NCBI RefSeq assembly: GCF_004339015.1
Contig: NZ_SMFQ01000005.1
Coordinates: 434,001-498,000, forward strand
Source of the DNA: Cocleimonas flava
GTDB lineage: Bacteria; Pseudomonadota; Gammaproteobacteria; Thiotrichales; Thiotrichaceae
Direction of reading: 5' to 3'
DNA: 64,000 nt
The notes under the pieces were generated by a model. It made no database searches, was not told the DNA's origin, and saw only the letters and a program-made list of their open reading frames with translations. The translations under genes were made by a program, and so were the position numbers. Positions 1 to 64,000 of the stretch are shown piece after piece (positions within the stretch are counted from its first letter, which is position 1; every line of letters begins with the position of its first letter).

Positions 1-1349
1 TGAGCAAAAAAGATACGCCTGATCTACCTGATCTAAGTCAGGGTGATGTGCTCAACTTGGTCGAGCTCGACCCACAACAACACTTTACCAAACCGCCTCC
101 ACGTTACACGGAAGCATCGCTGGTTAAAGAACTCGAAAAACGTGGTATCGGTCGCCCATCTACCTATGCGTCAATCATTTCCACGATTCAGGATCGCGGT
201 TATGTAAAAGTAGATTCGCGCCGTTTCTTTGCGGAGAAAATGGGCGAGATTGTGACAAAACGTCTCGTGGGTAGTTTCGAAGAGCTAATGAATTTCGACT
301 TCACCGCCGAGATGGAAAAAGAGCTGGATGAAATTGCAGACGGCAAATTAAAGTGGAAAGACGTACTCGATGATTTCTACAAAAACTTTAAAGTAAAACT
401 GGAAGATGCCGGAGCGCCACCCGAAGATGGTGGCATGAAGACCAATGAAATGGTCATGACTGATATTGAATGTCCTACCTGTGGACGCAATATGGGCATT
501 CGTACTGCTGGCACGGGTGTATTCTTAGGCTGTGATGGTTACAACCTACCGCCAAAAGAACGCTGTAAAACAACCATTAACCTGGTTCCTGCTGAAGAAT
601 CTATCGACGTGAATAACGAAGATGCTGAAACAGAAGCATTGATGGCAAAGCATCGCTGTAAAAAATGTGATTCAGCAATGGATAGCTACTTCATCGACGA
701 AACCACCAAATTACATGTCTGTGGTGAAAACCCGGAATGTGATGGTTACGAAATCGAAAAAGGCACATTCAAACTAAAAGGCTATGAAGGCCCTGTGGTT
801 GAATGTGAAAAGTGTGGTCACGATATGCACCTCACTACAGGTCGATTCGGCCCGTACATGAAGTGTAGTAATGAAGACGAGTGTAAAAATACCCGTAAAA
901 TTCTGCGCAATGGTGAAGTTGCACCTCCACGCGAAGACCCGGTTCATATTCCTGAATTAGAATGTGAAAAATCGGATGCTTACTTCATTTTACGCGACGG
1001 TGCCGCAGGCTTATTCCTTGCAGCAAGCACCTACCCGAAATCACGTGAAACCCGCGCACCTTTGGTTGAAGAATTAAATCGTTTTAAAGATCGCATTTCT
1101 GAAAAGTTTTACTATCTCGCGGATGCACCAGCAACTGACCCTGACGGCAATAAAGCAGCAGTGCGCTTTGATCGCAAGACCAAAGAACATTATGTTAGAA
1201 CCGATAAAGACGGTAAAGCAACAGGATGGTCAGCGCGTTTTGAAGACGGCAAATGGGTAGAAAAAGTACCTGTTAAAAAAGCCGCTGCGAAAAAGAAACC
1301 TGCCAAAAAGAAAGCTGCACCGAAGAAAAAGGCTGCAGCTAAGAAGTAA
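1..1349 (+). CDS. topA: DNA topoisomerase I, C-terminal part (5' end outside window)
   Basis: Type IA topoisomerase, which relaxes negative supercoils by single-strand passage. The reading frame is open from base 3 to the left edge, so the GTG at 48 is only an internal codon and the catalytic tyrosine half lies outside the window. Visible are the late core-domain motif [20 protein letters not shown] and then three C4 zinc-finger repeats (beginning [16 protein letters not shown] and CEKCGHDM), as in the C-terminal DNA-binding region of TopA. The protein ends in a Lys/Ala-rich tail of about 25 residues, a common nucleic-acid-binding appendage. The stop codon lies just before an inverted pair of the window's short repeat, a likely terminator. 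Identity is firm; only the C-terminal ~450 residues are seen. Confidence 0.95.
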
Positions 1350-1354
1350 TAACA

Positions 1355-1408
1355 CACCCCCCCACTTACAGGCCATTTTTTTAAAAAAGGCTTATAAGTG
1401 GGGGGGTG
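1355..1408. repeat. Inverted pair of the CACCCCCC short repeat (topA/tsaC junction)
   Basis: The left unit (1355-1382) reads CACCCCCCCACTTA then a T-run. The right unit (1383-1408) is its reverse complement. The two 14-bp outer arms are perfectly complementary, so the whole 54 bp folds into one long hairpin with T-runs near the apex. It follows topA and precedes tsaC, both on the + strand, and probably acts as a bidirectional terminator. Confidence 0.85.
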
Positions 1409-1427
1409 CATAGCCAATGCATTGCAC

Positions 1428-1976
1428 ATGTTAATTACCAAGAAACCACAAGAATTAATCAATATATTACGTAACGGCGGAGTATTTGCCTATCCGACTG
1501 AAGCCGTTTATGGACTAGGTTGTGATCCGGATAATGAACAAGCCGTAAATAAGATTCTTGAATTGAAGCAACGTTCTGTCGACAAAGGACTTATTCTTAT
1601 TGCTTCGGATTTTTCACAAGTTGAAAAGTATTTGAAACCACTCAACCAAGACCAATTAGCACTCATTAAACCTAGCCAGACCACTTACATTTATCCTGCA
1701 AGAGATACTGCGCCAAAATGGCTAACGGGTAATTTCAACTCACTTGCCGTTAGAATTAGCAAATTGGCAATCATTCAAGAGCTATGCTCAACGCTTGATT
1801 CTGCACTGGTTTCAACTAGCGCAAACCTCAGCGGCCAGGAACCTGCCCGAAGTTGTGCGGAAGTAGATTCCGTGTTTCACAATAAAATCGACGCAATTCT
1901 TGATGGAGAAACAGGAGATTTGCTCACCCCGACCGAGATACGTGATAGTATCACCGGCGAAATAATAAGAGCTTAG
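1428..1976 (+). CDS. tsaC: Threonylcarbamoyl-AMP synthase, TsaC (YrdC/Sua5 family)
   Basis: Makes L-threonylcarbamoyladenylate from threonine, bicarbonate and ATP, the first step of tRNA t6A37 formation in the cytoplasm. About 182 residues, the size of short TsaC enzymes without the extra Sua5 domain. The family signatures are visible: YPTEAVYGLGCDP near the N terminus, the KQR-type motif ELKQRSVDKGLIL, LTGNFNSLAVR, and VSTSANLSG near the C terminus. The ATG at 1428 is chosen; the frame could begin at a GTG at 1398, but that lies inside the repeat hairpin and adds ten residues with no family match. No strong Shine-Dalgarno sequence is visible before either start. Confidence 0.92.
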   Translation: MLITKKPQELINILRNGGVFAYPTEAVYGLGCDPDNEQAVNKILELKQRSVDKGLILIASDFSQVEKYLKPLNQDQLALIKPSQTTYIYPARDTAPKWLTGNFNSLAVRISKLAIIQELCSTLDSALVSTSANLSGQEPARSCAEVDSVFHNKIDAILDGETGDLLTPTEIRDSITGEIIRA

Positions 1977-2067
1977 CTTTTATTGACCAAAATCTTAACT
2001 AACGAATTTACTGAAGCCTTTCAAAAATTCGCTTAACAAGAAAAACCACTCAAGAAATCATATTCAA

Positions 2068-3975
2068 ATGTCATTGATCCAACTCAAAAATATCCAAGTC
2101 AGCTTCGGCGGCCCTGCCCTGCTTGATCAACTCAGCTTAACGATCGATGCTGGTGAACGCATTTGTTTGATTGGCCGAAACGGCGCAGGCAAGTCAACCT
2201 TAATGAAAGTTCTGAATCGCGAAATAAAAGCAGATTCGGGCGAAATCATCGTTGAGAAAGGCGCTGTCATTGCTCAGTTAGAGCAAGAAGTCCCTCAGGA
2301 TATGAGCGGCAGTGTTTATGAAGTCGTCGCATCAGGGCTCGCTGAAACGGGCGAACTATTAAGTGCTTTTCATGCGATGAATGAAGAGGACGATATCGGC
2401 TCTGAAGACTGGATGAAGCGCTTTGAGCGCATCCAGCATAAATTAGAATCCTGCAATGGCTGGCATTTCCAAAATACCATCGATACCGTTATTTCCAAGC
2501 TAGAGTTAAATGCGGATGTTGATTTTGGTCAATTATCTGGTGGTATCAAACGTCGTGTATTACTCGCACGCGCGTTAGTTCAGGAACCAGATGTATTACT
2601 CCTTGATGAGCCGACCAACCATTTGGATATTGAGGCGATTATCTGGCTGGAAGAGTTCCTACTCAGCTTTAATGGTTCATTAGTTTTCATCACCCATGAT
2701 CGCTCTTTCTTGCGACGCTTAGCGACACGTATTATTGAAATCGACCGTGGTCAAGCAACAAGCTGGCCGGGTGATTATGAAAACTTCTTACGTCGCAAAG
2801 AAGAAACTTTACACGCTGAAGAATTAGAAAATGCGCGTTTCGATAAGAAACTGGCACAGGAAGAAGTCTGGATTCGTCAGGGAATCAAAGCCCGACGTAC
2901 CAGAAACGAAGGACGTGTGCGTTCATTAGAAAAAATGCGTAACGAACGCAGTCAGCGCAGAGAACAACAGGGACAAGTCAATATCCAGGTTGATGCGGGA
3001 CAGAAAACAGGTAAGCGTGTGGTTGAGGTTGAACATATCAATTACACCCTACCGAATGGACGTGTGTTGATTGATGACTTTTCTGCATTAGTTCAGCGAG
3101 GCGACAAGATCGGCTTAATCGGTCCAAACGGTGTGGGTAAGACAACCTTACTTAAAGTGTTATTGGGTGAATTAAAACCCGATTCTGGAAAACTTATCGA
3201 AGGTACAAACCTTCAAGTAGCCTACTTCGATCAACTTCGAAGCCAGCTTGATGAGAATCGTTCGGTTAAAGACAATCTTGATCGTGGCGCCGATAAAGTC
3301 ATGGTGAATGGCAAAGAAAAACACGTCATCAGCTACTTACAGGATTTCCTATTTTCTCCAGAACGTGCAAATTCACCCGTAAACGCACTTTCAGGTGGTG
3401 AGCGAAACAGACTATTACTGGCGAAACTTTTCATCAAACCAGCCAATGTATTAGTGCTCGATGAGCCTACCAATGACCTGGATGTTGATACGCTCGAATT
3501 ACTGGAAGAATTGCTATTAAATTATACTGGCACAGTGCTTATCGTCAGTCATGATCGTGCATTTATTAACAATCTGGTAACGAGTTGTTATGTGTTTGAA
3601 GGCGAAGGACAAATTAGCGAATACGTCGGCAGTTACGATGATTGGTTGCGTCAAAAGCCCGCAGTAAAAGCACCTACTAAAGCACAAAAATCAGCGAAAA
3701 AGAAAGAAACACCCGCTGAAGCACCTGCTAAAGAGACACAATCTGAGGCCAGTGAAACTAAAAAGCTTAGCTTTAATGAGCAGCATGAACTTAAAAACCT
3801 GCCCCTTGAAATTGAAAAGTTAGAAGATCGTATCGCAGAATTAGAAGTCCTGATGAGTGAGCCGGATTTCTTTTCTCAAGAACATAAAAAAGTCTCCGCA
3901 ATTACTGACGAATTACAGCAGTCTCAGACTATACTTAAAGAGAAATACGATCGCTGGGAAGAACTAGAAGCCTAG
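2068..3975 (+). CDS. uup: ABC-F ATPase Uup
   Basis: Soluble tandem-ATPase protein of the ABC-F class, associated with ribosomes and with precise excision/branched DNA in E. coli. It has no membrane segments. The 635 residues match the E. coli length. The first ATPase domain carries Walker A GRNGAGKST (~36-44), signature LSGGIKRR and Walker B LLLDEPTNHLD. The second carries GPNGVGKTT, LSGGERNR and LVLDEPTNDLD. The inter-domain linker is basic and helical. A charged Lys/Glu-rich linker then leads to a C-terminal coiled coil (~570-635), the DNA-binding region of Uup that separates it from EttA. The first signature (GIKRR) is slightly unusual. Confidence 0.93.
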   Translation: MSLIQLKNIQVSFGGPALLDQLSLTIDAGERICLIGRNGAGKSTLMKVLNREIKADSGEIIVEKGAVIAQLEQEVPQDMSGSVYEVVASGLAETGELLSAFHAMNEEDDIGSEDWMKRFERIQHKLESCNGWHFQNTIDTVISKLELNADVDFGQLSGGIKRRVLLARALVQEPDVLLLDEPTNHLDIEAIIWLEEFLLSFNGSLVFITHDRSFLRRLATRIIEIDRGQATSWPGDYENFLRRKEETLHAEELENARFDKKLAQEEVWIRQGIKARRTRNEGRVRSLEKMRNERSQRREQQGQVNIQVDAGQKTGKRVVEVEHINYTLPNGRVLIDDFSALVQRGDKIGLIGPNGVGKTTLLKVLLGELKPDSGKLIEGTNLQVAYFDQLRSQLDENRSVKDNLDRGADKVMVNGKEKHVISYLQDFLFSPERANSPVNALSGGERNRLLLAKLFIKPANVLVLDEPTNDLDVDTLELLEELLLNYTGTVLIVSHDRAFINNLVTSCYVFEGEGQISEYVGSYDDWLRQKPAVKAPTKAQKSAKKKETPAEAPAKETQSEASETKKLSFNEQHELKNLPLEIEKLEDRIAELEVLMSEPDFFSQEHKKVSAITDELQQSQTILKEKYDRWEELEA

Positions 3976-4022
3976 CGATTTTAGTAGTTAAAAACCTAAG
4001 TTAACAGGAAGGTTAAAACAAC

Positions 4023-4667
4023 ATGGATATCGGTGATTACCGCCGCGAATACACTAAAGGCGGCTTAAAAAGACAAGACTTAAGCGAGTCTCCCTTTAAA
4101 CAGTTTGAAAAGTGGTTTATCCAGGCCAGTGATGCTGAGTTATCAGACCCAAGCGCCATGACCATAGCCACTGTATCTGCTGCAGGCAAACCTTCACAAC
4201 GAACCGTATTACTAAAGATATTCGACGAGAAAGGTTTCGTCTTCTTTACTAATTATTCCAGTCAAAAATCCAGAGAGATCCAGGAGAATGCAAATGTGTC
4301 ATTGCTATTCCCGTGGACAATGCTAGAAAGACAAGTAGAAATTAATGGTCGTGCAGAAAAGATACCGACCACAGAATCACTCAAATACTTTCTCTCTCGA
4401 CCTCGCGGCAGCCAGTTAGGCGCGTGGGCATCTGCACAGAGCTCCCCTATCAGTTCACGTGAAATTCTCGATGGACAACTGAAAAAAATCAAAGATAAGT
4501 TTACTCATGGTGAAATTCCGCTCCCGGATTTTTGGGGTGGTTACCGTGTCATTCCTGAAACGATAGAGTTCTGGCAAGGAGGCGAAAGCCGTTTGCACGA
4601 TCGCTTTGAATATACTCGGGAAAATACAGCGTTAAACGAGTGGAAAATCGAACGCCTACAACCTTGA
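4023..4667 (+). CDS. pdxH: Pyridoxine/pyridoxamine 5'-phosphate oxidase
   Basis: FMN-dependent oxidase that forms pyridoxal 5'-phosphate from PNP or PMP, the last step of vitamin B6 synthesis and salvage. 214 residues, close to the usual ~218. Family motifs run in order: [10 protein letters not shown] at the N terminus, [21 protein letters not shown] (FMN-binding strand), [27 protein letters not shown], and the closing [11 protein letters not shown] with WKIERLQP. It follows uup by 47 bp and is followed by a copy of the short repeat. Confidence 0.95.
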
Positions 4668-4760
4668 TAAATATGACATTAAGGTTTCTACACTTTATCG
4701 GAATTAGTGAACCCAAATCGAAAAACAGCCCCTAATATGTTAAGATAAACATAAATAATA

Positions 4761-4786
4761 CACCCCCCTACTTGTAGCGTCTTTTT
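4761..4786 (+). repeat. CACCCCCC short repeat, after pdxH
   Basis: CACCCCCCTACTTGTAGCGT then a T-run. The internal CTAC-TT-GTAG pair gives a small stem before the T-run. It lies 93 bp after pdxH on the same strand, so a terminator role is plausible. The rest of the 260-bp gap to the next gene is AT-rich leader with nothing else recognised. Confidence 0.75.
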
Positions 4787-4927
4787 CGGGCTATGCTAAA
4801 GAAACTAATTAGTAGGCGGTTAATAATAAATAGAAAAAACAGGGGCTTAATTACTTCATTCGCGATGGATAGAACCAATTGATATTGGATTTGTCATATT
4901 AATACGGCGGCTGAATTAAGAATAATC

Positions 4928-7339
4928 ATGAAAAAATTCCAACAAGTAACAATCTTGCAAGTGCTTGCGAGCAGTTTAATGGCATTGTTATTGAGTAGTG
5001 GCATAAGTAACGATGCTCAAGCATCTCCGTTTAATCAAAATTCTCCGCTTGGAATGAATACCAATGAGGCACTCGAAGTAGATGCCAGTTTGCCGTTCGC
5101 AGATATTTTCCGTTTGGCGCTTCCATTTAATGAAGCTCGTCCCTGGTTTACCAAAGGCAATGTCTCTTTCGATAAAGATGGCTGGCCAAAAAATCTCAAT
5201 GGCGGACAAGCTGGAACACGTTTCCTCAGCCATATTCCCATCGAAGCTTTACCGAAAGGCGAATACACGGTTCTCTATCAAGGCGAAGGTAAAATCAATT
5301 ATGGTGCTAGCGCCAAAGTTGTAAAACGCTCTCCGGGTAAAGATATTATTAAATTGGTTCCAATGAAACAGCCAAATGAGATGTATCCCACGGCTACTGC
5401 AACGCTATTCATCAAAGAGAGTAATCCTAAAAATTATATCCGCAATATTCGCATTATGATGCCAGGCGGAATCTGTAGAAATGACCCATTCAAACGTGTC
5501 ACTGCAGCGAGACAATGTGCCAACAATAGCTATCAATCATTTGCCGATAATCATAATCAGGTGATGTTCAACCCAGACTTTCTGAACTTCATGAAAGACT
5601 TTAAAGTTGTGCGTTTCATGAATATGTCAGGCGTTACGCGCAATAACATTCGCTCATGGAATGACCGTCCAACGCTGCAAAAAGCAACCTGGGGTGGTAA
5701 AGAAGGTGTGCGCGGTGTACCGATAGAAGTGATGATTCAGCTAGCCAATATACTTGATGTTGACCCCTGGTTTAATATTCCGCACAACGCAGATAACGTT
5801 TTTATTAATCGTTTTGCACAGACTGTTAAGCAACAACTCAAACCAAATTTAAGAGTCTATCTTGAGTACACCAACGAAGCCTGGAACAATATCTTCGTGC
5901 CACAAGCTGAGCACATGAAGCAAACGGGTTATAAACTTAAACTGGATAAAGATCGTAATATCGCGGGTTCTAAGTACTACTCAATGCAAAGCGTTAACAT
6001 TTTCAAAATGTGGGAACGCGTTTTTGGTGGAACCGATAGACTGGTTCGAGTAATGGGTGGCATGACCACAAACACCAAGCTTACCGAAACTTTATTGGGT
6101 TTTCAGAATGCTTATAAACACGTCGATGCTATTGCAGTAGCGCCTTACTTTCATTTTTCACAGGACAAAATGGCAGGCATCAAAAGTGTGAACGATGTGT
6201 TTACCACATTAAATGCGCGGGACAATCGCTACTCGATTCGCAACACGCTTGATTTTGTGAAAAAACAAATGCAGGTTACCAAAGGCTTTGGCGTCGATTT
6301 AATCGCTTATGAAGGCGGCCAGCACCTCGTACACCATAAAACACATTCAATGACTCAGGGCGCAACTCCGCACCTATATAAAGCAAATAAAGACAAGCGC
6401 ATGGCTGCAGCGTACTACCAGCTTCTTGCAGGCTGGAAAAAACTCGGTGGAAAGCTGTTTATTCCATTCTCTGCACCACGCCCTTCAACATGGCACGGTA
6501 GCTGGGGAATCAAAGAACACATCGCAGAAACTCCCGCACAGGCACCAAAGTACAGATCATTACTGGGCTTCAGCCATGGTAATCCATGCTGGTGGGAAAG
6601 CTGTCGTGGCGGAAAAATTGTGCGTCATCAAAAACCAACGATTATTGCCAAACATTTAGTGTCTGGAAAACAGGACGAGAGCTCAGCTAAATACGTTGCA
6701 ATACAAAAACAACCACCGGGACAACGTACGTTACATCAAGCGAAAGCGGAATTCATTGGTACGGTTATTCAAGGCACTATCGAGAACCCTCGTGATTTAA
6801 CCGCAAGATGGCGCGCAAACTGGGATGATAACAATCTCTACGTTTGGGTTGGCATTATTGACGAAGTGCATGTGAGTGACTCTAAAGAATCATGGGCTGA
6901 TGATTCCATCGAAATCTATATCGATGCAGATGCTAGTCGTGGCGAAACCTATGACCAGTTCAATGATTTCCACTTAAGCTTTAGTTTAGGCAAGTCTGAA
7001 ATCACAGCGGGTAGCACAACACCTCTGGATAGACTAAAAGATATTAAATACACCACTAGACAATTACCAACCGGTTACCAACTAGAGGCGGCTATCCCGT
7101 GGAGCACATTAAATATACAACCAAGTGCTGAGCACGCTATCGGTTTTGATATTCAAATCAATGACGATGACAATGGTGATGCACGCGATGCGAAAATCTC
7201 ATGGAACGCCACTATCGATCAGGCATGGAAAAACCCACGCGTATTTGGTCAGCTGATTTTACAAGATAAAAATCAACGCTTTGCCAAAACAGATGATGAT
7301 TCGCCGATGGATAAGAAAGCGTTTCAGTATCCACAATAA
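4928..7339 (+). CDS. Secreted GH-A-like protein with C-terminal CBM9-type domain
   Basis: An exported protein of 803 residues, likely acting on a polysaccharide. A signal peptide is clear (charged start, hydrophobic core ~8-25, AQA cleavage site at 30-32). The central part has two motifs that recall the acid/base and nucleophile strands of clan GH-A glycosidases: LEYTNEAWN (Asn316-Glu317) and AYEGGQH (Glu462), also LFIPFSAPRPSTWHGSWG. From about residue 612 it resembles family 9 carbohydrate-binding modules (ARWRANWDDNNLYVWVGI, WADDSIEIYIDAD, WSTLNI, GFDIQINDDD), as at the end of some xylanases. The substrate is unknown and the catalytic assignment is inference. It stands alone between pdxH and the pab fusion. 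Confidence 0.7.
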   Translation: MKKFQQVTILQVLASSLMALLLSSGISNDAQASPFNQNSPLGMNTNEALEVDASLPFADIFRLALPFNEARPWFTKGNVSFDKDGWPKNLNGGQAGTRFLSHIPIEALPKGEYTVLYQGEGKINYGASAKVVKRSPGKDIIKLVPMKQPNEMYPTATATLFIKESNPKNYIRNIRIMMPGGICRNDPFKRVTAARQCANNSYQSFADNHNQVMFNPDFLNFMKDFKVVRFMNMSGVTRNNIRSWNDRPTLQKATWGGKEGVRGVPIEVMIQLANILDVDPWFNIPHNADNVFINRFAQTVKQQLKPNLRVYLEYTNEAWNNIFVPQAEHMKQTGYKLKLDKDRNIAGSKYYSMQSVNIFKMWERVFGGTDRLVRVMGGMTTNTKLTETLLGFQNAYKHVDAIAVAPYFHFSQDKMAGIKSVNDVFTTLNARDNRYSIRNTLDFVKKQMQVTKGFGVDLIAYEGGQHLVHHKTHSMTQGATPHLYKANKDKRMAAAYYQLLAGWKKLGGKLFIPFSAPRPSTWHGSWGIKEHIAETPAQAPKYRSLLGFSHGNPCWWESCRGGKIVRHQKPTIIAKHLVSGKQDESSAKYVAIQKQPPGQRTLHQAKAEFIGTVIQGTIENPRDLTARWRANWDDNNLYVWVGIIDEVHVSDSKESWADDSIEIYIDADASRGETYDQFNDFHLSFSLGKSEITAGSTTPLDRLKDIKYTTRQLPTGYQLEAAIPWSTLNIQPSAEHAIGFDIQINDDDNGDARDAKISWNATIDQAWKNPRVFGQLILQDKNQRFAKTDDDSPMDKKAFQYPQ

Positions 7340-7387
7340 GGTCGCTTCTATTACTACAACGTTGTGCTTTATTGATACAATGCGCTC

Positions 7388-9589
7388 ATGGAAGAGCTAT
7401 CAAACATACTATGCGGCGGTTCAGGCGACGATGAAATTTACGCCTTATTAGAAGATTCTAAGTCTGATGACAAAGACTCTAGAAACCTGCTGTTTACCGA
7501 TGCTCAAGAACTAATTATCGCCTGGAGTGAAGAAGAACTCTCTGACTCTATTGAAAAAATTGAAGAATTAAAAAGCGAAGGGTTATACCTTTGTGGCTAT
7601 TTGTCTTATGAGGCTGGCTTTCATTTTATCGATAAGGCCATCAAGAAACGTCTACCAGATCATCCTACGCAACCCCTGCTCTATTTTGTTGCGTTTAAAA
7701 AACTGGAAAGCATTAGCAGAGAGAATTTAGACAAAAGCTTTGCCGAAATTGACACCTATCCTAAAGCGGAACTTTGTCCTCATAACTTTTCAATGAGTGT
7801 CGCTAAAGACACTTACTTAGAAGCCATTCGAAAAATTAGACGTTACATTATCGCCGGCGACACCTATCAGATTAATTACACGATCAAATACAAATTTGAT
7901 TTATTGGGTAATGCGATATCACTTTATAAGGCACTGCGAAAAACCCAGCCGGTAGAGTTTGGCGCGGTTCTAAACTTCCCAAATTCCAATATCGTTTCTT
8001 TATCTCCCGAGCTTTTCGTTAAGAAAAAAGATGGCATGCTTTACGCTAAACCCATGAAAGGTACAGCGAAGCGCGGTCGAAATACCAAAGAAGACGAATT
8101 CATCCTGGATTTTTTGCAGAATGACCCTAAAACATTATCCGAGAATGTGATGATTGTTGATTTGATCCGCAACGATTTCGGACGTATCTGCGAAACAGGA
8201 AGCGTAACCGTAAAAAACCTGTTTGAAATACAAACCTTTAAGACCATTCACCAGATGATCTCCACCATTAAAGGCAAACTGAAACCGGAAATTCATTTAT
8301 CAGAATTACTCCATGGACTGTTCCCTTGTGGCTCGATTACTGGTGCACCCAAAGTTCGAACCATGGAAATCATTAATGAATTAGAAGCCGAACCACGCGG
8401 CGTATACACAGGAGCAATTGGTTACCTGCTTCCCAATGATGATTTCTACTTCAATGTACCTATTAGAACGATAGATATAGGCAAAGATAACCGCTGCGAA
8501 ATGGGTATTGGCAGCGGCATTATTTATGAAAGTAATCCACAAGCAGAGTACGAAGAGTGTTTATTAAAAGCGAATTTCTTAACCGGTATAAATAATAAAT
8601 TCTATCTCATCGAAACTATGAAGTTTGACGGGGAAAAACAAGATTATAAAAATTTGAGGAAGCACCTTGAGCGACTCAATTATTCAGCAAGTTATTTTGG
8701 CTTTGTACTGAAACAGCGCCCGATGCAGGAAAAGCTATCTGATTTAAAAGCGACTTTGTCATCTGAAAATAAATCATACAAAGTAAGACTCACAGCCTTT
8801 CACAGTGGTGATATTGAACTCACCCACGAATTGCTCCCTGAAGATGATGGAAAAATTAAAACCATCATGATCAGTAACCGCAAGATAAATAGTAAATCAA
8901 TCTTTCAATACCACAAAACATCACGCCGTGAGGTTTACAACGAAGAATATGATAAAGCCATTAAAGAGGGTCATTACGAAGCGATTATCTTCAATGAACA
9001 CAATGAAATAGCAGAAGCCTGCCGCCACAATATCTTCGTAAAAAGACAAGGCAAATGGTACACCCCCCCACTTTCAGCCGGTATTTTAGACGGCATCGAA
9101 CGTCAGAATTTTAAACAAAAGACAGAAGCCGTCGAAAAATTCCTAACCCTGGATCAGTTACAACACTGCGAAGAAATCGTACTCACTAACTCTGTCAGAG
9201 GTGAAGTTAGAGTCATTCTTGAAAAAGATAAACCGGTTACAAAAGGACTCGGAGAATCTGCGCACTCAATTAATCTAGACGAGTATGTTGCACTGTCTAA
9301 AAAAGAAGGCGTCGTTATTCTGGATGTACGCTTACAACGTGACTACGAGGACTCTGAGTACACTTTACCTAACTCAACGTGGAAGGACCCACTTCTAGTG
9401 GATAAATGGGTAGATTCCATCTCAAAGAATCAGAAAACAATCGTGTACTGCGTACATGGTAGAAGCATTAGTGAAAGCATCACTGAACGGCTTTTATCTG
9501 AGGGAATCGATGCATGTTTTATAGAAAGCGGCATAGAAGGAATACGAGAATTAGGGGTCGAGGTTGATAGAAGTAATGCCTGGTTCTAG
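7388..9589 (+). CDS. pabBC: PabB-PabC fusion with C-terminal rhodanese domain
   Basis: Predicted to make p-aminobenzoate for folate. Residues ~1-405 are aminodeoxychorismate synthase component I (IIAGDTYQINYT, KPMKGTAKRG, ENVMIVDLIRNDFGRI, GSITGAPKVRTMEII, GVYTGAIGY). Residues ~410-620 are a class IV PLP aminodeoxychorismate lyase: Lys510 in the HKTSRREVY motif is the likely PLP lysine, followed by NEIAEACRHNIFV and TPPLSAGILDGIER. PabB-PabC fusions are known. Unusually, residues ~630-733 add a rhodanese fold (VVILDVRLQRDYE, and IVYCVHGRSISE with Cys688 in the active-site loop). The frame is continuous, so the fusion is real unless there is a sequencing error. PabA glutaminase must be supplied elsewhere. 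Confidence 0.9.
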   Translation: MEELSNILCGGSGDDEIYALLEDSKSDDKDSRNLLFTDAQELIIAWSEEELSDSIEKIEELKSEGLYLCGYLSYEAGFHFIDKAIKKRLPDHPTQPLLYFVAFKKLESISRENLDKSFAEIDTYPKAELCPHNFSMSVAKDTYLEAIRKIRRYIIAGDTYQINYTIKYKFDLLGNAISLYKALRKTQPVEFGAVLNFPNSNIVSLSPELFVKKKDGMLYAKPMKGTAKRGRNTKEDEFILDFLQNDPKTLSENVMIVDLIRNDFGRICETGSVTVKNLFEIQTFKTIHQMISTIKGKLKPEIHLSELLHGLFPCGSITGAPKVRTMEIINELEAEPRGVYTGAIGYLLPNDDFYFNVPIRTIDIGKDNRCEMGIGSGIIYESNPQAEYEECLLKANFLTGINNKFYLIETMKFDGEKQDYKNLRKHLERLNYSASYFGFVLKQRPMQEKLSDLKATLSSENKSYKVRLTAFHSGDIELTHELLPEDDGKIKTIMISNRKINSKSIFQYHKTSRREVYNEEYDKAIKEGHYEAIIFNEHNEIAEACRHNIFVKRQGKWYTPPLSAGILDGIERQNFKQKTEAVEKFLTLDQLQHCEEIVLTNSVRGEVRVILEKDKPVTKGLGESAHSINLDEYVALSKKEGVVILDVRLQRDYEDSEYTLPNSTWKDPLLVDKWVDSISKNQKTIVYCVHGRSISESITERLLSEGIDACFIESGIEGIRELGVEVDRSNAWF

Positions 9590-9611
9590 CCTCTGCTCCG
9601 CTTGTTAATAA

Positions 9612-9649
9612 TCATAAAAAAAGCCTCCAACTGGAGGCTTTTTTTATGA
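9612..9649. terminator. Bidirectional Rho-independent terminator
   Basis: Perfect 18-bp inverted repeat (arms 9612-9629 and 9632-9649) with core GCCTCCA-AC-TGGAGGC flanked by A7 and T7. It sits between the convergent pab fusion (+) and soeC (-) and can serve both. Confidence 0.95.
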
Positions 9650-9670
9650 CAGTAATACCGATTCCAAAAA

Positions 9671-10651
9671 CTAAGAGATCTGCTGGTAATACAGATTCTG
9701 TGGATGATTAGCATCCGCAAAGAAATACCAGCGCTCGGCTAACAAGCCTACATACTGCACCAAAACAGCTATTAGCGGAATAAAGTAAGCAGAATTATTC
9801 AAGCTCAGAACCAAAAAGAATAAAGGCACTAAGAAAGCTAAAACCACAAATATATACTTAATGCTTTTCACAAATGCCGCTGATTTACCATGAAAGTATT
9901 CACGCGTATTGAATGATCCACCCATAGACCCCTGAGCCATTTGTCTAATGTTATTGTGGTTAATACCAATCGCAGATCTTAGGTCAGATTTTGGATTAAT
10001 ATTACGATTACGCAACATTGTAGCCACACGGAAAATAAGCGCGACAACGGTGAAGAAAATCGCCCAGTTAGCATAAAAATATACGAGGCCAATATGCAGA
10101 TAAGCAGATAACGCCGTTGCGATGGTAAAGCCAGACGCTGTTCCTAACAGGATAAAATTAATCACGGTCAAAGGTGTATGCCACTCTTGTAAAAACTTGA
10201 TACAACCATAAATCATGCCCGTACATATAAACAAAGCATAGGTGGCAACTGTGGCAATCAAACCCAGTAATAGAGTTGCATCAACTCCGGTGCCACCTGG
10301 CATTGTTAATAATGGCGTATTCCAACCCAGATAATGAGCCAATCCATAAGCCGCTATGGTTACAATCGCAGCAGGTAAAGCAATAACTTCTCGCGACAAC
10401 CACGAGGTACGCCATTTAGTTGCCGTTCTCCATGCTCTTTCCGGATGTCCCAAATGAAAGAACGAAGCAAACAAACCCACACACAACAGCAAGGTTGCCA
10501 GCGCACTGCCCCAAATAAAGAAATTAACTTCGTGCTGTTCAGGCATCAATTTAAATTGAGAAAATATCTGACCGGTAAACAAAGCCAGAAACAAACCCTG
10601 ACCTGCGCCAATCAATGTGGTTAAAAATATTACCGAAAATGCTGGATGCAT
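9671..10651 (-). CDS. soeC: Membrane anchor subunit of sulfite dehydrogenase, SoeC-like (DmsC family)
   Basis: Quinone-reducing membrane subunit of a molybdenum oxidoreductase. The 326 residues hold about eight hydrophobic segments typical of the DmsC family. Sequence landmarks are the N-terminal PAFSVIFLTTLIGAGQGLFL, SFFHLGHPERAWRT, RTSWLSREV, and the C-terminal RWYFFADANHPQNLYY, all characteristic of DmsC/SoeC proteins. It lies downstream of soeB and soeA on the same strand, but 270 bp of palindromic DNA separate it from soeB, so it may have separate expression control. Known from the family: SoeC anchors SoeAB on the cytoplasmic face and passes electrons to the quinone pool. Confidence 0.85.
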   Translation of the reverse strand: MHPAFSVIFLTTLIGAGQGLFLALFTGQIFSQFKLMPEQHEVNFFIWGSALATLLLCVGLFASFFHLGHPERAWRTATKWRTSWLSREVIALPAAIVTIAAYGLAHYLGWNTPLLTMPGGTGVDATLLLGLIATVATYALFICTGMIYGCIKFLQEWHTPLTVINFILLGTASGFTIATALSAYLHIGLVYFYANWAIFFTVVALIFRVATMLRNRNINPKSDLRSAIGINHNNIRQMAQGSMGGSFNTREYFHGKSAAFVKSIKYIFVVLAFLVPLFFLVLSLNNSAYFIPLIAVLVQYVGLLAERWYFFADANHPQNLYYQQIS

Positions 10652-10721
10652 AATTTTTACCTAATAATTTTTGTTCTGTTAATCAGATCTGTAACAACAG
10701 ACACATAAAAACTTTAAAACA

Positions 10722-10748
10722 CACCCCCCTACTTACAGGGGGGTTTTT
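10722..10748 (+). repeat. CACCCCCC short repeat with strong stem (soeB-soeC gap)
   Basis: This copy has the best hairpin of the family: CCCCCCT-ACTTAC-AGGGGGG followed by TTTTT. It reads as a + strand terminator, antisense to soeBC, so in this position it cannot simply be ending the soe transcript unless its reverse strand also works. Confidence 0.8.
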
Positions 10749-10768
10749 AAAACAACTAGGGTTGAGTG

Positions 10769-10907
10769 TTTGATGATAGCTAAGTCAATAACGCAGAATT
10801 TTTGTTTCAGATTTATTTATTTCAAGAGGCGTATAGTTGATCTATACAACGATTGAAAGAAATGAATCTGGAGCAAAAAGACAAGTTAGTGTTTAGCTAT
10901 CATTGAA
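10769..10907. repeat. Imperfect 139-bp palindromic element between soeB and soeC
   Basis: Outer arms ATGATAGCTAA (10773-10783) and TTAGCTATCAT (10893-10903) are perfect. Inner arms around 10800-10820 and 10860-10880 are mostly complementary (TTTTTGtttCAGATTtATTT against AAATGAATCTGgagCAAAAA). The apex is GTATAG-TTGAT-CTATAC. The architecture resembles ERIC-type intergenic palindromes. In RNA it would form one long hairpin in the soeB-soeC intercistronic region and could stabilise or separate the two messages. Confidence 0.75.
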
Positions 10908-10921
10908 TTCTCAGCCCTCTA

Positions 10922-11656
10922 TTACCAATTACTCATATCATCGAGCGATGGACCCTTACCTGGCTCATTGTGTCTTAGACGCTCTTCTTTACTCAATGGA
11001 TTATCCACACGCTCAAGCTCATCTTTATGAATCTTGATTTCAGTTTTACGACGTGGCAAATAATGATTCGCAGGCTTGGTGCCCCACTCTGGCATTAGCT
11101 GATAACCCGCACGCTCGCGGATTGCCTTTGATACTTCCGAGTTTTCATCGTGAACATCACCAAACAAACGCGCGCTGGTTGGGCAAGACATTACACAAGC
11201 AGGCTTGCGCTCACTGACGGGCAATGCCTCGTCGTAGATACGATCAACACACAGCGTACACTTCTTCATTACGCGTTGTTTTTCGTCTATCTCACGCGCG
11301 CCATAAGGACACGCCCAAGAACAATATTTACAACCGATACACTTATCATAATCTACCAGTACGATTCCATCTTCTTCGCGTTTGTAACTCGCACCTGTTG
11401 GACAAACCGGAACACATGGAGGCTCTTCGCAATGCAAACAACTTTTCGGAAAATGTACCGTTTCGGTTTGTGGGTAGGTACCTATTTCAAACGACTGAAC
11501 ACGATTGAAGAACGTCCCTGTAGGGTTTTCTCCATAAGCGTATTTATCAACCATTGGACCTGCTTCGCCCGAGGTATTCCACTCTTTACAAGAGGTCACG
11601 CAGGCATGACAGCCCACACACACATTTAAATCTATTACTAAGGCTAACTGAGTCAT
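10922..11656 (-). CDS. soeB: Iron-sulfur subunit of sulfite dehydrogenase, SoeB-like
   Basis: Electron-transfer subunit of 244 residues that links the molybdenum site of SoeA to the membrane anchor. Four ferredoxin-type cysteine groups are visible: CVGCHACVTSCKEWN (from Cys13), CLHCEEPPCVPVCP, CIGCKYCSWACPYGAR, and CTLCVDRIYDE with CVMSCPTSAR, as expected for four [4Fe-4S] clusters. There is no signal peptide, consistent with a cytoplasmic complex. The start codon overlaps the last base of soeA, indicating translational coupling. Confidence 0.9.
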   Translation of the reverse strand: MTQLALVIDLNVCVGCHACVTSCKEWNTSGEAGPMVDKYAYGENPTGTFFNRVQSFEIGTYPQTETVHFPKSCLHCEEPPCVPVCPTGASYKREEDGIVLVDYDKCIGCKYCSWACPYGAREIDEKQRVMKKCTLCVDRIYDEALPVSERKPACVMSCPTSARLFGDVHDENSEVSKAIRERAGYQLMPEWGTKPANHYLPRRKTEIKIHKDELERVDNPLSKEERLRHNEPGKGPSLDDMSNW

Positions 11657-14577
11657 TACTTTAACCCTCCTGATCTACCAAGAGTTTTTCTAAATTTACC
11701 TGCGACATACCCTTGCCATTTATTTCTACGTTTCTTTTCCATTCCCGGCAACGGTTTAACTGTATCGAATCTTGGTAAAGTATGGCTGGCTTCATTATCA
11801 CCCGCTTTATACACGCGAACACGAACGTCATACCAACCCGCCTGTCCTGTTACAGGGTCAGAGTTAGAAACATGATCTCCCGCATCGTGCGGTGGCAACT
11901 CTTCTGAAATCACATGGTTCAGCAAAAAGCCTTTATTCGATTCATTGGCTTTCGCATCAAGCCCCCAGGAACCAGAGGCTTTACCAATCGCATTCCAAGT
12001 CCAAACTGTACCGGGCTCAAGTGATTCGGAGAATCGACACATACAACGGACTTTTCCATGCATGGATTCAACCCAGACCCAGTCACCATCTTCAAAGCCA
12101 TTGTTACGACCAAGAATCGGGCTTACGAATAAATAGTTATGCGTATGGATTTGTCTTAACCAGGCATTCTGTGAATCCCATGAGTGATACATCGCCATTG
12201 GGCGCTGCGTCAGTGCATTTAGTGGGTACTTTTGGGTATCCGTTAATTGCGACTCAAGTGGTTCGTAATGGAACGGCAATGGATCAAAATAGGTCTCCAC
12301 GCGCTTACGCAAACGATCTGGTGGTTGTCTACCTTCTGTTTTACCTTGAGCGGCCAAACGGAATTTCTGCAGAATCTCCGAATACACATGAATATTGATT
12401 GGCTCGTCGTAACGAATCATATTGTGCTCTTGCGCCCAGTGTAAATAACCTCTGTTCCAGTTACGCATGTACTGGAATGACTTTGGCATTTCATAATGGA
12501 ACACACAGTCATTCTTTTTATACATTTCCCACTGGTTCGGATTCGGCTCGCCTTTCATGGATTTCTCACCACTCTTACCACGCCAGCCAGCAAGGAAACC
12601 AATTCCTGAGCCAGGAGCTGTTTCAAAGTTGATCACTAAATCGCGGTAATCTTTGAATTTACGCTTGCCGTTTTCATCGGTAAATGTGGGTAATTTCAGA
12701 CGTGAACCTAGCTCAACGATGACATCCTGGAATGGCTTACACTCACCCTTTGGTGGCAATACGGGAATACGGACCGCGTCTACCGGACCATCATATTCAG
12801 AAATTGGACGATCCAGCATCGACATCGCATCGTGACGTTCAAGGTATGACGTATCAGGCAGAATCAAATCACCAAAATCGACTGTTTCAGAATGATAAGC
12901 ATCGGCAACGATGATGAATGGGATTTTGTATTCACCCTCTTCATCCTTATCCACCAACATCTTTCTTACTTCAGTAGTGTTCATCGATGAATTCCATGCC
13001 ATATTCGCCATGAATAACATCAAGGTATCAATTGGGTATGGATCGCCACGCCACGCATTGGTAATCGCGTTGTGCATCAAACCATGAACGGATAATGGAT
13101 ACTCCCACGAGAAGCCTTTATCTAGACGTATCGCTTCACCATCATCATCGACAAATAAATCATCAGGACCAGCTGGCCAACCCAAAGGCATGCCGTTTAA
13201 TGGCGTATTCGGTTTAACATCACCCCAACCTGTTGGTGGTTTAGGGCATGGTGGAATAGGACGCGGGAATGGCGCTTTATGACGGAATCCACCCGGACGA
13301 TCAATGGTTCCCAATAATGTCATTAGGATGCTGAGCGCACGAATAGTCTGGAATCCATTGGAGTGTGCAGCCAAACCACGCATCGAGTGGAATGAAACCG
13401 GGTTTCCAATAACTTTATCGTGATCTTTACCCCATGCATCGGTCCATTGAATCGGTAATTCAATCTTTTGGTCACGCGCTACGATACCCATTTCATGCGC
13501 CAGACGTCGAATCGTATCAGCATCAATCCCTGTAATACCTTCAGCCCATTCTGGCGTATACGCTTCTACTCTTTCTTTTAATAGTTGGAAAGCTGGCTTA
13601 CAAGGCGTGCCATCTTCTAGCTCAAACTCGCCCGTAAGAAATGGATCGACGCCTTCTTTGCGCATTGCAACGGCTTCGTCTTTGACGCGATCCCACCAGT
13701 ATTTGTTTTGCGGATCGAAACAGCCTTCTTCGACTGGCTCGTCATTGCGAATAAACATACCTTCGTTATGACTATCCGTGGTGATGTCGATCAATTCCGC
13801 AGAATTGGTATAGTTGACGAGGAAATCACGATCGTACATACCGAGTTTGATAATCTCACGAATAATCGCGAGTAATAATGCACCATCTGTACCAGGCTTT
13901 ATTGGAACCCACTCATCCGCTATCGCGGCATAACCTGTGCGTACTGGGTTTATCGCGATAAAACGACCACCATTACGTTTGAATTTTGATAACTCAACCT
14001 TCATCGGATTGGAGTGATGGTCTTCCGCAGTACCAATCATGAAGAATAATTTAGAACGCTCTAAATCCGGTCCGCCAAATTCCCAGAATGAGCCACCAAT
14101 GGTGTAGATCATTCCTGCAGCCATATTCACTGAACAGAAACCACCGTGGGCGGCATAGTTTGGTGTACCAAATTGCTTGGCAAACATACCCGTTAATGCC
14201 TGCATTTGGTCACGGCCTGTAAACAAAGCAAACTTTTTAGGATCTTCTTCACGAAGTTTTCCTAAACGCTCTTCCATGATGCCGTAGGCCTTATCCCAGG
14301 AGATTTCTTCAAATTCTCCGGCACCACGTTCAGTACCTGGCTTACGTAATAAAGGCTTGGTTAAACGCGCAGGCGAGTATTGCTTCATGATGCCTGATGC
14401 ACCTTTCGCACATAGCACACCCTTATTTAACGGGTGGTTTGGATTACCCTGTATATAACGCACCTCACCGTCTTTAACGGTAACTTTGATGCCACAACGA
14501 CAGGCACACATGTAGCACGTGGTCGTTTTTACTTCTACGCCTTCAGTTTCTACAACAACGGGGATATTTTTCATCAA
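11656..14577 (-). CDS. soeA: Molybdopterin catalytic subunit of sulfite dehydrogenase, SoeA-like
   Basis: Large subunit (973 residues) of the DMSO-reductase superfamily. By similarity of architecture to SoeA of purple sulfur bacteria it oxidises sulfite to sulfate in the cytoplasm. A [4Fe-4S] site is formed by Cys21, Cys24, Cys28 and Cys56 (CYMCACRCG, VLCAKG). Molybdopterin-family segments follow (ISWDKAYGIMEERL, FFMIGTAEDHHSNPMK, FIAINPVRTGYAAIADEW). There is no twin-arginine signal, which separates it from periplasmic relatives such as PsrA/PhsA. The start is a double Met with AGAAGG about 10 bp upstream. Substrate assignment rests on SoeABC organisation and the nearby sat gene; a polysulfide or other S-oxyanion substrate cannot be excluded. 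Confidence 0.87.
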   Translation of the reverse strand: MMKNIPVVVETEGVEVKTTTCYMCACRCGIKVTVKDGEVRYIQGNPNHPLNKGVLCAKGASGIMKQYSPARLTKPLLRKPGTERGAGEFEEISWDKAYGIMEERLGKLREEDPKKFALFTGRDQMQALTGMFAKQFGTPNYAAHGGFCSVNMAAGMIYTIGGSFWEFGGPDLERSKLFFMIGTAEDHHSNPMKVELSKFKRNGGRFIAINPVRTGYAAIADEWVPIKPGTDGALLLAIIREIIKLGMYDRDFLVNYTNSAELIDITTDSHNEGMFIRNDEPVEEGCFDPQNKYWWDRVKDEAVAMRKEGVDPFLTGEFELEDGTPCKPAFQLLKERVEAYTPEWAEGITGIDADTIRRLAHEMGIVARDQKIELPIQWTDAWGKDHDKVIGNPVSFHSMRGLAAHSNGFQTIRALSILMTLLGTIDRPGGFRHKAPFPRPIPPCPKPPTGWGDVKPNTPLNGMPLGWPAGPDDLFVDDDGEAIRLDKGFSWEYPLSVHGLMHNAITNAWRGDPYPIDTLMLFMANMAWNSSMNTTEVRKMLVDKDEEGEYKIPFIIVADAYHSETVDFGDLILPDTSYLERHDAMSMLDRPISEYDGPVDAVRIPVLPPKGECKPFQDVIVELGSRLKLPTFTDENGKRKFKDYRDLVINFETAPGSGIGFLAGWRGKSGEKSMKGEPNPNQWEMYKKNDCVFHYEMPKSFQYMRNWNRGYLHWAQEHNMIRYDEPINIHVYSEILQKFRLAAQGKTEGRQPPDRLRKRVETYFDPLPFHYEPLESQLTDTQKYPLNALTQRPMAMYHSWDSQNAWLRQIHTHNYLFVSPILGRNNGFEDGDWVWVESMHGKVRCMCRFSESLEPGTVWTWNAIGKASGSWGLDAKANESNKGFLLNHVISEELPPHDAGDHVSNSDPVTGQAGWYDVRVRVYKAGDNEASHTLPRFDTVKPLPGMEKKRRNKWQGYVAGKFRKTLGRSGGLK

Positions 14578-14837
14578 TAACCTTCTTTTGGGTAAACCAT
14601 TAGAATGTAACTAGGTTCTAATTTAGAGGATCGGATAATGCACAACAGTATTTTATATATCAAATTCAATATTTCTATTAGCGTATAAATGAGACAATTT
14701 ATCTCATTTATTCTAGAACATAAATGCGATAGAAACCGTTTTATTTTAGAAACGTTAGAATGTAATAAAATTCTAATTAAGATTTTACCCATGATGCACA
14801 ATTTAATTTTATATAACAAATTAAATTAATTTATGGA
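14578..14837 (-). promoter_or_regulatory. soeA upstream region with a duplicated block and repeated TTAGAA-N10-TTCTAA sites
   Basis: AT-rich leader of soeABC. An ~80-bp block occurs twice in direct orientation 155 bp apart (from 14598 and from 14753). Each begins with the palindrome TTAGAATGTAA...TTCTAA (14600-14621 and 14755-14776) and continues with ATGCACAA and a similar AT stretch 38-39 bp further on. A third palindrome, TTCTAGAA (14711-14718), lies between them. This looks like two binding sites for one dimeric regulator. The open frame on the - strand here is low-complexity AT-rich translation and is not called as a gene. Confidence 0.6.
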
Positions 14838-14870
14838 ATGATAGACTTTAGATACCAGCAGGACGAATTA

Positions 14871-14897
14871 AAAAAAAGCCCTGTAAGTAGGGGGGTG
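14871..14897 (-). repeat. CACCCCCC short repeat, - orientation
   Basis: The only free-standing copy in - orientation. On that strand it reads CACCCCCCTACTTACAGGGC plus T7, with a CCCT-ACTTAC-AGGG stem. It begins 20 bp after the phosphodiesterase gene on the same strand, so it is placed as that gene's terminator. Confidence 0.85.
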
Positions 14898-14916
14898 TGT
14901 TTAATTATAAGCCTTT

Positions 14917-15429
14917 TTATACTTCAGAAAAGCGATAGGTTTTTATTTGCCATTCTTTGCCTGTTTCACACTCAAGTACCAAACAAGAAGGACCACCATG
15001 AGTTCTGGTTTGACCTGCAGCACCAGGATTAATAACCCAGGGTGTTGCATCCTTATCGATCACTTGTTTATGCGTATGGCCATAGATAATTACTTTTGCG
15101 TCTGAATGCATATAACGCAGAGAATCGTGAGATGGCTTATGCGCACCGTGTTTATGGCCGTGTTCTACAGTAATAGTCTCACCCGCCACCGTAAAACTTA
15201 AAATGGCAGGCAAATCCGAACCATTGGGATGACAATATGGATCGTTATTACCCGTAACAGCGACCACCTTACCGGATTTAGGCTGCATCGCTTCTAAGAC
15301 TTCAGCACCACAAATATCTCCAGCATGCACAGCGATATCGCATTCGCGGACAATATCAGCAATTCGAGGATCTAGGTGGGAATGTGTATCCGAAACTACG
15401 GCTACTTTAGTAATGTTCTGGCTAATCAT
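14917..15429 (-). CDS. YfcE/MJ0936-type metallophosphodiesterase
   Basis: Small cytoplasmic calcineurin-like phosphodiesterase of about 170 residues. All metal-site motifs are present in order: VVSDTHSH (D-x-H), HAGDI (GD), TGNNDP (GNxD/H), VEHGHKHG and IYGHTHKQ (GHTH). These coordinate two metal ions in the active site. The physiological substrate of the family is uncertain. The ATG at 15429 (MISQNITKVAVVSDTH) is preferred over an upstream in-frame codon at 15480, which adds 17 hydrophobic residues with no family match. Confidence 0.88.
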   Translation of the reverse strand: MISQNITKVAVVSDTHSHLDPRIADIVRECDIAVHAGDICGAEVLEAMQPKSGKVVAVTGNNDPYCHPNGSDLPAILSFTVAGETITVEHGHKHGAHKPSHDSLRYMHSDAKVIIYGHTHKQVIDKDATPWVINPGAAGQTRTHGGPSCLVLECETGKEWQIKTYRFSEV

Positions 15430-15688
15430 TGATTTGATTTTTTCAAAGTACAAAAAAAGTACAAGTAAATAGACTAGCACTATTGCTGGTGTGAATTCAA
15501 ACCTCTACCAAATTTTTATCAGTCCTTTACTCTTTGATTTTTTAGCTAATGGCCAAATTATATTTATTTTTTTATATGCATAAAAATAACTTATTGAGAG
15601 GCAAATTTTTCTATTTGTACTTAAGCAGGTATTGGGGGTATCTTGTATTAATGTGGCAAATTGCCATAGATATTTTCGGGAGATAAGT

Positions 15689-16882
15689 ATGATAAAACCA
15701 CATGGTTCCGATGAACTGAATCCACTGTACGTATCTGACGCTGCGGAGCGAGATGCATTACAAAAAGAAGCACAAGGTTTACCTTCTATTGTCGTAAGCT
15801 CTGCCACTGCAGCGAATGCTGTTATGTTGGCCGGCGGTTACTTTAACCCACTCACAGGCTACATGAATAAGGCAGACGCACTGTCCGTAGCAGATAATAT
15901 GCACACGACTTCAGGCCTTTTCTGGCCGACGCCTGTTCTCAACCTTGTTGAAGACGCGGGTGATATCAAAGCAGGTGATCGCATAGCGCTGAAAGATCCT
16001 AATGTAGATGGCAACCCTGTTCTAGCGGTAATGGATGTGGAAGCGGTTGAAGAATTCACCGATGAAGAAATGGCGACCATGACCCAGTCAATCTACCGAC
16101 CTGCGGAAGGTGAAGAGCATATTGGTGTGGACACCTTTAACTCCCAAGGCAAAGTTTGTCTATCAGGACCAATCAAGGTACTGAACTACTCGTACTTCGA
16201 AAAAGAATTTGAAGGCACGTTCAAGACGGCTGTTGAAATTCGTCAGGAAATTGCAGATCGCGGCTGGAGAAAAGTAGTCGCCTTCCAGACACGTAACCCG
16301 ATGCATCTAGCACACGAAGAGCTGTGCCACATGGCGATGGATAGACTTGGCTGTGATGGTCTGGTTATTCACATGTTGCTTGGTAAGCTGAAAAAAGGTG
16401 ATATTCCTGCTGATGTTCGTGATGCCGCAATCCGCAAAATGGTTGAGCTGTACTTCCCTGAAAACAGTGCGATGGTTACCGGTTATGGTTTCGATATGTT
16501 ATACGCGGGACCGAAAGAAGGCGTACTGCACGCATTATTCCGCCAGAACATGGGAGCTACCCACTTTATTATTGGCCGTGATCACGCAGGTGTTGGCGAT
16601 CACTACGGTGCTTTCGATGCACAAACCATTTTCGACGATGAAGTCCCTGAAGGTGCGCTGGAGATTGAAATCTTCCGTGCTGATCACACGGCTTACTCCA
16701 AGAAACTGGATAAGGTTGTGATGATGTCTGAAGCGCCTGACCACGAAAAAGATGATTTCGTGCTGCTGTCTGGTACCAAGGTTCGCGAAATGCTGGGACA
16801 GGGCATTGCACCACCTAAGGAGTTTTCACGCCCTGAAGTCGCTCAGATCCTGATTGACTACTATCAAAGCCAGAATGGCTAA
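15689..16882 (+). CDS. sat: Sulfate adenylyltransferase (ATP sulfurylase), dissimilatory type
   Basis: Monomeric-type ATP sulfurylase of 397 residues. In sulfur oxidisers it runs in the direction APS + PPi to ATP + sulfate, conserving energy by substrate-level phosphorylation. The active-site motifs are QTRNPMHLAHEELC (the QxRNP and HxxH elements), IIGRDHAGVGD and LLSGTKVREML. The start chosen is ATG 15689, with GGGAGA 7 bp upstream; a start 57 bp earlier would lack family match. Location beside soeABC suggests a sulfite-oxidation neighbourhood, although AprAB, the partner for this route, is not in the window. Confidence 0.94.
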   Translation: MIKPHGSDELNPLYVSDAAERDALQKEAQGLPSIVVSSATAANAVMLAGGYFNPLTGYMNKADALSVADNMHTTSGLFWPTPVLNLVEDAGDIKAGDRIALKDPNVDGNPVLAVMDVEAVEEFTDEEMATMTQSIYRPAEGEEHIGVDTFNSQGKVCLSGPIKVLNYSYFEKEFEGTFKTAVEIRQEIADRGWRKVVAFQTRNPMHLAHEELCHMAMDRLGCDGLVIHMLLGKLKKGDIPADVRDAAIRKMVELYFPENSAMVTGYGFDMLYAGPKEGVLHALFRQNMGATHFIIGRDHAGVGDHYGAFDAQTIFDDEVPEGALEIEIFRADHTAYSKKLDKVVMMSEAPDHEKDDFVLLSGTKVREMLGQGIAPPKEFSRPEVAQILIDYYQSQNG

Positions 16883-16908
16883 TTCTGTCTAAGAGATATC
16901 TGTGACAC

Positions 16909-16937
16909 AAAAAAGCCGGGAATTCCCCGGCTTTTTT
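16909..16937. terminator. Terminator after sat
   Basis: Twelve-bp inverted repeat AAAAAAGCCGGG / CCCGGCTTTTTT with loop AATTC, 26 bp after the sat stop codon. Confidence 0.95.
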
Positions 16938-17012
16938 TATTTAGTAGAGGATTATTAATAAACGTTTTTAATAAAAACGGCTAATCCAACTGTTGATTTC
17001 AACAACCTAAGC

Positions 17013-17038
17013 CACCCCCCTACTTTAGGGCATTTTTT
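17013..17038 (+). repeat. CACCCCCC short repeat, sat/rimO junction
   Basis: Stem CCCTA-CTT-TAGGG then CATTTTTT. It lies between the convergent genes sat and rimO, behind an ordinary strong terminator, so it looks redundant as a terminator for sat. Confidence 0.85.
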
Positions 17039-17045
17039 ACACTGA

Positions 17046-18392
17046 TCAATCGACCAGCTTAGCCCATAAATCATGCTCGTCAGAATGTGTGATTTCTACT
17101 TCGGCAAATTGCCCAGGTTCTAATAACTCACCTTCAATATATACTGCGCCATCTATTTCAGGTGCATCAGCACTGCTTCTTGCAATCGTGATATCTTCTG
17201 CTTCGGTATCGCCCTGTTGCGTATCATCGGTGAGTACTCTCATACGCTTGCCCACTTTCGCCGCCAATTTATTCGCACTGATTTCCGCCTGTACTTCCAT
17301 GAAACGTTCTAGACGATACTGCTTTTCATCTTCTGGTACGTGATTAGGCAAATCATTAGAAACCGCACCTTCCACTTCAGAGTATGCAAAACAACCGACA
17401 CGGTCTAATTGCGCTTCTCTTAAGAAAGACAACAGAGTCTCAAAATCTTCTTCTGTCTCTCCTGGGAAACCTGCAATAAAGGTACTACGAATCGTAATAT
17501 CCGGACACATCGCGCGCCAAGCGGCAATTCTAGTTAATACTTTTTCTGCATGCGCAGGGCGTCGCATATCTTTTAAAATACGATGACTTGCATGCTGAAA
17601 CGGAATATCCAGATAAGGAAGGATTCCTTTGTTCTCTGCATTTTCTGCCATCAAAGGTATTAGCTTATCTACATGCGGATAGGGGTAAACATAGTGTAAA
17701 CGTACCCATGCATCCAACTCACCTAATGATTCTGATAATTGCTGAATATGAGATTTAACCGGTCTACCATTCCAGAAGCCAGTCTGGTATTTCGTATCGA
17801 TACCGTAAGCACTGGTGTCTTGTGATACCACTAACAGTTCTTTCACGCCTGAATTCACAAGGTTCTCAGCTTCCTGCATGACATCACCGATAGGACGACT
17901 CACCAAGTCACCACGCAATGAAGGGATGATGCAGAAGGTACAACGATGATTACAGCCTTCGGATATTTTTAGATAAGCATAATGCTTAGGGGTAAGTTTA
18001 ATCCCCTGCGGTGGTACAAGATCAAGATAAGGATCATGTGGCGGTTTCAGCTGCTCGTGAACAGCACCCATTACCGCTTCATAGGCATGAGGACCTGTAA
18101 CGGCCAAAACTCCGGGATGCGCTTCTAAAACCTTGTCGGCATCAGCACCAAGACAACCAGTTACGATAACTTTTCCATTTTCTTGTAATGCTTCGCCAAT
18201 TGTATCCAGTGATTCTTTTACCGCACTATCAATAAAACCACAGGTATTAATGACGACAACATCAGCACCATCATAATCCGGTACGATTCCATAACCCTCC
18301 GTTTTTAGCTGGGTTAAGATTCTTTCAGAATCGACGAGAGCTTTTGGACAGCCCAAACTTACAAAACCAACTTTAGGCTGATTAATATCCAT
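17046..18392 (-). CDS. rimO: Ribosomal protein S12 methylthiotransferase RimO
   Basis: Radical-SAM enzyme that adds a methylthio group to an aspartate of ribosomal protein S12. 448 residues, the usual size. The N-terminal domain with an auxiliary cluster has [25 protein letters not shown] and VTGCLGA cysteines. The radical-SAM motif is CNHRCTFC, followed by the RimO-typical [13 protein letters not shown]. Mid-protein [17 protein letters not shown] is conserved, and the C terminus is a TRAM domain (from about residue 385). The [12 protein letters not shown] form separates it from MiaB. Confidence 0.95.
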
Positions 18393-19426
18393 TTTTTATA
18401 CCTGTTTTTACTATAGAAAATTACTGCTGTTTTTGCTGAACCTTAACTGAACAAAGGCTTAACGACGACTTAACAAGGGCTTAAGTCGATTTATTATATG
18501 ATAATTCTGTTTGTGCTTATGCACAATCGATTAGTTCATTGGGATTTGGTAGACAAAACTTGTCACTTGATCTGCTATTTTATCCAACACGGCCAAAATG
18601 AAACTCTAAGTTATTGATATATATCATAATATAAAAAGTGGTTAAAAATTAAGCAATCTGTTAATAAACCATTAAAAATATAGCCTCACAGAGGAAATAC
18701 GTAACATATCAACAGAGTTATCCACAGATAATGTGGACAAGTTTATTAAATAAATATGTCAAGCAGTTTGGTCTAAAAAACACATAAAAATGTCATTTTC
18801 TTTTCTAAATTTTTAATCTTTAGTATCAGTCATTTGCGCGTTTTTCTTTAAGCGCATATCTATAAACACATCGGAAACTACCTACTAAAAAGCATCCTCA
18901 AATGTATTTTTACCTTAAAGATAGTTACTTTTATTTATAGATATTTTTTAAGCAAATTAAGTGTTAACAACCATTCTGAAAAAGTTGAGCAAATTTTGTC
19001 GTAAGCCACTTATCCAAAAATAGACAGTGCAAATAGACATTTATAACCATATATATATATCACTTCATATCTATGGTTGATTTTTACAAGCCTGCTTAAA
19101 ATTTGAATAGTAATATTTTGCCTGCTCATTACAAAACATAAGCATTCCTTATATTAGCACCACTTAATACTTAGTTTCGTTTATGAGTCAATTATTACAA
19201 AATACTCTTCACCTTAAAGAAGTTCATATTCACAAAACCTGACCGGGTTCTGCCTGACTAGCCATTGTGAATAAAGATTACCGCTAGAATCGCTTCCGCA
19301 TACCAAGTAAGAGAAACATTAATTATCCAAATGACTAAGCAGTCTGTTTATTTAATATGACTTAATTACCAAGTCAGTTTGTTGAATCAGATAGCTAAAC
19401 CAGAAAACAGAACCGAGAAGAGCTAT
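18393..19426. other. 1-kb gene-free AT-rich region between rimO and prkB, with DnaA boxes
   Basis: Divergent leader region of rimO and prkB. No open frame or RNA gene was recognised. Visible elements: a hairpin GACTTAA-N7-TTAAGTC (18467-18487); a perfect DnaA box TTATCCACA (18718-18726) facing a one-mismatch box TGTGGACAA (18732-18740) 5 bp away; and a short stem AACCATA/TATGGTT near 19047-19080. The length and A+T content are unusual for this window. Confidence 0.6.
18718..18740. promoter_or_regulatory. Pair of inverted DnaA boxes
   Basis: TTATCCACA (exact consensus) and TGTGGACAA (reverse complement TTGTCCACA, one mismatch) lie head to head, separated by GATAA. A DnaA-regulated promoter or DnaA-titration site is the simplest reading; no dnaA, gidA or other origin marker gene is nearby. 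Confidence 0.6.
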
Positions 19427-20329
19427 ATGTCACAAAAACATCCTGTAGTTGCTGTAACCGGATCATCTGGCGCAGGGACTACCTTCGTTAAACGCGCTTT
19501 CGAAAATATCTTTTTACGTGAAGGAATAAACCCGGAAATTGTCGAAGGCGATAGTCTACATAGTTTAAGTCGAAAGGATTTTGGCAGTCACCTCAAAATA
19601 GCTTCCGAAAATGGTAACAATCACTTCAGCCATTTTGGTCCGGAAGCGAATGATTTTGCAGCAATAGAAGAAACGTTTAGATCATACGGTGCGACGGGCA
19701 CAGGAAAAAAACGCTATTACTTACACAGCCCCAGCGAAGCTGAAATGCAAAATAAACGATTAGGTTGCTACAAAGAATCCGGAGAATTCACCCCATGGGA
19801 AGATATTAAACCGGGAACTGATCTGCTCTTCTACGAAGGTTTACACGGACTTGTGGTCGACAAGGCAACCGACATTAATGCACCCAGGTATGTAGATTTA
19901 GGGGTCGGTGTTGTACCTAGCGTGAATCTGGAGTGGATACAAAAAATTCATCGTGATCATGCAGAACGTGGTTATGACGAGGAAGTCATAGTAGATACCA
20001 TTCTGCGTCGTATGCCCGACTATGTAAATTACATCGCACCACAATTCTCGCAAACGGATATCAACTTCCAGCGTGTGCCGACGGTTGATACCTCAAACCC
20101 ATTTATTGCGCGTGATATCCCAACTGCCGATGAAAGCTTTGTTGTGATTCGATTTAAAGACCCGAATAAATTTATGATCGACTTCCCATACCTACTGAAT
20201 ATGTTGCACGACTCATTCATGACGCGTCGAAATACCATTGTAATTCCCGGTGGAAAAATGGGGATGGCGATGGAAATTATTCTGGCACCGATTATTCATC
20301 GTTTAATTAACAACGCCAGATGCTCCTGA
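19427..20329 (+). CDS. prkB: Phosphoribulokinase
   Basis: Calvin-cycle enzyme that phosphorylates ribulose 5-phosphate to ribulose 1,5-bisphosphate using ATP. About 300 residues, the size of proteobacterial class I PRK. The N-terminal P-loop reads AVTGSSGAGTTFVKRAF. EIVEGDSLHSLSR follows, then LFYEGLHGLVVD and WIQKIHRDHAERGYDEE with the conserved Arg/His cluster, and LRRMPDYVNYIAPQFSQTDINFQRVPTVDTSNPF, all typical. Start ATG 19427 has a purine-rich GAGAAGAG just upstream; an in-frame TTG 48 bp earlier is less likely. This gene is the window's best evidence for autotrophy. Confidence 0.95.
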   Translation: MSQKHPVVAVTGSSGAGTTFVKRAFENIFLREGINPEIVEGDSLHSLSRKDFGSHLKIASENGNNHFSHFGPEANDFAAIEETFRSYGATGTGKKRYYLHSPSEAEMQNKRLGCYKESGEFTPWEDIKPGTDLLFYEGLHGLVVDKATDINAPRYVDLGVGVVPSVNLEWIQKIHRDHAERGYDEEVIVDTILRRMPDYVNYIAPQFSQTDINFQRVPTVDTSNPFIARDIPTADESFVVIRFKDPNKFMIDFPYLLNMLHDSFMTRRNTIVIPGGKMGMAMEIILAPIIHRLINNARCS

Positions 20330-20346
20330 CAGAAAATCCAAGATAT

Positions 20347-20387
20347 AAAAAAGCCCCGGCATAGTTATCTATTGCCGAGGCTTTTTT
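20347..20387. terminator. Terminator after prkB
   Basis: Inverted repeat with A6-GCC...CGGCA on the left and TGCCG...GGC-T6 on the right, 18 bp after prkB. Confidence 0.9.
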
Positions 20388-20390
20388 GGC

Positions 20391-20412
20391 TCTATTGATA
20401 GCTATCAATAGA
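20391..20412. repeat. Perfect 22-bp palindrome
   Basis: Self-complementary sequence centred on GATAGCTATC (half TCTATTGATAG). It directly follows the prkB terminator and precedes a copy of the short repeat. No regulator family is recognised for it; a protein-binding site or cruciform is possible. Confidence 0.7.
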
Positions 20413-20441
20413 TGAAAACTAATATTCATTTAAACTAAAGC

Positions 20442-20468
20442 CACCCCCCTACTTTGAGGGCTTTTTTT
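20442..20468 (+). repeat. CACCCCCC short repeat, prkB/reductase junction
   Basis: Consensus copy with CCCT-ACTTTG-AGGG stem and T7. It lies between convergent genes, again behind a conventional terminator. Confidence 0.85.
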
Positions 20469-20540
20469 AGCGATCTGTTTTCAGTGCAAAGCTATTAGAT
20501 AAAAGTTCCAAGCTATTAGCTCCAAGATACTTGTTCTTGC

Positions 20541-21572
20541 TTAAGCTTCTTTCTCAGCCGCGTATTCAAACGCATCCGAGAATATTTGATCTTCAGGCAA
20601 TCCTTGCTTTGCGAATGCTGCCTTAGCCGCATCAATCATTATTGGCGGTCCAGCTAAATACACATCATGGCCCGATAAATCGGCAAAGTCTTCCGCGACA
20701 GTATCATGCACGTAGCCTGTTTTACCTTCCCAGTCACTGCCTTCCTCAAGATCAGATAACACCGGAATATATTCAATGTGTGGGTATTGAAACGCCCATT
20801 TCTCGGCCAGATCAGCGCGATATAGATCGGCTTTGGCTCTTGCGCCCCAATATAAATGTATCGGGCGCGTATCGGCTTGCTCGATCAATTGTTCGATCAT
20901 TGCTTTTATCGGAGCGAAACCAGTACCACCTGCAACCAGAATCAACGGTCTGTTAGAATTTTCACGCACATGGAAGCTTCCGTATGGGCCTTCTATTCTT
21001 ACCAATGCTTTCTCTTTCATCTCACTGAATACGTGATCGGTAAATTTACCATCTGGCACATGGCGCAAATGTAATTCGAGGTATTCATCATTAGATGGAG
21101 AATTGGCGATAGAAAAAGCACGTCGTGATTTATCACGCATAATGAATTCGATGTACTGACCGGCACGGAAAGGCAAACGCTCCGACTCTGGCAGTTTCAA
21201 TTGCATTTCCATCACATCGTCTGCTAATTTTCTTAATGAAATAACGCGTGCCGGCAACAATTTGATTTCTATATCGCTCGAACTGGTCACTTCTTTAACT
21301 TCAAGTACCAGATCAGATTTGGCGATAGACACACAAAATACCGCTTTGCCCTGCTCGTGTTCATGCTCCATAACGGTTAATGGCAAACCTTGTGGATATT
21401 CAATTTCACCCGAAACAACTTTGCCTAAACAGGTACCGCATGAGCCACTTCGACAACCATAAGGAAAACCAACTCCCTGACGTAAAGCCGCATCTAAAAT
21501 CAATTCATTTTCTTCAACTTCAAACGTGTGTTCGCTCGGTTGCAAAGTAACCTTATATGACATAATTACCAT
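20541..21572 (-). CDS. 2Fe-2S ferredoxin / flavin reductase (AscD-like CDP-6-deoxy-glucoseen reductase family)
   Basis: A 343-residue oxidoreductase with an N-terminal plant-type ferredoxin domain (CRSGSCGTC with a fourth Cys in VFCVSIA) and a C-terminal ferredoxin-NADP reductase module: FAD-binding RAFSIANSP, NAD(P)-binding LILVAGGTGFAPIKAMIE and VYLAGPPIMIDAA. It would move electrons from NAD(P)H through FAD to the 2Fe-2S cluster and a partner protein. The family is often annotated as CDP-6-deoxy-delta-3,4-glucoseen reductase, but no sugar-nucleotide genes are here, so the partner is unknown. Start 21572 is favoured by AGGA 5 bp upstream; a second Met is at 21563. Confidence 0.85.
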   Translation of the reverse strand: MVIMSYKVTLQPSEHTFEVEENELILDAALRQGVGFPYGCRSGSCGTCLGKVVSGEIEYPQGLPLTVMEHEHEQGKAVFCVSIAKSDLVLEVKEVTSSSDIEIKLLPARVISLRKLADDVMEMQLKLPESERLPFRAGQYIEFIMRDKSRRAFSIANSPSNDEYLELHLRHVPDGKFTDHVFSEMKEKALVRIEGPYGSFHVRENSNRPLILVAGGTGFAPIKAMIEQLIEQADTRPIHLYWGARAKADLYRADLAEKWAFQYPHIEYIPVLSDLEEGSDWEGKTGYVHDTVAEDFADLSGHDVYLAGPPIMIDAAKAAFAKQGLPEDQIFSDAFEYAAEKEA

Positions 21573-21867
21573 TATTCCTGTGTTTTAGACTTAACGTCGA
21601 AAAATAATTTCGGCTTTCAAGAAAACCTTAAATCCGTCAGTTTTTAACTAAAAACTCGATGAATAAGCTAAGCTATTCCTCTCATTTTTATAGAAAAAGC
21701 GTATAATTTCACTGACTTTTATTTCGATATTTTTACGCCGTTAAATCGCGTTATTTGACGATATAAAGAATGAATTCTAACGCAAAAAAAATAAATTTTA
21801 TTTTTATTTAAAGGACTACTCCGCCAGCACTAGGCGTCTGTGCTGACGATACGGACTTTTACCCAAC

Positions 21868-21876
21868 TTATCCACA
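21868..21876 (+). promoter_or_regulatory. DnaA box upstream of nrdA
   Basis: Exact TTATCCACA, 45 bp upstream of the proposed -35. DnaA boxes upstream of nrdAB are established in E. coli. Confidence 0.65.
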
Positions 21877-21904
21877 GATTATATACACCTTTCCACAAGC
21901 TTAA

Positions 21905-21954
21905 ACACAATATGTTGTGCTTGACGATAACCCATACCACACTCTATAGTATTG
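21905..21954. promoter_or_regulatory. nrdR box: Candidate NrdR box pair over the nrdA promoter
   Basis: The first site matches 14 of 16 positions of the published NrdR consensus (aCaCwAtATaTwGtgt, recalled). The second matches about 11 of 16. Start-to-start spacing is 34 bp, slightly longer than the usual 31-32, so the second box is tentative. Confidence 0.5.
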
Positions 21955-22301
21955 CTACTTTTTATTGAAGTTCTAATTTACAGACTGTTAGTAAATTTCC
22001 TGATCAGTAATTTTTTAAATAAAATGATCACACATTAAACCGTTGCCTCAATAAAAATAAGGAAATATTTTTGCTAAAAAATTACTCACAAATAGACGCT
22101 TTAAAGATGAACTAAAAGACTGATTGCACGACCTTAACAGGGCGTGAATTTTGAGCGCAAAAAGTATTACCCAAAAAATAGACAGAAACATTTATTAACA
22201 AGGACAAAAACTCTGCAACAGCATCTGCAATAACAGAATTTTTTAACCTCGTCATTACTAGTGTCCTCATAAGACACCAAAGCACAAATAAAGGATAAAG
22301 C

Positions 22302-25220
22302 ATGCAATCAGGCTCTAACGATAATTTCGCGAATACCGTCATCGATGATTCTCAAGACCCACAAAACAAATCTGTCTTAACTGATGCTATCGACGAAACG
22401 ATGCAAAGAACCTCTGCACAGGAAGACGCCGTTTACAAAGTAGTCCGTCGTAATGGCAAGGTAACGCCTTTCGATCGCAGCAAAATCGAAGTTGCACTGA
22501 CTAAAGCATTCCTTGGTGTCGAAGGTGGCGTAGCAGCCGCATCATCGCGTATTCACGACACCGTTAGAGTGATGGCACAACAAGTTAACGACAACCTATT
22601 CCGTCGCATGCCTGATGGCGGTGTTGTCCATATCGAAGATATTCAAGACCAGGTAGAACTTGCACTGATGCGTTCTGGTGAACGTAAAGTAGCACGTGCA
22701 TACGTTATCTACCGCGAAGATCGCGCCCACGCGCGTGCCGAAAAAGCAGAACAAACTGCACCGAAAAAGACCTCTAAGAAAGAGTCTATAAACATCACCA
22801 CATCAAATGGGGACACCAAGCCACTCGATAGAAACCGTCTGCGCAAAGTAATCGCAGAAGCCGTTTCGGGCTTACACGGCGTTGATCAGGAAACTGTCGA
22901 AAAAGAGGCATTGCGGAATTTATTTGATGGCATCCCGGAAGAGGATGTCGGTTCTGCGTTAGTAATGGCAACGCGCGTCAACATCGATAAAGATTCAAAT
23001 TATTCGATGGTGGCTGCGCGCTTGTTACTAGACAATTTGCGTACTGAAGCACTGACCTACCTAAACGGTCGTCATACAGAAGCAACACAGGCAGAGATGG
23101 CTAAACGCTACCCTGCAACCTTGAAAAAATACATTAAACAAGCGGTTGAATTAGAACTACTCGACGAAGAACTAACACGTTACGACTTAACGAAGCTTGG
23201 TGCTGCGCTTAAACCAGAACGTGATCATCAGTTCACTTACCTAGGCCTTCAAACACTTTACGATCGTTACTTTATTCACACCGATAACGACGTGCGTTTT
23301 GAATTACCTCAAATATTTTTTATGCGCGTTTCAATGGGCTTGGCGATCAATGAAGTCAACCGCGAAGAACGTGCAATCGAGTTTTACAACCTCCTTTCCA
23401 GTTTTAACTTTATGAGTAGCACGCCGACCCTGTTTAATTCAGGAACGCGTCGTCCTCAGCTCTCCTCCTGTTACCTTACTACCGTGCCTGATAGTCTCGA
23501 TGGAATTTATAGTTCTATTAAAGATGATGCATTGCTCTCCAAGTACGCCGGTGGTTTAGGGAATGACTGGACGCGTGTGCGTGGTCTAGGGTCTCATATC
23601 AAAGGCACAAACGGGAAATCACAGGGGGTTGTACCTTTCTTGAAAGTTACCAATGATACTGCGGTTGCAGTTAATCAGGGTGGCAAGCGCAAAGGCGCAA
23701 TCTGTGCATACCTAGAAACATGGCACGTAGACATCGAAGAGTTTATCGAGCTACGTAAAAACACCGGTGATGAGCGTCGTCGTACCCACGACATGAACTC
23801 AGCAAACTGGATCCCTGATCTATTTATGCAACGTGTCGCAGAAGAAGGCGAATGGACACTGTTCTCACCAGAAGAAGTGCCAGACCTACACGACCTCTCA
23901 GGTAAAGCTTTCAAAGAAGCGTACGAAGCTTATGAAGAAAAAGCCGCTCGCGGTGACATGAGCCTATTCAAGAAAATCAAAGCAGTCGACCTATGGCGCA
24001 AAATGCTAGGCATGTTGTTCGAAACAGGACACCCTTGGATCACCTTTAAAGATCCTTGTAACATCCGTTACAGCAACCAGCATGTTGGCGTAGTACACAG
24101 CTCAAACCTTTGTACTGAAATCATGCTACACACCAACGATGACGAAATCGCGGTATGTAATCTGGGCTCAGTCAACATTGCAGCTCACACAACCGAGAAT
24201 GGCATCGACATGCCAATGCTTGAGAAGACTATTACTACTGCAATGCGCATGCTAGATAACGTTATCGAGTACAACTACTACAGTGTACCGCAAGCGCGTA
24301 ACTCTAATATGCAGCATCGTCCAGTTGGTTTAGGTTTGATGGGATTCCAGGATGCGCTATACAAGCAAGACATTCCTTACGCATCACAACAAGCGGTAGA
24401 GTTTGCTGATCGCAGTATGGAAGCGGTTTCTTACTACGCTATCCAAACCTCATCTGAGCTTGCAAAAGAGCGTGGTACTTACCCAAGCTACGACGGTTCT
24501 TTATGGAGCCAGGGCATCTTACCGATTGACTCAATCGAGCTAATGGAAGAGCAACGTGGTGAATACTACCAGGTCGACAAATCAACCAGCCTGGATTGGA
24601 GCACACTACGCGAGCATGTAAAAGAGCACGGCATGCGTAACTCAAACACCATGGCGATTGCACCGACAGCGACTATCTCGAATATTTGTGGCGTCAGCCA
24701 GTCAATCGAGCCGACTTACCAGAACATGTTTGTTAAATCGAACCTCTCTGGCGAGTTCACCGTGATTAACCCATACATGGTTAACGAGCTTAAAGACCTG
24801 GGTCTTTGGGACGAAGTAATGATCAACGATCTTAAATACTTCGACGGCAGCGTACAACAGATTGACCGTATTCCAGAGAACCTAAAAGCGAAATACGCAA
24901 CCGCGTTTGAAGTTGATTCACGCTGGTTGATTGAAGCAGGAAGTCGTCGCCAGAAATGGATCGATCAGGGTCAGTCATTGAACCTATACATGCAAGAGCC
25001 ATCGGGCGCTAAACTCGACAACCTCTACAAATTAGCATGGGTACGTGGTCTTAAAACCACTTACTACTTACGTTCGATGGGTGCCACAGCAATGGAAAAG
25101 ACACAGGAAAGCAGCAGTAATGTTCGTGAGAATGTTGCACCAGAAGCGCCTGAGTCGGTAGGGTCTGCAGCGCCAGCGGCTTGTTCGATACTAGACCCAG
25201 ACTGCGACGCATGCCAGTGA
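22302..25220 (+). CDS. nrdA: Ribonucleoside-diphosphate reductase class Ia, alpha subunit
   Basis: Catalytic subunit that reduces ribonucleoside diphosphates to deoxy forms. 972 residues, long for NrdA because the N terminus carries two ATP-cone-like regions: ~42-150 (VRRNGKVTPFDRSKIEVAL) and ~155-245 (GDTKPLDRNRLRKVI), the second more divergent. Core motifs include FNSGTRRPQLSSCYL (active-site Cys), GGLGNDWTRVRG, NLCTEI, and NSNTMAIAPTATISNICG. The C terminus DPDCDACQ holds the shuttle cysteine pair. Start ATG 22302 has AAGGA upstream. Unusually, nrdB follows only after 514 bp. Confidence 0.95.
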   Translation: MQSGSNDNFANTVIDDSQDPQNKSVLTDAIDETMQRTSAQEDAVYKVVRRNGKVTPFDRSKIEVALTKAFLGVEGGVAAASSRIHDTVRVMAQQVNDNLFRRMPDGGVVHIEDIQDQVELALMRSGERKVARAYVIYREDRAHARAEKAEQTAPKKTSKKESINITTSNGDTKPLDRNRLRKVIAEAVSGLHGVDQETVEKEALRNLFDGIPEEDVGSALVMATRVNIDKDSNYSMVAARLLLDNLRTEALTYLNGRHTEATQAEMAKRYPATLKKYIKQAVELELLDEELTRYDLTKLGAALKPERDHQFTYLGLQTLYDRYFIHTDNDVRFELPQIFFMRVSMGLAINEVNREERAIEFYNLLSSFNFMSSTPTLFNSGTRRPQLSSCYLTTVPDSLDGIYSSIKDDALLSKYAGGLGNDWTRVRGLGSHIKGTNGKSQGVVPFLKVTNDTAVAVNQGGKRKGAICAYLETWHVDIEEFIELRKNTGDERRRTHDMNSANWIPDLFMQRVAEEGEWTLFSPEEVPDLHDLSGKAFKEAYEAYEEKAARGDMSLFKKIKAVDLWRKMLGMLFETGHPWITFKDPCNIRYSNQHVGVVHSSNLCTEIMLHTNDDEIAVCNLGSVNIAAHTTENGIDMPMLEKTITTAMRMLDNVIEYNYYSVPQARNSNMQHRPVGLGLMGFQDALYKQDIPYASQQAVEFADRSMEAVSYYAIQTSSELAKERGTYPSYDGSLWSQGILPIDSIELMEEQRGEYYQVDKSTSLDWSTLREHVKEHGMRNSNTMAIAPTATISNICGVSQSIEPTYQNMFVKSNLSGEFTVINPYMVNELKDLGLWDEVMINDLKYFDGSVQQIDRIPENLKAKYATAFEVDSRWLIEAGSRRQKWIDQGQSLNLYMQEPSGAKLDNLYKLAWVRGLKTTYYLRSMGATAMEKTQESSSNVRENVAPEAPESVGSAAPAACSILDPDCDACQ

Positions 25221-25223
25221 TCT

Positions 25224-25343
25224 GGCACCTGCCTTTGCATCGTTAGCGTTGTTGCAAGGACCTCTCAAACTGGTCACATACACATTGTATGCTCCCAGCT
25301 TTCGAGAACCTTGCGCCTAGCTACCAATACAAATTCAGGCGCC
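25224..25343. repeat. Imperfect 120-bp palindromic element after nrdA
   Basis: Outer arms GGCACCTG / CAGGCGCC (7 of 8 complementary), middle arms GCAAGG (25254-25259) / CCTTGC (25309-25314) with TCTC/GAGA and CTGG/CCAG inside, and apex ATACA-CAT-TGTAT. It begins 4 bp after the nrdA stop codon and forms one long hairpin in the nrdA message. Confidence 0.7.
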
Positions 25344-25365
25344 ACAAGCAGTACGTATCAAAAGG

Positions 25366-25392
25366 CACCCCCCTACTTTGGGGCTGTTTTTT
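25366..25392 (+). repeat. CACCCCCC short repeat between nrdA and nrdB
   Basis: Stem CCCC-TACTTT-GGGG then CTG and T6. In this position it would attenuate read-through from nrdA into nrdB. Confidence 0.8.
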
Positions 25393-25470
25393 GAAAAGAA
25401 ACAAATTAGAAACAAATAGAACATCGAAGGGAATGCTTCTCCCCTTTAATCGAGAAGCGACATTTTAACT

Positions 25471-25613
25471 TTATTGCATCTAAATGATGTGATTTTCGCC
25501 CATAAGCAAGGCGTCTGAGAAACCGGAGCGCAGCGTACATTGAGTACGTGAGCAACGGAAGTCGCAGGACAACGCAACAGATGGGTGAAAGGCGCATTAG
25601 TTAGCTGCAATAA
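25471..25613. repeat. Imperfect 143-bp palindromic element upstream of nrdB
   Basis: Outer arms TTATTGCA (25471-25478) and TGCAATAA (25606-25613) are perfect. Next are TTTTCGCCCAT / ATGGGTGAAA, then TCTG / CAGA. The apex is CGTAC-ATTGA-GTACG (25533-25547). The size and architecture are like ERIC palindromes of enterobacteria; the sequence itself is different. Confidence 0.75.
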
Positions 25614-25637
25614 CAACGAAGGAAGCGGTAACTTTTT

Positions 25638-25802
25638 ATGACTAAGTCAAAATCACACCGCCCTACAAAAACAACAACATTACGGGCTAACAAAGCGCGA
25701 GCTAACAACGCACGTCAGAAACGGAGAACATATAATGCTCAATTGGGACGATCCACTAAGCACGTCGACACCAACAACGGCAGCGGTACCACCTTCAGCT
25801 GA
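25638..25802 (+). CDS. Possible 54-residue basic small protein overlapping the nrdB start
   Basis: ATG 25638 to TGA 25802 encodes 54 residues beginning MTKSKSHRPTKTTTLRANK, rich in Lys, Arg, Thr and Asn, with pI clearly high. It lies between nrdA and nrdB in another frame and runs 68 bp into nrdB. A purine-rich AAGGAAG lies about 13 bp upstream, a little far. No family is recognised. It may be a leader peptide whose translation couples nrdB to upstream control, or chance. Confidence 0.3.
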   Translation: MTKSKSHRPTKTTTLRANKARANNARQKRRTYNAQLGRSTKHVDTNNGSGTTFS

Positions 25803-27048
25803 TACATTAACAGCTGATGCTCAGACAACAGAAGTACAGGCCGAGCCACAATCACTAGCGGCATCTTATGCAACTAGCAGTGTACTAGGCGGTATGGACT
25901 TTGACGGTTCTTCACTAGAAGAAAAAGGTGTGGTACTTCCTGGTTCAACGCCAGAAGCGGCTACACCATCGCCAGCAGATGCTAAATTAGCAGAACAAGC
26001 GATTGAAGGCATCGAGCGCGATCAGGTAGAAATTGCAGACTCACTTGCACCCGTTAAAGCGAGCGACAAGCGCGTAATCAATGGCGAAGCTGACGTAAAC
26101 CAGCTAGCACCGTTCAAATACCCGTGGGCGTGGGAATACTTCCTAAACGCAAACAAAAACCACTGGACGCCATTAGACATCAACATGGCGCAAGATGTAC
26201 AAGACTACCAGCACAAACTAAACGATGCTGAAAAACACGTCTACGAAAACGTACTAGCCTACCTAACGACTTCAGATATTCTCGCCATGCGTAACATCGG
26301 CCTAGCCGTGATGGAAAAAATGACAGCGCCAGAGCTACAGATTTATCAGGCACGTCAGGTATACGAAGAAGCACTACACACATGGACATACCAGCACTGT
26401 ATCGAAACCATCGGTCTTGACCAAAGCGAAATCTACAATCGCTACAGAGTCGTACCAGCGATCAATGGCAAAATCCAACTCGCTAACCGTCGTTTAGATT
26501 CAGTGATGCGTTCAGACATGAACCTAAAGAATCCTGACGACCTTAATGAATTTGTTATGGCGTACACCTTCTTCGCAGGTATCTTCGAAGGCACATGGTT
26601 CTACAACGGCTTTACACCAATCTTCTCGCTACAACGTCGTGGCTTAATGAAAGGTACATCAGAGCAGTTGCAATACATCATGCGTGACGAAGTAATGCAT
26701 GCGTCATTCGGTATCCGCGTAGTAAAGCAGATCATGCTAGAAAACAACGTAACGCTAGACCCAAAAGCCATTCGTGAAATGTGGGATGAATCAGAAGCGG
26801 CAGAACAAGCCTACTCGCACTACATCTTAAAGAACCCAATCTTAGGCTACACAGCCGAAGACCACATCGAGCAATTCCGCTTTATCGCCAACCGCCGCGC
26901 ACGCCAGTTAGGCATGGAAGAGCCTTTCCCAGGCGCACAAAACCGCTCAGCATGGTTAGACGAACAAGCAAATATGAAGAAGGAAAAGAACTTCTTTGAA
27001 ACGCGTGTGACTGAGTATCAGACTGGTGGGGCGCTTGATTGGGGTTGA
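25735..27048 (+). CDS. nrdB: Ribonucleoside-diphosphate reductase class Ia, beta subunit
   Basis: Radical-generating subunit, 437 residues. Metal-site residues align with class I beta subunits: Asp in YLTTSDIL, EALH (Glu, His), the Glu in GIFEGTWF, and DEVMH (Glu, His). The radical tyrosine is kept, seven residues after the Glu in EALHTWTY. The first ~115 residues are an Ala/Thr/Pro/Ser-rich extension absent from E. coli NrdB and without ATP-cone features; its role is unknown. Start ATG 25735 has GGAG 8 bp upstream. Codon use is strongly biased, as for a highly expressed gene. Confidence 0.94.
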   Translation: MLNWDDPLSTSTPTTAAVPPSADTLTADAQTTEVQAEPQSLAASYATSSVLGGMDFDGSSLEEKGVVLPGSTPEAATPSPADAKLAEQAIEGIERDQVEIADSLAPVKASDKRVINGEADVNQLAPFKYPWAWEYFLNANKNHWTPLDINMAQDVQDYQHKLNDAEKHVYENVLAYLTTSDILAMRNIGLAVMEKMTAPELQIYQARQVYEEALHTWTYQHCIETIGLDQSEIYNRYRVVPAINGKIQLANRRLDSVMRSDMNLKNPDDLNEFVMAYTFFAGIFEGTWFYNGFTPIFSLQRRGLMKGTSEQLQYIMRDEVMHASFGIRVVKQIMLENNVTLDPKAIREMWDESEAAEQAYSHYILKNPILGYTAEDHIEQFRFIANRRARQLGMEEPFPGAQNRSAWLDEQANMKKEKNFFETRVTEYQTGGALDWG

Positions 27049-27086
27049 TTTTATTTATAAACCACAATAATAAAAAATTAACTTTC

Positions 27087-27129
27087 TAAGTATAAAAAAA
27101 GCTGGCATCGCCAGCTTTTTTTATACTTA
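27087..27129. terminator. Bidirectional terminator between nrdB and the CobW-family gene
   Basis: Perfect 20-bp arms with core AGCTGGC-ATC-GCCAGCT flanked by A7/T7. It serves nrdB (+) and possibly the - strand operon ending at 27326. Confidence 0.95.
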
Positions 27130-27325
27130 ATAATTATTCTAACTAATAATACATATAACAGAAAAATTAAAATTTAGACGATAAACGATAAAATCAAAAT
27201 GTTTGAGTATGTATTGGACACAGGTCATATTGAATACATCAAATCTAAAGATGAAATGATTTTTTTCATAAAGCTAAACATCAATTTATTGAGAATTGAT
27301 AACACTTATCGCTGATATTTTGCTG

Positions 27326-28276
27326 TTAGCAAATAACCTGTATATCATTGAAGCCAGTTTTGAAGACTTCGACATTCATTATTTCACGACGGCCAATCAT
27401 CACTAATTGTGACGACAATGAAGGGCGCTTTCCTAATTTTTCATAACTTGCTCTGAGACCTACAAGGTTAAAGCTAATCAATTCATCAGGCTCATCTGAA
27501 AATCGTAAAAAACCCTTTGAACGAAAGCAATATTGAGAGAACTCATTAACAAACTGCAAAAAACTATCCCTATCTATTAAAGAATCTGTTTCACAACTCC
27601 ATTGCGTATATTTTTCTTCATGATTAATAACTTCAGAGAAATGAACATTACGCTTTCTTCCCAAAAAGTGATTATCACTTAGAATTATCTTTATCGGCAG
27701 TTCACAATGTGTTGTTTCTTGTACATTGGAATAAGGGGCAGATTCACTTATAAGACTTTTTAGTAAATTGAGTTTTTCTAGTGTTATAAGGTCACACTTA
27801 TTTAATAATACTAAATCTGCTGCAACGGCATGATCAACGATAAGCTCAGAGTCCTCGTAATTTAGACCTCCAAACCCTTCTGCATCTAATACATAAACAC
27901 GCGTATCTAAGAATGCTGCCCCCGATGCTTCAAGCATATTGAAGGAACTATCTAGTGCCCTAGGATCAGAGACACCACTCGCTTCAATAACGACTGCATC
28001 AGGTGGTTTTTTTGAACTAGAAAAATTACTAATGGATTTCACTAGGTCTTCATTAAGAGAGCAACATACACATCCATTCTTTAAAGAGATACGATCTTGT
28101 TCTACTGTTTTAATTAGAGCATGATCAATATTTATTGCACCAAAATCATTGACGAATACGACAAACCTTTTTCCTTCTGATTTCGACAGAAGAGAGTTCA
28201 CAAGCGTCGTTTTACCAGCCCCGAGAAACCCTCCGATTGTTATAATAGGTAAACGAATAGAATTGCTCTTAATCAT
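27326..28276 (-). CDS. CobW/G3E-family metallochaperone GTPase
   Basis: GTP-dependent metal-insertion protein of about 316 residues. It shows Walker A GGFLGAGKTTLVN, the metal-binding NGCVCCSLNEDL (CxCC), EASGVSDPRAL, and the guanine-specificity motif LLNKCDL, then a CobW C-terminal domain. ATG 28276 is chosen because it overlaps the amidohydrolase stop by 8 bp and begins directly before the GTPase domain; a start at 28300 would overlap more. As the last gene of the operon after a metal-dependent amidohydrolase, it probably delivers metal (often zinc) to that enzyme. This is inference. Confidence 0.85.
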   Translation of the reverse strand: MIKSNSIRLPIITIGGFLGAGKTTLVNSLLSKSEGKRFVVFVNDFGAINIDHALIKTVEQDRISLKNGCVCCSLNEDLVKSISNFSSSKKPPDAVVIEASGVSDPRALDSSFNMLEASGAAFLDTRVYVLDAEGFGGLNYEDSELIVDHAVAADLVLLNKCDLITLEKLNLLKSLISESAPYSNVQETTHCELPIKIILSDNHFLGRKRNVHFSEVINHEEKYTQWSCETDSLIDRDSFLQFVNEFSQYCFRSKGFLRFSDEPDELISFNLVGLRASYEKLGKRPSLSSQLVMIGRREIMNVEVFKTGFNDIQVIC

Positions 28277-29891
28277 TATGCCAAATCCGTTCACCTGCAA
28301 GATATGTTGAGACTACTTTTATATCTGCGATATTTGCGGCATCTGTTTCTAATGGATTACTTTCAAGAATTACAAAATCAGCATGTTTTTCTACTGAAAT
28401 TGATCCTAATTTATCTTCCATTCCAATTTGAAAAGCGGCATCTATAGTGACTGATTTTAGTGCTGTCATAACATCAAGACATTCATCTTGACCAAGGCAG
28501 CGTCCATCCTTTGCTGTTCTTGTCATACTTGCTTTCATCAACTCAAGTGCTGAAGGATCTGTCATTGGTGTATCTGCATGAAGACTAATCCGCATGCCTT
28601 TCTTTACTGCTGTACCTGCAGGCATGTAGTGTGCTGCTCTTTCTGGACCGAATAACGCATCTTCAATCGGCCCACCCCAATGAGTAATATGATTGATGAA
28701 GAAACTACAAATCACGCCTAATTCTTTTGCTCGCTCGATTTGATCCTCACGCATTAATGCACAATGTTCTAAACGGAATCTGTGATCGGGACGCGGTGTC
28801 TCTTTAAGTAGCACCTCAACTAAATCCAAAACCATATCAATGGTTCGGTCGCCTTGAGTGTGAACGGTCATTTGCCACCCTTGCGAAAAATAGGTACGAA
28901 CCATTTCCTCGAAATAGTCTTGGGGATAATTAAGGGAGCCTGTATGCCCAGGTTTTAAATCCATTCGATGAAGCGTAATTTCATTTTCAAGATATGGTTG
29001 AGTCAACCAGATATTACCTATAAAGGGAGAACCATCAGCATGTATTTTAACACCTGCCATCCATAAACGGTCATCCCCCTCTGATAAGCTTTCAACAGCC
29101 ATATCAGATGTAGTTGCCTGTTGGTATGCAGCAATGCGAGGCATGGCCCAACCGTGTTTTAAGGCATTTTGAAAATAAACCTTATAGAATGGCATGTAAA
29201 GGTGTTCTGTTGTGGTGGTAATACCGTTTTCAACAAACTCTTGCACCGTGGTAGCAAAACCCTCGGATAAACGAATATCTCCCCATGCTTCATAAAAATA
29301 CTCTAAGGTGCTCCAGGTGATTGCTTCTGCAATTTTACCTGTTGGACGTTTATTTTCATCACGCTCAATAATACTGCCTGTAGGGGTTTCAAAGTTTTCA
29401 TCTATTCCGCATGCTTGTAAACCTGCTGAGTTTAAATAAAGTGCATGACAATTTGAGGTCTGGATACCGATTGGATTATTTGGTGCAATTTCGTCCAATG
29501 TTTCTCTACTCGGTGATTCCATATCAGGATGCAATTGTGCATCAAGGCCAAAAAATAATAGATATTCTCCGGGCTCTGCTACCGCCACTCTACGCTTAAT
29601 CTTCCCCATTAGAGCGGCATAGGTTGGTACAGTTTCTGCTCTCACATCAACAACGGGTGCACCTCGTGTTTTTGCCGCCCATAGTGGATGAGAATGCGCA
29701 TCTATAAACCCAGGGAGTAAAGACTTCCCTTCAAGGTCTATGCAATGGGCTTTACTTGAGAGCGATTTTTCAGCATCCAGTCTGGACCCCACACATACAA
29801 TTTTTCCATCTGCAACAGCTACGGCCTCTGGATCAATATGTGTAGAATCAACTGTTATAATCGGCCCACCATAAAATAGTATTTCTGTCAT
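28269..29891 (-). CDS. Metal-dependent amidohydrolase, YtcJ-like (Amidohydrolase_3)
   Basis: 540-residue enzyme of the amidohydrolase superfamily. Visible are the N-terminal composite beta domain, LLPGFIDAHSHPLW (metal HxH), VHTQGDRTIDMVLDL (metal His), FRLEHCALM (metal His) and LHADTPMTDPSALE, which follow the YtcJ pattern. The C terminus has the usual VEKHADFVILESNP. No signal peptide. The substrate is not determinable from sequence; YtcJ-like enzymes hydrolyse amide or related bonds in small molecules. Its start overlaps the GYD gene by 4 bp (ATGA), and the transporter genes upstream suggest the substrate is imported. Confidence 0.85.
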   Translation of the reverse strand: MTEILFYGGPIITVDSTHIDPEAVAVADGKIVCVGSRLDAEKSLSSKAHCIDLEGKSLLPGFIDAHSHPLWAAKTRGAPVVDVRAETVPTYAALMGKIKRRVAVAEPGEYLLFFGLDAQLHPDMESPSRETLDEIAPNNPIGIQTSNCHALYLNSAGLQACGIDENFETPTGSIIERDENKRPTGKIAEAITWSTLEYFYEAWGDIRLSEGFATTVQEFVENGITTTTEHLYMPFYKVYFQNALKHGWAMPRIAAYQQATTSDMAVESLSEGDDRLWMAGVKIHADGSPFIGNIWLTQPYLENEITLHRMDLKPGHTGSLNYPQDYFEEMVRTYFSQGWQMTVHTQGDRTIDMVLDLVEVLLKETPRPDHRFRLEHCALMREDQIERAKELGVICSFFINHITHWGGPIEDALFGPERAAHYMPAGTAVKKGMRISLHADTPMTDPSALELMKASMTRTAKDGRCLGQDECLDVMTALKSVTIDAAFQIGMEDKLGSISVEKHADFVILESNPLETDAANIADIKVVSTYLAGERIWHND

Positions 29892-30244
29892 TTTTTCTCC
29901 GCTACATGGTCGACAGTAACAGTAGCGTAGCTATCTCTCATGTTTCCAGCTTTCTCTTGAGCGGCTAAAAATTCCTCATTACTAAATAGTGGAATGATTC
30001 TGTGAGTTTTAGACATTCCACTAGCATCAGCTAACATCATATTAGCTGCCACCGATGCCATATCAGGCATCTCATAAATAAACATCATGTCGTATTCTCC
30101 ACATGTACCATAAGCGTGAAGGAGTTTACCTCCCATTGCTCCAACAGCTTTTTCAGAAACTGCGGCTCTATCATTAGGAGTCGACAGCATTTCTAATTTT
30201 TTATCATTCTCATACTTAATAAACATTGCTACGGTTACAGACAT
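29888..30244 (-). CDS. GYD-domain protein
   Basis: Small cytoplasmic protein of 118 residues that resembles the GYD domain (COG4274): MFIKYENDKKLEML at the start, AAVSEKAVGAMGGKLLHAYGTCGEYDMMFIYEMPD as the characteristic core, and a C-terminal RIIPLFSNEEF. The ferredoxin-like fold is known but the function is not. It sits 3 bp after proW and overlaps the amidohydrolase start, so it is part of the same transcript. It may be an accessory or sensing factor for the pathway. Confidence 0.75.
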   Translation of the reverse strand: MSVTVAMFIKYENDKKLEMLSTPNDRAAVSEKAVGAMGGKLLHAYGTCGEYDMMFIYEMPDMASVAANMMLADASGMSKTHRIIPLFSNEEFLAAQEKAGNMRDSYATVTVDHVAEKK

Positions 30245-30247
30245 TTT

Positions 30248-31765
30248 TTATCTCCTTTTACCTTGAATAATGCGATCTAAAATCATCGCGCAGAATAATA
30301 TTGCGAGGCCAGCAAGAATGCCTTGACCTTCTGATGCATATTGAAGGGCTTCAAGAACATCTTCTCCCAAGCCTTTTGCACCTATAAGCGAAGCGATCAC
30401 AACCATTGCGAGGCTAAGTAATATTGTTTGGTTTATACCCGCCATAATCGACGGCATCGCTAAGGGTAAGTCCACTTTCCAGAGTAAATACCTTTTACTG
30501 GCTCCGTATGCCATAGCGGCTTCACGAACCGTTTTAGGAACACCTCTAATACCTAAAACGGTAAGTCGAACTACTGGTGACCCACCAAAAATCATGGTTG
30601 CAACTATTGCAGCCGGTTTACCTGTTCCGAAGAATGCTATGATAGGTATGAGGTATACGAAGGCAGGCATTGTCTGCATGAAATCCAGAATTGGTCGTAC
30701 GATTGAATAAAGATGTTGGTTCCTTGCACACGCTATACCTAAGGGAATGCCAAGTGATATTGAAATGCAAGCAGCTGTACCAAGAAGAGCAAGTGTCATC
30801 ATGCTCTTATCCCAAAAACCGAGATATCCTAAATAAGCAAGTGCAGCTGCGGTAAAGATTGCCGCTCTCCATCCAGCCGACAATCCCGTCAGCAATAAAA
30901 TAAAGCCGCACATAACAGGCCATGGAGTTTCAACAAAAATAGTTTCGAGTGCATCGAGAACATTTCGGATCCCAAATGTCAATCCATCGAAAAACCATTC
31001 TGTACTAATAGCCGCTTTGTTCATCCATGTTTTGATGGCCTCGGCAACACTTGATTGGACTTGCGGGTCTGCTGGGAATGTTAAAAGAGACGGAAATACT
31101 TCAGGAAAACCAAACTTAAGCGAGCAAGTAATATAAGTAACTGCAGTTAATGTCGATGCTAAAACAATTTTTTGGGTATTCAATCCATTCCCAAGAGATT
31201 GATCCGACAACCACTTAGAAAAACGTGATTGCAGAGCGGGATTTGCAAGAATTGCTTGAACAGTTTTGATGGTAAAAAGACCAATAAAACCCAATATAAT
31301 TAATTGAAGAGAAGTAGCATTCGCAGCTACAGCATCTGCTTTGATACCATTCACAGCACGCTCAAGCGAAGCAATCGAACTCTCAAAACTAGCAACATTG
31401 TCTGGAGCACTTAACTTTGCTTCAGCGAGTTGTTGATAACGATTCTGAAGGGTACTCTCAATACCTGGGAGACGAGCGAGAATGGGGGCTCCAAGGTCTC
31501 CCCATATCCCTCTTGCTAACTGGACTACCGCTAATGTTTCCAATGCTACGAACGGCAGGTAATAAGCCCAGAGGCTTCGCATTCCGAACCAAATAGAGCC
31601 AAGAACAAATGCCATCCAGTTCCATGTATATGCGAAACCACGTTTGTCACCAATAAACTTAAATTGTCCCTCATAATAGTCGCTACGAACTGTCACGAAT
31701 TCCTTAATTTGAGTTTGATGATCCATATCTTCCGAGATCACATCATCTAATTTATTTTTCATCAA
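30248..31765 (-). CDS. proW: Glycine-betaine-type ABC permease (ProW/OpuAB family) with N-terminal extension
   Basis: Membrane permease, 505 residues. The C-terminal half is the typical binding-protein-dependent permease: GKPAAIVATMIFGGSPVVRLTVLGIRGVPKTVREAAMAYGAS (with the EAA loop), LPLAMPSIMAGINQTILLSLAMVVIASLIGAKGLG. The N-terminal ~190 residues are extra: a charged start, then an aromatic membrane segment (FAYTWNWMAFVLGSIWFGMR) recalling DUF2628, a periplasmic-like stretch and more membrane segments. Start overlaps proV by 4 bp. Transport of a quaternary amine or similar zwitterion is likely; the exact substrate is open. Confidence 0.85.
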   Translation of the reverse strand: MMKNKLDDVISEDMDHQTQIKEFVTVRSDYYEGQFKFIGDKRGFAYTWNWMAFVLGSIWFGMRSLWAYYLPFVALETLAVVQLARGIWGDLGAPILARLPGIESTLQNRYQQLAEAKLSAPDNVASFESSIASLERAVNGIKADAVAANATSLQLIILGFIGLFTIKTVQAILANPALQSRFSKWLSDQSLGNGLNTQKIVLASTLTAVTYITCSLKFGFPEVFPSLLTFPADPQVQSSVAEAIKTWMNKAAISTEWFFDGLTFGIRNVLDALETIFVETPWPVMCGFILLLTGLSAGWRAAIFTAAALAYLGYLGFWDKSMMTLALLGTAACISISLGIPLGIACARNQHLYSIVRPILDFMQTMPAFVYLIPIIAFFGTGKPAAIVATMIFGGSPVVRLTVLGIRGVPKTVREAAMAYGASKRYLLWKVDLPLAMPSIMAGINQTILLSLAMVVIASLIGAKGLGEDVLEALQYASEGQGILAGLAILFCAMILDRIIQGKRR

Positions 31766-32841
31766 TCTTCAGTCCCCATAATCACGCCGTTCAAGATGTC
31801 ATTTTTGGTAATTACACCTGAAGTGCCTATATCTTCGTCTTGAACTAGAATTGGACCTTCAGTTCCTGTCGCTTTTACAATGATTTGTTTCAATGTCTCA
31901 TCACCAGACACTGTTAAAACGTCTTCAGGTAAAACACCGTGTTTAGCTTCATACTCCTTGCGAGATTTTGCCAGGGAATGAGCACGTATAAGATTGATGC
32001 GTGAAATACCCGCGACGAACTCCATCACATACTCATCAGAAGGATTCATAATGATTTCTTCGGGTGTTCCAGTTTGCACAATGACACCGTCCTTCATAAT
32101 CGCAATACGATCTCCAATACGGACAGCTTCTTCCAAGTCATGCGTAATAAAGAGAGTTGTCTTTCGCATTTTATGTGCAAGTCGCATAAATTCATCTTGC
32201 AGTTGTCGCCGAATAAGTGGGTCTAATGCGCTGAATGGCTCATCCATAAGCAGAACATCAGCATCAGCGGCGAGAGCACGAGCTAGACCTACGCGTTGTT
32301 GCATACCACCAGATAATTCATGAGCAAACTTGTCTTTCCACTCTGAGAGTTCAACCAATGCAAGTGCTTCTTCAGCAGCTTTCCAACGAGCATTCTGTGA
32401 AAGTCCTCGGATTTCCAACGGCATTGCTACGTTGTCTCTGACCGATCGATGAGGAAGTAGGCCAAAGTTTTGAAAAACCATAGCAATTTTTTCGTTTCGA
32501 ACCTTTAACAACTCCCTGTCATTTAACGACAGAATATCTAGACCACTTACAACTACTTCACCTGATGTTGGTGTTAATAATCGATTTACATGCCTAACTA
32601 GTGTTGATTTCCCACTACCTGATAATCCCATGATGCAAAATATTTCACCACGTTTTACCGAGAATGATGCATTTGCTACACCAACTACACAGTCAAATTC
32701 TTCGAGGACCTCAGCTTTTGACAAGCCATGCTTTTTAACAGCAGACATTGCTTTTTCTTGTTGTGCCCCGAAAATTTTCCAGACATTATTCAATCTGATT
32801 ACTTCGTCTTGAAACTCTTGTTTTTGTTGATTAATAGACAA
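31762..32841 (-). CDS. proV: Glycine-betaine-type ABC transporter ATPase (ProV/OpuAA family)
   Basis: ATP-binding subunit of 359 residues. Order of motifs: IMGLSGSGKSTLVRHVNRLL (Walker A), Q-loop MVFQNFGLLPHRSV, signature LSGGMQQRVGLARAL, Walker B DVLLMDEPFSALDP, and switch His in LFITHDLEEA. An insertion of ~40 residues near the N terminus (from AMSAVKKHGL) is typical of ProV/OpuAA. The C-terminal region ends in a shortened CBS-like segment (GVITKNDILNGV). It is coupled to proW by an ATGA overlap. Confidence 0.92.
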   Translation of the reverse strand: MSINQQKQEFQDEVIRLNNVWKIFGAQQEKAMSAVKKHGLSKAEVLEEFDCVVGVANASFSVKRGEIFCIMGLSGSGKSTLVRHVNRLLTPTSGEVVVSGLDILSLNDRELLKVRNEKIAMVFQNFGLLPHRSVRDNVAMPLEIRGLSQNARWKAAEEALALVELSEWKDKFAHELSGGMQQRVGLARALAADADVLLMDEPFSALDPLIRRQLQDEFMRLAHKMRKTTLFITHDLEEAVRIGDRIAIMKDGVIVQTGTPEEIIMNPSDEYVMEFVAGISRINLIRAHSLAKSRKEYEAKHGVLPEDVLTVSGDETLKQIIVKATGTEGPILVQDEDIGTSGVITKNDILNGVIMGTED

Positions 32842-32896
32842 AAAATCCTCTCTCCCGTTTATAAATATACGGTAATTGACACTTCAGTATTTATGT

Positions 32897-32941
32897 CATG
32901 AATCCAAGTCCCACCTCGTATAGGAAAGACCAGGATTCATG
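32897..32941 (-). repeat. Intercistronic stem-loop between proX and proV
   Basis: Outer arms CATGAATCC / GGATTCATG are perfect, with further complementarity inside. It starts 12 bp after the proX stop codon. Such hairpins commonly protect the binding-protein message, so that the receptor is made in excess over ATPase and permease. Confidence 0.75.
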
Positions 32942-32952
32942 AGTGACGCTAC

Positions 32953-33921
32953 TTATTTCAATCCTAACCATCCATCTACTCGGTCAGAATTTGCAGCTAT
33001 CCATTCACGTGCGACCTCTTCACTAGGGCGTTTCTTGACTACGATTTCATTGGTAAATCTATTTACGAGATCAGTATCAACTTTAATCTTTTTAAGAAAT
33101 CTGGCTATAGAAGGTGTACGAGATTCAAGTGTTTTTGAGTAAGCAACATGAATATCTTTTGGCTTATCTCCCGTTTCAACCTTAGAGTTTTCAAACCACT
33201 TAGGATCTTCTGCAGGCTGTTTCATATCGTATTTTTCGGGGTCATATGCAGGCTCTTCAAGTCGAACCATATCGAATACAAACCAGTTATAGTGAGGCGC
33301 ATAACAGTAGAAAACGTAACCTTCACCTTTCTTCAACGCATTTGCTATAGAAGCTGTAGCCACTTCTTCTTCAACTTCACTAGGTTTGTAAAAGTTAGTA
33401 ATTCCATAATCCCTGACTTTAACCGCATTAATTTTAGTAGAAGCCCAACCAGGGGCACCAATCCAAATATCTCCCATACCATCACCATCACGATCCATCA
33501 ATTTTGCTATTTCTGGAGTAGCAAGATCGAATACAGTTTTGATTTTATTTTTAGTGGCAAATTCTCTTGGAGCACAGAATGCAGAAAAGCCTTCATAGCC
33601 ATTTTCGCTCAATACAACTGTTTTATTCTGATCCACATATTCATCAGTGAAATTAGCTTGATTTGGGAGCCATACATCTGGATGCACATCTATTTCGCCT
33701 TTACCACGATCCATAGCCTTGAATATTACGGCGTTAGTACCAGGAACAAGTTCTACCTTACCTCCAAGCTTGTCTTCAATGACTACCTTAATTAAGCCAG
33801 CCATAGCCCTACCAGATGCCCAGTTAGGTTCAGCAACTTTTACAACTTCTTGTGCAAATACGCCGACAGTAGTTGTCGCGATCAGGATTGCTGACAAGGT
33901 CAGCTTTTTTAGACTTTTCAT
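32953..33921 (-). CDS. proX: Periplasmic substrate-binding protein, ProX/OpuAC type
   Basis: Receptor for the ABC transporter, 322 residues. A Sec signal peptide is evident (MKSLKKLTLSAIL..., cleavage near VFAQE). OpuAC-domain features include KVAEPNWASGRAMAGLIKVV, ELVPGTNAVIFKAMDRGKGEIDVHPDVWLP, and the aromatic YAPHYNWFVFDM where ligand-binding residues of this family lie. First gene of the operon and divergent from the GntR regulator; three identical palindromes lie in the leader. The ligand is probably a trimethylammonium-type or related zwitterion, by family only. Confidence 0.88.
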   Translation of the reverse strand: MKSLKKLTLSAILIATTTVGVFAQEVVKVAEPNWASGRAMAGLIKVVIEDKLGGKVELVPGTNAVIFKAMDRGKGEIDVHPDVWLPNQANFTDEYVDQNKTVVLSENGYEGFSAFCAPREFATKNKIKTVFDLATPEIAKLMDRDGDGMGDIWIGAPGWASTKINAVKVRDYGITNFYKPSEVEEEVATASIANALKKGEGYVFYCYAPHYNWFVFDMVRLEEPAYDPEKYDMKQPAEDPKWFENSKVETGDKPKDIHVAYSKTLESRTPSIARFLKKIKVDTDLVNRFTNEIVVKKRPSEEVAREWIAANSDRVDGWLGLK

Positions 33922-33956
33922 GCTTTCTTTCCTTTGGTTTTCACTTTAGGGCTACA

Positions 33957-34058
33957 TAACATGTTAACATATTGCTTTAACATGTTAGTGATTTGATGAT
34001 AGGTTGTAATATTTCACAAGTCAAGTTTGAAATGTCATAAAATATTGTTAACATGTTA
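33957..34058. promoter_or_regulatory. Three identical TAACATGTTA operators between proX and the GntR gene
   Basis: The perfect palindrome TAACATGTTA occurs at 33957-33966, 33978-33987 and 34049-34058. The first two are 21 bp apart (two helical turns), close to the proX start, and the third is nearer the regulator gene. This is the expected layout for a dimeric GntR/FCD repressor that controls both its own gene and the divergent transport operon. Confidence 0.8.
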
Positions 34059-34107
34059 GTAATTAAATAATGTTTACACCATAAGAAGCTTTTAGAGGAG
34101 ATTTAAA

Positions 34108-34821
34108 ATGGTGAAAGAATCAATACCTGACAATAACAATTTGGATGAAAATATTCAGAAGTCACCCAAGATGAGAGACGAAGCTCTAGTTGATTTAGAA
34201 AGAATGATAGTTAATGGCTTGCTAGAACCAGGGCAGTGGGTTTCTGAAACTTATCTTATTGAGGTATCAGGTCATTCGCGTGCCTCAGTTAGATCAGCCA
34301 TCCAAAGATTATCAGATCAAGGGCTTTTAAATATAATACCTCGAAGAGGAGCCCAAGTATGCCCTATAGATTATACCCAGCAGTTTAGATCTTTAGAACT
34401 AAGGCGAGCAGTAGAAACTTTGGTTGCCAAATCAGCTGCAAAACGCGCATCTGCAAAACAACGCGAAAAATTTTCTGAAATTGCCAATGGTTTTAGACTA
34501 GCCTCACAAACCAAGCAGCAACAAGTAATGACCGAATTAGATTCAGAGTTTTTTGCGTTAATGCTGAGAGCAGCTGACAATTCATTCGCGGCAAGAGCTT
34601 TGACATCAGTAAAAGGTCTAACTCGTCGTTTTTGGGTATTACATCAAGAGCAATATGGTGATTTTGGTCAAATGGCAAATACTCTCGCTGATATTGCAGA
34701 TGCGATATCTAAATCAGATCAGGACTTAGCAGAAGCTGCAGTTGGTAAGCTTATTGATTATGTTGAGAAATTTACACTTGAGGTAGTGGGTTTTAATAGG
34801 AAGGAGGGAGAAACTAATTAA
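34108..34821 (+). CDS. GntR family transcriptional regulator, FCD subfamily
   Basis: DNA-binding regulator, 237 residues. The N-terminal winged helix-turn-helix (~24-90) contains GLLEPGQWVSETYLIEVSGHSRASVRSAIQRLSDQGLL and RRGAQVCPID, typical of GntR. The C-terminal all-helical FCD domain (~100-230) carries RRAVETLVAKSAAKRA and later His/Glu residues; such domains bind small acids or metals as effectors. Good ribosome-binding site AGAGGAG upstream. Divergent from proXVW and almost certainly its local regulator. Effector unknown. Confidence 0.88.
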   Translation: MVKESIPDNNNLDENIQKSPKMRDEALVDLERMIVNGLLEPGQWVSETYLIEVSGHSRASVRSAIQRLSDQGLLNIIPRRGAQVCPIDYTQQFRSLELRRAVETLVAKSAAKRASAKQREKFSEIANGFRLASQTKQQQVMTELDSEFFALMLRAADNSFAARALTSVKGLTRRFWVLHQEQYGDFGQMANTLADIADAISKSDQDLAEAAVGKLIDYVEKFTLEVVGFNRKEGETN

Positions 34822-34943
34822 GCTTAAAATTTCTAGATGAGATAAAAAACAATAAAAAAGCTTATAGAACAAAGCGAGGACATGTAAAAACCTGAAGAAT
34901 AACCATTCATCAGTAGATAATGTAAGGCCATTGTAATAAATGA

Positions 34944-34971
34944 CACCTCCCTACTTATGAACACTTTCTTT
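34944..34971 (+). repeat. Degenerate short repeat after the GntR gene
   Basis: CACCTCCCTACTTATGAACA then a T-rich tail. The 5' motif is recognisable but the stem is lost. Confidence 0.55.
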
Positions 34972-35330
34972 GCACCAATTCTATGTTAATCCTTTCATCA
35001 AAAAATTATGGGTATCACACGAAATAATGGATCAAATTGAAGGTTAATTGAGCGTAGCGAATTCCCTTTATCCCCATTATTTCTGAGAAACGCAATGCCC
35101 CTTTTGTTATTAAAGGGGCGCCTTTAGTTGGCGGCACTTTTTATTCGACTGCGTCTCTCCCTAAAGGGTCGTCGTCTCTACGCTCCAACGTTGTCTCGCG
35201 ATGCTCGGCTGGGATACGTTTTTATTGCTGTAGATAAAAAGGTATCTCGTTGCCCTTCTCGTTAATTAGAGAAAAACAAACAGCCACAAGGCAGCGAAAA
35301 CTTAATCCGTTCTAGTAGCAAATATTATTA

Positions 35331-35500
35331 CAAGTGCAAACACTGTACGTCGACGATTCCTTTCGGAATCTACGACGAACTTTAGCGAACTTACCGTTTA
35401 GTTTTTTTAAACGGATAATTCGATTATTTGACGTGTCATTTCTAGCTCCTAAGGAGCCTAGAAAAGCCACCTCCCCACTTACAGCCCCTTTTTCCATACA
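35331..35500 (+). repeat. Structured ~165-bp repeat element, copy 1
   Basis: Highly similar to 42541-42705. Contains hairpin 1 (outer CGTCG/CGACG, inner GATTCC-TTTC-GGAATC), hairpin 2 (CGTTTA / TAAACG over a T-rich loop), a short ATAAT-TCG-ATTAT stem, a GCTCC-TAA-GGAGC stem, and a short repeat unit (CACCTCCCCACTTACAG) at its 3' end. No open frame. May be an RNA or a miniature mobile element. Confidence 0.8.
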
Positions 35501-35541
35501 AACCAATTATCAGAAAAAACGCCCATAAGTAGGGGGGTGGC
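35466..35541. repeat. Inverted pair of short repeats closing the structured element
   Basis: Left arm 35466-35481 and right arm 35526-35541 match at 14 of 16 complementary positions. The left unit belongs to the structured element; the right one is a reverse-oriented copy with A-run AAAAAACGCCC. The arrangement mirrors the pair at 1355-1408. Confidence 0.8.
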
Positions 35542-35578
35542 ATAAAATAAAAATCAAACAATTTATAAAAATAACATA

Positions 35579-36193
35579 ATGTTTATCTTTGTATTTCTAA
35601 TCATAGTCATACTTTTAATTGTCGTTATACAACTTCAATCACCCACCCTCAAAGGTAAGATTGGTGAATCAATCGTAAACCGTGCGATCAACAAAAAACT
35701 CAACAAAGCTCAATATCATCTCATCAAAGATATAACCATACCGGTGTTAGATCACACCACCCAGATAGATCATGTCATCGTTTCTCGATATGGAATTTTC
35801 GTGATTGAAACCAAGAATATGAAAGGCTGGATATTTGGTGGCGAACGACAGAAAATTTGGACACAATCTTTACTTGGAAAGAAATTTAAGTTTCAGAACT
35901 CATTACATCAAAACTATAAACACATAAAAGCATTAGCGCATATGCTCGAACTAACAGATGATAAATTCCACTCAGTAATTGTCTTTACTGGTGAGAGTAC
36001 ATTCAAAACCCAAATGCCTGAGAATGTCTTAGATAAAGGCTACATCGATTACATTAAGTCTAAAAAAGAAGTAATTTTTTCAATATCTGAAGTATATGAA
36101 TTTATTGAGAAAATAGAGCTACTAGAATTAGAACGCTCAAGAGAAACGAATAAAAATCATATCGCTTATTTAAAAATGCATCATAAGACTTGA
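35579..36193 (+). CDS. Membrane-anchored NERD (nuclease-related) domain protein
   Basis: 204 residues. One N-terminal membrane helix (FIFVFLIIVILLIVVIQL) is followed by a NERD domain: LKGKIGESIVNRAI, LDHTTQIDHVIVSRYGIFVIETKNMKGWIFG, in which the E...D...ExK residues match the PD-(D/E)XK nuclease pattern, then QNYKHIKAL and FHSVIVFTGES. The C terminus is helical and charged. Family function is poorly defined (predicted nucleic acid processing). It stands alone behind a repeat-rich spacer, which may have supplied its promoter. Confidence 0.8.
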   Translation: MFIFVFLIIVILLIVVIQLQSPTLKGKIGESIVNRAINKKLNKAQYHLIKDITIPVLDHTTQIDHVIVSRYGIFVIETKNMKGWIFGGERQKIWTQSLLGKKFKFQNSLHQNYKHIKALAHMLELTDDKFHSVIVFTGESTFKTQMPENVLDKGYIDYIKSKKEVIFSISEVYEFIEKIELLELERSRETNKNHIAYLKMHHKT

Positions 36194-36348
36194 ATTGTGA
36201 GCTTCCCCCACCTTTATATGCATTTCCTCTAGAATTGTTTTAGTTCAGGTATATTAAGCTTTTATTAAAGTGTCATTATCTCAATCACAGTTAATGAAAT
36301 GTTCTATATTTACTATAGATATAGGATTATTTGTGAGGAGCGTAAATA

Positions 36349-37281
36349 ATGTTGTATGCACAAAATAGCTTTATTAAAGTAACTTTATTGATAATTATTT
36401 CAATAATGATAGCCAACAGTTGCTACGCTCAACAACCAAAATACCCTGCAGCAGTCATGCTAGGTGATGGTGATAATAAAAAAATGTTCGTTTTTAATAA
36501 GCTGGTTAACTGCTCTGCACCAAAAGAAAAAACGGGAGAGTTTGATGCTGCGCTTGTTATAGATGCGAGTAACCCATTTCCTAAAATGAGCATATCTGGC
36601 AGATTAAAAAGCGCCAATGTGGTAATTGATATCAGTGATACGGTTAGCTATAAAAGCCAAGGCAAAATTAAATGGTTTGAAAACCAGGGTTTTTATTACC
36701 GAAATTCATTTGAACATTGGGAAAATGGGAGTTTGATTGGTAAAACACCTTCCGTGGTTTCTTTGAATTGTTTTTATGATAAAAAATCCGTATCTGAGAA
36801 AACACTAAAAAATGATGGAGTAGATAGTTCAGGTCAGGTCAGTGCAGAAAAATTAAAAGAGGCTGAGTCCGGTGCTCATACGATGATTCGCAAAAAACTT
36901 AATGAGGCAAAGTCAAAGAAAAACACAGTGAAACCCAAAGCCTATGCCACATTTATGGCACGTAATACTTACCCTCCACTTAAAATGAAGTCATATCATC
37001 TTGATACATTCAATGAATGTAGAAATCCAAGTGCTGATGACAATACAATCTCAATAGATGTCTCTGCTAAGTATGATGAAACCTCTATGAAAATTACTGG
37101 CACACTAGAATCACCCAATTTTGATATCAGTCTCGGCGAGGGTAAGGTTTTTAGTGGAAAAGGTAAGTTTCTGCAAAGTAAGAACGACGAACATACATTC
37201 CATTTAAGTTTAAAACCTTCAACAGGAAGTAAAGCCACTCAGCCAAAAACATTTACCGGTGGCTTTTCTTGTTCACAATGA
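36349..37281 (+). CDS. Secreted protein of unknown function with possible internal duplication
   Basis: 310 residues, not recognised. A Sec signal peptide is clear (hydrophobic core 12-22, cleavage after CYA at 25-27). The mature part seems to hold two related halves joined by a Lys/Glu-rich linker (~150-195): each has a Cys early (LVNCSAP; FNECRNP), an SISGRLKSANVVIDISD / KITGTLESPNFDISLGE segment, and ends with a Cys in a short tail (SLNCFYD; GFSCSQ). Each half could form a disulfide-stabilised beta domain. Start has GAGGAG 8 bp upstream. The stop overlaps the next start (ATGA), so the two are made together. Confidence 0.7.
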   Translation: MLYAQNSFIKVTLLIIISIMIANSCYAQQPKYPAAVMLGDGDNKKMFVFNKLVNCSAPKEKTGEFDAALVIDASNPFPKMSISGRLKSANVVIDISDTVSYKSQGKIKWFENQGFYYRNSFEHWENGSLIGKTPSVVSLNCFYDKKSVSEKTLKNDGVDSSGQVSAEKLKEAESGAHTMIRKKLNEAKSKKNTVKPKAYATFMARNTYPPLKMKSYHLDTFNECRNPSADDNTISIDVSAKYDETSMKITGTLESPNFDISLGEGKVFSGKGKFLQSKNDEHTFHLSLKPSTGSKATQPKTFTGGFSCSQ

Positions 37282-40124
37282 TTCATAAAAGCCTATCAAA
37301 GCGTTTAAAGGCGTTATTTTATTGTTTAGTTATCTGTGTATATGCATCAACTGCAATTGCTGAAGATAAATTACACATTATTGGTACTGACTCTCCTACC
37401 CTCGGTTGGTCATGGCCTTATACTCTGACTTCTTTCGACTTGCCAAATAAAGCCAATAAATCAGGTTACATCCCCAACATTCCAGCTGAATTTCCTAATG
37501 TAATGAATGGAATGTACGAGCGAGATCAGGAGGTTAAAATCTTTTGGGATTTTGGTGATGGTAGCTCCAAGTTCAATTCGAAAGATCGAATCAATGCATC
37601 ACACATTTATAAAAAAGCTGGCACTTATAACATCAAGGTTGTTATTACAGATGAAAACGATCAAGTATTTGCCAGTACTTCTAAAACTGTAACTGTTAAA
37701 CCAACAGAACCACATTCCTTTTTTGGTGTAGTACCTGTTAATGAAGATGAACCCACTCGACTTAAATTCGATTCGGCTACATTTCTCAAAGAACCAACAG
37801 ATGATCAAATGTTGACATATGAATGGGATTTTGGCGATGGGAACAAAAAAAAAGGAGAAAACTTAGACTCTTTAATTTACACATATGCAACAACAGGAAC
37901 TTATAAAACTAAACTAAAAGTAACGAATAAATTTGGATTAACGCATACCAGCAAAAAAACAGTAAGGGTAATTGCAAAAAAACCTGCAAAGGTTGAACAA
38001 ACACAAGATGAGTTAAAAGCCCCAGATATTATTAGCAATAAAGTTAATTTGAAAGTATCTGGAAGTATATCTGCAAAGATTAGCGCGACAGCCGAACGCA
38101 CAGCATCAAGCGTTTTTATGGCACCAGTAAGAAATGGTACTTGCCAAGTGTGGATTAACTATTGGGATGATACCAACTTAGTAGGCGGTTTGTTATTAGT
38201 TAATTTAGGCTATCTCCCAAAAAATGGTGCAAACTATAAATTTAAAGGAAAGCAAAGATTTAGTTTAGCGGCTTACCCTGATATTAAGACTTATTTATAT
38301 GCTAAAACAAACCTCCATCCCTTAAGTAGTTCTGCAGGTTTTAACAAACCACTACACAGTTTTGGTGAAATCGCAGAGCTTTCTATGAACAGTGGCACTA
38401 TAGATTTAACCGTAAAAAATGGTAACTATATATTAGGAAAGATCAATAGCAAACTTACTGGATATATTGGGCCTTTTCCAATTGAAAATAGAAAAAAAAT
38501 ATCTATCAACGTGAAAGGTGATCTCAGTGTAACTCTTGGAGATCGTGGTATTGTAGATACAATTTTTAGCCCAATAACTTGTAAAGAGAAGGGCTTAGAA
38601 ATTATAAAACGTCACCCTAAATCAGGACAAAAACATTTAGTAATGCCTCGGCCTATAATAAGAAACAACTTTAATGATAATCTTCAAATAGATAGCGTTA
38701 ACGATCAAACATTTCAAGTAGGTTACCCCAATGCCAATGGTGACTTTATCAAAGCACCAGGTAAGATAATATTAAATAAGAAGAAAATAGAATTTGTACC
38801 AAACAAAAGACTACGTCCTGGTATCAGGTATACAGTCAGAGTCAAAACTGGAGAAAATGGAGTACGTTCAGCATCAGGAAGCCTTCTTATAGATGAACAA
38901 GGTACAGGTTGGCAAGAGTCGTCATTTTGGACAAAGATAGATTTTTCGAGTGATTCCGGCAACCCCAGTAATTTAAGTTGTGACGTGTATCAAAGCGTGA
39001 AAAACGCACCTCTTATCGAAGGCAAACCTGCATTGATGAAAATCTATGCTGATTGGCCTGTATATGATGATGTACATAAAGATGCTCAATACAAAGACTT
39101 TAAAGCAAAAGTATCTTTATATAAAAAAGGAAAGGCAATCAAAACCATTTTGCATAAATACACAAGAACTGATAGACGTAGTGGCTGGGGAAAACCAAGA
39201 TTACGCAATGAAGAAGCCGCTGAGCTTCCCTATTTACCTAACGATTACAAAGTCGAAAATATCAGCCTAATCGTTGATGATAAAGTCGGCGGCCAATCAA
39301 GTTATAATACTTATTGTAGTACACCAAAATGGGACTTAGTACCAACTTTAAACGTAGCTTTCTTCGTTATTGATGATGGTCGCTACGGCCCTAATACTAA
39401 AAGCGATATACCAACACAGTTGAGCAAACAGCATGTTAAACAACTAATCGATCAATATGCCCATGAAGTTAAAATTTATGCAGAGCAGATACTTCCAGTT
39501 AAGACAATTGATATATATCCACCTGTTTTTATCGACCCACCTGATATAAATTTAAGTTTGATGAATTGGTATACAAAAGGATGCAAACCTCCAACAATCT
39601 CAGATATAACTGTAAAAATAATTGAAGCTGAGATAGGTGAAAGGAAAAAGATTTTAGACGTTATTAACAACCTAGAGAGTAATGCACATATCATTGTATT
39701 ACTAGGTCCTCCTGTTCTCTTAGGTGGTGGTGGGGGAACAGTGGCAGACTTAAGTTCAAAACAAGGACTGATTACAATGTCGGTTGCAGATGATGCAAAA
39801 GCTTTTAAAAGATATGTAAATGGTTTGGTTCATGAATTCGGTCACGTGTTATCTCTTCAACACAAGCCATTTGTTGATGCTTGTTCAAGAAGTAAGCTCT
39901 TGGCAAAAAGGGATTTTGGAACCAGACAATGGTATGAAGGTATCGATGCTATGCGAATCTCTGCGGATGGAAAGACCTGGTGGCATAAATCATCTAGAAT
40001 TGGCAATGATGAATCTATACACATAGCTCCTCTCATGTTTCCCGGAACCTTACAACCTGAGGATGCTTTTATTTCACATCATCATTATAGAAAAGCGCAA
40101 TATTTTTTAGAAAAATATTATTAA
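37278..40124 (+). CDS. Secreted PKD-domain protein with metzincin-like zinc motif
   Basis: 948 residues from ATG 37278, which overlaps the previous stop codon. A signal peptide (cleavage near AIAED) is followed by two PKD domains: ~75-145 with IFWDFGDGSS, ~160-235 with YEWDFGDGNKKK. A long middle region includes an Ig-like segment (IEFVPNKRLRPGIRYTVRVK). Near the end is HEFGHVLSLQH (His852, Glu853, His856, His862), matching the HExxHxxxxxH zinc motif of metzincins with Ser in place of the usual Gly, and a later Met (PLMFPG) that might be the Met-turn. A secreted metallopeptidase is likely; target unknown. The family is not recognised beyond these motifs. Confidence 0.65.
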   Translation: MIHKSLSKRLKALFYCLVICVYASTAIAEDKLHIIGTDSPTLGWSWPYTLTSFDLPNKANKSGYIPNIPAEFPNVMNGMYERDQEVKIFWDFGDGSSKFNSKDRINASHIYKKAGTYNIKVVITDENDQVFASTSKTVTVKPTEPHSFFGVVPVNEDEPTRLKFDSATFLKEPTDDQMLTYEWDFGDGNKKKGENLDSLIYTYATTGTYKTKLKVTNKFGLTHTSKKTVRVIAKKPAKVEQTQDELKAPDIISNKVNLKVSGSISAKISATAERTASSVFMAPVRNGTCQVWINYWDDTNLVGGLLLVNLGYLPKNGANYKFKGKQRFSLAAYPDIKTYLYAKTNLHPLSSSAGFNKPLHSFGEIAELSMNSGTIDLTVKNGNYILGKINSKLTGYIGPFPIENRKKISINVKGDLSVTLGDRGIVDTIFSPITCKEKGLEIIKRHPKSGQKHLVMPRPIIRNNFNDNLQIDSVNDQTFQVGYPNANGDFIKAPGKIILNKKKIEFVPNKRLRPGIRYTVRVKTGENGVRSASGSLLIDEQGTGWQESSFWTKIDFSSDSGNPSNLSCDVYQSVKNAPLIEGKPALMKIYADWPVYDDVHKDAQYKDFKAKVSLYKKGKAIKTILHKYTRTDRRSGWGKPRLRNEEAAELPYLPNDYKVENISLIVDDKVGGQSSYNTYCSTPKWDLVPTLNVAFFVIDDGRYGPNTKSDIPTQLSKQHVKQLIDQYAHEVKIYAEQILPVKTIDIYPPVFIDPPDINLSLMNWYTKGCKPPTISDITVKIIEAEIGERKKILDVINNLESNAHIIVLLGPPVLLGGGGGTVADLSSKQGLITMSVADDAKAFKRYVNGLVHEFGHVLSLQHKPFVDACSRSKLLAKRDFGTRQWYEGIDAMRISADGKTWWHKSSRIGNDESIHIAPLMFPGTLQPEDAFISHHHYRKAQYFLEKYY

Positions 40125-40162
40125 CAACTGCTAGTTAGTGATGAATTTTACTATTATAAAGA

Positions 40163-40189
40163 CACCCCCCTACTTTGAGGCACTTTTTT
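40163..40189 (+). repeat. CACCCCCC short repeat after the PKD gene
   Basis: Consensus 5' part, stem CCT-ACTTTG-AGG, then CACTTTTTT. It lies 39 bp after the stop codon in the sense direction. Confidence 0.8.
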
Positions 40190-40301
40190 AATCCCTTTCC
40201 CTCCCCCAAGAAAGAAAACAAACAACCACAAAACAACTAAATCCGTTTAAAATCTAATTAAAAAGCCTCCCCCTTCTTTCTAACACATTTGAGGAACAAC
40301 A

Positions 40302-40922
40302 ATGATCAGAATACTCTGTTTTGGCGATTCTAATACCTGGGGATATGATCCCGAAACGTCTCAACGGTTTGATAACAAAACGCGCTGGACGCAAGTGATG
40401 TTAAGTGAACTAGGTGCAGATTATGAAATCGTTGAAGAGGGAATGAATGGTCGCACGACCGTTTGGGATGATCCCGTCGATGGATTAATGAGTGGTCTTT
40501 CGTATTTAAAGCCATGCCTACTTTCACAAAAGCCTTTGAATATAGTGCTGCTGATGTTGGGAACAAATGATCTAAAAGATCGATTTTGTGTTTCAGCAGC
40601 GGAAATTGCCAAATCAGCGGGGCGCTTAGTACAGATGATTCAGGCAAGTGATGCTGGAATAGAGGGCAAAGCACCTGAGGTTATCTTGATGGCTCCACCA
40701 CCAACTGAGAAAGGAATAGATGGACTGGGGTTGCGTCAAAATGGTTTTGAAAAATCGCGTGCTTTCGCAGCCTCTTATTCACAAATAGCAGATGAACTAG
40801 GTTGTGAGTTTTTCGATGTTGGCAGTGTTATTGAATCGAGCCCAGTCGATGGTGTTCACTTTAGTGCACAGTCACACCGTATATTAGGTCGGGAGATGGC
40901 AAAGGTATTATTAAAGCGTTAG
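40302..40922 (+). CDS. SGNH/GDSL hydrolase
   Basis: Cytoplasmic esterase-like enzyme of 206 residues without signal peptide. All four SGNH blocks are present: CFGDSNTWGYDP (catalytic Ser), NGRTTVWDDP (Gly/Asn area), LMLGTNDLKDRF (Asn), and the C-terminal DGVHFSAQSH (Asp-x-x-His). The N-terminal block resembles arylesterase-type members. The substrate is not predictable. AGGAACAAC lies upstream of the start. Confidence 0.85.
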   Translation: MIRILCFGDSNTWGYDPETSQRFDNKTRWTQVMLSELGADYEIVEEGMNGRTTVWDDPVDGLMSGLSYLKPCLLSQKPLNIVLLMLGTNDLKDRFCVSAAEIAKSAGRLVQMIQASDAGIEGKAPEVILMAPPPTEKGIDGLGLRQNGFEKSRAFAASYSQIADELGCEFFDVGSVIESSPVDGVHFSAQSHRILGREMAKVLLKR

Positions 40923-41024
40923 TTAACTCATCTCTTTTCTATTTACAAAATAGCTCCCACTTTAGAAGCTCATTAGCGCTTCATACTTAAACAATCACAC
41001 AAACCCTATCCGACTATTTTACTT

Positions 41025-42323
41025 ATGAAAAATAACGTTAAAGGTCTTTTCTGGTTTAGAAATGATCTTAGATTAGAAGATAACCCTGCACTTAACTCGC
41101 TTGTTGATGCATGCGATCAGCTCATGTTTGTTTATATTCTTGACCCTGATTTACTGGAGCAAAATCACTTTGATCAAGCACGACTCGGTTCGCCACGTTG
41201 GCAGTTTATTCATGAAAGTTTGCTCGATTTAGACAAACAGTTAGAAAGGCACCAGCAAACGCTAATTATCAAAGTGGGAAAGCCTACTGAGGTATTAACA
41301 ACTCTCATCAATCAGCATGATATTACAGAATTTGGGGTAACGCCTTTAACGGGTGTTTATGAAAAACGAGACATTCAATCATTAGATGAGGCTTTCAAAT
41401 GTCGGTTGAATTGGCATCGTGATGAATCATTCACCTTGTTTAATCAAGCTGAGTTACCTTTTACTTTGGACGAAATGCCCGATGGTTTTACCCCCTTTCG
41501 CAAGCGTATTGAGAAAGCGATTAAGGTAGAAAAAATCACAGAGAAAACGACGTCTAAACCGAATAAATTTCCGGCTGCGATCCATGCAATTGCATCGGAT
41601 ACTTTACCGATTATTGATGACTTCATTCATCCTATTCCAGCGATGAAACACCAGGGTGGTGAAAAAGCTGCCACACAGCAATTAGCTTACTACTGCCAGC
41701 AAACACAACACTTGAGTCATTACAAAGAAACACGAAACGGGCTAGATGGCTGGGACTTTTCCAGTAAATTGTCAGCGTATCTCGCACAGGGGTGTTTATC
41801 ACCCAGACAAGTAATGCAAACGGTTGTTGAGTATGAAAATCAATTTGGTGCTAATCAATCGACTTACTGGTTATATTTTGAATTGCTTTGGCGTGAGTTT
41901 TATCAATGGCATCAAGAAAAATACGGCGCTGGTCTTTATTTAGAAAGAGGCATTCAAGATATAGACCCCCAACTTAAGTTTGATCAAAAAGCCTTCGACC
42001 AATGGAAAGATGGTTCTACTAACAATGATTTCGTCAATGCTTTTATGCTTCAGCTCAAACATACAGGCTGGATGTCGAATCGCGGGCGTCAAATCGTTGC
42101 CAGTTATTTTATCAATCAACTGGGACTAGATTGGCGTTATGGTGCCGCATGGTTTGAGCAGCAATTAATTGATTATGATCCCGCTAATAACTGGGGCAAT
42201 TGGCAATACTTGGCAGGTGTGGGGGTTGATCCTAGAGGACGACGTGCATTTAATATCGACAAACAAAGAAAGACTTACGACCCTGATAGAGATTTTATAA
42301 ATCACTATATGAATGAATTTTGA
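41025..42323 (+). CDS. Cryptochrome-DASH / photolyase
   Basis: FAD-binding photolyase-family protein of 432 residues. N-terminal alpha/beta antenna domain (GLFWFRNDLRLEDNPAL), then the FAD domain: HYKETRNGLDGWDFSSKLSAYLAQGCLSPRQ, STYWLYFELLWREFY, HTGWMSNRGRQIVASYFINQLGLDWRYGAAWFEQQLIDYDPANNWGNWQYLAGVGVDPRGRRAFN. The RNGLDG...SSKLS and GNWQYLAGVG motifs favour the DASH class, which repairs pyrimidine dimers in single-stranded DNA using blue light. Suggests an organism exposed to light. Followed immediately by 17-bp tandem repeats. Confidence 0.88.
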   Translation: MKNNVKGLFWFRNDLRLEDNPALNSLVDACDQLMFVYILDPDLLEQNHFDQARLGSPRWQFIHESLLDLDKQLERHQQTLIIKVGKPTEVLTTLINQHDITEFGVTPLTGVYEKRDIQSLDEAFKCRLNWHRDESFTLFNQAELPFTLDEMPDGFTPFRKRIEKAIKVEKITEKTTSKPNKFPAAIHAIASDTLPIIDDFIHPIPAMKHQGGEKAATQQLAYYCQQTQHLSHYKETRNGLDGWDFSSKLSAYLAQGCLSPRQVMQTVVEYENQFGANQSTYWLYFELLWREFYQWHQEKYGAGLYLERGIQDIDPQLKFDQKAFDQWKDGSTNNDFVNAFMLQLKHTGWMSNRGRQIVASYFINQLGLDWRYGAAWFEQQLIDYDPANNWGNWQYLAGVGVDPRGRRAFNIDKQRKTYDPDRDFINHYMNEF

Positions 42324-42325
42324 AC

Positions 42326-42376
42326 TGACTCGTGTTTTGGCCTGTCTCGTGTTTTGGTCTATCTCGTGTTTAGACC
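42326..42376 (+). repeat. Three tandem 17-bp direct repeats
   Basis: Units at 42326-42342, 42343-42359 and 42360-42376 share the core CTCGTGTTTTGG (third unit diverged to CTCGTGTTTAGA). They start 3 bp after the photolyase stop codon. Confidence 0.85.
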
Positions 42377-42540
42377 TATATAAAGTGCTTACGATTTCTT
42401 TCACTCATACTTGAATCTGGCACTGTTGTTAAACCCCATTCAGATATGCCGAGCCACGTAGAAAATTATCGATTAAGGTTTTCGTTGTTTGCGCCAAGCG
42501 AGTTCGAAAACCTTCTCAGGTCTAATAGTTAATATCATCC

Positions 42541-42705
42541 CAAGTTCGAACACTGTACGTCGACGTTTCCTTTCGGAAACTACGACGGACTTTAGCGAAC
42601 TTACCGTTTAGTTTTTTAAACGGATAATTCGATTATTTGACGTGTCATTTCTGACTCTTAGTAAGCCTAGAAAAGCCACCTCCCCACTTATAGGCACTTT
42701 TTTAA
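42541..42705 (+). repeat. Structured ~165-bp repeat element, copy 2
   Basis: Nearly the same as 35331-35500. In hairpin 1 the inner stem is GTTTCC-TTTC-GGAAAC against GATTCC-TTTC-GGAATC in copy 1: both strands of one base pair changed together, so pairing is kept. Hairpin 2 loop is one T shorter. The last stem (GCTCC...GGAGC in copy 1) is replaced here by ACTCTTAGTAAG and is weaker. Confidence 0.8.
42677..42703 (+). repeat. Short repeat unit at the end of structured element copy 2
   Basis: CACCTCCCCACTTATAGGCA plus T-run. It shares the CACCTCCCC variant with copy 1 at 35468 and nowhere else, so this variant travels with the element. Confidence 0.8.
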
Positions 42706-42726
42706 TTAACAGCCATAAGCCAACTA

Positions 42727-43212
42727 TCACGCCGCTATCATTTTTGCACTCACGGGAAACATCGTTGAAATCCGACGTGTCGTTTCATCCAGCTGATATT
42801 GGCCTTTCACAACGATTTCATCTTTAAGAATATCCGCTAACGAAATCGAACCCAAATAGTCTGTCAACTGCGCACTAAAGCCATTCCATAGGTTATTCGC
42901 TAGAATATTTTGGCCTTGTCTGGCATTCAAATGCTTTTTAAGATTGGCATTATTCGCCGACTCTTCAATCGCGGTAATGATATCTGCAACACTGATTTGA
43001 TCCGGCGCTCTGCCTAATCGATATCCGCCACCCGGGCCACGAACACCTTGCACTAGTTCTGCTCGTCTGAGTACTGAGAAGAGCTGTTCTAAATAGGATA
43101 CTGAAATAGCTTGAGAATTAGAAAGCTCGACTAACGATACTGGGTTGTTGAAGTTTATTGCCAAGTTAATCATGGCTTTTACAGCGTATTGTCCTTTTGT
43201 TGATATCTTCAT
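42727..43212 (-). CDS. Rrf2-family transcriptional regulator without cysteines
   Basis: 161 residues. The N-terminal winged helix matches IscR/Rrf2: MKISTKGQYAVKAMINLA, ISVSYLEQLFSVLRRAELVQGVRGPGGGYRLGR. The region where IscR has its three cluster-binding cysteines (about residues 88-110 here, SANNANLKKHLNARQ) contains none, and the whole protein has no cysteine at all, so it cannot bind an Fe-S cluster through Cys ligands. It may sense something else or be constitutive. It stands alone and is divergent from the EamA gene; target unknown. Confidence 0.85.
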   Translation of the reverse strand: MKISTKGQYAVKAMINLAINFNNPVSLVELSNSQAISVSYLEQLFSVLRRAELVQGVRGPGGGYRLGRAPDQISVADIITAIEESANNANLKKHLNARQGQNILANNLWNGFSAQLTDYLGSISLADILKDEIVVKGQYQLDETTRRISTMFPVSAKMIAA

Positions 43213-43402
43213 TTTTATATCCTCGTTTTAATTCATCTCGTCATTTTTTAACTAGGATACAAGGGTATATGTAAAATATTTGTGAAAATCATACAAAAAC
43301 TCTATTAAAACTGTACAAATATAATACGACAGATTTTTGCTGTTTTTTCGATGATTTGAGTATGCGGTTAAATACATTCCCACTGTTTACTTGTTACTAT
43401 GG

Positions 43403-43430
43403 CACCCCCCTACTTTTGAGCACTTTTTTT
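43403..43430 (+). repeat. CACCCCCC short repeat upstream of the EamA gene
   Basis: CACCCCCCTACTTTTGAGCA then T7; the stem is weak. It is the one copy that lies between two divergent genes, so it does not follow any gene's 3' end. This argues against a pure terminator role. Confidence 0.75.
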
Positions 43431-43498
43431 AGTGATTAACTACACTCGTTGAAGTAGCAGATGACACTCAGCTGCGCACACATTACATTGGTACTTTT

Positions 43499-44383
43499 AT
43501 GCAAGCCACTATCCGAAAACCCACAAGCGCAGACCTTGGTTTATTAATTTTATTAGCCATGATGTGGGCGTCTTCATTTCTTGTTATCAAGATTGCGGTT
43601 GTTGATACGGGGCCGTTGTGGCTGGCTACCATTCGGGTTGTGGTGGCGTTTATGGTATTACTTCCCTTTGCCATGTACAAAGGCTTTATCTGGCCGAACA
43701 CTCTGCGTGAATGGCGTCTGGTGCTGTTAGTAGCAGCGTTAAATGTGGTGATCCCTTTTTTCCTGATCTCCTGGGCTGAGACTAAAATTGATGCGGGCAT
43801 GGCTTCGATGTTAATGGGTGTCGGGCCCTTTATGGCGTTGTTAGGTAGTCACCTTACAACGCAAGATGATCGGCTTTCCCGTAATAAGCTGATAGGCGCG
43901 ATACTGGGATTTTCTGGCATTTTGGTTCTGGTGGGCTGGAGTTCTGTGAAGGGGTTGGGTGATAATTTACTGGGACAGGGTGCTGCGATTCTCGGAGCTG
44001 CCTGTTATGTGACTTCGGGCTTACTTATCCGCCGATTAAATCGTTTCCCGCCGATTCAACTTTCCGCTTTTATACTGGGTTTAGCCTCAGTCAGCTTATT
44101 GTTTGTTACCGGTTTAATGGTCGGTATGCCAGTCGTTTCTTTTGCACGAGATACGTGGATAGGTTTACTTTACCTCGGTATTTTCCCTACTGCATTAGGT
44201 TATATCTTGCGCTATCACTTGATTCAAACAATCGGGATGTCTGCTTTTGCGACCGGATTGAATTTGATTCCGGTGTTTGGTGTTGTGCTAGGCGTCATAT
44301 TTTTAGGAGAACACTTATCGCTGAATGTATTGGTCTCACTGGCATTGATCGTTGCGGGTTTGTTTATTATCCGTCGAGGCTGA
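43499..44383 (+). CDS. EamA/DMT-family small-molecule exporter
   Basis: Inner-membrane transporter of 294 residues with ten predicted helices in two EamA repeats (LLILLAMMWASSFLVIKIA... and GAAILGAACYVTSGLLIRRL...). Typical signatures are PFFLISWAETKIDAGMASMLMGVGPFM and the second-repeat FPTALGYILRYHLIQTIGMSAFATGLNLIPVFGVVLGVIFLGE. Family members export amino acids or other metabolites; the substrate is not inferable. Confidence 0.88.
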   Translation: MQATIRKPTSADLGLLILLAMMWASSFLVIKIAVVDTGPLWLATIRVVVAFMVLLPFAMYKGFIWPNTLREWRLVLLVAALNVVIPFFLISWAETKIDAGMASMLMGVGPFMALLGSHLTTQDDRLSRNKLIGAILGFSGILVLVGWSSVKGLGDNLLGQGAAILGAACYVTSGLLIRRLNRFPPIQLSAFILGLASVSLLFVTGLMVGMPVVSFARDTWIGLLYLGIFPTALGYILRYHLIQTIGMSAFATGLNLIPVFGVVLGVIFLGEHLSLNVLVSLALIVAGLFIIRRG

Positions 44384-44450
44384 TAGGAATATGGGTCAAT
44401 AAATAGAATAGTTGTCAGAGTAAGATTAATTCTCTGATCATTATAACAAT

Positions 44451-44476
44451 CACCCCCCTACTTTTAGGTAGTTTTT
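44451..44476 (+). repeat. CACCCCCC short repeat, EamA/enolase-like junction
   Basis: Stem CCTA-CTTT-TAGG, or alternatively CTAC...GTAG, then T5. It lies between convergent genes. Confidence 0.8.
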
Positions 44477-44517
44477 CTAGTCACTTAAAAGTAAGGGCGT
44501 GCTTGCCTTAGAATAAC

Positions 44518-45813
44518 TTAGCTTTTACCCCACCACGTAGATTGCATTGGCCTGCCACCGACAAAGGTATCTGCACCTAATTCATCCTGAATACGTAAAC
44601 ATTCATTCCATTTTGCCATACGATCTGAGCGATTGAATGAACCCACTTTGAGCTGTTCAGAACCTAAACCGATGGCCAGATGGCTGATTGTAATATCTTC
44701 TGTTTCACCAGAACGCGCAGATACCACAGCTCCCCAACCTGCTTTTTGGGCAGTACGAAAAGTCTGTATCGATTCGCTGACAGTTCCTGCTTGATTAACC
44801 TTTACCAAAACCGAGTTACAAGCTTTATCTTTAACCGCTTGTTCGACCAAATCTGCATTAGTGACTAAATAGTCATCGCCTATTATTTGTACACGATCAC
44901 CAAAACGACGCGTGAATTCCTGCATGGCCTCCGTATCATCTTCTCCTACCGGATCCTCAATGGATGCAATCGGGTATTTATCTATCCATCCACCGAGCAT
45001 ATCGACCAGCTCTTCACTATTCATTTGATGCTCATCTAGAGCAAGTCGGTAGTTATCGTTTGTGCCGAATTCCGAGGCCGCAATATCAAGTGAGATCACC
45101 ACACGATCGCCTGGTTTTTCACCCGCTTTTTCAATTGCTTGCACTAAAGTTTCCAAAGCTTCCTCGTTACTATCAAACAACGGCCACCAGCCACCTTCAT
45201 CCGCGATACCCGCAAGTTTGCCACGTGACTCCATGATTTCGCCTGCTGCAAAATAGACTGCGCTGGTGACTTCCATGACTTCGTCAAATGAATCCGCCCC
45301 CGGTACCATGATCATGAAGTCCTGAATATCGACTCTGCCAGAAGCATGGGCTCCACCACCAAAAATTTGAATTTCTGGCAAAGGAATCGAAGGAGTACAA
45401 CCGTAGTGATCAGCAATATGACGCCACAGTGGTTTTTTCGCAGCTGCAGCTGCCGCGTGCAATACCGCGAGTGAAGTCGCCACGGTGGCATTACCGCCTA
45501 GGGTTGACTTCAATTTTGAATCATCGAGAGAAAGTATGATATTGTCTACCGCTTCCTGGTCTTCCACATTTTGACCTATTAACGCGGGCGCTATTATGCG
45601 ATTAATATTATCTAGCGCTTTGGAAACATCCATACCACGCAAGTGATCGCCACCATCTCGTAAATCGATAGCTTCTCGCATTCCACGCGAAGCTCCAGCG
45701 GGTGCAATTGCTCGGCCCATTTCACCTGAATCCAGTATGATATCGACCTCAACTGTAGGATTTCCTCTTGAGTCCCAGACTCGGCGACTTTTTATGGTTT
45801 TTATAGAACTCAC
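44518..45813 (-). CDS. Enolase paralogue lacking a catalytic histidine
   Basis: 431 residues, clearly enolase-related along its length (SRRVWDSRGNPTVEVDI, SIEDPVGED, VGSFNRSDRMAKWNE). The metal ligands are kept (Asp in SLDIAASEF, Glu in SIED, Asp in IGDDYLVTN), as is the catalytic Lys of LVKVNQ. But the conserved SHRSGETED is SARSGETED (Ala366 instead of His), the Ser-Gly-Ala-Ser-Thr loop reads AGASRG, and the Glu of IQEF is Asp. It is therefore unlikely to be housekeeping enolase. It is translationally coupled (ATGA) to an upstream small-molecule kinase, which suggests it dehydrates or rearranges a phosphorylated acid made by that kinase. Confidence 0.8.
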   Translation of the reverse strand: MSSIKTIKSRRVWDSRGNPTVEVDIILDSGEMGRAIAPAGASRGMREAIDLRDGGDHLRGMDVSKALDNINRIIAPALIGQNVEDQEAVDNIILSLDDSKLKSTLGGNATVATSLAVLHAAAAAAKKPLWRHIADHYGCTPSIPLPEIQIFGGGAHASGRVDIQDFMIMVPGADSFDEVMEVTSAVYFAAGEIMESRGKLAGIADEGGWWPLFDSNEEALETLVQAIEKAGEKPGDRVVISLDIAASEFGTNDNYRLALDEHQMNSEELVDMLGGWIDKYPIASIEDPVGEDDTEAMQEFTRRFGDRVQIIGDDYLVTNADLVEQAVKDKACNSVLVKVNQAGTVSESIQTFRTAQKAGWGAVVSARSGETEDITISHLAIGLGSEQLKVGSFNRSDRMAKWNECLRIQDELGADTFVGGRPMQSTWWGKS

Positions 45814-46817
45814 GTTTGTTTTTCCTCAAGTTGTTGCGCTATTGTGCTTACAAACTGTTTCAATGTTTGTACGGGTTGTTGAATCAAATCAAGGGACATC
45901 ATTCTGACCTGTTTTCTATTGTGTTCTGAGAGATACTCCACTGGCGATTTACCATCGACACGTGCCAGCATCAAAGCGGGTAGTAACTGGCAGATTCTTT
46001 CTTCTAGATCTGCGCTGGTCTCCCAATGGATGGAAGGGTGATATGCAGACCAGAAATCGAGTACTGATTCCAACAATCGCGATGTGGATGTTGGAATGTG
46101 AATAGCTTTGAGTAATAAGTGATTCAAAGCGAAGGCAACATCAAATGCAGGGTCTCCCATCGTAGCGCACTCTGCATCGAGAATGATCGCCTTGCCATCG
46201 CGAAATAGAATATTTTTTGGGCTCACATCACCATGTACCAATACATTCTCAGCCTCATAGAGCTGATCTGCCAGACGTTTTAAGATCACAGAAACTTCTG
46301 GATGGCTCTCTGATGTAAAGACTAAATAAGGCTCAATACGCAATGCATAAAAATCATCACGATGATAAAACTGACTCTTATCAAAACCCTTAAGAGCTGA
46401 CTCTGAATGAATGCGGCCGATCAACTCACCTACTTTGGCAGATTCATCCCAATTTGATGTTTCTTCAAGCAAGGCTGTTTTCCAAAGATAGATGTCATCC
46501 CCTGATAAAAATTCCATAGCAAAGCCATGTAAGGTTTCAGAGCGACCAAATAATTTCATTGTGGATTCAGGTGCTATCGCAGCGGCAATCTTCAACCATT
46601 CATACTCCGCTTTGTTCCTGTGAACGGGGGCATTCCAGTCTTCTTTAACCTTTAATTTTGATAACGCGAATTTAGCGCAATAGACACGACCATCCACTTC
46701 GACACGAGCTATATCTGAGGAAACGCCTCCTGTTAATGGGCTCACATCCAATGGACTATTTTCCTTAGCCAAACCCAATTCGTACATCAGTTTTTTGCAA
46801 TTTGTTGATAATTCCAT
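45810..46817 (-). CDS. APH/choline-kinase-like small-molecule phosphotransferase
   Basis: 335 residues of the aminoglycoside/choline-kinase fold. Catalytic loop ENVLVHGDVSPKNILF (Brenner-type H-G-D), metal-binding IILDAECATMGDPAFDVAF, N-terminal LTGGVSSDIARVEVDGRVYCAKFAL. The housekeeping relatives phosphorylate small alcohols. The first gene of a two-gene operon with the enolase paralogue; a LacI-type operator palindrome lies 27 bp before its start. Antibiotic resistance is possible but the context favours carbon metabolism. Confidence 0.8.
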   Translation of the reverse strand: MELSTNCKKLMYELGLAKENSPLDVSPLTGGVSSDIARVEVDGRVYCAKFALSKLKVKEDWNAPVHRNKAEYEWLKIAAAIAPESTMKLFGRSETLHGFAMEFLSGDDIYLWKTALLEETSNWDESAKVGELIGRIHSESALKGFDKSQFYHRDDFYALRIEPYLVFTSESHPEVSVILKRLADQLYEAENVLVHGDVSPKNILFRDGKAIILDAECATMGDPAFDVAFALNHLLLKAIHIPTSTSRLLESVLDFWSAYHPSIHWETSADLEERICQLLPALMLARVDGKSPVEYLSEHNRKQVRMMSLDLIQQPVQTLKQFVSTIAQQLEEKQT

Positions 46818-46843
46818 CTGTGGCTACTCATTATTTATCATAA

Positions 46844-46859
46844 ATGTTCACGTGAACAT
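46844..46859. promoter_or_regulatory. LacI-type operator palindrome
   Basis: Perfect 16-bp palindrome ATGTTCACGTGAACAT with a central CG, the hallmark of LacI-family operators. It lies between the kinase gene (-) and the lacI-type gene (+), so the regulator probably controls both. Confidence 0.8.
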
Positions 46860-46947
46860 ATTATTAGTTTCAGCCTAAAGATGTCAAGACGAAACTCTGT
46901 TCATTGTGTTATAACTGCACCTTGACTCATCATGACAACACTATATT

Positions 46948-47946
46948 TTGGCAAAATCTGTAACCATAAAATCTATTGCGCAGGACCTGGGGATTTCCCA
47001 TATGACGGTTTCTCGTGCTTTATCAAAGCACCCCAATGTCAGCAATAAAACCCGTGAAAAAATCATTAAAAGAGCCGAAGAACTTGGCTATGTGAAAAGT
47101 GCTGCTGCCACTGCCATGCGTGGTGATAGCACAAAAATTGTTGGCCTTTTACTGCCAAATATAGTTAATGAGTTTTACGCACTCTTCGCCAATGAAATGG
47201 CATTGACCTGTGAAGAACATTCGTATAACTTAATCATTCATCTCACCAATGACGACTCACTACTGGAACACAAAGCTATCCAACGACTGAGAGAAGTACA
47301 AGCCATGTCTGTCGTTATGGTTCCCACGCCAGAAAACTCTCATTTGAACTCCACGCATTTGCAAGATATGAAAGTGATTCAGCTAATTCGTCAACAACCG
47401 ATGCAAGTCCCGTTTGCCTCAGTGGGTGTAGCCGACTCTGACGCCATTATTAAGGCTGTAGCGCATCTTGCAGAAAAAGGACATAAACGTATCGTGTATA
47501 TCGGTGCTGACGAAGTACTATCCACAGGACGTTCCCGCCTCAAAGCATTTAAACAGGGATTAGCTGAAGCAGGACTGGAAATTCGACCTGAACTATATTT
47601 CACTGACACACCTTCTTTTGACATGGGTTCTCACTATGCACACAAGATATTCGAACGTGGTGATGCAGGGGCTATTATCAGTGGTGGTGTAGAAATTTCG
47701 AATGGAATTCTCAATGCTTTTATGCAGCAGCATGTACGGCTGGATATAGACTGTGATTTTATAGGATACGGCGATCCTTCTTTCTACGCTTGGGTCAATG
47801 GAGGCATTTCAACCGTACATGTTCCAGTCAAAAGACTGGCTCATAAGGTCGTAGATATATTGCACGACGAAACTAATTCCAGCCATAACGACAAGCCTTA
47901 CCTATTCGATGCTCATTTTCAAAACCGTGGTCCACTAACTAAATAG
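46948..47946 (+). CDS. LacI-family transcriptional regulator
   Basis: 332 residues. The N-terminal DNA-binding domain (VTIKSIAQDLGISHMTVSRALSKHPNVSNKTREKIIKRAEELGYV) includes the HTH and hinge, followed by a periplasmic-binding-like effector domain (VGLLLPNIVNEFYALFANEMA, KGHKRIVYIGADE, FIGYGDPSFYAWVNGGISTV). The start is read as TTG 46948, because no in-frame ATG precedes the HTH; TTG places the domain at the usual position. Divergent from the kinase/enolase-like pair and probably its repressor. The effector is likely a sugar or sugar acid. Confidence 0.88.
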   Translation: MAKSVTIKSIAQDLGISHMTVSRALSKHPNVSNKTREKIIKRAEELGYVKSAAATAMRGDSTKIVGLLLPNIVNEFYALFANEMALTCEEHSYNLIIHLTNDDSLLEHKAIQRLREVQAMSVVMVPTPENSHLNSTHLQDMKVIQLIRQQPMQVPFASVGVADSDAIIKAVAHLAEKGHKRIVYIGADEVLSTGRSRLKAFKQGLAEAGLEIRPELYFTDTPSFDMGSHYAHKIFERGDAGAIISGGVEISNGILNAFMQQHVRLDIDCDFIGYGDPSFYAWVNGGISTVHVPVKRLAHKVVDILHDETNSSHNDKPYLFDAHFQNRGPLTK

Positions 47947-48083
47947 TTCAAGTCCAGTTGATCATTTACTTAGTTTTACCACACTGGGTGTTTCTAAGGC
48001 TTAAATCGAGAGGACATACCGGGTATACAAAATTTTATCTCTCAATTTCTAACTAAAGTAGAAAAAGCTATATTCTAAACAAT

Positions 48084-48110
48084 CACCCCCTTACTTTGAG
48101 GCGGTTTTTT
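48084..48110 (+). repeat. Short repeat between the LacI gene and modC (last copy)
   Basis: CACCCCCTTACTTTGAGGCG then T6; one base off in the C-run. None was found between here and the right edge. Confidence 0.75.
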
Positions 48111-48173
48111 AAGCTTAACTTATTTGTTAGCTTTATTCGATTTATTCATGATTAAGCAAAACCAGACATATAT

Positions 48174-49241
48174 TCAAGACAGTAAAGCAACCGTTTTAAC
48201 TTGTGCATAAACCTGTTTGCCAGGCTTTAAATCCATCACTGTTGCTGACTTCAAACTAAGCCTCGATAAAATGGGGACGCCGTTTGCCATTAACTTCACC
48301 ATCACCTGCGAATGGTTTTCGGATATGATTTCGTCAACAATGACAGGGAATATATTCAAGATGCTGGTTTCGGTTTGATGCTTGAGCGTTAAACTTACAT
48401 CACGCGCCACTATCCTTAATTTTACCGTACTCCCGATTGCCAGATTACTTTGCAATACGGATAAACGCCCCCCTGCAAAATCAAGGTAGGTTAATCCAAA
48501 CGCTTCATCGTGTTCGGCAACCGTTGCCTGTATAAAAGCGGCGGCTTTATGACTTTGCGCTATCGGTAAATCAAGCCGCGAAAATAACTCGGTGACATTG
48601 CCTGAAGCGGTTACGCGACCGTCATCCAATAGCACCATGTGATCAGCCAGCCTTGCGACTTCACCCAAAGAATGACTGACGTAAATGATAGGGATATCGA
48701 GCTCATTATGCAGGGATTGAAGGTATTGCATAATTTCCTGCTTACGTTCTAGATTAAGCGATGCTAGTGGCTCATCCATCAGTAAAAGCTGGGGGCTTAC
48801 TGCCAAGGCTCTGGCGATTGAGACCCGCTGGCGTTCTCCGCCTGAGAGTTGATTTGCCTTACGCTTTAATAATGCACCAATGCCGAGTAATTCTACCGCG
48901 GTCTCCAGGGATACTTTGCGGTCCGCTTTCGGAACGCGCTTCATACCATATTCAAGATTGGCTTGAACGTCGAGGTGGGCAAATAAGCTGGCTTCCTGAA
49001 ACACATAAGCAAGCGGGCGTTTATGGGTTGGGACAAATTGCTGACTGTCTTGCCATACTGAATCTCCGACACGTAAGTATCCTTCCGGGCTATGTTCCAG
49101 ACCGCTGATTGATCTCAACAAGGTCGTTTTACCGCAACCCGATGGACCGAAAATGACACTCACACCTTTATCGGGCAAGGTCAGGTCAACATCCAGAACG
49201 AAGTCCTTACGATCAATTCGAAAACGCGCTTCTATACTCAT
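48174..49241 (-). CDS. modC: Molybdate ABC transporter ATPase
   Basis: ATP-binding subunit, 355 residues. Walker A FGPSGCGKTTLLR, Q-loop YVFQEASLFAHLDV, signature LSGGERQRVSIARAL, Walker B LLLMDEPLASLN, switch His VSHSLGEVARL. The C-terminal ~100 residues form a TOBE/Mop domain (IGSTVKLRIVARDVSLTL), which distinguishes ModC from other importers. Last gene of the - strand CO-oxidation block. Supplies molybdenum for CoxL, and presumably for SoeA. Confidence 0.92.
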   Translation of the reverse strand: MSIEARFRIDRKDFVLDVDLTLPDKGVSVIFGPSGCGKTTLLRSISGLEHSPEGYLRVGDSVWQDSQQFVPTHKRPLAYVFQEASLFAHLDVQANLEYGMKRVPKADRKVSLETAVELLGIGALLKRKANQLSGGERQRVSIARALAVSPQLLLMDEPLASLNLERKQEIMQYLQSLHNELDIPIIYVSHSLGEVARLADHMVLLDDGRVTASGNVTELFSRLDLPIAQSHKAAAFIQATVAEHDEAFGLTYLDFAGGRLSVLQSNLAIGSTVKLRIVARDVSLTLKHQTETSILNIFPVIVDEIISENHSQVMVKLMANGVPILSRLSLKSATVMDLKPGKQVYAQVKTVALLS

Positions 49242-49257
49242 TTGCAGTTAACTTTCA

Positions 49258-49941
49258 TTACGGTTGCGCGACCAGAAAACGTCGATTGAGCGCATAAACT
49301 ATCATTAGCATCAGAAAAGAAGCCAGTAATAGTCCGCCTGATAGCCAATGCGCCTGGCTGTATTCGAGTACTTCGACATGATCATAAATAGCGATTGAAA
49401 CAACCTGAGTCTGACCGGGAATGTTTCCACCAATCATTAAGACTACGCCAAACTCTCCTACCGTGTGGGCAAAACCGAGTACCGCCGCGGTAAGAAAGCC
49501 AGATCGTGCGAGTGGTATTTCAACCGTAAAAAAACGATCGATAGGTGATGCCCTGAGGGTAGATGCGACTTCTAATGAGCGAGTTCCGATTGAGGCAAAA
49601 GTACCTTGCAAGGGCTGCACCACAAAAGGCAGGCTGTAAATAACGGAGCCAATCACCAGACCGCTAAAGGTAAATGCTAATGGTTTCATACCCAGCCAAT
49701 CCATTAACCCACCAATAGCACCATGCGGCCCTAGTGTTATGAGTAAATAAAAGCCGAGTACGGTAGGCGGTAACACTAAAGGCAGTGCCACCATCGCCTC
49801 GATTAAAAATTTAAATCGCCAGCGCGTACGTGCCAGCCACCATGCAAGCGGTGTACCTAACAGTAATAAGATGGCGGTAGTGGTGCAAGCGAGTTTAAGT
49901 GTGATTATGAGTGCGGTTAAATCAGCGTCACTCAATGTCAT
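49258..49941 (-). CDS. modB: Molybdate ABC transporter permease
   Basis: Membrane subunit, 227 residues with about five to six helices. Key motifs: [16 protein letters not shown] near the start, [16 protein letters not shown], and the ATPase-contact loop [53 protein letters not shown], all typical of ModB. Overlaps modA by 4 bp (ATGA) and precedes modC by 16 bp. Confidence 0.93.
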
Positions 49942-50720
49942 GGTTCGGTACCATAGCCAAAGCGGTGAATGATGGAATGCGATGATGCTGACTTCATCAT
50001 GCTGATGAAATCTCGTGTCGCCTGATTATTTTTTAGGATCACAGCTTGCTGTGTAATTTGAGAATACAGTGACTGTGGGATATCCCAGTAGGTACCTGTG
50101 ATGGTGTCATTCATTTGTTTTAATTGAGAGTACGCCACAAAACCTAGTTGTGCATTGGCACTTTTAACGAACTGGAAGGTTTGCCCGATGTTCTCACCGC
50201 GCACCACTTTTGTTTTTACCGCATCCCAGACACCTTTGTTTGACAATACTTCATAAGCGGCTTTGCCATAAGGGGCAAGCTTAGGATGAGCCATTGCTAT
50301 ACGTTTAAATCTGCCATGGCTCAATACACTTCCGTTTTGATCTATCAGGTCATCTTGTGGGCTCCATAAAACGACTTTTCCCAAAGCATAGGTGAAGCGG
50401 CTACCGGGGACGATTAAACCTTCTTTTTCTAACAATTCTGGGCGGTGACTGTCGGCAGAGAAAAATGCATCAAAAGGGGCGCCATTTTTTATTTGCGCAT
50501 AATGCCTTCCTGTCGAGCCATAAATGAGCGTGACTTTGTGATTGGTTTCTTCTTCAAATTTTCTGGCAATTTCTGCGATAGGACTTTTAAAATTACTAGC
50601 TACCGCAATAAGAATTTCATCTGCTTTGGCTGATGCCGAGCTTGTTATTAATACTATCAGCACGGTGAAAAGTAAGTTTTTTATATTCAGCTGCATCATC
50701 GTTAGTTCAATCCGTCTCAT
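49938..50720 (-). CDS. modA: Molybdate-binding periplasmic protein
   Basis: 260 residues with a Sec signal peptide ending near SASAKADE. The mature part begins [24 protein letters not shown] and continues [40 protein letters not shown], with the Ser residues that bind molybdate or tungstate in ModA, then [16 protein letters not shown]. The start at 50720 has AAAGGT a few bases upstream; two further Met codons lie at 50699 and 50696, closer to the signal peptide core. Confidence 0.9.
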
Positions 50721-50738
50721 TTACCTTTTAAAGTCGTT

Positions 50739-51407
50739 TTAAGCTATTTGTTGTTTGCCATAAGCCAACTGAAATACTTTCTTTACGTATGTTGATAAAT
50801 ACAAAAGCGATAGCATACCTATTATCATGCCTATAAGCATAAACGATATCATGATCGCATTACCCCAAAACAGTTCTAGCTTTTTCGTTAAGGTCATCGA
50901 GAGTATATGCGCAGATAACATTCCCAGCAGCATTCCTATATTGCAAAGTGCAAATTCAACGCATTGTTTTTGGCTAAACTTCCAGCCCTGTCGCAGTCTT
51001 AGAAATAAAAGCATTCCTGCATTTCCTCCCGCAAACATCCCTAAATACATCCAGGGTGTTGATTCAAGCATAAACCATAAAGACTCAACGCTTAGAGGTG
51101 CTTCAGGGGCAGAACGACATATCGACATTAGGCCGAATGGACCATTCAGGCCGAGATTATCAATATCGATCGCGTAGCCAATAAACATTCCCAAACCACC
51201 TGCTGCAAACATAGACATAGTCATATCCAGGTATTTTAAATGTGGTTTATAAATAAGCAATGCTGCACAAGCCAAAGCCAATGGTATTCCAAAGAAGGTA
51301 TAAACAGATACGCTTGCGCTTGTATTAAGCATCAGTACTTTGCAAAACATAAAAACTTGCAATAGTACCAGCAGCATCACTATTCCTACTTTGAAGTGCT
51401 TATCCAT
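50739..51407 (-). CDS. Met-rich multi-pass membrane protein of unknown function
   Basis: 222 residues, not recognised. About five or six hydrophobic segments. Methionine is strikingly frequent (about 20 of 222), mainly inside the membrane segments as MxM/MxxxM clusters (YLDMTMSMF, WMYLGMFAGGNAGM, MISFMLIGMIIGM), and there are three non-clustered Cys. The gene is within the CO-dehydrogenase/molybdenum block, 6 bp from sufU and 18 bp from modA, so it should serve the same pathway. Because the CODH active site is a Cu-S-Mo cluster and no copper importer is visible, a copper-handling role is an attractive hypothesis only. Confidence 0.6.
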   Translation of the reverse strand: MDKHFKVGIVMLLVLLQVFMFCKVLMLNTSASVSVYTFFGIPLALACAALLIYKPHLKYLDMTMSMFAAGGLGMFIGYAIDIDNLGLNGPFGLMSICRSAPEAPLSVESLWFMLESTPWMYLGMFAGGNAGMLLFLRLRQGWKFSQKQCVEFALCNIGMLLGMLSAHILSMTLTKKLELFWGNAIMISFMLIGMIIGMLSLLYLSTYVKKVFQLAYGKQQIA

Positions 51408-51413
51408 AACTTC

Positions 51414-51836
51414 TCATTCCACCTGAATAATACTTTCAAGTGCATCCCATGCGAGTAACACGCAACGTCGGCGTGCAGGATATTGTCGTAAAGCATCGAG
51501 TGCAAAAAGTGTCTCTAGCGGTGCTGGCGTATCGCCTTGTTTTTCATCAAACCACTCTCGTAATTGTTCGGTAAGTTCTAGCACCTCATTTTTTGAAGCG
51601 CCTGTCACCGACTCCGTCATCATTGACGCTGACGCCATACAAACAGAACAACCTCGGCCTTGAAAGACAATTTTACCAATGTTATCACCATCAAAATCTA
51701 CGCCGATTTTTATATCATCACCGCAACGAGGGTTACTACCGCGATGAACCGCCTCTGATTGACTCACGTCAGAAAAATTTCGAGGGTTTCGATAATGATC
51801 CATCAATACTTCTTTATAAACTGTATTTGTAGTCAT
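51414..51836 (-). CDS. sufU: Fe-S/sulfur-carrier scaffold protein SufU
   Basis: 140 residues from ATG 51836, chosen because GGAGG lies 5 bp upstream; a longer frame overlapping sufS adds 40 residues without family match. SufU motifs: VLMDHYRNPRNF, the ligand sites NPRCGDD, GRGCSVCMASASMM and RRRCVLLAW. SufU is an IscU-fold protein that accepts persulfide from SufS and in Gram-positives aids Fe-S assembly. No sufBCD is present here. In this setting, next to XdhC/Mo-cofactor genes, it may relay sulfur to the CODH active site rather than build Fe-S clusters. Confidence 0.9.
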   Translation of the reverse strand: MTTNTVYKEVLMDHYRNPRNFSDVSQSEAVHRGSNPRCGDDIKIGVDFDGDNIGKIVFQGRGCSVCMASASMMTESVTGASKNEVLELTEQLREWFDEKQGDTPAPLETLFALDALRQYPARRRCVLLAWDALESIIQVE

Positions 51837-51846
51837 AGGACCTCCA

Positions 51847-53115
51847 TCAACGCGGCATGAAAATGCTTTGAGCGGTCTCGATAACTTCGAGCAAAGCATT
51901 GATTTCTTCTTCAATATTATAGGGTGCGAAACTGGCACGCACCGTTGCAACTTCACCCAGACGTCTCATCAACGGCTGACAACAATGATGCCCTGAACGG
52001 ATTGCGACATTACTCTCACCCGCAATCTGGGCTATATCGTGAGGGTGAATGCCATCGAGATTGAATGAAATGATTCCTTCTCGTCGCTCAGAATCTAATG
52101 GACCGTATATTTTAATTCCATTGATATTTGATAATGCAAATAGTGCTTTTTCGGTGAGCTCAGAAACAATGGATTCTATGGTTTGTAAACCTATACTTTC
52201 TATATAATCCACGGCGCTCGCAAAACCAATTGCACCGGCAAGGTTTGGAGACCCAGCTTCAAGTTTTGATGGAAGCGAAGCCCAGCTACTTTCATAGTCA
52301 CCCACTTCATCGACCATACCGCCACCTAGCAACATGGGTTCCATTGTTGCTAGTTTATCTGCCTTTCCGTAAAGCGCTCCTATGCCTGTAGGGCCGTACA
52401 TTTTATGTGCGGAAAATGCGAGAAAGTCACAATCTAGTTCGACCACATCAACAGGGATATGCCCGACTGACTGAGTCGCATCGATCAGTACCGGAATACC
52501 AGCTTGAGCAGCACGTTGGGTTACTTCTTTAACTGGGTTTATCACACCGAGTACATTTGACACGTGAGACATTGCAATGAAACGAGTTTTTTCGCTGTAC
52601 AACTCTGTCGCATTGTCTAAATCGAGACTGCCATCTTCTGTTAGCTCGATGAAGCACAATTCAGCCCCTGTTTCTTTACAGACTCTTTGCCAGGGTACTA
52701 AGTTGGCATGGTGTTCCATGCCTGTCACCCATACTTTATCGCCAGCATTCAAATGATGTTTTAACCACCCTTGAGCGACCATGTTTATTGATTCGGTTGC
52801 GGAAAGCGTAAAAATCAGTTGTTCTGATTGTGGCGCACCGATGAATTGCGCTACTTTCTTTCGTGATTTTTCATAAGTCGTAGTGGATTCGTCAGCCAGC
52901 GCATACAGCCCTCTATGCACAGGTGCATTGACTCGTTGATAGCAATCACTAATAGCATCGATTACCTGCTGTGGTTTTTGGCTAGTAGCGGCGTTATCCA
53001 AATAGTGAAGTTGATTATCTCCAGAGTATAAATTCAATAACGGAAAATCCTTACGAATAAGCTGGCTCTGCTTTTGAATGTTGAACGTTTGTTTGATGTA
53101 AGGATTAGTGCTCAT
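51847..53115 (-). CDS. sufS: Cysteine desulfurase SufS
   Basis: PLP-dependent group II cysteine desulfurase, 422 residues, which mobilises sulfur from cysteine as an enzyme persulfide. Motifs: LDNAATSQKPQQVIDA, PVHRGLYALADESTT, TGMEHHANLVPW, DATQSVGHIPVDV, LAFSAHKMYGPTGIGALYG (PLP Lys) and RSGHHCCQPLMRR (active-site Cys). It is 3 bp after coxI and 10 bp before sufU. In Rhodobacter a desulfurase works with XdhC to sulfurate the Mo cofactor, which this neighbourhood strongly recalls. Confidence 0.92.
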   Translation of the reverse strand: MSTNPYIKQTFNIQKQSQLIRKDFPLLNLYSGDNQLHYLDNAATSQKPQQVIDAISDCYQRVNAPVHRGLYALADESTTTYEKSRKKVAQFIGAPQSEQLIFTLSATESINMVAQGWLKHHLNAGDKVWVTGMEHHANLVPWQRVCKETGAELCFIELTEDGSLDLDNATELYSEKTRFIAMSHVSNVLGVINPVKEVTQRAAQAGIPVLIDATQSVGHIPVDVVELDCDFLAFSAHKMYGPTGIGALYGKADKLATMEPMLLGGGMVDEVGDYESSWASLPSKLEAGSPNLAGAIGFASAVDYIESIGLQTIESIVSELTEKALFALSNINGIKIYGPLDSERREGIISFNLDGIHPHDIAQIAGESNVAIRSGHHCCQPLMRRLGEVATVRASFAPYNIEEEINALLEVIETAQSIFMPR

Positions 53116-53118
53116 CCT

Positions 53119-53937
53119 TTATCCTGCTACCGCCAGCTCTTGAGATTCCATTGCCAGTTTATCGCGCATACGCATACCCGTTCCCTGACGACGTACCATG
53201 ACTAACTCAGAGATGACACATAAGGCGATTTCCTCTGGTGTTTTTGCGCCTAAATCTAATCCTGAAGGTGCCATTACGCGCCCTATATCGTGTTCAGAGA
53301 AGCCTTCCTTACGGATATAGTCCAACACTAATCGAGACCGTTTGCGACTCGCGATGAGTGCGATATATTCAGCTTGTGATTGTAATGCCCGAGTCATCGA
53401 TTCGTGATCACCCTTATGCTGCGTGGCTATAACAACATAGTCATCTGGCAAAGGAGCCAATTGATCATACATAATGTCATCGGTAATTAATTGGGTTGCA
53501 TCGGGGAAATGTTCTTCATCCGCGATTGGGTCATTGACGACAACATTCAGTCCTACCAAATCTCCCAGATGACATAAGCATTCGGCAACCCGACCATGAC
53601 CCATAATCCATAACGTAGGCTTTAACATCACAGGTTCTACATAAACTCTCATGTGTCCGCCGCATGGCATTCCTGCACCGAGGATTTCATCATCCAGATC
53701 AATATCAATAACCGCTGTTTGACCGGTTTTTATGCTTTCTAAAGCAGCTTCACAGCTTGTGGATTCGGCACAACCTCCGCCAACCCATCCACCCACAACA
53801 ACGCCTTCATGATCAATGACTGCTTTTGAACCTGTCTTGGCGGAGACTGAACCTATGGTTTCTACTACCGTGGCAACCGCATAAGGTTCACCTTTTGCTT
53901 TCATTTCTATTAATACGTCTAGTATCTCTTTTGCCAT
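53119..53937 (-). CDS. coxI: XdhC/CoxI-family molybdenum-cofactor maturation protein (second copy)
   Basis: 272 residues. XdhC-family start (AVATVVETIGSVSAKTGSKAVIDHEGVVVGGWVGGGCAES), a Rossmann part (PTLWIMGHGRVAECLCHLGDLVG), and the C-terminal AEYIALIASRKRSRLV and IGRVMAPSGLDLGAKTPEEIALCVISELV. XdhC proteins bind and protect the sulfurated Mo cofactor and insert it into the enzyme. It is a paralogue of the gene at 54595; the two share motif order but differ in sequence, as CoxF and CoxI do in Oligotropha. Confidence 0.85.
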   Translation of the reverse strand: MAKEILDVLIEMKAKGEPYAVATVVETIGSVSAKTGSKAVIDHEGVVVGGWVGGGCAESTSCEAALESIKTGQTAVIDIDLDDEILGAGMPCGGHMRVYVEPVMLKPTLWIMGHGRVAECLCHLGDLVGLNVVVNDPIADEEHFPDATQLITDDIMYDQLAPLPDDYVVIATQHKGDHESMTRALQSQAEYIALIASRKRSRLVLDYIRKEGFSEHDIGRVMAPSGLDLGAKTPEEIALCVISELVMVRRQGTGMRMRDKLAMESQELAVAG

Positions 53938-53962
53938 TTCGTTAATCCTCTATCGCGCGTTA

Positions 53963-54598
53963 TTATTTATTATTAGCCTGTTTATTTTGATCGCTTTTCT
54001 GGTTCGAGTTTTGTTGAAAAGCGGCGTAATCTTCGGGGGTATCCAGATCAAAAACGACGTGATTGTTATCCATCTCAAAGGATGTCACGAGTTCTGGATT
54101 TTTTTCTATAAGCCGTCTGCAGCCAAGGTTTTTTTGACCATTTAAGATCGCTGATCTTTGCTCTTGTGCAAGAATTATCGGGTTTCCTCGTTGACCTTGA
54201 TAAGTCGGTACAAGCACTGAGCCACTGCTGCGATTTTCAAATGCTTCTATAATGATGTTTATGTCTGATGATTCTAATAACGGCTGATCTGAAAGACAAA
54301 TCATGACACCATCACTTTCCTGAGTTAAGGACTCTAAGCCTTTATGCACTGAACTCATTTGTCCTTTTTGATAGTCATCATTCATCACAATTTTTAGCGG
54401 CAGACCGGATATCAGTGATTTTGTCTTATCGGCTTCATGACCGACTACCACGACTACCTCCTGTAATTCAGATTCGAGTAGAATTTTTGCTGTTCGGCGT
54501 AATAGTGAGATGCCATTCGCATCCAACTCTAATTTGTTTGGTTTACCCATCCGTCGAGACTCACCTGCAGCGAGCAAAATTGCAGAAACAGATTTCAT
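53963..54598 (-). CDS. mocA: Molybdenum-cofactor cytidylyltransferase-like (MocA/MobA fold)
   Basis: About 211 residues. N-terminal nucleotidyltransferase signature ILLAAGESRRMGKPNKL, then VVVVGHEAD, SDQPLL, VLVPTYQGQRGNPIIL and DLDTPEDYAAF. It attaches CMP to molybdopterin, giving the cytosine-dinucleotide form needed by CO dehydrogenase. ATG 54598 overlaps the coxF stop (ATGA); an upstream start at 54628 overlaps more. C-terminal tail is Asn/Gln/Lys-rich and may be disordered. Confidence 0.88.
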   Translation of the reverse strand: MKSVSAILLAAGESRRMGKPNKLELDANGISLLRRTAKILLESELQEVVVVVGHEADKTKSLISGLPLKIVMNDDYQKGQMSSVHKGLESLTQESDGVMICLSDQPLLESSDINIIIEAFENRSSGSVLVPTYQGQRGNPIILAQEQRSAILNGQKNLGCRRLIEKNPELVTSFEMDNNHVVFDLDTPEDYAAFQQNSNQKSDQNKQANNK

Positions 54599-55512
54599 GA
54601 GACGGTATCTTTTCCCATACTTCCACAACAGCTTGGTGCTTCTTCGGCTGTTTTTTCCTCTGCTGTTGCCTTTTCCTCTACTGTTGCCTTTTCCTCTGCT
54701 GTAACCTCTGCTACTGATGAAGCACTAGCCGCAAGTCCTCGATTCGCTTTGACTAACTCTGCGACTACCGACAATGCAATTTCTTCCGGCGTTATTGCCC
54801 CTATTTCAATTCCAATCGGGGATAAGATTGCATCCACTTTGTTTTTATCATTTCCGCTTTCGATAAGGGAGACCTTTACTTTCTTTGCTTTACGTTCACT
54901 GGCAATAAACCCAATGAATTCTGAGTTGGTTGCTAGCGCCTGCTTTAAACCGTCCTCATCTCCTTTGCCTTGAGTTGCGACAACAACAAAAGGTGGATTA
55001 CTATATTTCAATGCAGAAGCGTCCAATCCGTCAATTACCTCGATCGCATCGGGATAAAGTTCTTTATTCGCACCGGGAAACATCGCTGTGACTTCAAAAC
55101 CTGTTCGATGTGCGAGTATTGAGAGTGCTTGCGCACTGGGTGCTGCTCCTATAATCAACAATGTTGGTTTTGGAATAACGGGGTCAATAAAAATATCCAA
55201 AGTGCCTCCACTAAGACAATTCATACCAAAACTTATAATACCGTCATCGACTAACGTGCCTTTGTCTGGACTAACTCGAATGAGTCTTCCCTGCCCGTCT
55301 TTCAATGATTTTTTTACCGTAGCAATTACGGCCGGCTGCGCACAGCCTCCACCAATCCAGCCTTGAATTTCACCACTTTCAAAAACCAAAGCTTTAGCGC
55401 CAGGTTTTGCAGAGGTAGGAGATTCACAGCGAACAACAGTCGCTAATGCAAAGGGCTGTCGTTTAATTTTAAGTTCGCTTGCTTTTAGTAATATTGAGTC
55501 TGTTTCTATCAT
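54595..55512 (-). CDS. coxF: XdhC/CoxF-family molybdenum-cofactor maturation protein (first copy)
   Basis: 305 residues. FALATVVRCESPTSAKPGAKALVFESGEIQGWIGGGCAQPAV at the N terminus, PTLLIIGAAPSAQALSILAH Rossmann part, and IGIEIGAITPEEIALSVVAELV near the C terminus. The tail (about the last 35 residues) is an Ala/Glu/Lys repeat (KATVEEKATAEEK) encoded by 18-bp tandem repeats and ends in SCCGSMGK, a possible metal-binding CC motif. The next gene, mocA, overlaps by 4 bp. Confidence 0.85.
   Translation of the reverse strand: MIETDSILLKASELKIKRQPFALATVVRCESPTSAKPGAKALVFESGEIQGWIGGGCAQPAVIATVKKSLKDGQGRLIRVSPDKGTLVDDGIISFGMNCLSGGTLDIFIDPVIPKPTLLIIGAAPSAQALSILAHRTGFEVTAMFPGANKELYPDAIEVIDGLDASALKYSNPPFVVVATQGKGDEDGLKQALATNSEFIGFIASERKAKKVKVSLIESGNDKNKVDAILSPIGIEIGAITPEEIALSVVAELVKANRGLAASASSVAEVTAEEKATVEEKATAEEKTAEEAPSCCGSMGKDTVS
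54648..54710 (-). repeat. 18-bp tandem repeats in the 3' end of coxF
   Basis: Two almost identical 18-bp units (54663-54680 and 54681-54698, core CTGTTGCCTTTTCCTCT) with partial units on both sides. They encode a repeated six-residue Ala/Glu/Lys motif. Copy number may vary between strains. Confidence 0.85.
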
Positions 55513-55527
55513 TTTAATAACTTCATA

Positions 55528-56715
55528 TTAAATTCTCATCAGCTCTGGTTCTAAAGCGCTTAAGCTCTCGACATTATGTGCTGAGGCGAATAAGTCTATA
55601 AAAGGTAAAGCCGCTAACATACTTCCTGTTTTTGGCTCATAACCTGGACGACCAAGTAAAGGATTCAACCAGATTACCTTTCGACATTGGCTTTTGATTG
55701 TAGCTAGCTTATTTGCAAGGAACTCTGGTTTACCTGTATCCAAACCATCACTAACGACCATCACCACAGTATGCGAGTTAAGACGATGCCTATAATTATT
55801 GAGGAAACTGTCCAGGCATTCTCCTATCCTTGTTCCGCCAGACCACCCTGCAGAAATTAATGATAGTTTCGTCTTAACCTTTGTCAGGTTAGGTTGATGT
55901 AAAGCTCCGGTGATGTGCACCATACGTGTATGAAAGGCAAAAGCATCGGCATCACGCATAGAACTTACTATGCCTCTTGCGAAACGCAAAAACACATAAC
56001 TGTATAGCGACATGGAACGGCTTACATCGATAATAATAATTAATCGAGGCTGATTCTTGCGATTATTTCTAAACGCTAAATCCATTGGCATACCGCCATA
56101 ACGTAAACTTTTCCGTACCGTTTTACGGATGTCTATTCTTCGTCCTTTTGCCTGAATTTTCTGTCGTCTAATAATACGTCGACGCATTTTCTTGGCTAAA
56201 CGCTCGACTAAATCATCTACCTCACTCATTTGCTTAGCATCAGTAATAAACTGAAAATCAGCATTGAATAAAGACTCCTGACCGCTTGCTCCTTCTAGCG
56301 CCCCACCATCAAAGGCATCATCACCTTCTCCCTGTCCTGCTTGATCAACATCAGTGGCTTCTCCGTCATTCACCTCAGCTTCGCGGGCAACTGATTCACG
56401 TTTACCAACAGGTGCTCCTGCGACTGACTCAGTCCGGTAATTTTGCTTTGCAGATGGAAGCCAGTATGCGTCAAACAAATCATCAAAGCGTTGCCAGTCA
56501 TTCTGATTACTGCAAAGTAAGCTGCGCAAACCCCAACGCAGATATTGTGGATGTGTAATGTTAAGACTATGCGCGACTTCCTGAGCATCAATAACCTCAG
56601 AAATTCCAGCCTGATATCCATTATTTCGAGCTATTTGTATAAACTCGATGAGTCTTCCCTGTAAAATTTCAGCAGTTGATGAATGCTCTATTTCACTTAA
56701 AAAGTCTCGACTCAT
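55528..56715 (-). CDS. coxE: CoxE, von Willebrand A-domain maturation protein
   Basis: 395 residues. The C-terminal VWA domain has an intact metal-ion adhesion site: LIIIIDVSRSMSLYS (DxSxS), a conserved Thr (SGGTRIGE) and VVMVVSDGLDTG. N-terminal half is an acidic, linker-like region. CoxE works with the AAA+ protein CoxD in building the Cu-S-Mo active site of CO dehydrogenase. It overlaps coxD by 4 bp. Confidence 0.9.
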   Translation of the reverse strand: MSRDFLSEIEHSSTAEILQGRLIEFIQIARNNGYQAGISEVIDAQEVAHSLNITHPQYLRWGLRSLLCSNQNDWQRFDDLFDAYWLPSAKQNYRTESVAGAPVGKRESVAREAEVNDGEATDVDQAGQGEGDDAFDGGALEGASGQESLFNADFQFITDAKQMSEVDDLVERLAKKMRRRIIRRQKIQAKGRRIDIRKTVRKSLRYGGMPMDLAFRNNRKNQPRLIIIIDVSRSMSLYSYVFLRFARGIVSSMRDADAFAFHTRMVHITGALHQPNLTKVKTKLSLISAGWSGGTRIGECLDSFLNNYRHRLNSHTVVMVVSDGLDTGKPEFLANKLATIKSQCRKVIWLNPLLGRPGYEPKTGSMLAALPFIDLFASAHNVESLSALEPELMRI

Positions 56716-57599
56716 ATCACTTTTGCGACTAAACGTTCAATTTCCATAGATCCTAACGCTTCGCTGTCTTCTCTTGTTTTCAACAAACAAACCAAAGAAT
56801 CTTTTATCGCTTCAATATCATCATCCAGTGAGCTGACATCTAAGCTCAATAAAGACGCGGCCCAATCCAGTGTTTCTGCAACACCGGGATTTTTTTGCAG
56901 ATCTATTCGTCGTAAATTCTGCACAAAACCCACTACTTGGCGAGATAGTTGCAAACCAATATCCGGCACCCGAGTATTGACAATGCGTAACTCTCTTGCA
57001 AAATCCGGATAATCGACATAGTGATACAAACATCGTCTTCTAAGCGCATCGCTTAGCTCACGTGTTCCATTTGACGTCAAAATCACATAGGGTTTACTTG
57101 TAGCTTCAATAGTCCCTAATTCAGGAATGGAAATTTGAAAATCTGAAAGCACTTCCAGTAAATAGGCTTCAAACTCTTCATCTGCACGGTCGATTTCATC
57201 TATCAACAGCACGGGAGGTTTTTGCTGGGTAATTGCTTTTAATAATGGCCTTTCTAGCAAATATTTTTTACTGAAAATTTCCTGTTCGGTTTTATCAATC
57301 TGTTCTTCTGACTGCTCTAATAGCTTAACAGCTAACATCTGGCGCTGATAATTCCACTCATACACAGCAGTATTAACATCTAAACCTTCGTAGCATTGAA
57401 GTCGAATCAATTTGCAATCAAACACTTCTGATAAAGCTCGACTAATCTCTGTTTTACCTACACCCGCCTCTCCTTCTAAGAGGATAGGACGTTGCAGGCT
57501 TTTCATTAGTACCAGAGATGACGCCAGGCTGCGCTCACAAATGTATCCGACATCAGTTAACTGACTCTGAAATTCATTAATTTTATTTGTCTTACTCAT
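56712..57599 (-). CDS. coxD: CoxD, MoxR-type AAA+ ATPase
   Basis: 295 residues. Walker A LEGEAGVGKTEISRAL, Walker B PVLLIDEIDRADEEFEAYLLE, sensor VILTSNGTRELSDALRRRCLYHYVDYP. In Oligotropha, CoxD is needed for sulfuration and copper insertion of the CODH cluster. It lies between coxG and coxE, in the order usual for cox operons. Confidence 0.92.
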   Translation of the reverse strand: MSKTNKINEFQSQLTDVGYICERSLASSLVLMKSLQRPILLEGEAGVGKTEISRALSEVFDCKLIRLQCYEGLDVNTAVYEWNYQRQMLAVKLLEQSEEQIDKTEQEIFSKKYLLERPLLKAITQQKPPVLLIDEIDRADEEFEAYLLEVLSDFQISIPELGTIEATSKPYVILTSNGTRELSDALRRRCLYHYVDYPDFARELRIVNTRVPDIGLQLSRQVVGFVQNLRRIDLQKNPGVAETLDWAASLLSLDVSSLDDDIEAIKDSLVCLLKTREDSEALGSMEIERLVAKVI

Positions 57600-57647
57600 G
57601 AATTACTTCTACCGCCAACTCAGAATAATAATTAAATCCATTTCCGC

Positions 57648-58226
57648 TTATTTGCCGAAAAGAGATTTTAAATAGCCAACAAAAATCGACCATGCAAATG
57701 CTAAACCATTGAGTTCTTTAGGCTGTTCCGCGACTACTTTTGCGGCTTCCTCAGCACTTTCACCTTCCCCCATAGCGACTACATTATTCGCAAAGTTCTT
57801 ACCAAATTGATTGAGAATTTGATCTGCCACCTGCGTCATCATACGACCGCCGAAGTTAGCAACTTTACCTGTGACCGTAACTGTCGCCACACCAACTAAT
57901 TCCGTGGCTCCACTCTCTCCTTTTCTTACCGAAGCTGTCAGGTCCATTTCTGCTGCCGATGTACCCTTTGTATCTTGCCCCTTGCCTATAAAGTGTAAGG
58001 ATTTATTCTCCTCGTTTATTTCTTGTATTTCGATATCGCCTTCAAAAGACATCGTCGCTGGACCTACTTTCGCCCTTACCTTGCCCTTATAATTATTGGC
58101 ATCCACTTGCTCGGTGATTTCTGCTCCCGGCATACAGCTAGCAACGCCAGGAATATCCTGTAAAAAGGTCCACGTATTTTTTTCAGAACCATCTATTTCA
58201 AAAACTTTGTCTAAGTCAACTTTCAT
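57648..58226 (-). CDS. coxG: CoxG, SRPBCC-domain membrane-linked protein
   Basis: 192 residues. The SRPBCC/CoxG fold has WTFLQDIPGVASCMPGAEI, YKGKVRAKVGPATMSFEGDIEI, and VTVTGKVANFGGRMMTQVADQILNQFGKNFANNV. A short hydrophobic segment at the end (LAFAWSIFVGYLKSLFGK) can anchor it to the membrane. CoxG is proposed to recruit CODH to the membrane for electron transfer to quinone. Confidence 0.9.
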   Translation of the reverse strand: MKVDLDKVFEIDGSEKNTWTFLQDIPGVASCMPGAEITEQVDANNYKGKVRAKVGPATMSFEGDIEIQEINEENKSLHFIGKGQDTKGTSAAEMDLTASVRKGESGATELVGVATVTVTGKVANFGGRMMTQVADQILNQFGKNFANNVVAMGEGESAEEAAKVVAEQPKELNGLAFAWSIFVGYLKSLFGK

Positions 58227-58287
58227 TAATAACCTTCTCTAATCAACCTTAATTTAAAACGCCTCGCCTTAGACGAGGCGTTACTTA

Positions 58288-60693
58288 TCACTTAGCCTTA
58301 TCAAGACCTAGTTCATGACATTTTTGCCATACTCTATATGCGGAATGAGGCATATTCATATGAGTTACATCTAAGTGGGCAAATGCATCAACTACTGCCG
58401 CGGTGAAGGTCGGAATACTACCCACATGAGGTGATTCAGCGACACCTTTGGCTCCTAATGGATGATGAGGCGAAGGCGTGACGGTGTAATCAGTCTCCCA
58501 ATGAGGTGTCTCTACTGCGGTAGGTAGGAAGTAATCCATTAAGCTATTACCTTCAATATTACCTTCAGGATCAAAGGACAGTTCCTGACCCATCGCAACC
58601 GCGTATCCCTCTGTTAAACCACCGTGTATTTGCCCTTCGATAACCATTGGATTAATACGAGTACCACAGTCATCCAAAGCGTAGAACCGACGTACTTTTG
58701 TTACTCCCGTGTACTTATCAATATCTACAACACAAAGATAAGCACCAAATGGGTAGGTATATTCCGGTGGATCATAGTAATCAACCGCTTCTAAACCAGG
58801 TTCCATACCTTCAGGCAAGTTATTGTAAGCAGCCCAGGCGATATCTTTCATGGTCTTCTCTTGACCGGGAACGCCTTTAACTTTGAAGCGATCAACATCC
58901 CATTCGAGATCGTCATCACTGACTTCAAGTAGATGTGCGGCGATTTTTGCTGCCTTTGCCTTTATCTTTCGGGCAGCAACTGCGGTAGCTGCAGCACCTA
59001 CTGGTGTAGTTCTTGAACCATAAGTACCTAAACCATAAGGAGCTGTATCTGTATCACCCTCTTCTATTTGAATTTCTTCAGAAGGAATTCCAAGTTCAGT
59101 AGCTATAATCTGAGCGTATGTGGTTTGATGCGCCTGACCTTGAGTAATGGTACCCATACGAGCCAATGCGCTGCCGGTTGGATGAACTCGAATCTCAGCA
59201 CTATCAAACATGCCAACACCCAGAATGTCACAAGACTTACTAGGACCAGCCCCAACGATTTCAGTAAAGGTCACAATACCGATACCCATTAGTTCGCCAT
59301 TAGCGCGTTTTTCTTCCTGCTCTTTTCTTAACTCTTTGTAGTCAACAGCATCAAGAACCTTATTTAACGCGGTGTGATAATCACCACTATCAAGATTTGC
59401 ACCTAAAGCCGTTGGATATGGGAATTGTTCTGGCTTAACAAAATTCTTCAATCTTATTTCGGCTTTATCCATTCCTAATTTTTGAGCCAGCACATCCACC
59501 ATTCTTTCAACCACATAGACCGCTTCTGTCACACGGAAAGAACAACGGTAGGCTACGCCACCTGGCGCTTTATTGGTGTAAACACCATCAACTCTCGCGT
59601 AAGCATTAGGAATATCATACGAGCCTGTACAAATATGGAACATGCCTGCGGGGAATTTTGAAGGATCAGCACAAGCATCAAAGGCACCATGATCGGCTAA
59701 CACATTAACTCTTAGTGCTTTTATTCTTCCTTCGTTATCCGCAGCAAGCTCACCTTCCATATGCCAATCACGGGCGAAACCTGTTGTGGTTAGGTTTTCA
59801 ATACGACTCTCGACCCATTTAACAGGACGACCTAAAACGATAGATGCCACCATTGCAGTAACATAACCGGGATATATCGGCACCTTATTACCAAAGCCAC
59901 CACCGATATCAGGAGAAATGATCCTGACTTTACTCTCAGGAATACCTGACAGCATAGAAACTACGGTGCGAACGACATGAGGTGCCTGAGATGTTACATA
60001 AGCTGTTAGTTTGCCTTCAATTTTGTCAAAGGAAGCTAAACAGCCACAGGTTTCTAATGGGCAAGGATGAACACGATGGTAAAACATGTTTTCTTTAACG
60101 GTTACTTCAGCATCTTCAAATGCTTGATCCGTACTTTCTTTATCACCAACATCCCATGTGAAAATATGATTATCATGTAGACGTTTACTATGCGCACCGT
60201 CCATCTTACCGATGAGATCTTCACGTATAACAGGCGCATCTGAGTCCATAGATTTATGCGGATCAACTAACGCTGGCAATGGTTCATATTCAACCTTAAC
60301 CAACTGCACAGCATCTGCTGCGATATAACGATCATTTGCAATGACAACTGCCACTTCCTGCATTTGAAAAACCACTTTTTCATCTGCCAATACTGCCTGA
60401 ACATCTCCCGCGAGTGTCGGCATCCAATGAAGGTCAAGCGGCTTTAAATCATCTGCTGTCAGTACGGCATGAACACCTGGTAGTGCTAACGCTTCTGTTT
60501 TATCGATAGAAATAATACGTGCATGCGCATAAGGACTTCTTACAATTTCGGCACATAACATACCAGGCATTTTAATGTCGTCGACATAGTTACCTTTGCC
60601 TTGAATAAAGCGAGGGTCTTCCTTACGCTTTCGTGAGCAACCGACTCCCTGAAGTTTTTCTTCTCTTTCAATACTTTCAGCTGAAGTACTCAT
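58288..60693 (-). CDS. coxL: Aerobic CO dehydrogenase large subunit, form I
   Basis: Molybdenum-copper catalytic subunit, 801 residues. It oxidises CO with water to CO2, two protons and two electrons. The active-site loop reads VAYRCSFRVTEA with Cys384, the AYxCSFR signature of form I (true CO dehydrogenases); form II has AYRGAGR. Other family segments are LQGVGCSRKRKEDPRFIQGKGNYVDDI, ISPDIGGGFGNKVPIYPG, and HPLGAKGVAESPHVGSIP with the conserved Glu near the C terminus. GGAGGG precedes the start by 7 bp, and coxS ends 2 bp before it. Confidence 0.97.
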   Translation of the reverse strand: MSTSAESIEREEKLQGVGCSRKRKEDPRFIQGKGNYVDDIKMPGMLCAEIVRSPYAHARIISIDKTEALALPGVHAVLTADDLKPLDLHWMPTLAGDVQAVLADEKVVFQMQEVAVVIANDRYIAADAVQLVKVEYEPLPALVDPHKSMDSDAPVIREDLIGKMDGAHSKRLHDNHIFTWDVGDKESTDQAFEDAEVTVKENMFYHRVHPCPLETCGCLASFDKIEGKLTAYVTSQAPHVVRTVVSMLSGIPESKVRIISPDIGGGFGNKVPIYPGYVTAMVASIVLGRPVKWVESRIENLTTTGFARDWHMEGELAADNEGRIKALRVNVLADHGAFDACADPSKFPAGMFHICTGSYDIPNAYARVDGVYTNKAPGGVAYRCSFRVTEAVYVVERMVDVLAQKLGMDKAEIRLKNFVKPEQFPYPTALGANLDSGDYHTALNKVLDAVDYKELRKEQEEKRANGELMGIGIVTFTEIVGAGPSKSCDILGVGMFDSAEIRVHPTGSALARMGTITQGQAHQTTYAQIIATELGIPSEEIQIEEGDTDTAPYGLGTYGSRTTPVGAAATAVAARKIKAKAAKIAAHLLEVSDDDLEWDVDRFKVKGVPGQEKTMKDIAWAAYNNLPEGMEPGLEAVDYYDPPEYTYPFGAYLCVVDIDKYTGVTKVRRFYALDDCGTRINPMVIEGQIHGGLTEGYAVAMGQELSFDPEGNIEGNSLMDYFLPTAVETPHWETDYTVTPSPHHPLGAKGVAESPHVGSIPTFTAAVVDAFAHLDVTHMNMPHSAYRVWQKCHELGLDKAK

Positions 60694-60695
60694 GT

Positions 60696-61181
60696 TTAGC
60701 CCTCCTCTTTTGCTTGTAATTTTTCAGCGGCATATTGAACTGACTTAACAATATTCTGGTATCCGGTACATCGGCATAAATTGCCAGACAAACCAACACG
60801 GATTTCCTCTTCTGTAGGATTAGGGTTTTCTTGAAGGAATCGATAAGATCTCATCAACATGCCCGGCGTACAAAATCCACACTGCAAACCATGCTCTTGC
60901 ATAAAACCTTCTTGAACAGCGTGTAAACCATCATCGCTCGCCAAACCTTCTACGGTCATTAGCTCTGAGCCATTAGCCTGAACGGCTAAAATGGTACAAG
61001 ACTTAACTGAGATTCCATCCATATCGACAGTACAAGCACCGCAGTGAGAAGTTTCGCAACCTATATGACTACCTGTTAACGATAATTTTTCTCGCAAGGT
61101 ATGAATCAACAATTCACGAGGCTCAACTAATACATCGACTTGTTCGTTATTTAACGTAAATGAAACTGCTGTCTTTTTCAT
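60696..61181 (-). CDS. coxS: Aerobic CO dehydrogenase small (2Fe-2S) subunit
   Basis: 161 residues that carry two [2Fe-2S] clusters. The plant-type N-terminal cluster uses [17 protein letters not shown] and the Cys of VKSCTIL; the all-helical second domain uses [14 protein letters not shown] and [12 protein letters not shown]. It passes electrons from the Mo-Cu site to FAD in CoxM. Overlaps coxM by 4 bp (ATGA). Confidence 0.97.
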
Positions 61182-62047
61182 ATTTCCCCCTTTGCTCTTT
61201 GCAATGCTATCCGAATGGCACGTCGAGTCATTTCACCGGCCATATGAGTTTTGTATTCAACATCACCTCTCAGGTCTTCAGCGGGATCACATATTGACAT
61301 CGCTTTTTCAGCAGCCTCTTCGATTAAACTTTCATCAATGACTTTTCCGGCTAATAAGTTCTCAGCCTCTTCAGCTTTAAGAGCCGTCGGCCCGACATTG
61401 GTCATAACGATACTGATGCTTGAACAAGTATCCCCATCCAGAGTTAAAATCACTGCAGTAGCCGCAGTAGCAAAATCACCTGTCTTACGTTTTAGTTTGG
61501 TATAGGCATAACCCGAATTAGGTTTTGCCACAGGAACCTGAATTTCTTTAAGAATTTCATTCTCGCCAAGTTCGGTCCAATAGGTTCCTAAAAAGAAACT
61601 ATTGGCAGGAACAGTGCGTTCACCATCAGGACTTTGAAGAACAAAGATCGCGTCCAATGCCATCATGATACTGGGATGATCATTACCCGGATCACCATGG
61701 GCAATATCTCCACCAATGGTGCCGCGGTTTCGTACCTGTGGGTCTGCAATTAGTTTTGCCGCCTCTGGAATCAACGGGCATTTTTGTTGCAACAACTCTG
61801 ATACGATCAACTCGCTTTCAGTGGTCATTGCCCCTATGAGAATATGATCGCCTTTGTCACTAATCCCCTTTAGTGCTTCAACGCCGTTGATATCGATTAG
61901 ATGTGTCGCTTCGGCAAACCGAAGTTTCATCATTGGTAATAGACTATGACCACCAGCGAGAATTTTCGCCTCGTCATTTTCCACCATCAACTTCAGCACC
62001 TCATCTATGGTAGATGGAGCAAAGTATTCAAACTGCTCTGGAATCAT
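61178..62047 (-). CDS. coxM: Aerobic CO dehydrogenase medium (FAD) subunit
   Basis: 289 residues of the CODH/xanthine-oxidase FAD-binding type. [17 protein letters not shown] and [22 protein letters not shown] are the two FAD-binding motifs (AGGHS and TIGG), followed by the C-terminal CODH flavoprotein domain ([20 protein letters not shown]). AAGGAGG directly upstream is a strong ribosome-binding site. First gene of the cox operon, after a 377-bp regulatory gap. Confidence 0.96.
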
Positions 62048-62424
62048 GGAACCTCCTTAAATTAACTTATTTTTTATCAATTATTATTTTTATAGAATTT
62101 TCAATTGCTTTCTCAATAAGCCTAGGAACAACTAGAAAACAAAACAAGGTGAGATTAATCAATGGTTAGAATAACCACTTGAATAACCGTTATAAGAAAT
62201 GAATGGTTATGATTTGATGAATAAATATTATTTTTAGATGTGATTTAGGATGTAAAAAAGAAATGAAAGTGTCATTTTTTTAATGTGAATACATTAAATT
62301 TCATGAGAAAAGACGAGTGAAATTATCTTGTAGGAGTGACGAAAAAAAGACTAACAAAAAGATTAAGTTAGTATTAATTACACACAATATAATCAATACT
62401 ATTAAAGGCAGTTAAGTACCTGAA
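62048..62424 (-). promoter_or_regulatory. rcoM-coxM intergenic region with candidate RcoM sites
   Basis: AT-rich, no open frame. Contains the perfect palindrome TGGTTA-GAA-TAACCA (62163-62177), another ATAACC half-site 12 bp further (62183-62188) and an inverted GGTTAT (62215-62220). This lies 116-173 bp upstream of the coxM start. Direct half-sites one helical turn apart are the usual targets of LytTR domains, so this is the best candidate for CO-dependent activation by RcoM. Not experimentally known. Confidence 0.5.
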
Positions 62425-63147
62425 TTATTTTAGGCCAAGTAATTCTTTTATCATTTGTACATTACCTCGACTTACGGGTATCTCTGTTTCGTCATTATCG
62501 TCTAATAAAATCATGCACTGATCATTCACTTTTTTGAAGGCTTTGGCATAACGAATATTTACGATAAAGCTGCGATGAATACGAATGAAACAGTCGGTAT
62601 CAAGCCGCCCTTCTAAATCAGCAAGCGACAAATTACACAAGTAGCTATTATCTATACTTGAAACATCGGTGTAATGACCATCTGCCTTTAAATAAACCAC
62701 TTGATCCAAATCTATTAAGGTGACTTGTTTGTTCGAATAAATAGGTAGTTTAAACAATAAGCGAAGCTCAGCATTGGCCCCTTTATTATCATTTATGGGT
62801 AACGTTGTAATATCTGTAAGATCATAAAAAACCATACAGGTAGCCGTATAATCACCAGCACCAGTCATTTTGCTAACTTTAATCAGTAACACCTTATCTG
62901 GGATGTTAATCATCATCGTCATAGGAGGAGGAGACTCAACTGGACAGCGAGAAGACTCTAGCAACCAAGACACCTTATCTCGGCTCTTTTCCGGGTGAAA
63001 TTGGAGAATCTGTTTACCAAGAACATCATCACCTTCGATATCTAAAATTTCAGTCGCAATGTCATTCATTGCAAGAACCTTGTTTTTCCCATCTAACCAA
63101 ATAATGCCAGGCTCAAACTTTTGTAATTTGTGTTGAAACGTCTCCAT
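62425..63147 (-). CDS. rcoM: RcoM, haem-PAS / LytTR CO-responsive transcription factor
   Basis: Single-component CO sensor of about 240 residues. The N-terminal PAS domain (METFQHKLQKFEPGIIWLDG) contains QFHPEKSRDK, RCPVESPPP and TMMINIPD: His51, Cys68 and Met78 line up with the haem ligands His74, Cys94 and Met104 of Burkholderia RcoM (recalled). The C-terminal LytTR domain (~135-240) includes LIDLDQVVYLKADGHYTDV, CNLSLADLEGRLDTDCFIRIHRSFIVN and IPVSRGNVQMIKELLG. ATG 63147 is chosen for match to RcoM and the AGGAAATAGG just upstream; a longer frame to 63231 is unlikely. It directly precedes coxMSL on the same strand, so it should activate them when CO is present. Confidence 0.92.
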   Translation of the reverse strand: METFQHKLQKFEPGIIWLDGKNKVLAMNDIATEILDIEGDDVLGKQILQFHPEKSRDKVSWLLESSRCPVESPPPMTMMINIPDKVLLIKVSKMTGAGDYTATCMVFYDLTDITTLPINDNKGANAELRLLFKLPIYSNKQVTLIDLDQVVYLKADGHYTDVSSIDNSYLCNLSLADLEGRLDTDCFIRIHRSFIVNIRYAKAFKKVNDQCMILLDDNDETEIPVSRGNVQMIKELLGLK

Positions 63148-63508
63148 CCTATTTCCTATATATATTTTTCGATGACACAAATAATTAATTTTGAAGTCAT
63201 TCAATACCTGATAATTAAAATACCCAGACAAATAACAACGACGAATATTTCTTCACGCTAGTTTGAGCATAAGACAAAACAAGCCATCTCCTATTTCATT
63301 GATCGAAAATAGCAAAAAAAAATAGATCTATCGATTTAAATTATGCTTTCATTAAAATAATGAGAGAGAGATACCTTTTAATATCAAACATATAAAACAA
63401 TCAACTTAGATATTAAGGTCAATACGCCGCAATATTTTTAGCGCAATGTTTAGAATTGTAGTCTATCCAACACTTGGAAGAAGGATAGACCTAATATAAG
63501 AAAAACGC
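63148..63508. other. 361-bp gene-free AT-rich spacer upstream of rcoM
   Basis: No open frame recognised. One stem GTCTATCC (63461-63468) / GGATAGAC (63483-63490) lies 19 bp after the edge gene and may terminate it, though no T-run follows. The remainder presumably holds the rcoM promoter. Confidence 0.6.
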
Positions 63509-64000
63509 TCAAGTAAAACTATAATCATACAATTCATCACCTTGCTCACCATGAATCTGGGCATTGAATGAAATAATAATACGATCTTTTTCGCCGATAT
63601 AAGGCAGAGCGGTATGCTTGAGATGAGAAGGAAAAATACACAGCACTCCCTCCTCAGGTTTTGAATCAAAACTAGTGGATTGCATATAATGATTCCCTGA
63701 GTCCATATAGCCACCACCAATCAAATCCATGTGATGACCGTAAAAACGAGTGACACCATTCAATTCACCCAATTCTTTATTTTTCATGCGTGTTTCATCA
63801 TCGTCCACTTGCACATAATAAACACCTGACCAGCTGCAATTACCATGATTATGAGTTTCATGAAATCCGTAACCATTCTGTATTTGAAACCAGGCTCCTA
63901 CGACATTCATATTCATCTTTTTGGAAACGCAATGCTTCCACACATCCCCATTCAAAGTGCTCGCTACTTGAAAGACAGATTCTGATATAAAAGAAAATAA
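63509..64000 (-). CDS. Putative 2OG-Fe(II) oxygenase, TIGR02466-like (N terminus outside window)
   Basis: The frame is open to the right edge, so the apparent start at 63955 is internal and the gene is partial. At least ~163 residues are visible. The pattern HETHNHGNCSWSGVYYV, and GVLCIFPSHLKHTALPY followed by RIIISFNAQI, resembles the putative 2-oxoglutarate/Fe(II) oxygenases of the TIGR02466 family: a His-x-Asn/Asp-type metal site, a distal His, and an Arg for 2-oxoglutarate. Found in marine bacteria and phages; substrate unknown. No link to CO metabolism is evident. Confidence 0.7.
   Translation of the reverse strand, partial: LFSFISESVFQVASTLNGDVWKHCVSKKMNMNVVGAWFQIQNGYGFHETHNHGNCSWSGVYYVQVDDDETRMKNKELGELNGVTRFYGHHMDLIGGGYMDSGNHYMQSTSFDSKPEEGVLCIFPSHLKHTALPYIGEKDRIIISFNAQIHGEQGDELYDYSFT

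Follow-up and report, generated by a model that had tools for sequence, protein, structure and literature searches.

Hairpin-forming repeats of Cocleimonas: a probable mosaic of mobile modules inserted into one another at fixed positions

The window analysed here, a stretch of 64,000 nucleotides from Cocleimonas flava, carries two nearly identical non-coding segments, at 35331-35500 and 42541-42705, which raise the question of what kind of element they are copies of. The original prediction described two copies of a structured element of ~165 bp whose hairpins are under selection, and offered a small RNA, a riboregulator or a miniature mobile element as explanations. We compared the genome of origin (G000; Cocleimonas, Thiotrichaceae, 4.49 Mb) with that of a sister species (G007) and with further genomes inside and outside the genus, and we conclude that the segments probably belong to a mosaic of hairpin-forming repeats, that is, of non-autonomous mobile modules of a BOX/REP-like kind, nested in one another by insertion at fixed positions. 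Bacteria commonly carry small palindromic repeats, yet their mode of insertion is rarely visible; here, sister genomes of roughly 80-95% identity hold the same sites in filled and empty states, so that the target rule can be read directly and the mobilising enzyme can be hunted.

Modules of the two copies

Both copies lie at the positions predicted for them and share 91% identity over 163 bp (E about 1e-59), which excludes a chance match. Their predicted folds are more stable than those of dinucleotide shuffles (z of -3.65 and -5.86), with none of 200 shuffles being as good. Each copy is a composite that reads, in order, hairpin A, an inserted hairpin module B, hairpin C and a short repeat, S. 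On the plus strand of the first copy, module A (hairpin 1) spans 35341..35383, with stem arms at 35348-35360 and 35365-35377; it is followed by the core of module B (35384..35427), the 3' tail of B, TTGACGTGTCATT (35428-35440), module C, which is the second hairpin of the A-C unit (35441..35466, with the ATTT directly 5' starting the C stem), and S (35467..35493). A second S in inverted orientation (35514..35540, minus strand) lies 20 bp past the first, with the T tracts inside the inverted pair. The second copy, likewise on the plus strand, comprises A (42551..42593), the B core (42594..42636), the B tail (42637-42649), C (42650..42675) and S (42676..42703). Module B thus comprises a hairpin of 44 nt and a tail of 13 nt, C forms a stem of 12 bp interrupted by one bulge, and the A-C unit measures about 70 bp.

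Much of what had been read from these two copies holds. The compensatory change in hairpin 1, GATTCC/GGAATC in the first copy and GTTTCC/GGAAAC in the second, is real, the single-T difference lies in the B loop, which is one T shorter in the second copy, and both copies terminate in a variant of the short repeat, CCACCTCCCCACTT, running on to TTTTT in the first. The broader statement that all differences fall in loops or preserve pairing applies to hairpin 1 and to the B loop but fails for hairpin C of the second copy (CTGACTC..AAGCCTAG), where two pairs are broken relative to the family consensus and the predicted fold lacks this hairpin. The notion of a ~165-bp element in two copies also needs revision. 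A DNA search of the own genome returned 55 matches, seven of them long (the query included) and many spanning a single part of the query, and it was because these partial matches always covered the same parts that we recognised the module structure. The two copies and the composite stretch exist as described, but several long relatives and numerous partial ones are present in the genome, all belonging to a genus-wide family, and the proposed boundaries have to be redrawn, since the modules are each found apart. In the own genome, A-C without B is the usual form and A-B-C the rarer one, whereas other Cocleimonas genomes have B free of A and C, located directly after S in one of them (G003).

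Distribution and genomic context

The covariance-model search that the original prediction had proposed as a check yielded further copies. With the A-C model, 48 matches were obtained in the own genome, among them about a dozen weak ones that echo the palindromes on the antisense strand. The sister genome gave 42 and eight further congeners 1-10 each, compared to none in 18 genomes outside the genus. The B model matched all 12 Cocleimonas genomes and none of 18 genomes of other genera. The core of S is present in about 890-920 copies in G000 and G007 and in 240-655 copies in four congeners, but in only 0-4 copies in six other Cocleimonas genomes; as these six still hold B and, mostly, A-C, the modules are independent families. 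They have spread between genes and into one another across Cocleimonas, in a BOX/REP-like manner. Among phages, plasmids and viral contigs (IMG/VR), no relevant copies were found; the single match to the S core (L200) sits in unrelated sequence and was discarded.

All copies of A are intergenic. When 23 A-C loci were classified by reading the orientation of their neighbours, eight lay between convergent genes, six after a sense gene, three antisense to both neighbours and six between divergent genes. The neighbouring genes are unrelated, the copies occur in every orientation, and no transposase was present among 20 neighbouring proteins. The combination of unrelated neighbours and mixed orientation does not fit a dedicated regulator or terminator.

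The short repeat (consensus AAAAGnCACCCCCCTACTTTTAGGCACTTTTTT) follows a different pattern, being found mostly just past gene ends and in sense orientation. In the window, it occurs at 1355, 4761, 10722, 14885 (minus strand), 17013, 20442, 25366, 40163, 43403, 44451 and 48084; the copy at 40163..40189 (plus strand), 38 bp past the stop codon of the open reading frame 37269-40124, represents the ordinary S without A-C, which is the commonest form. Along the contigs of G000, S shows a strong orientation bias (621 forward, 268 reverse). That it follows a sense gene in 63 of 90 intergenic cases, ends in T6 and keeps its position between species would suit a composite that acts as a transcription terminator or 3'-UTR processing signal, with S and its T tract doing the work and A, B and C stabilising it. 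We nevertheless regard this explanation as improbable for the composite: the sole S-derived terminator-like site in the scanned region is on the minus strand, S copies mostly have poor folds, without covariation, the gene preceding A-C is antisense or divergent at nine of the 23 loci, and A-C and B are present in congeners that lack S. No intrinsic terminator, in the sense of a GC-rich stem and then a T tract, was scored in either window copy, C being followed by CCACCTCCCC rather than by T. S itself may still be a 3'-end signal, though one without a covarying stem. A hairpin within S was considered and rejected, since mutual information across 179 copies gave no pairing columns.

Covariation of the hairpins

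For the A-C unit, we aligned 27 copies from two species and compared 23 stem pairs with 500 shuffles. Both sides have changed in at least one copy for 12 of these pairs, and the 36 compensatory cells, against 9.7 in the shuffles, were not reached by any of the 500; the signal was lost when the pairing partner was slid. Hairpin A alone, in 45 aligned copies, has compensatory changes at six of 11 pairs. Module B, with 27 copies from several species, has them at six of 13 pairs (32 cells compared to 11.1 in shuffles) and provides the clearest single case, TGAG/CTCA as opposed to CGAA/TTCG. In the A-C units of distant congeners, both hairpins are kept with other bases, for instance CACTTCC..GGAAGGTG and AGCGC..GCGCT. 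The proposed maintenance of hairpin structure, originally read from one compensatory change, is therefore borne out by many more covarying pairs across paralogues and species.

The covariation is real, and there is no sign of constraint at the RNA level. Mispairs within the stems comprise 27 A.C and 17 G.T cases, without an excess of G.U. Were a transcript of this strand under constraint, G.U should be the preferred mispair; as it is not preferred, the palindrome seems to matter as DNA, or to be kept by repair between its arms. Decay of the copies after insertion would also level the G.T and A.C classes, and the covariation could stem from template-switch repair of quasi-palindromes instead of from selection. 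Covariation between paralogous hairpins is, on its own, no evidence of a functional RNA. A family of small RNAs or riboregulators, transcribed and selected for RNA structure, would account for the strong covariation, the low folding energy and the exclusively intergenic position, but is very improbable. The copies have no relative in Rfam 15 at gathering or permissive thresholds and no promoter-like site on their plus strand, they hold no constant position relative to genes (being sense, antisense, convergent and divergent), they show the mispair counts just given, 17 G.U against 27 A.C, and they tolerate the internal insertion of B and of a further module, D. Of the options in the original prediction, it is the RNA that finds no support and the miniature mobile element that fits, in view of dispersed intergenic copies, nested insertions and sites that are filled in one species and empty in the other.

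Nested insertion and its possible agents

The nesting follows fixed positions. B follows GACTTT, between A and C, in both G000 and G007; in G010 it follows ATACTTTT, a divergent sequence of A, and in G003 it follows CTACTTTT, which belongs to S. TTT stands immediately 5' of B in 93-96% of 29 copies. The 58-bp module D lies inside B at CTCA|ATTAT, in G002 as well, and inside another module, F, at TAGA|ATTTAT; F (~57 bp) in turn lies inside S at CTACTT|AGGC. The return of B, D and F to the same positions indicates that nesting is recurrent and position-specific.

Comparison of G000 and G007 reveals several of these steps as filled and empty orthologous sites. D is present within one A-B-C copy in G007 and absent from it in G000 (L112 and L065, respectively), and F is present within one S in G000 and absent in G007 (L071 and L110). 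One locus has the stretch flanked by the same inverted S copies in opposite orientation in the two genomes, the inversion being exact and B being confined to G007; two loci carry A-C units in tandem in G000 but a single unit in G007; and at one gene end, a B-C..A-C array precedes S in G007, whereas S stands alone in G000. D, F, B and the A-C array are hence MITE-like, non-autonomous elements in the broad sense of being short, non-coding and dispersed, with filled and empty sites. The check for empty sites and target duplications revealed filled and empty states but no clean duplication, any duplication at the junctions of D, F and B being no longer than about 2 bp, and the sister genome holds no clean empty site for either window copy. 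Presence and absence of B, D and F could partly reflect deletions, and the array differences are consistent with homologous recombination. Several other A-C copies are common to the two species at base level, from which we conclude that movement is slow and present mobility low.

In the probable history of this mosaic, the A-C unit would have dispersed into intergenic regions, often directly 5' of S, B would have inserted between A and C after CTTT, D into B and into F, and F into S. The hairpins may be recognised by an enzyme acting in trans, with insertion presumably taking place on the 3' side of a short, T-rich target and creating no long target duplication. Insertion of this kind would be in keeping with an IS200/IS605 (Y1/HUH) mechanism, in which hairpins transpose as single strands. 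The copies would have no dedicated host function and would now rarely move, as the A-C sites common to two species suggest. More tentatively, we speculate that at least five modules (S, F, A-C, B and D) might serve as mutual landing sites, inserting as single-stranded DNA into the loop side of a hairpin or a T-rich shoulder under the action of an enzyme that, in the own genome, is none of the known Y1 transposases; this extension is possible, if somewhat unlikely.

IS200/IS605-type elements transpose as single strands, and the modules are reminiscent of these families in having two hairpins, a short T-rich 5' target and no long duplication. One may ask, then, whether A-C is a true member of them, either as the REP of a REP-associated tyrosine transposase (RAYT) or as an IS200/IS605 derivative. 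The same features, with the 5' target being fixed as well as short, agree with Y1 transposition of single-stranded DNA, Y1 genes occur in seven of 12 congeners, and an A-C array in G001 has an IS200-type gene within it. True membership is nonetheless doubtful: the own genome is rich in A-C but has no Y1 gene, A-C does not have the GTAG head of REPs, A-C was found in only three of 16 Y1 neighbourhoods of congeners and not as flanking inverted pairs, and the RAYT-like gene near the A-C copies of G007 has GTAG-type palindromes of its own. The idea that a RAYT mobilises A-C, raised by an A-C copy flanking a Y1 gene, was rejected in view of these separate palindromes, the nature of the G001 gene as an IS200-type insertion and the absence of a Y1 gene from the own genome. 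The G007 gene (L206:2660-3196, minus strand, contig C26) encodes 178 amino acids and, with its palindromes CGGATAAGCGCAGCGCTATCCG, constitutes a REP system in its own right, with an A-C copy about 180 bp away. The G001 transposase gene (L201:2579-3019, contig C70) belongs to an inserted element with its own ends, and hairpin A of one copy in the interrupted array is missing.

The preferred reading, a mosaic of non-autonomous modules, has its closest parallels in other small repeats. BOX elements of Streptococcus pneumoniae are modular (boxA-boxB(n)-boxC), intergenic, hairpin-forming and limited to close relatives; BOX, RUP and SPRITE are sometimes inserted into one another and move slowly, SPRITE being terminator-like, and a target duplication is reported for BOX (PMC3049150). 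Our repeats resemble BOX in being intergenic, hairpin-forming and confined to close relatives, in their low present mobility and, by analogy of layout, in their optional central module, with A and C flanking no B or one, and S may be terminator-like as SPRITE is. They differ from BOX in that B is independent in other species and was only ever seen singly between A and C, in that nesting positions are fixed and several levels deep, and in that the modules show no target duplication. The BOX-type combination of terminal inverted repeats with target duplication was not found in the Cocleimonas modules; TTGCTT/AAGCAA ends occur on A-C in divergent congeners only. REP/BIME sequences require both a GTAG head and a cognate RAYT (PMC2817692). 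They share with our repeats the extragenic palindromes, compensatory changes, mosaic composition, high copy number and inverted pairs, whereas the A and C consensus has no GTAG head and there is no repeat-flanked cognate transposase, nor any Y1 gene in the own genome. GC clusters of yeast mitochondria are short, palindromic, intergenic mobile DNA that merges and shuffles, though they are organellar, GC-rich and flanked by AG or ACT duplications (PMC4478555). The likeness to them concerns very short size, palindromic nature, intergenic position and the merging or shuffling of units; we claim no sequence relation. Judged by title, none of the 15 best-ranked papers naming Cocleimonas deals with repeats. 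Compared to known mosaics of small repeats, the notable new point is nesting at fixed positions over several levels.

Two further observations concern the arrays and the surroundings of these repeats. The genus also contains tandem A-(B)-C' arrays (L067:8924-9354, L070:14547-14755 and L075:8185-8365), in which the 3' half of hairpin C is mostly missing from the units that precede the last, and linkers of about 50 nt join the units. In the window, the upstream flanks of the two copies (35008-35314 and 42408-42513) are matched at 84-92% by other repeats dispersed in the sister genome, and a D-like sequence lies near 35145-35210, upstream of the first copy.

Follow-up and report, generated by a model that had tools for sequence, protein, structure and literature searches.

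A methionine-rich membrane protein family of CO dehydrogenase gene clusters is a candidate Cu(I) importer

The Mo-Cu CO dehydrogenase (CODH) removes much CO from air and sea; its copper is bound to the Cys of the motif VAYRCSFR. To our knowledge, very few copper importers have been proven in bacteria, and we know of no described copper route to this cytoplasmic enzyme upstream of CoxE/CoxF. In the Ctr/COPT proteins, which we take to be Pfam PF04145, each chain has three helices and the chains form trimers. CcoA and CalT are copper importers of the MFS type, with 12 helices, that serve cbb3 oxidase. An excerpt of PMC8406296 gives the functional residues of CcoA as Met233xxxMet237 (TMH7), Cys247 (loop), and His261xxxMet265 (TMH8), and MxxxM plus HxxxM motifs are termed a reliable predictor of Cu import in the text available from PMC6362234, from which the terms “carbon monoxide” and “CO dehydrogenase” are absent. 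For CODH itself, coxE or coxF mutants make enzyme with Mo and S and no Cu, and soluble CoxF has been proposed to supply the copper together with membrane-bound CoxE (excerpt of PMC4240915). A literature search returned no paper pairing aerobic CODH with a copper transporter, a copper importer, or CcoA. A “hypothetical gene” is marked in the cox clusters of two Burkholderiales, according to the legend of Figure 2 in PMC11771112.

The window, a stretch of 64,000 nucleotides from Cocleimonas flava, contains at 50739–51407 on the minus strand an ORF of 222 aa with an ATG start. The ORF, a sequence profile, and an AlphaFold model together define a six-helix Met-rich membrane protein, the founder row of what we call family A. 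Its gene is part of an uninterrupted run on the minus strand from 62047 (coxM) to 48174 (modC), with small gaps or overlaps between genes. The run begins with ORFs that we take, by position and recall, to be coxM-like (61178–62047) and coxS-like (60696–61181), followed by form-I coxL with the copper-site motif VAYRCSFR (58288–60693), coxG (57648–58226), a presumed coxD-like AAA+ ATPase gene, also named by position and recall (56712–57599), and coxE (VWA; 55528–56715). There follow xdhC_b, a second XdhC-like ORF named by its sequence and its relatives in cox loci (54595–55512), the gene of a MocA-like molybdenum cofactor cytidylyltransferase (53963–54628), xdhC_a of the XdhC/CoxI family (53119–53937), a gene for a sufS-family cysteine desulfurase (51847–53115), a sufU-like gene (51414–51956), the target, modA (49938–50720), modB (49258–49941), and modC (48174–49241). 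Names without a qualifier here, and those of the MocA-like, XdhC/CoxI, and sufS genes, rest on family matches. The sufU-like gene matches TIGR01994 over residues 44–177 of its ORF, so its true start is probably inside the ORF.

The target is 7 kb downstream of coxL, 6 bases from the sufU-like gene and 18 bases from modA, and the gene order thus confirms the placement between sufU and modA inside the CODH run given in the preliminary description. The coxM–modC run may be one transcript. When the sequence was searched for promoters and terminators, promoter-like sites were less frequent than in shuffled sequences and terminator-like sites somewhat more frequent, and we draw nothing from this result. 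Comparison of the target with close relatives gave dN/dS values of 0.06–0.23, and hence the gene is under purifying selection. Since modABC (48174–50720) adjoins the target directly on its 3′ side, molybdenum uptake and presumed copper uptake would be encoded side by side. The sufS-like and sufU-like genes (window positions 51414–53115), which are also found within the cox run at four other loci (L002, L003, L006, L010), may serve as a sulfur donor reserved for the Mo=S ligand. Upstream of coxM, a domain match identifies a PAS-LytTR regulator, presumably RcoM-like (62425–63231, minus strand), a relative of which is present beside most cox loci whose gene order was examined.

Methionine makes up 20 of the 222 residues (9.0%), matching the figure of about 9% reported earlier for exactly this ORF. 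We compared it with the ORFs of the window and of a further 400 kb from its genome, counting as membrane ORFs those with at least four hydrophobic segments. The target has the highest Met content of the 58 predicted membrane ORFs (mean 3.6%, s.d. 1.3; next highest 6.3%) and is alone among all 353 ORFs in reaching 9% or more. Six MxxxM pairs are present, a number reached by composition-preserving shuffles with P = 0.003; one other membrane ORF of the 58 has at least three. The preliminary description had also placed the Met residues in the membrane helices, as MxM and MxxxM clusters. Indeed, 16 of the 20 fall within predicted transmembrane helices, but they are not strongly concentrated there as such because the helices already take up 153 of the 222 residues; likewise, the MxxxM positions are conserved, whereas the MxM cluster M62-M64-M66 mostly is not. 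What is distinctive in the target is the MxxxM spacing and its conservation.

Single-sequence searches with the target found no match in Pfam, NCBIfam, PDB sequences, or 57 related genomes, and a pattern scan of genome contigs was also negative. Relatives came from the ORFs of 80 coxL neighborhoods taken from public genomes, searched with phmmer first and then with an iterated profile. Family A comprises 25 loci in Gammaproteobacteria, including Burkholderiales, all of them among or beside form-I cox genes. Fourteen are among the 80 coxL loci (L008, L010, L027, L028, L034, L036, L037, L038, L042, L054, L056, L065, L068, and L070); the others are the window, L139, L140, L141, L112, L156–L159, L171, and L177. 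L141 is a short contig with mocA and an XdhC gene, coxL being on another contig of that genome. Because the fourteen coxL loci and L141 were reached through coxL, they say nothing on linkage by themselves. Nine matches were not chosen via coxL (G273, G446, G077, G473, G513, G737, G754, G1071, and plasmid pBN2 of Paraburkholderia aromaticivorans BN5; G1115 repeats an identical stretch of G513 and was counted once), and all nine adjoin cox genes. The BN5 member, WP_025496592.1, encoded by CJU94_RS37765, is annotated “hypothetical protein” and is flanked by nucleotidyltransferase and XdhC genes. Copies broken by frameshifts were seen at L112:16450–17204 and L010:20149–20812, which may reflect decay or assembly error. 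A match in the phylum sample, G783 (E = 4.8e-5), was rejected as a member: it is part of a 1036-aa ORF with 23 hydrophobic segments and no cox neighbors, and it did not reappear at E = 0.01.

Neither Pfam nor NCBIfam has an entry for family A. Weak Pfam matches among 20 members were to FTR1 in two (best E = 0.0055), Peptidase_A8 in one (0.01), and DUF5957 in one (6.8e-5), and an identity with FTR1 iron permeases, signal peptidase II, or DUF5957 was rejected, none of these matches being family-wide. Like family A, CoxB and CoxK of the Afipia carboxidovorans cox cluster are uncharacterized accessory proteins; the genes at their positions on pHCG3 are annotated as “transporter” (one hydrophobic segment) and as a DMT family transporter. 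The family A profile has no significant match there (best E = 0.39), and we rejected this identity as well.

Linkage to CODH was also examined by genome-wide counts, with coxL called positive when form-I coxL scored above the TIGR02416 cut-off. In the class sample (n = 369), family A was present in 3/12 coxL-positive and 0/357 coxL-negative genomes (Fisher p = 2.6e-5; 8.1e-4 without the window's genome); the Burkholderiaceae sample (n = 299) gave 5/29 and 0/270 (6.2e-6; 6.4e-5 without the genome at the center of that sample). The two samples may share some genomes and were therefore not pooled. Two of the 63 genomes of the order sample have coxL above the cut-off, and the same two have family A, the copy in G077 being broken by a frameshift. 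Among 44 coxL-bearing genomes (a count that leaves out the genome of L005), the first profile matched family A in only eight; G077 was missed there and found with a better profile. Every confirmed member is thus beside cox genes, while most coxL genomes are without family A, so that the expected co-occurrence with form-I coxL holds in one direction: family A implies CODH, whereas CODH does not imply family A. Distances among family A proteins track those among their CoxL partners (Mantel rho 0.70, a value that none of 2000 permutations attained). The copper-site Cys is conserved in all 22 CoxL partners; in 20 of them the motif reads AYRCSFR, and in two it has one substitution.

Conservation was computed on a 22-row alignment of family A. 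Twenty columns are at least 90% conserved: G73, M74, G77, D81, C97, P118, G123, M124, G128, C155, M159, G162, M163, G166, M186, M190, G193, M194, G197, and M198, that is 8 Met, 2 Cys, 1 Asp, 1 Pro, and 8 Gly. Met is over-represented among them relative to all columns (hypergeometric p = 4e-5). The longest conserved Met ladder is in TM6 (M186, M190, G193-M194, G197-M198; codons 186–198, 50814–50852, minus strand, as are all codons given here). TM5 carries C155-x3-M159-x2-G162-M163 (codons 155–163, 50919–50945), the start of TM4 carries P118, M120, Y121, and G123-M124 (codons 118–124, 51036–51056), and TM3 carries G73-M74, G77, and D81 (codons 73–81, 51165–51191). C97 (51117–51119), in the TM3–TM4 loop, which charge pattern predicts to be periplasmic, is absent only in L140, where His-His-Met is close by. 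M120 is retained in 18/22 rows, and position 121 is His in 17/22. The conserved MxxxM pairs are in TM5 and TM6, joined in most members by M120/M124 in TM4. The window protein has M74, D81, C97, M124, C155, M159, M163, M190, M194, and M198, all marks of the family, and a GMxxG stretch in each of its last four helices.

The structure prediction proposed earlier, run here with AlphaFold on 20 sequences, gave a confident model (mean pLDDT 87.1, pTM 0.80) with six helices at residues 3–24, 29–53, 58–84, 118–140, 146–174, and 179–221, the conserved residues being mostly in the last four. These four look like the core of the protein, since the short members L027 (177 aa), L159 (178 aa), and L177 (165 aa) are, as called, without most or all of the first two helices. 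With the N terminus inside, the mean number of Lys plus Arg per loop is 1.7, 1.9, 3.5, and 3.8 on the inside and 0.6, 1.6, and 0.7 on the other side; the positive charges agree with a predicted N-in, C-in topology. In the model so oriented, C97, D81, P118–M124, and M186–M190 would be periplasm-ward and M74, M194, and M198 mid-membrane, followed by M163, M159, and C155 cytoplasm-ward, and these residues would presumably meet in space. Foldseek found no match to the model among solved structures at E ≤ 0.001, and the best VIA match (Z 6.6, rmsd 4.0) covers only 55 residues. An hhalign comparison hints at an internal repeat of TM4 and TM6 (E = 7.9e-4, with a probability of only 25%). No clear homology to an unrelated transporter family emerged from Pfam, NCBIfam, PDB, or Foldseek, and profile and structure comparisons found no homology to known copper transporters. 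Copper supply to a metalloenzyme is a known kind of function; the protein architecture of family A appears not to be known.

Family A can be compared with CcoA/CalT. Both are inner-membrane proteins tied to the genes of one copper enzyme, with conserved Met pairs at i, i+4 and conserved Cys. They differ in that family A, modeled with six helices in 222 aa, does not have the MFS fold; it also has no conserved HxxxM and does not share the CcoA arrangement of MxxxM in TM7, Cys in the next loop, and HxxxM in TM8. Homology to canonical CcoA-like proteins was not supported, there being no profile similarity. With Ctr/COPT, family A shares a transmembrane MxxxM motif and the packing of Gly-rich helices; it differs in helix number, with six in the model and about four in the shortest members. 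A Ctr identity was rejected, with no Ctr match at E up to 1 in the 20 members scanned.

In several cox operons without family A, the corresponding place is filled by a CcoA-like protein. This second membrane family, family B (about 370–550 aa), is encoded between the MocA-like and XdhC genes (mocA/xdhC_a) in Limnohabitans, Hydrogenophaga, Rubrivivax, and relatives; the profile search recovered it at L026:17722–18888, L018:17660–18865, L047:17826–19337, and 27 more loci. It has no match in Pfam, NCBIfam, or PDB. A model (pLDDT 86.0, pTM 0.86) has transporters as its best Foldseek matches, with a probability of 1.00, and these we take to be members of the MFS superfamily; VIA also assigns the MFS fold (Z 23.4, rmsd 4.0 over 342 residues). 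The motif M-x3-M-x9-C-x13-H-x3-M is present in predicted helices 7 and 8 of 21 of the 23 aligned members, and its 4-10-14-4 spacing is that of CcoA. Because it combines the MFS fold with this Met/Cys/His motif, family B is most likely a divergent CcoA-like importer, an assignment by predicted fold and motif that sequence profiles leave unproven (hhalign against canonical CcoA-like proteins found no link, probability 0.2%). It is likely the copper importer of its CODH. A plain MFS_1 protein with CcoA spacing was also seen at 12 loci (11 aligned; e.g., L031:4720–5898), mostly a few kb upstream of coxM, and may serve either CODH or a neighboring oxidase.

Profile comparison did not support homology between families A and B. 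At five loci (L008, L027, L171, L177, and L159), family A is in or close to the slot of B. Across the 80 coxL loci, A is present in 14, B in 30, and both in none; the 45 loci with enough flank divide into 10 with A, 24 with B, and 11 with neither (Fisher p = 1.1e-4, a value that ignores descent). A tree of 57 CoxL rows shows eight changes in all; B occurs in one part of it only, and A is scattered through the remainder. In our reading, B took the place of A in essentially a single event, and there were several losses besides. The tree offers only four independent pairs, on which the A/B exclusion is without significance, and the exclusion is suggestive of a natural substitution, short of statistical proof. 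The 11 loci with neither family include the nearest CoxL relatives of the window (L002, L003, and L005); given these and the many coxL genomes without it, family A is not needed for form-I CODH in general.

The conserved residues of family A are Met and two Cys, and a CcoA-like protein stands in its place elsewhere; on these grounds we strongly infer that family A handles copper, and the copper-handling role suggested in the preliminary description is well supported at this level, its interpretation being supported in part. Import is the reading that best fits a family found only with CODH, with 8 Met and 2 Cys conserved, and replaced elsewhere by a CcoA-like importer. We therefore lean, by a little, toward the view that the target belongs to a new family and imports Cu(I) specifically for Mo-Cu CODH; copper binding, its movement, the inward direction, and CODH as the client are all inferred. 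The broader proposal has, in our view, an even chance of being right: family A would be a new class of Cu(I) importers in bacteria, compact bundles with four Met-ladder helices that serve Mo-Cu CODH alone, and would have been replaced once in a Burkholderiales clade by an unrelated CcoA-like MFS importer.

Such a protein would have six inner-membrane spans and both termini on the inside, and its last four helices, each with a GMxxG stretch, would be the working core. On the periplasmic side, Cys97, Asp81, Met120 with Tyr or His121, Met124, Met186, and Met190 would capture Cu(I), which would pass down a thioether ladder of Met74, Met194, Met198, Met163, and Met159 and exit at Cys155 in the cytoplasmic half. 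The released Cu(I) would then go to the CoxE/CoxF machinery that loads copper into CoxL.

The same residues and the same cox linkage would also suit a membrane-bound Cu(I) chaperone or loading platform that hands Cu to CoxE/CoxF or CoxD with no transport. CoxE is indeed membrane-bound and CoxF receives copper (excerpt of PMC4240915), and L027, L159, and L177 look reduced to a four-helix core. However, family A is almost wholly membrane-buried in the model, and its conserved residues are distributed from the periplasmic half through to the cytoplasmic one, an arrangement more in keeping with a path than with a docking site. Family B, its alternative, has the fold of a transporter. We regard the chaperone as rather unlikely.

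Met-rich helices can also bind copper for sensing, and family A could conceivably sense a gas or a metal in a copper-dependent way, much as the MHYT domain of CoxC does, and signal CO, O2, or Cu to the nearby LytTR regulator. CO sensing by CoxC relies on a Met/His/Tyr membrane domain and requires copper (excerpt of PMC11347149). Both family A and the MHYT proteins (PF03707; CoxC and CoxH of A. carboxidovorans) are Met-rich membrane proteins of cox clusters, most family A members have M-H-x-G-M in TM4, reminiscent of M-H-x2-G-M, and at L156, L157, and L158 (Burkholderiales) the family A gene is divergent and next to the PAS-LytTR gene. But the motif spacing differs, there is no LytTR or other DNA-binding or output domain, and the window protein, L139, L140, and L141 have Tyr or Phe in place of His at position 121. 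In the window, L139, L140, L171, and L177, moreover, the gene is among maturation genes. An MHYT identity was rejected, PF03707 being found in none of 20 members and nowhere in the window's genome, with an hhalign probability of 0.07%. Sensing thus appears improbable. A stand-alone MHYT protein is encoded directly upstream of coxM at L146:9861–10598, in a gammaproteobacterium.

Small, too, is the chance that family A is a non-copper membrane factor, be it for sulfur or thiol supply to the Mo=S ligand, for molybdate, or as an electron link to the respiratory chain. Helices rich in Met do not necessarily bind metal, and in the window the target lies between sufU and modA. Yet the cox run has no sufS or sufU at L139, L008, L027, L171, and L177; of the loci examined for gene order, the window is the only one with mod genes directly adjoining the family A gene; and, Asp and Pro aside, the invariant residues are soft-metal ligands plus Gly. 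Met clusters also serve copper export (CusA), and the same Met/Cys path could run outward in an exporter protecting the cell when copper is mobilized for CODH, but this seems very improbable for a family linked, at the 25 loci, with an enzyme that uses copper rather than with copper resistance genes, and whose alternative, family B, carries the motif of an importer.

A Met/Cys family found only with cox genes and exchanged for a CcoA-like protein provides a direct, testable entry to the copper supply step of CODH. If family A does import Cu(I), it would represent a new protein architecture for moving this ion, and aerobic CO oxidation would have a copper supply line of its own, with two interchangeable parts. 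Family A may also be a missing part for the heterologous production of active CODH.
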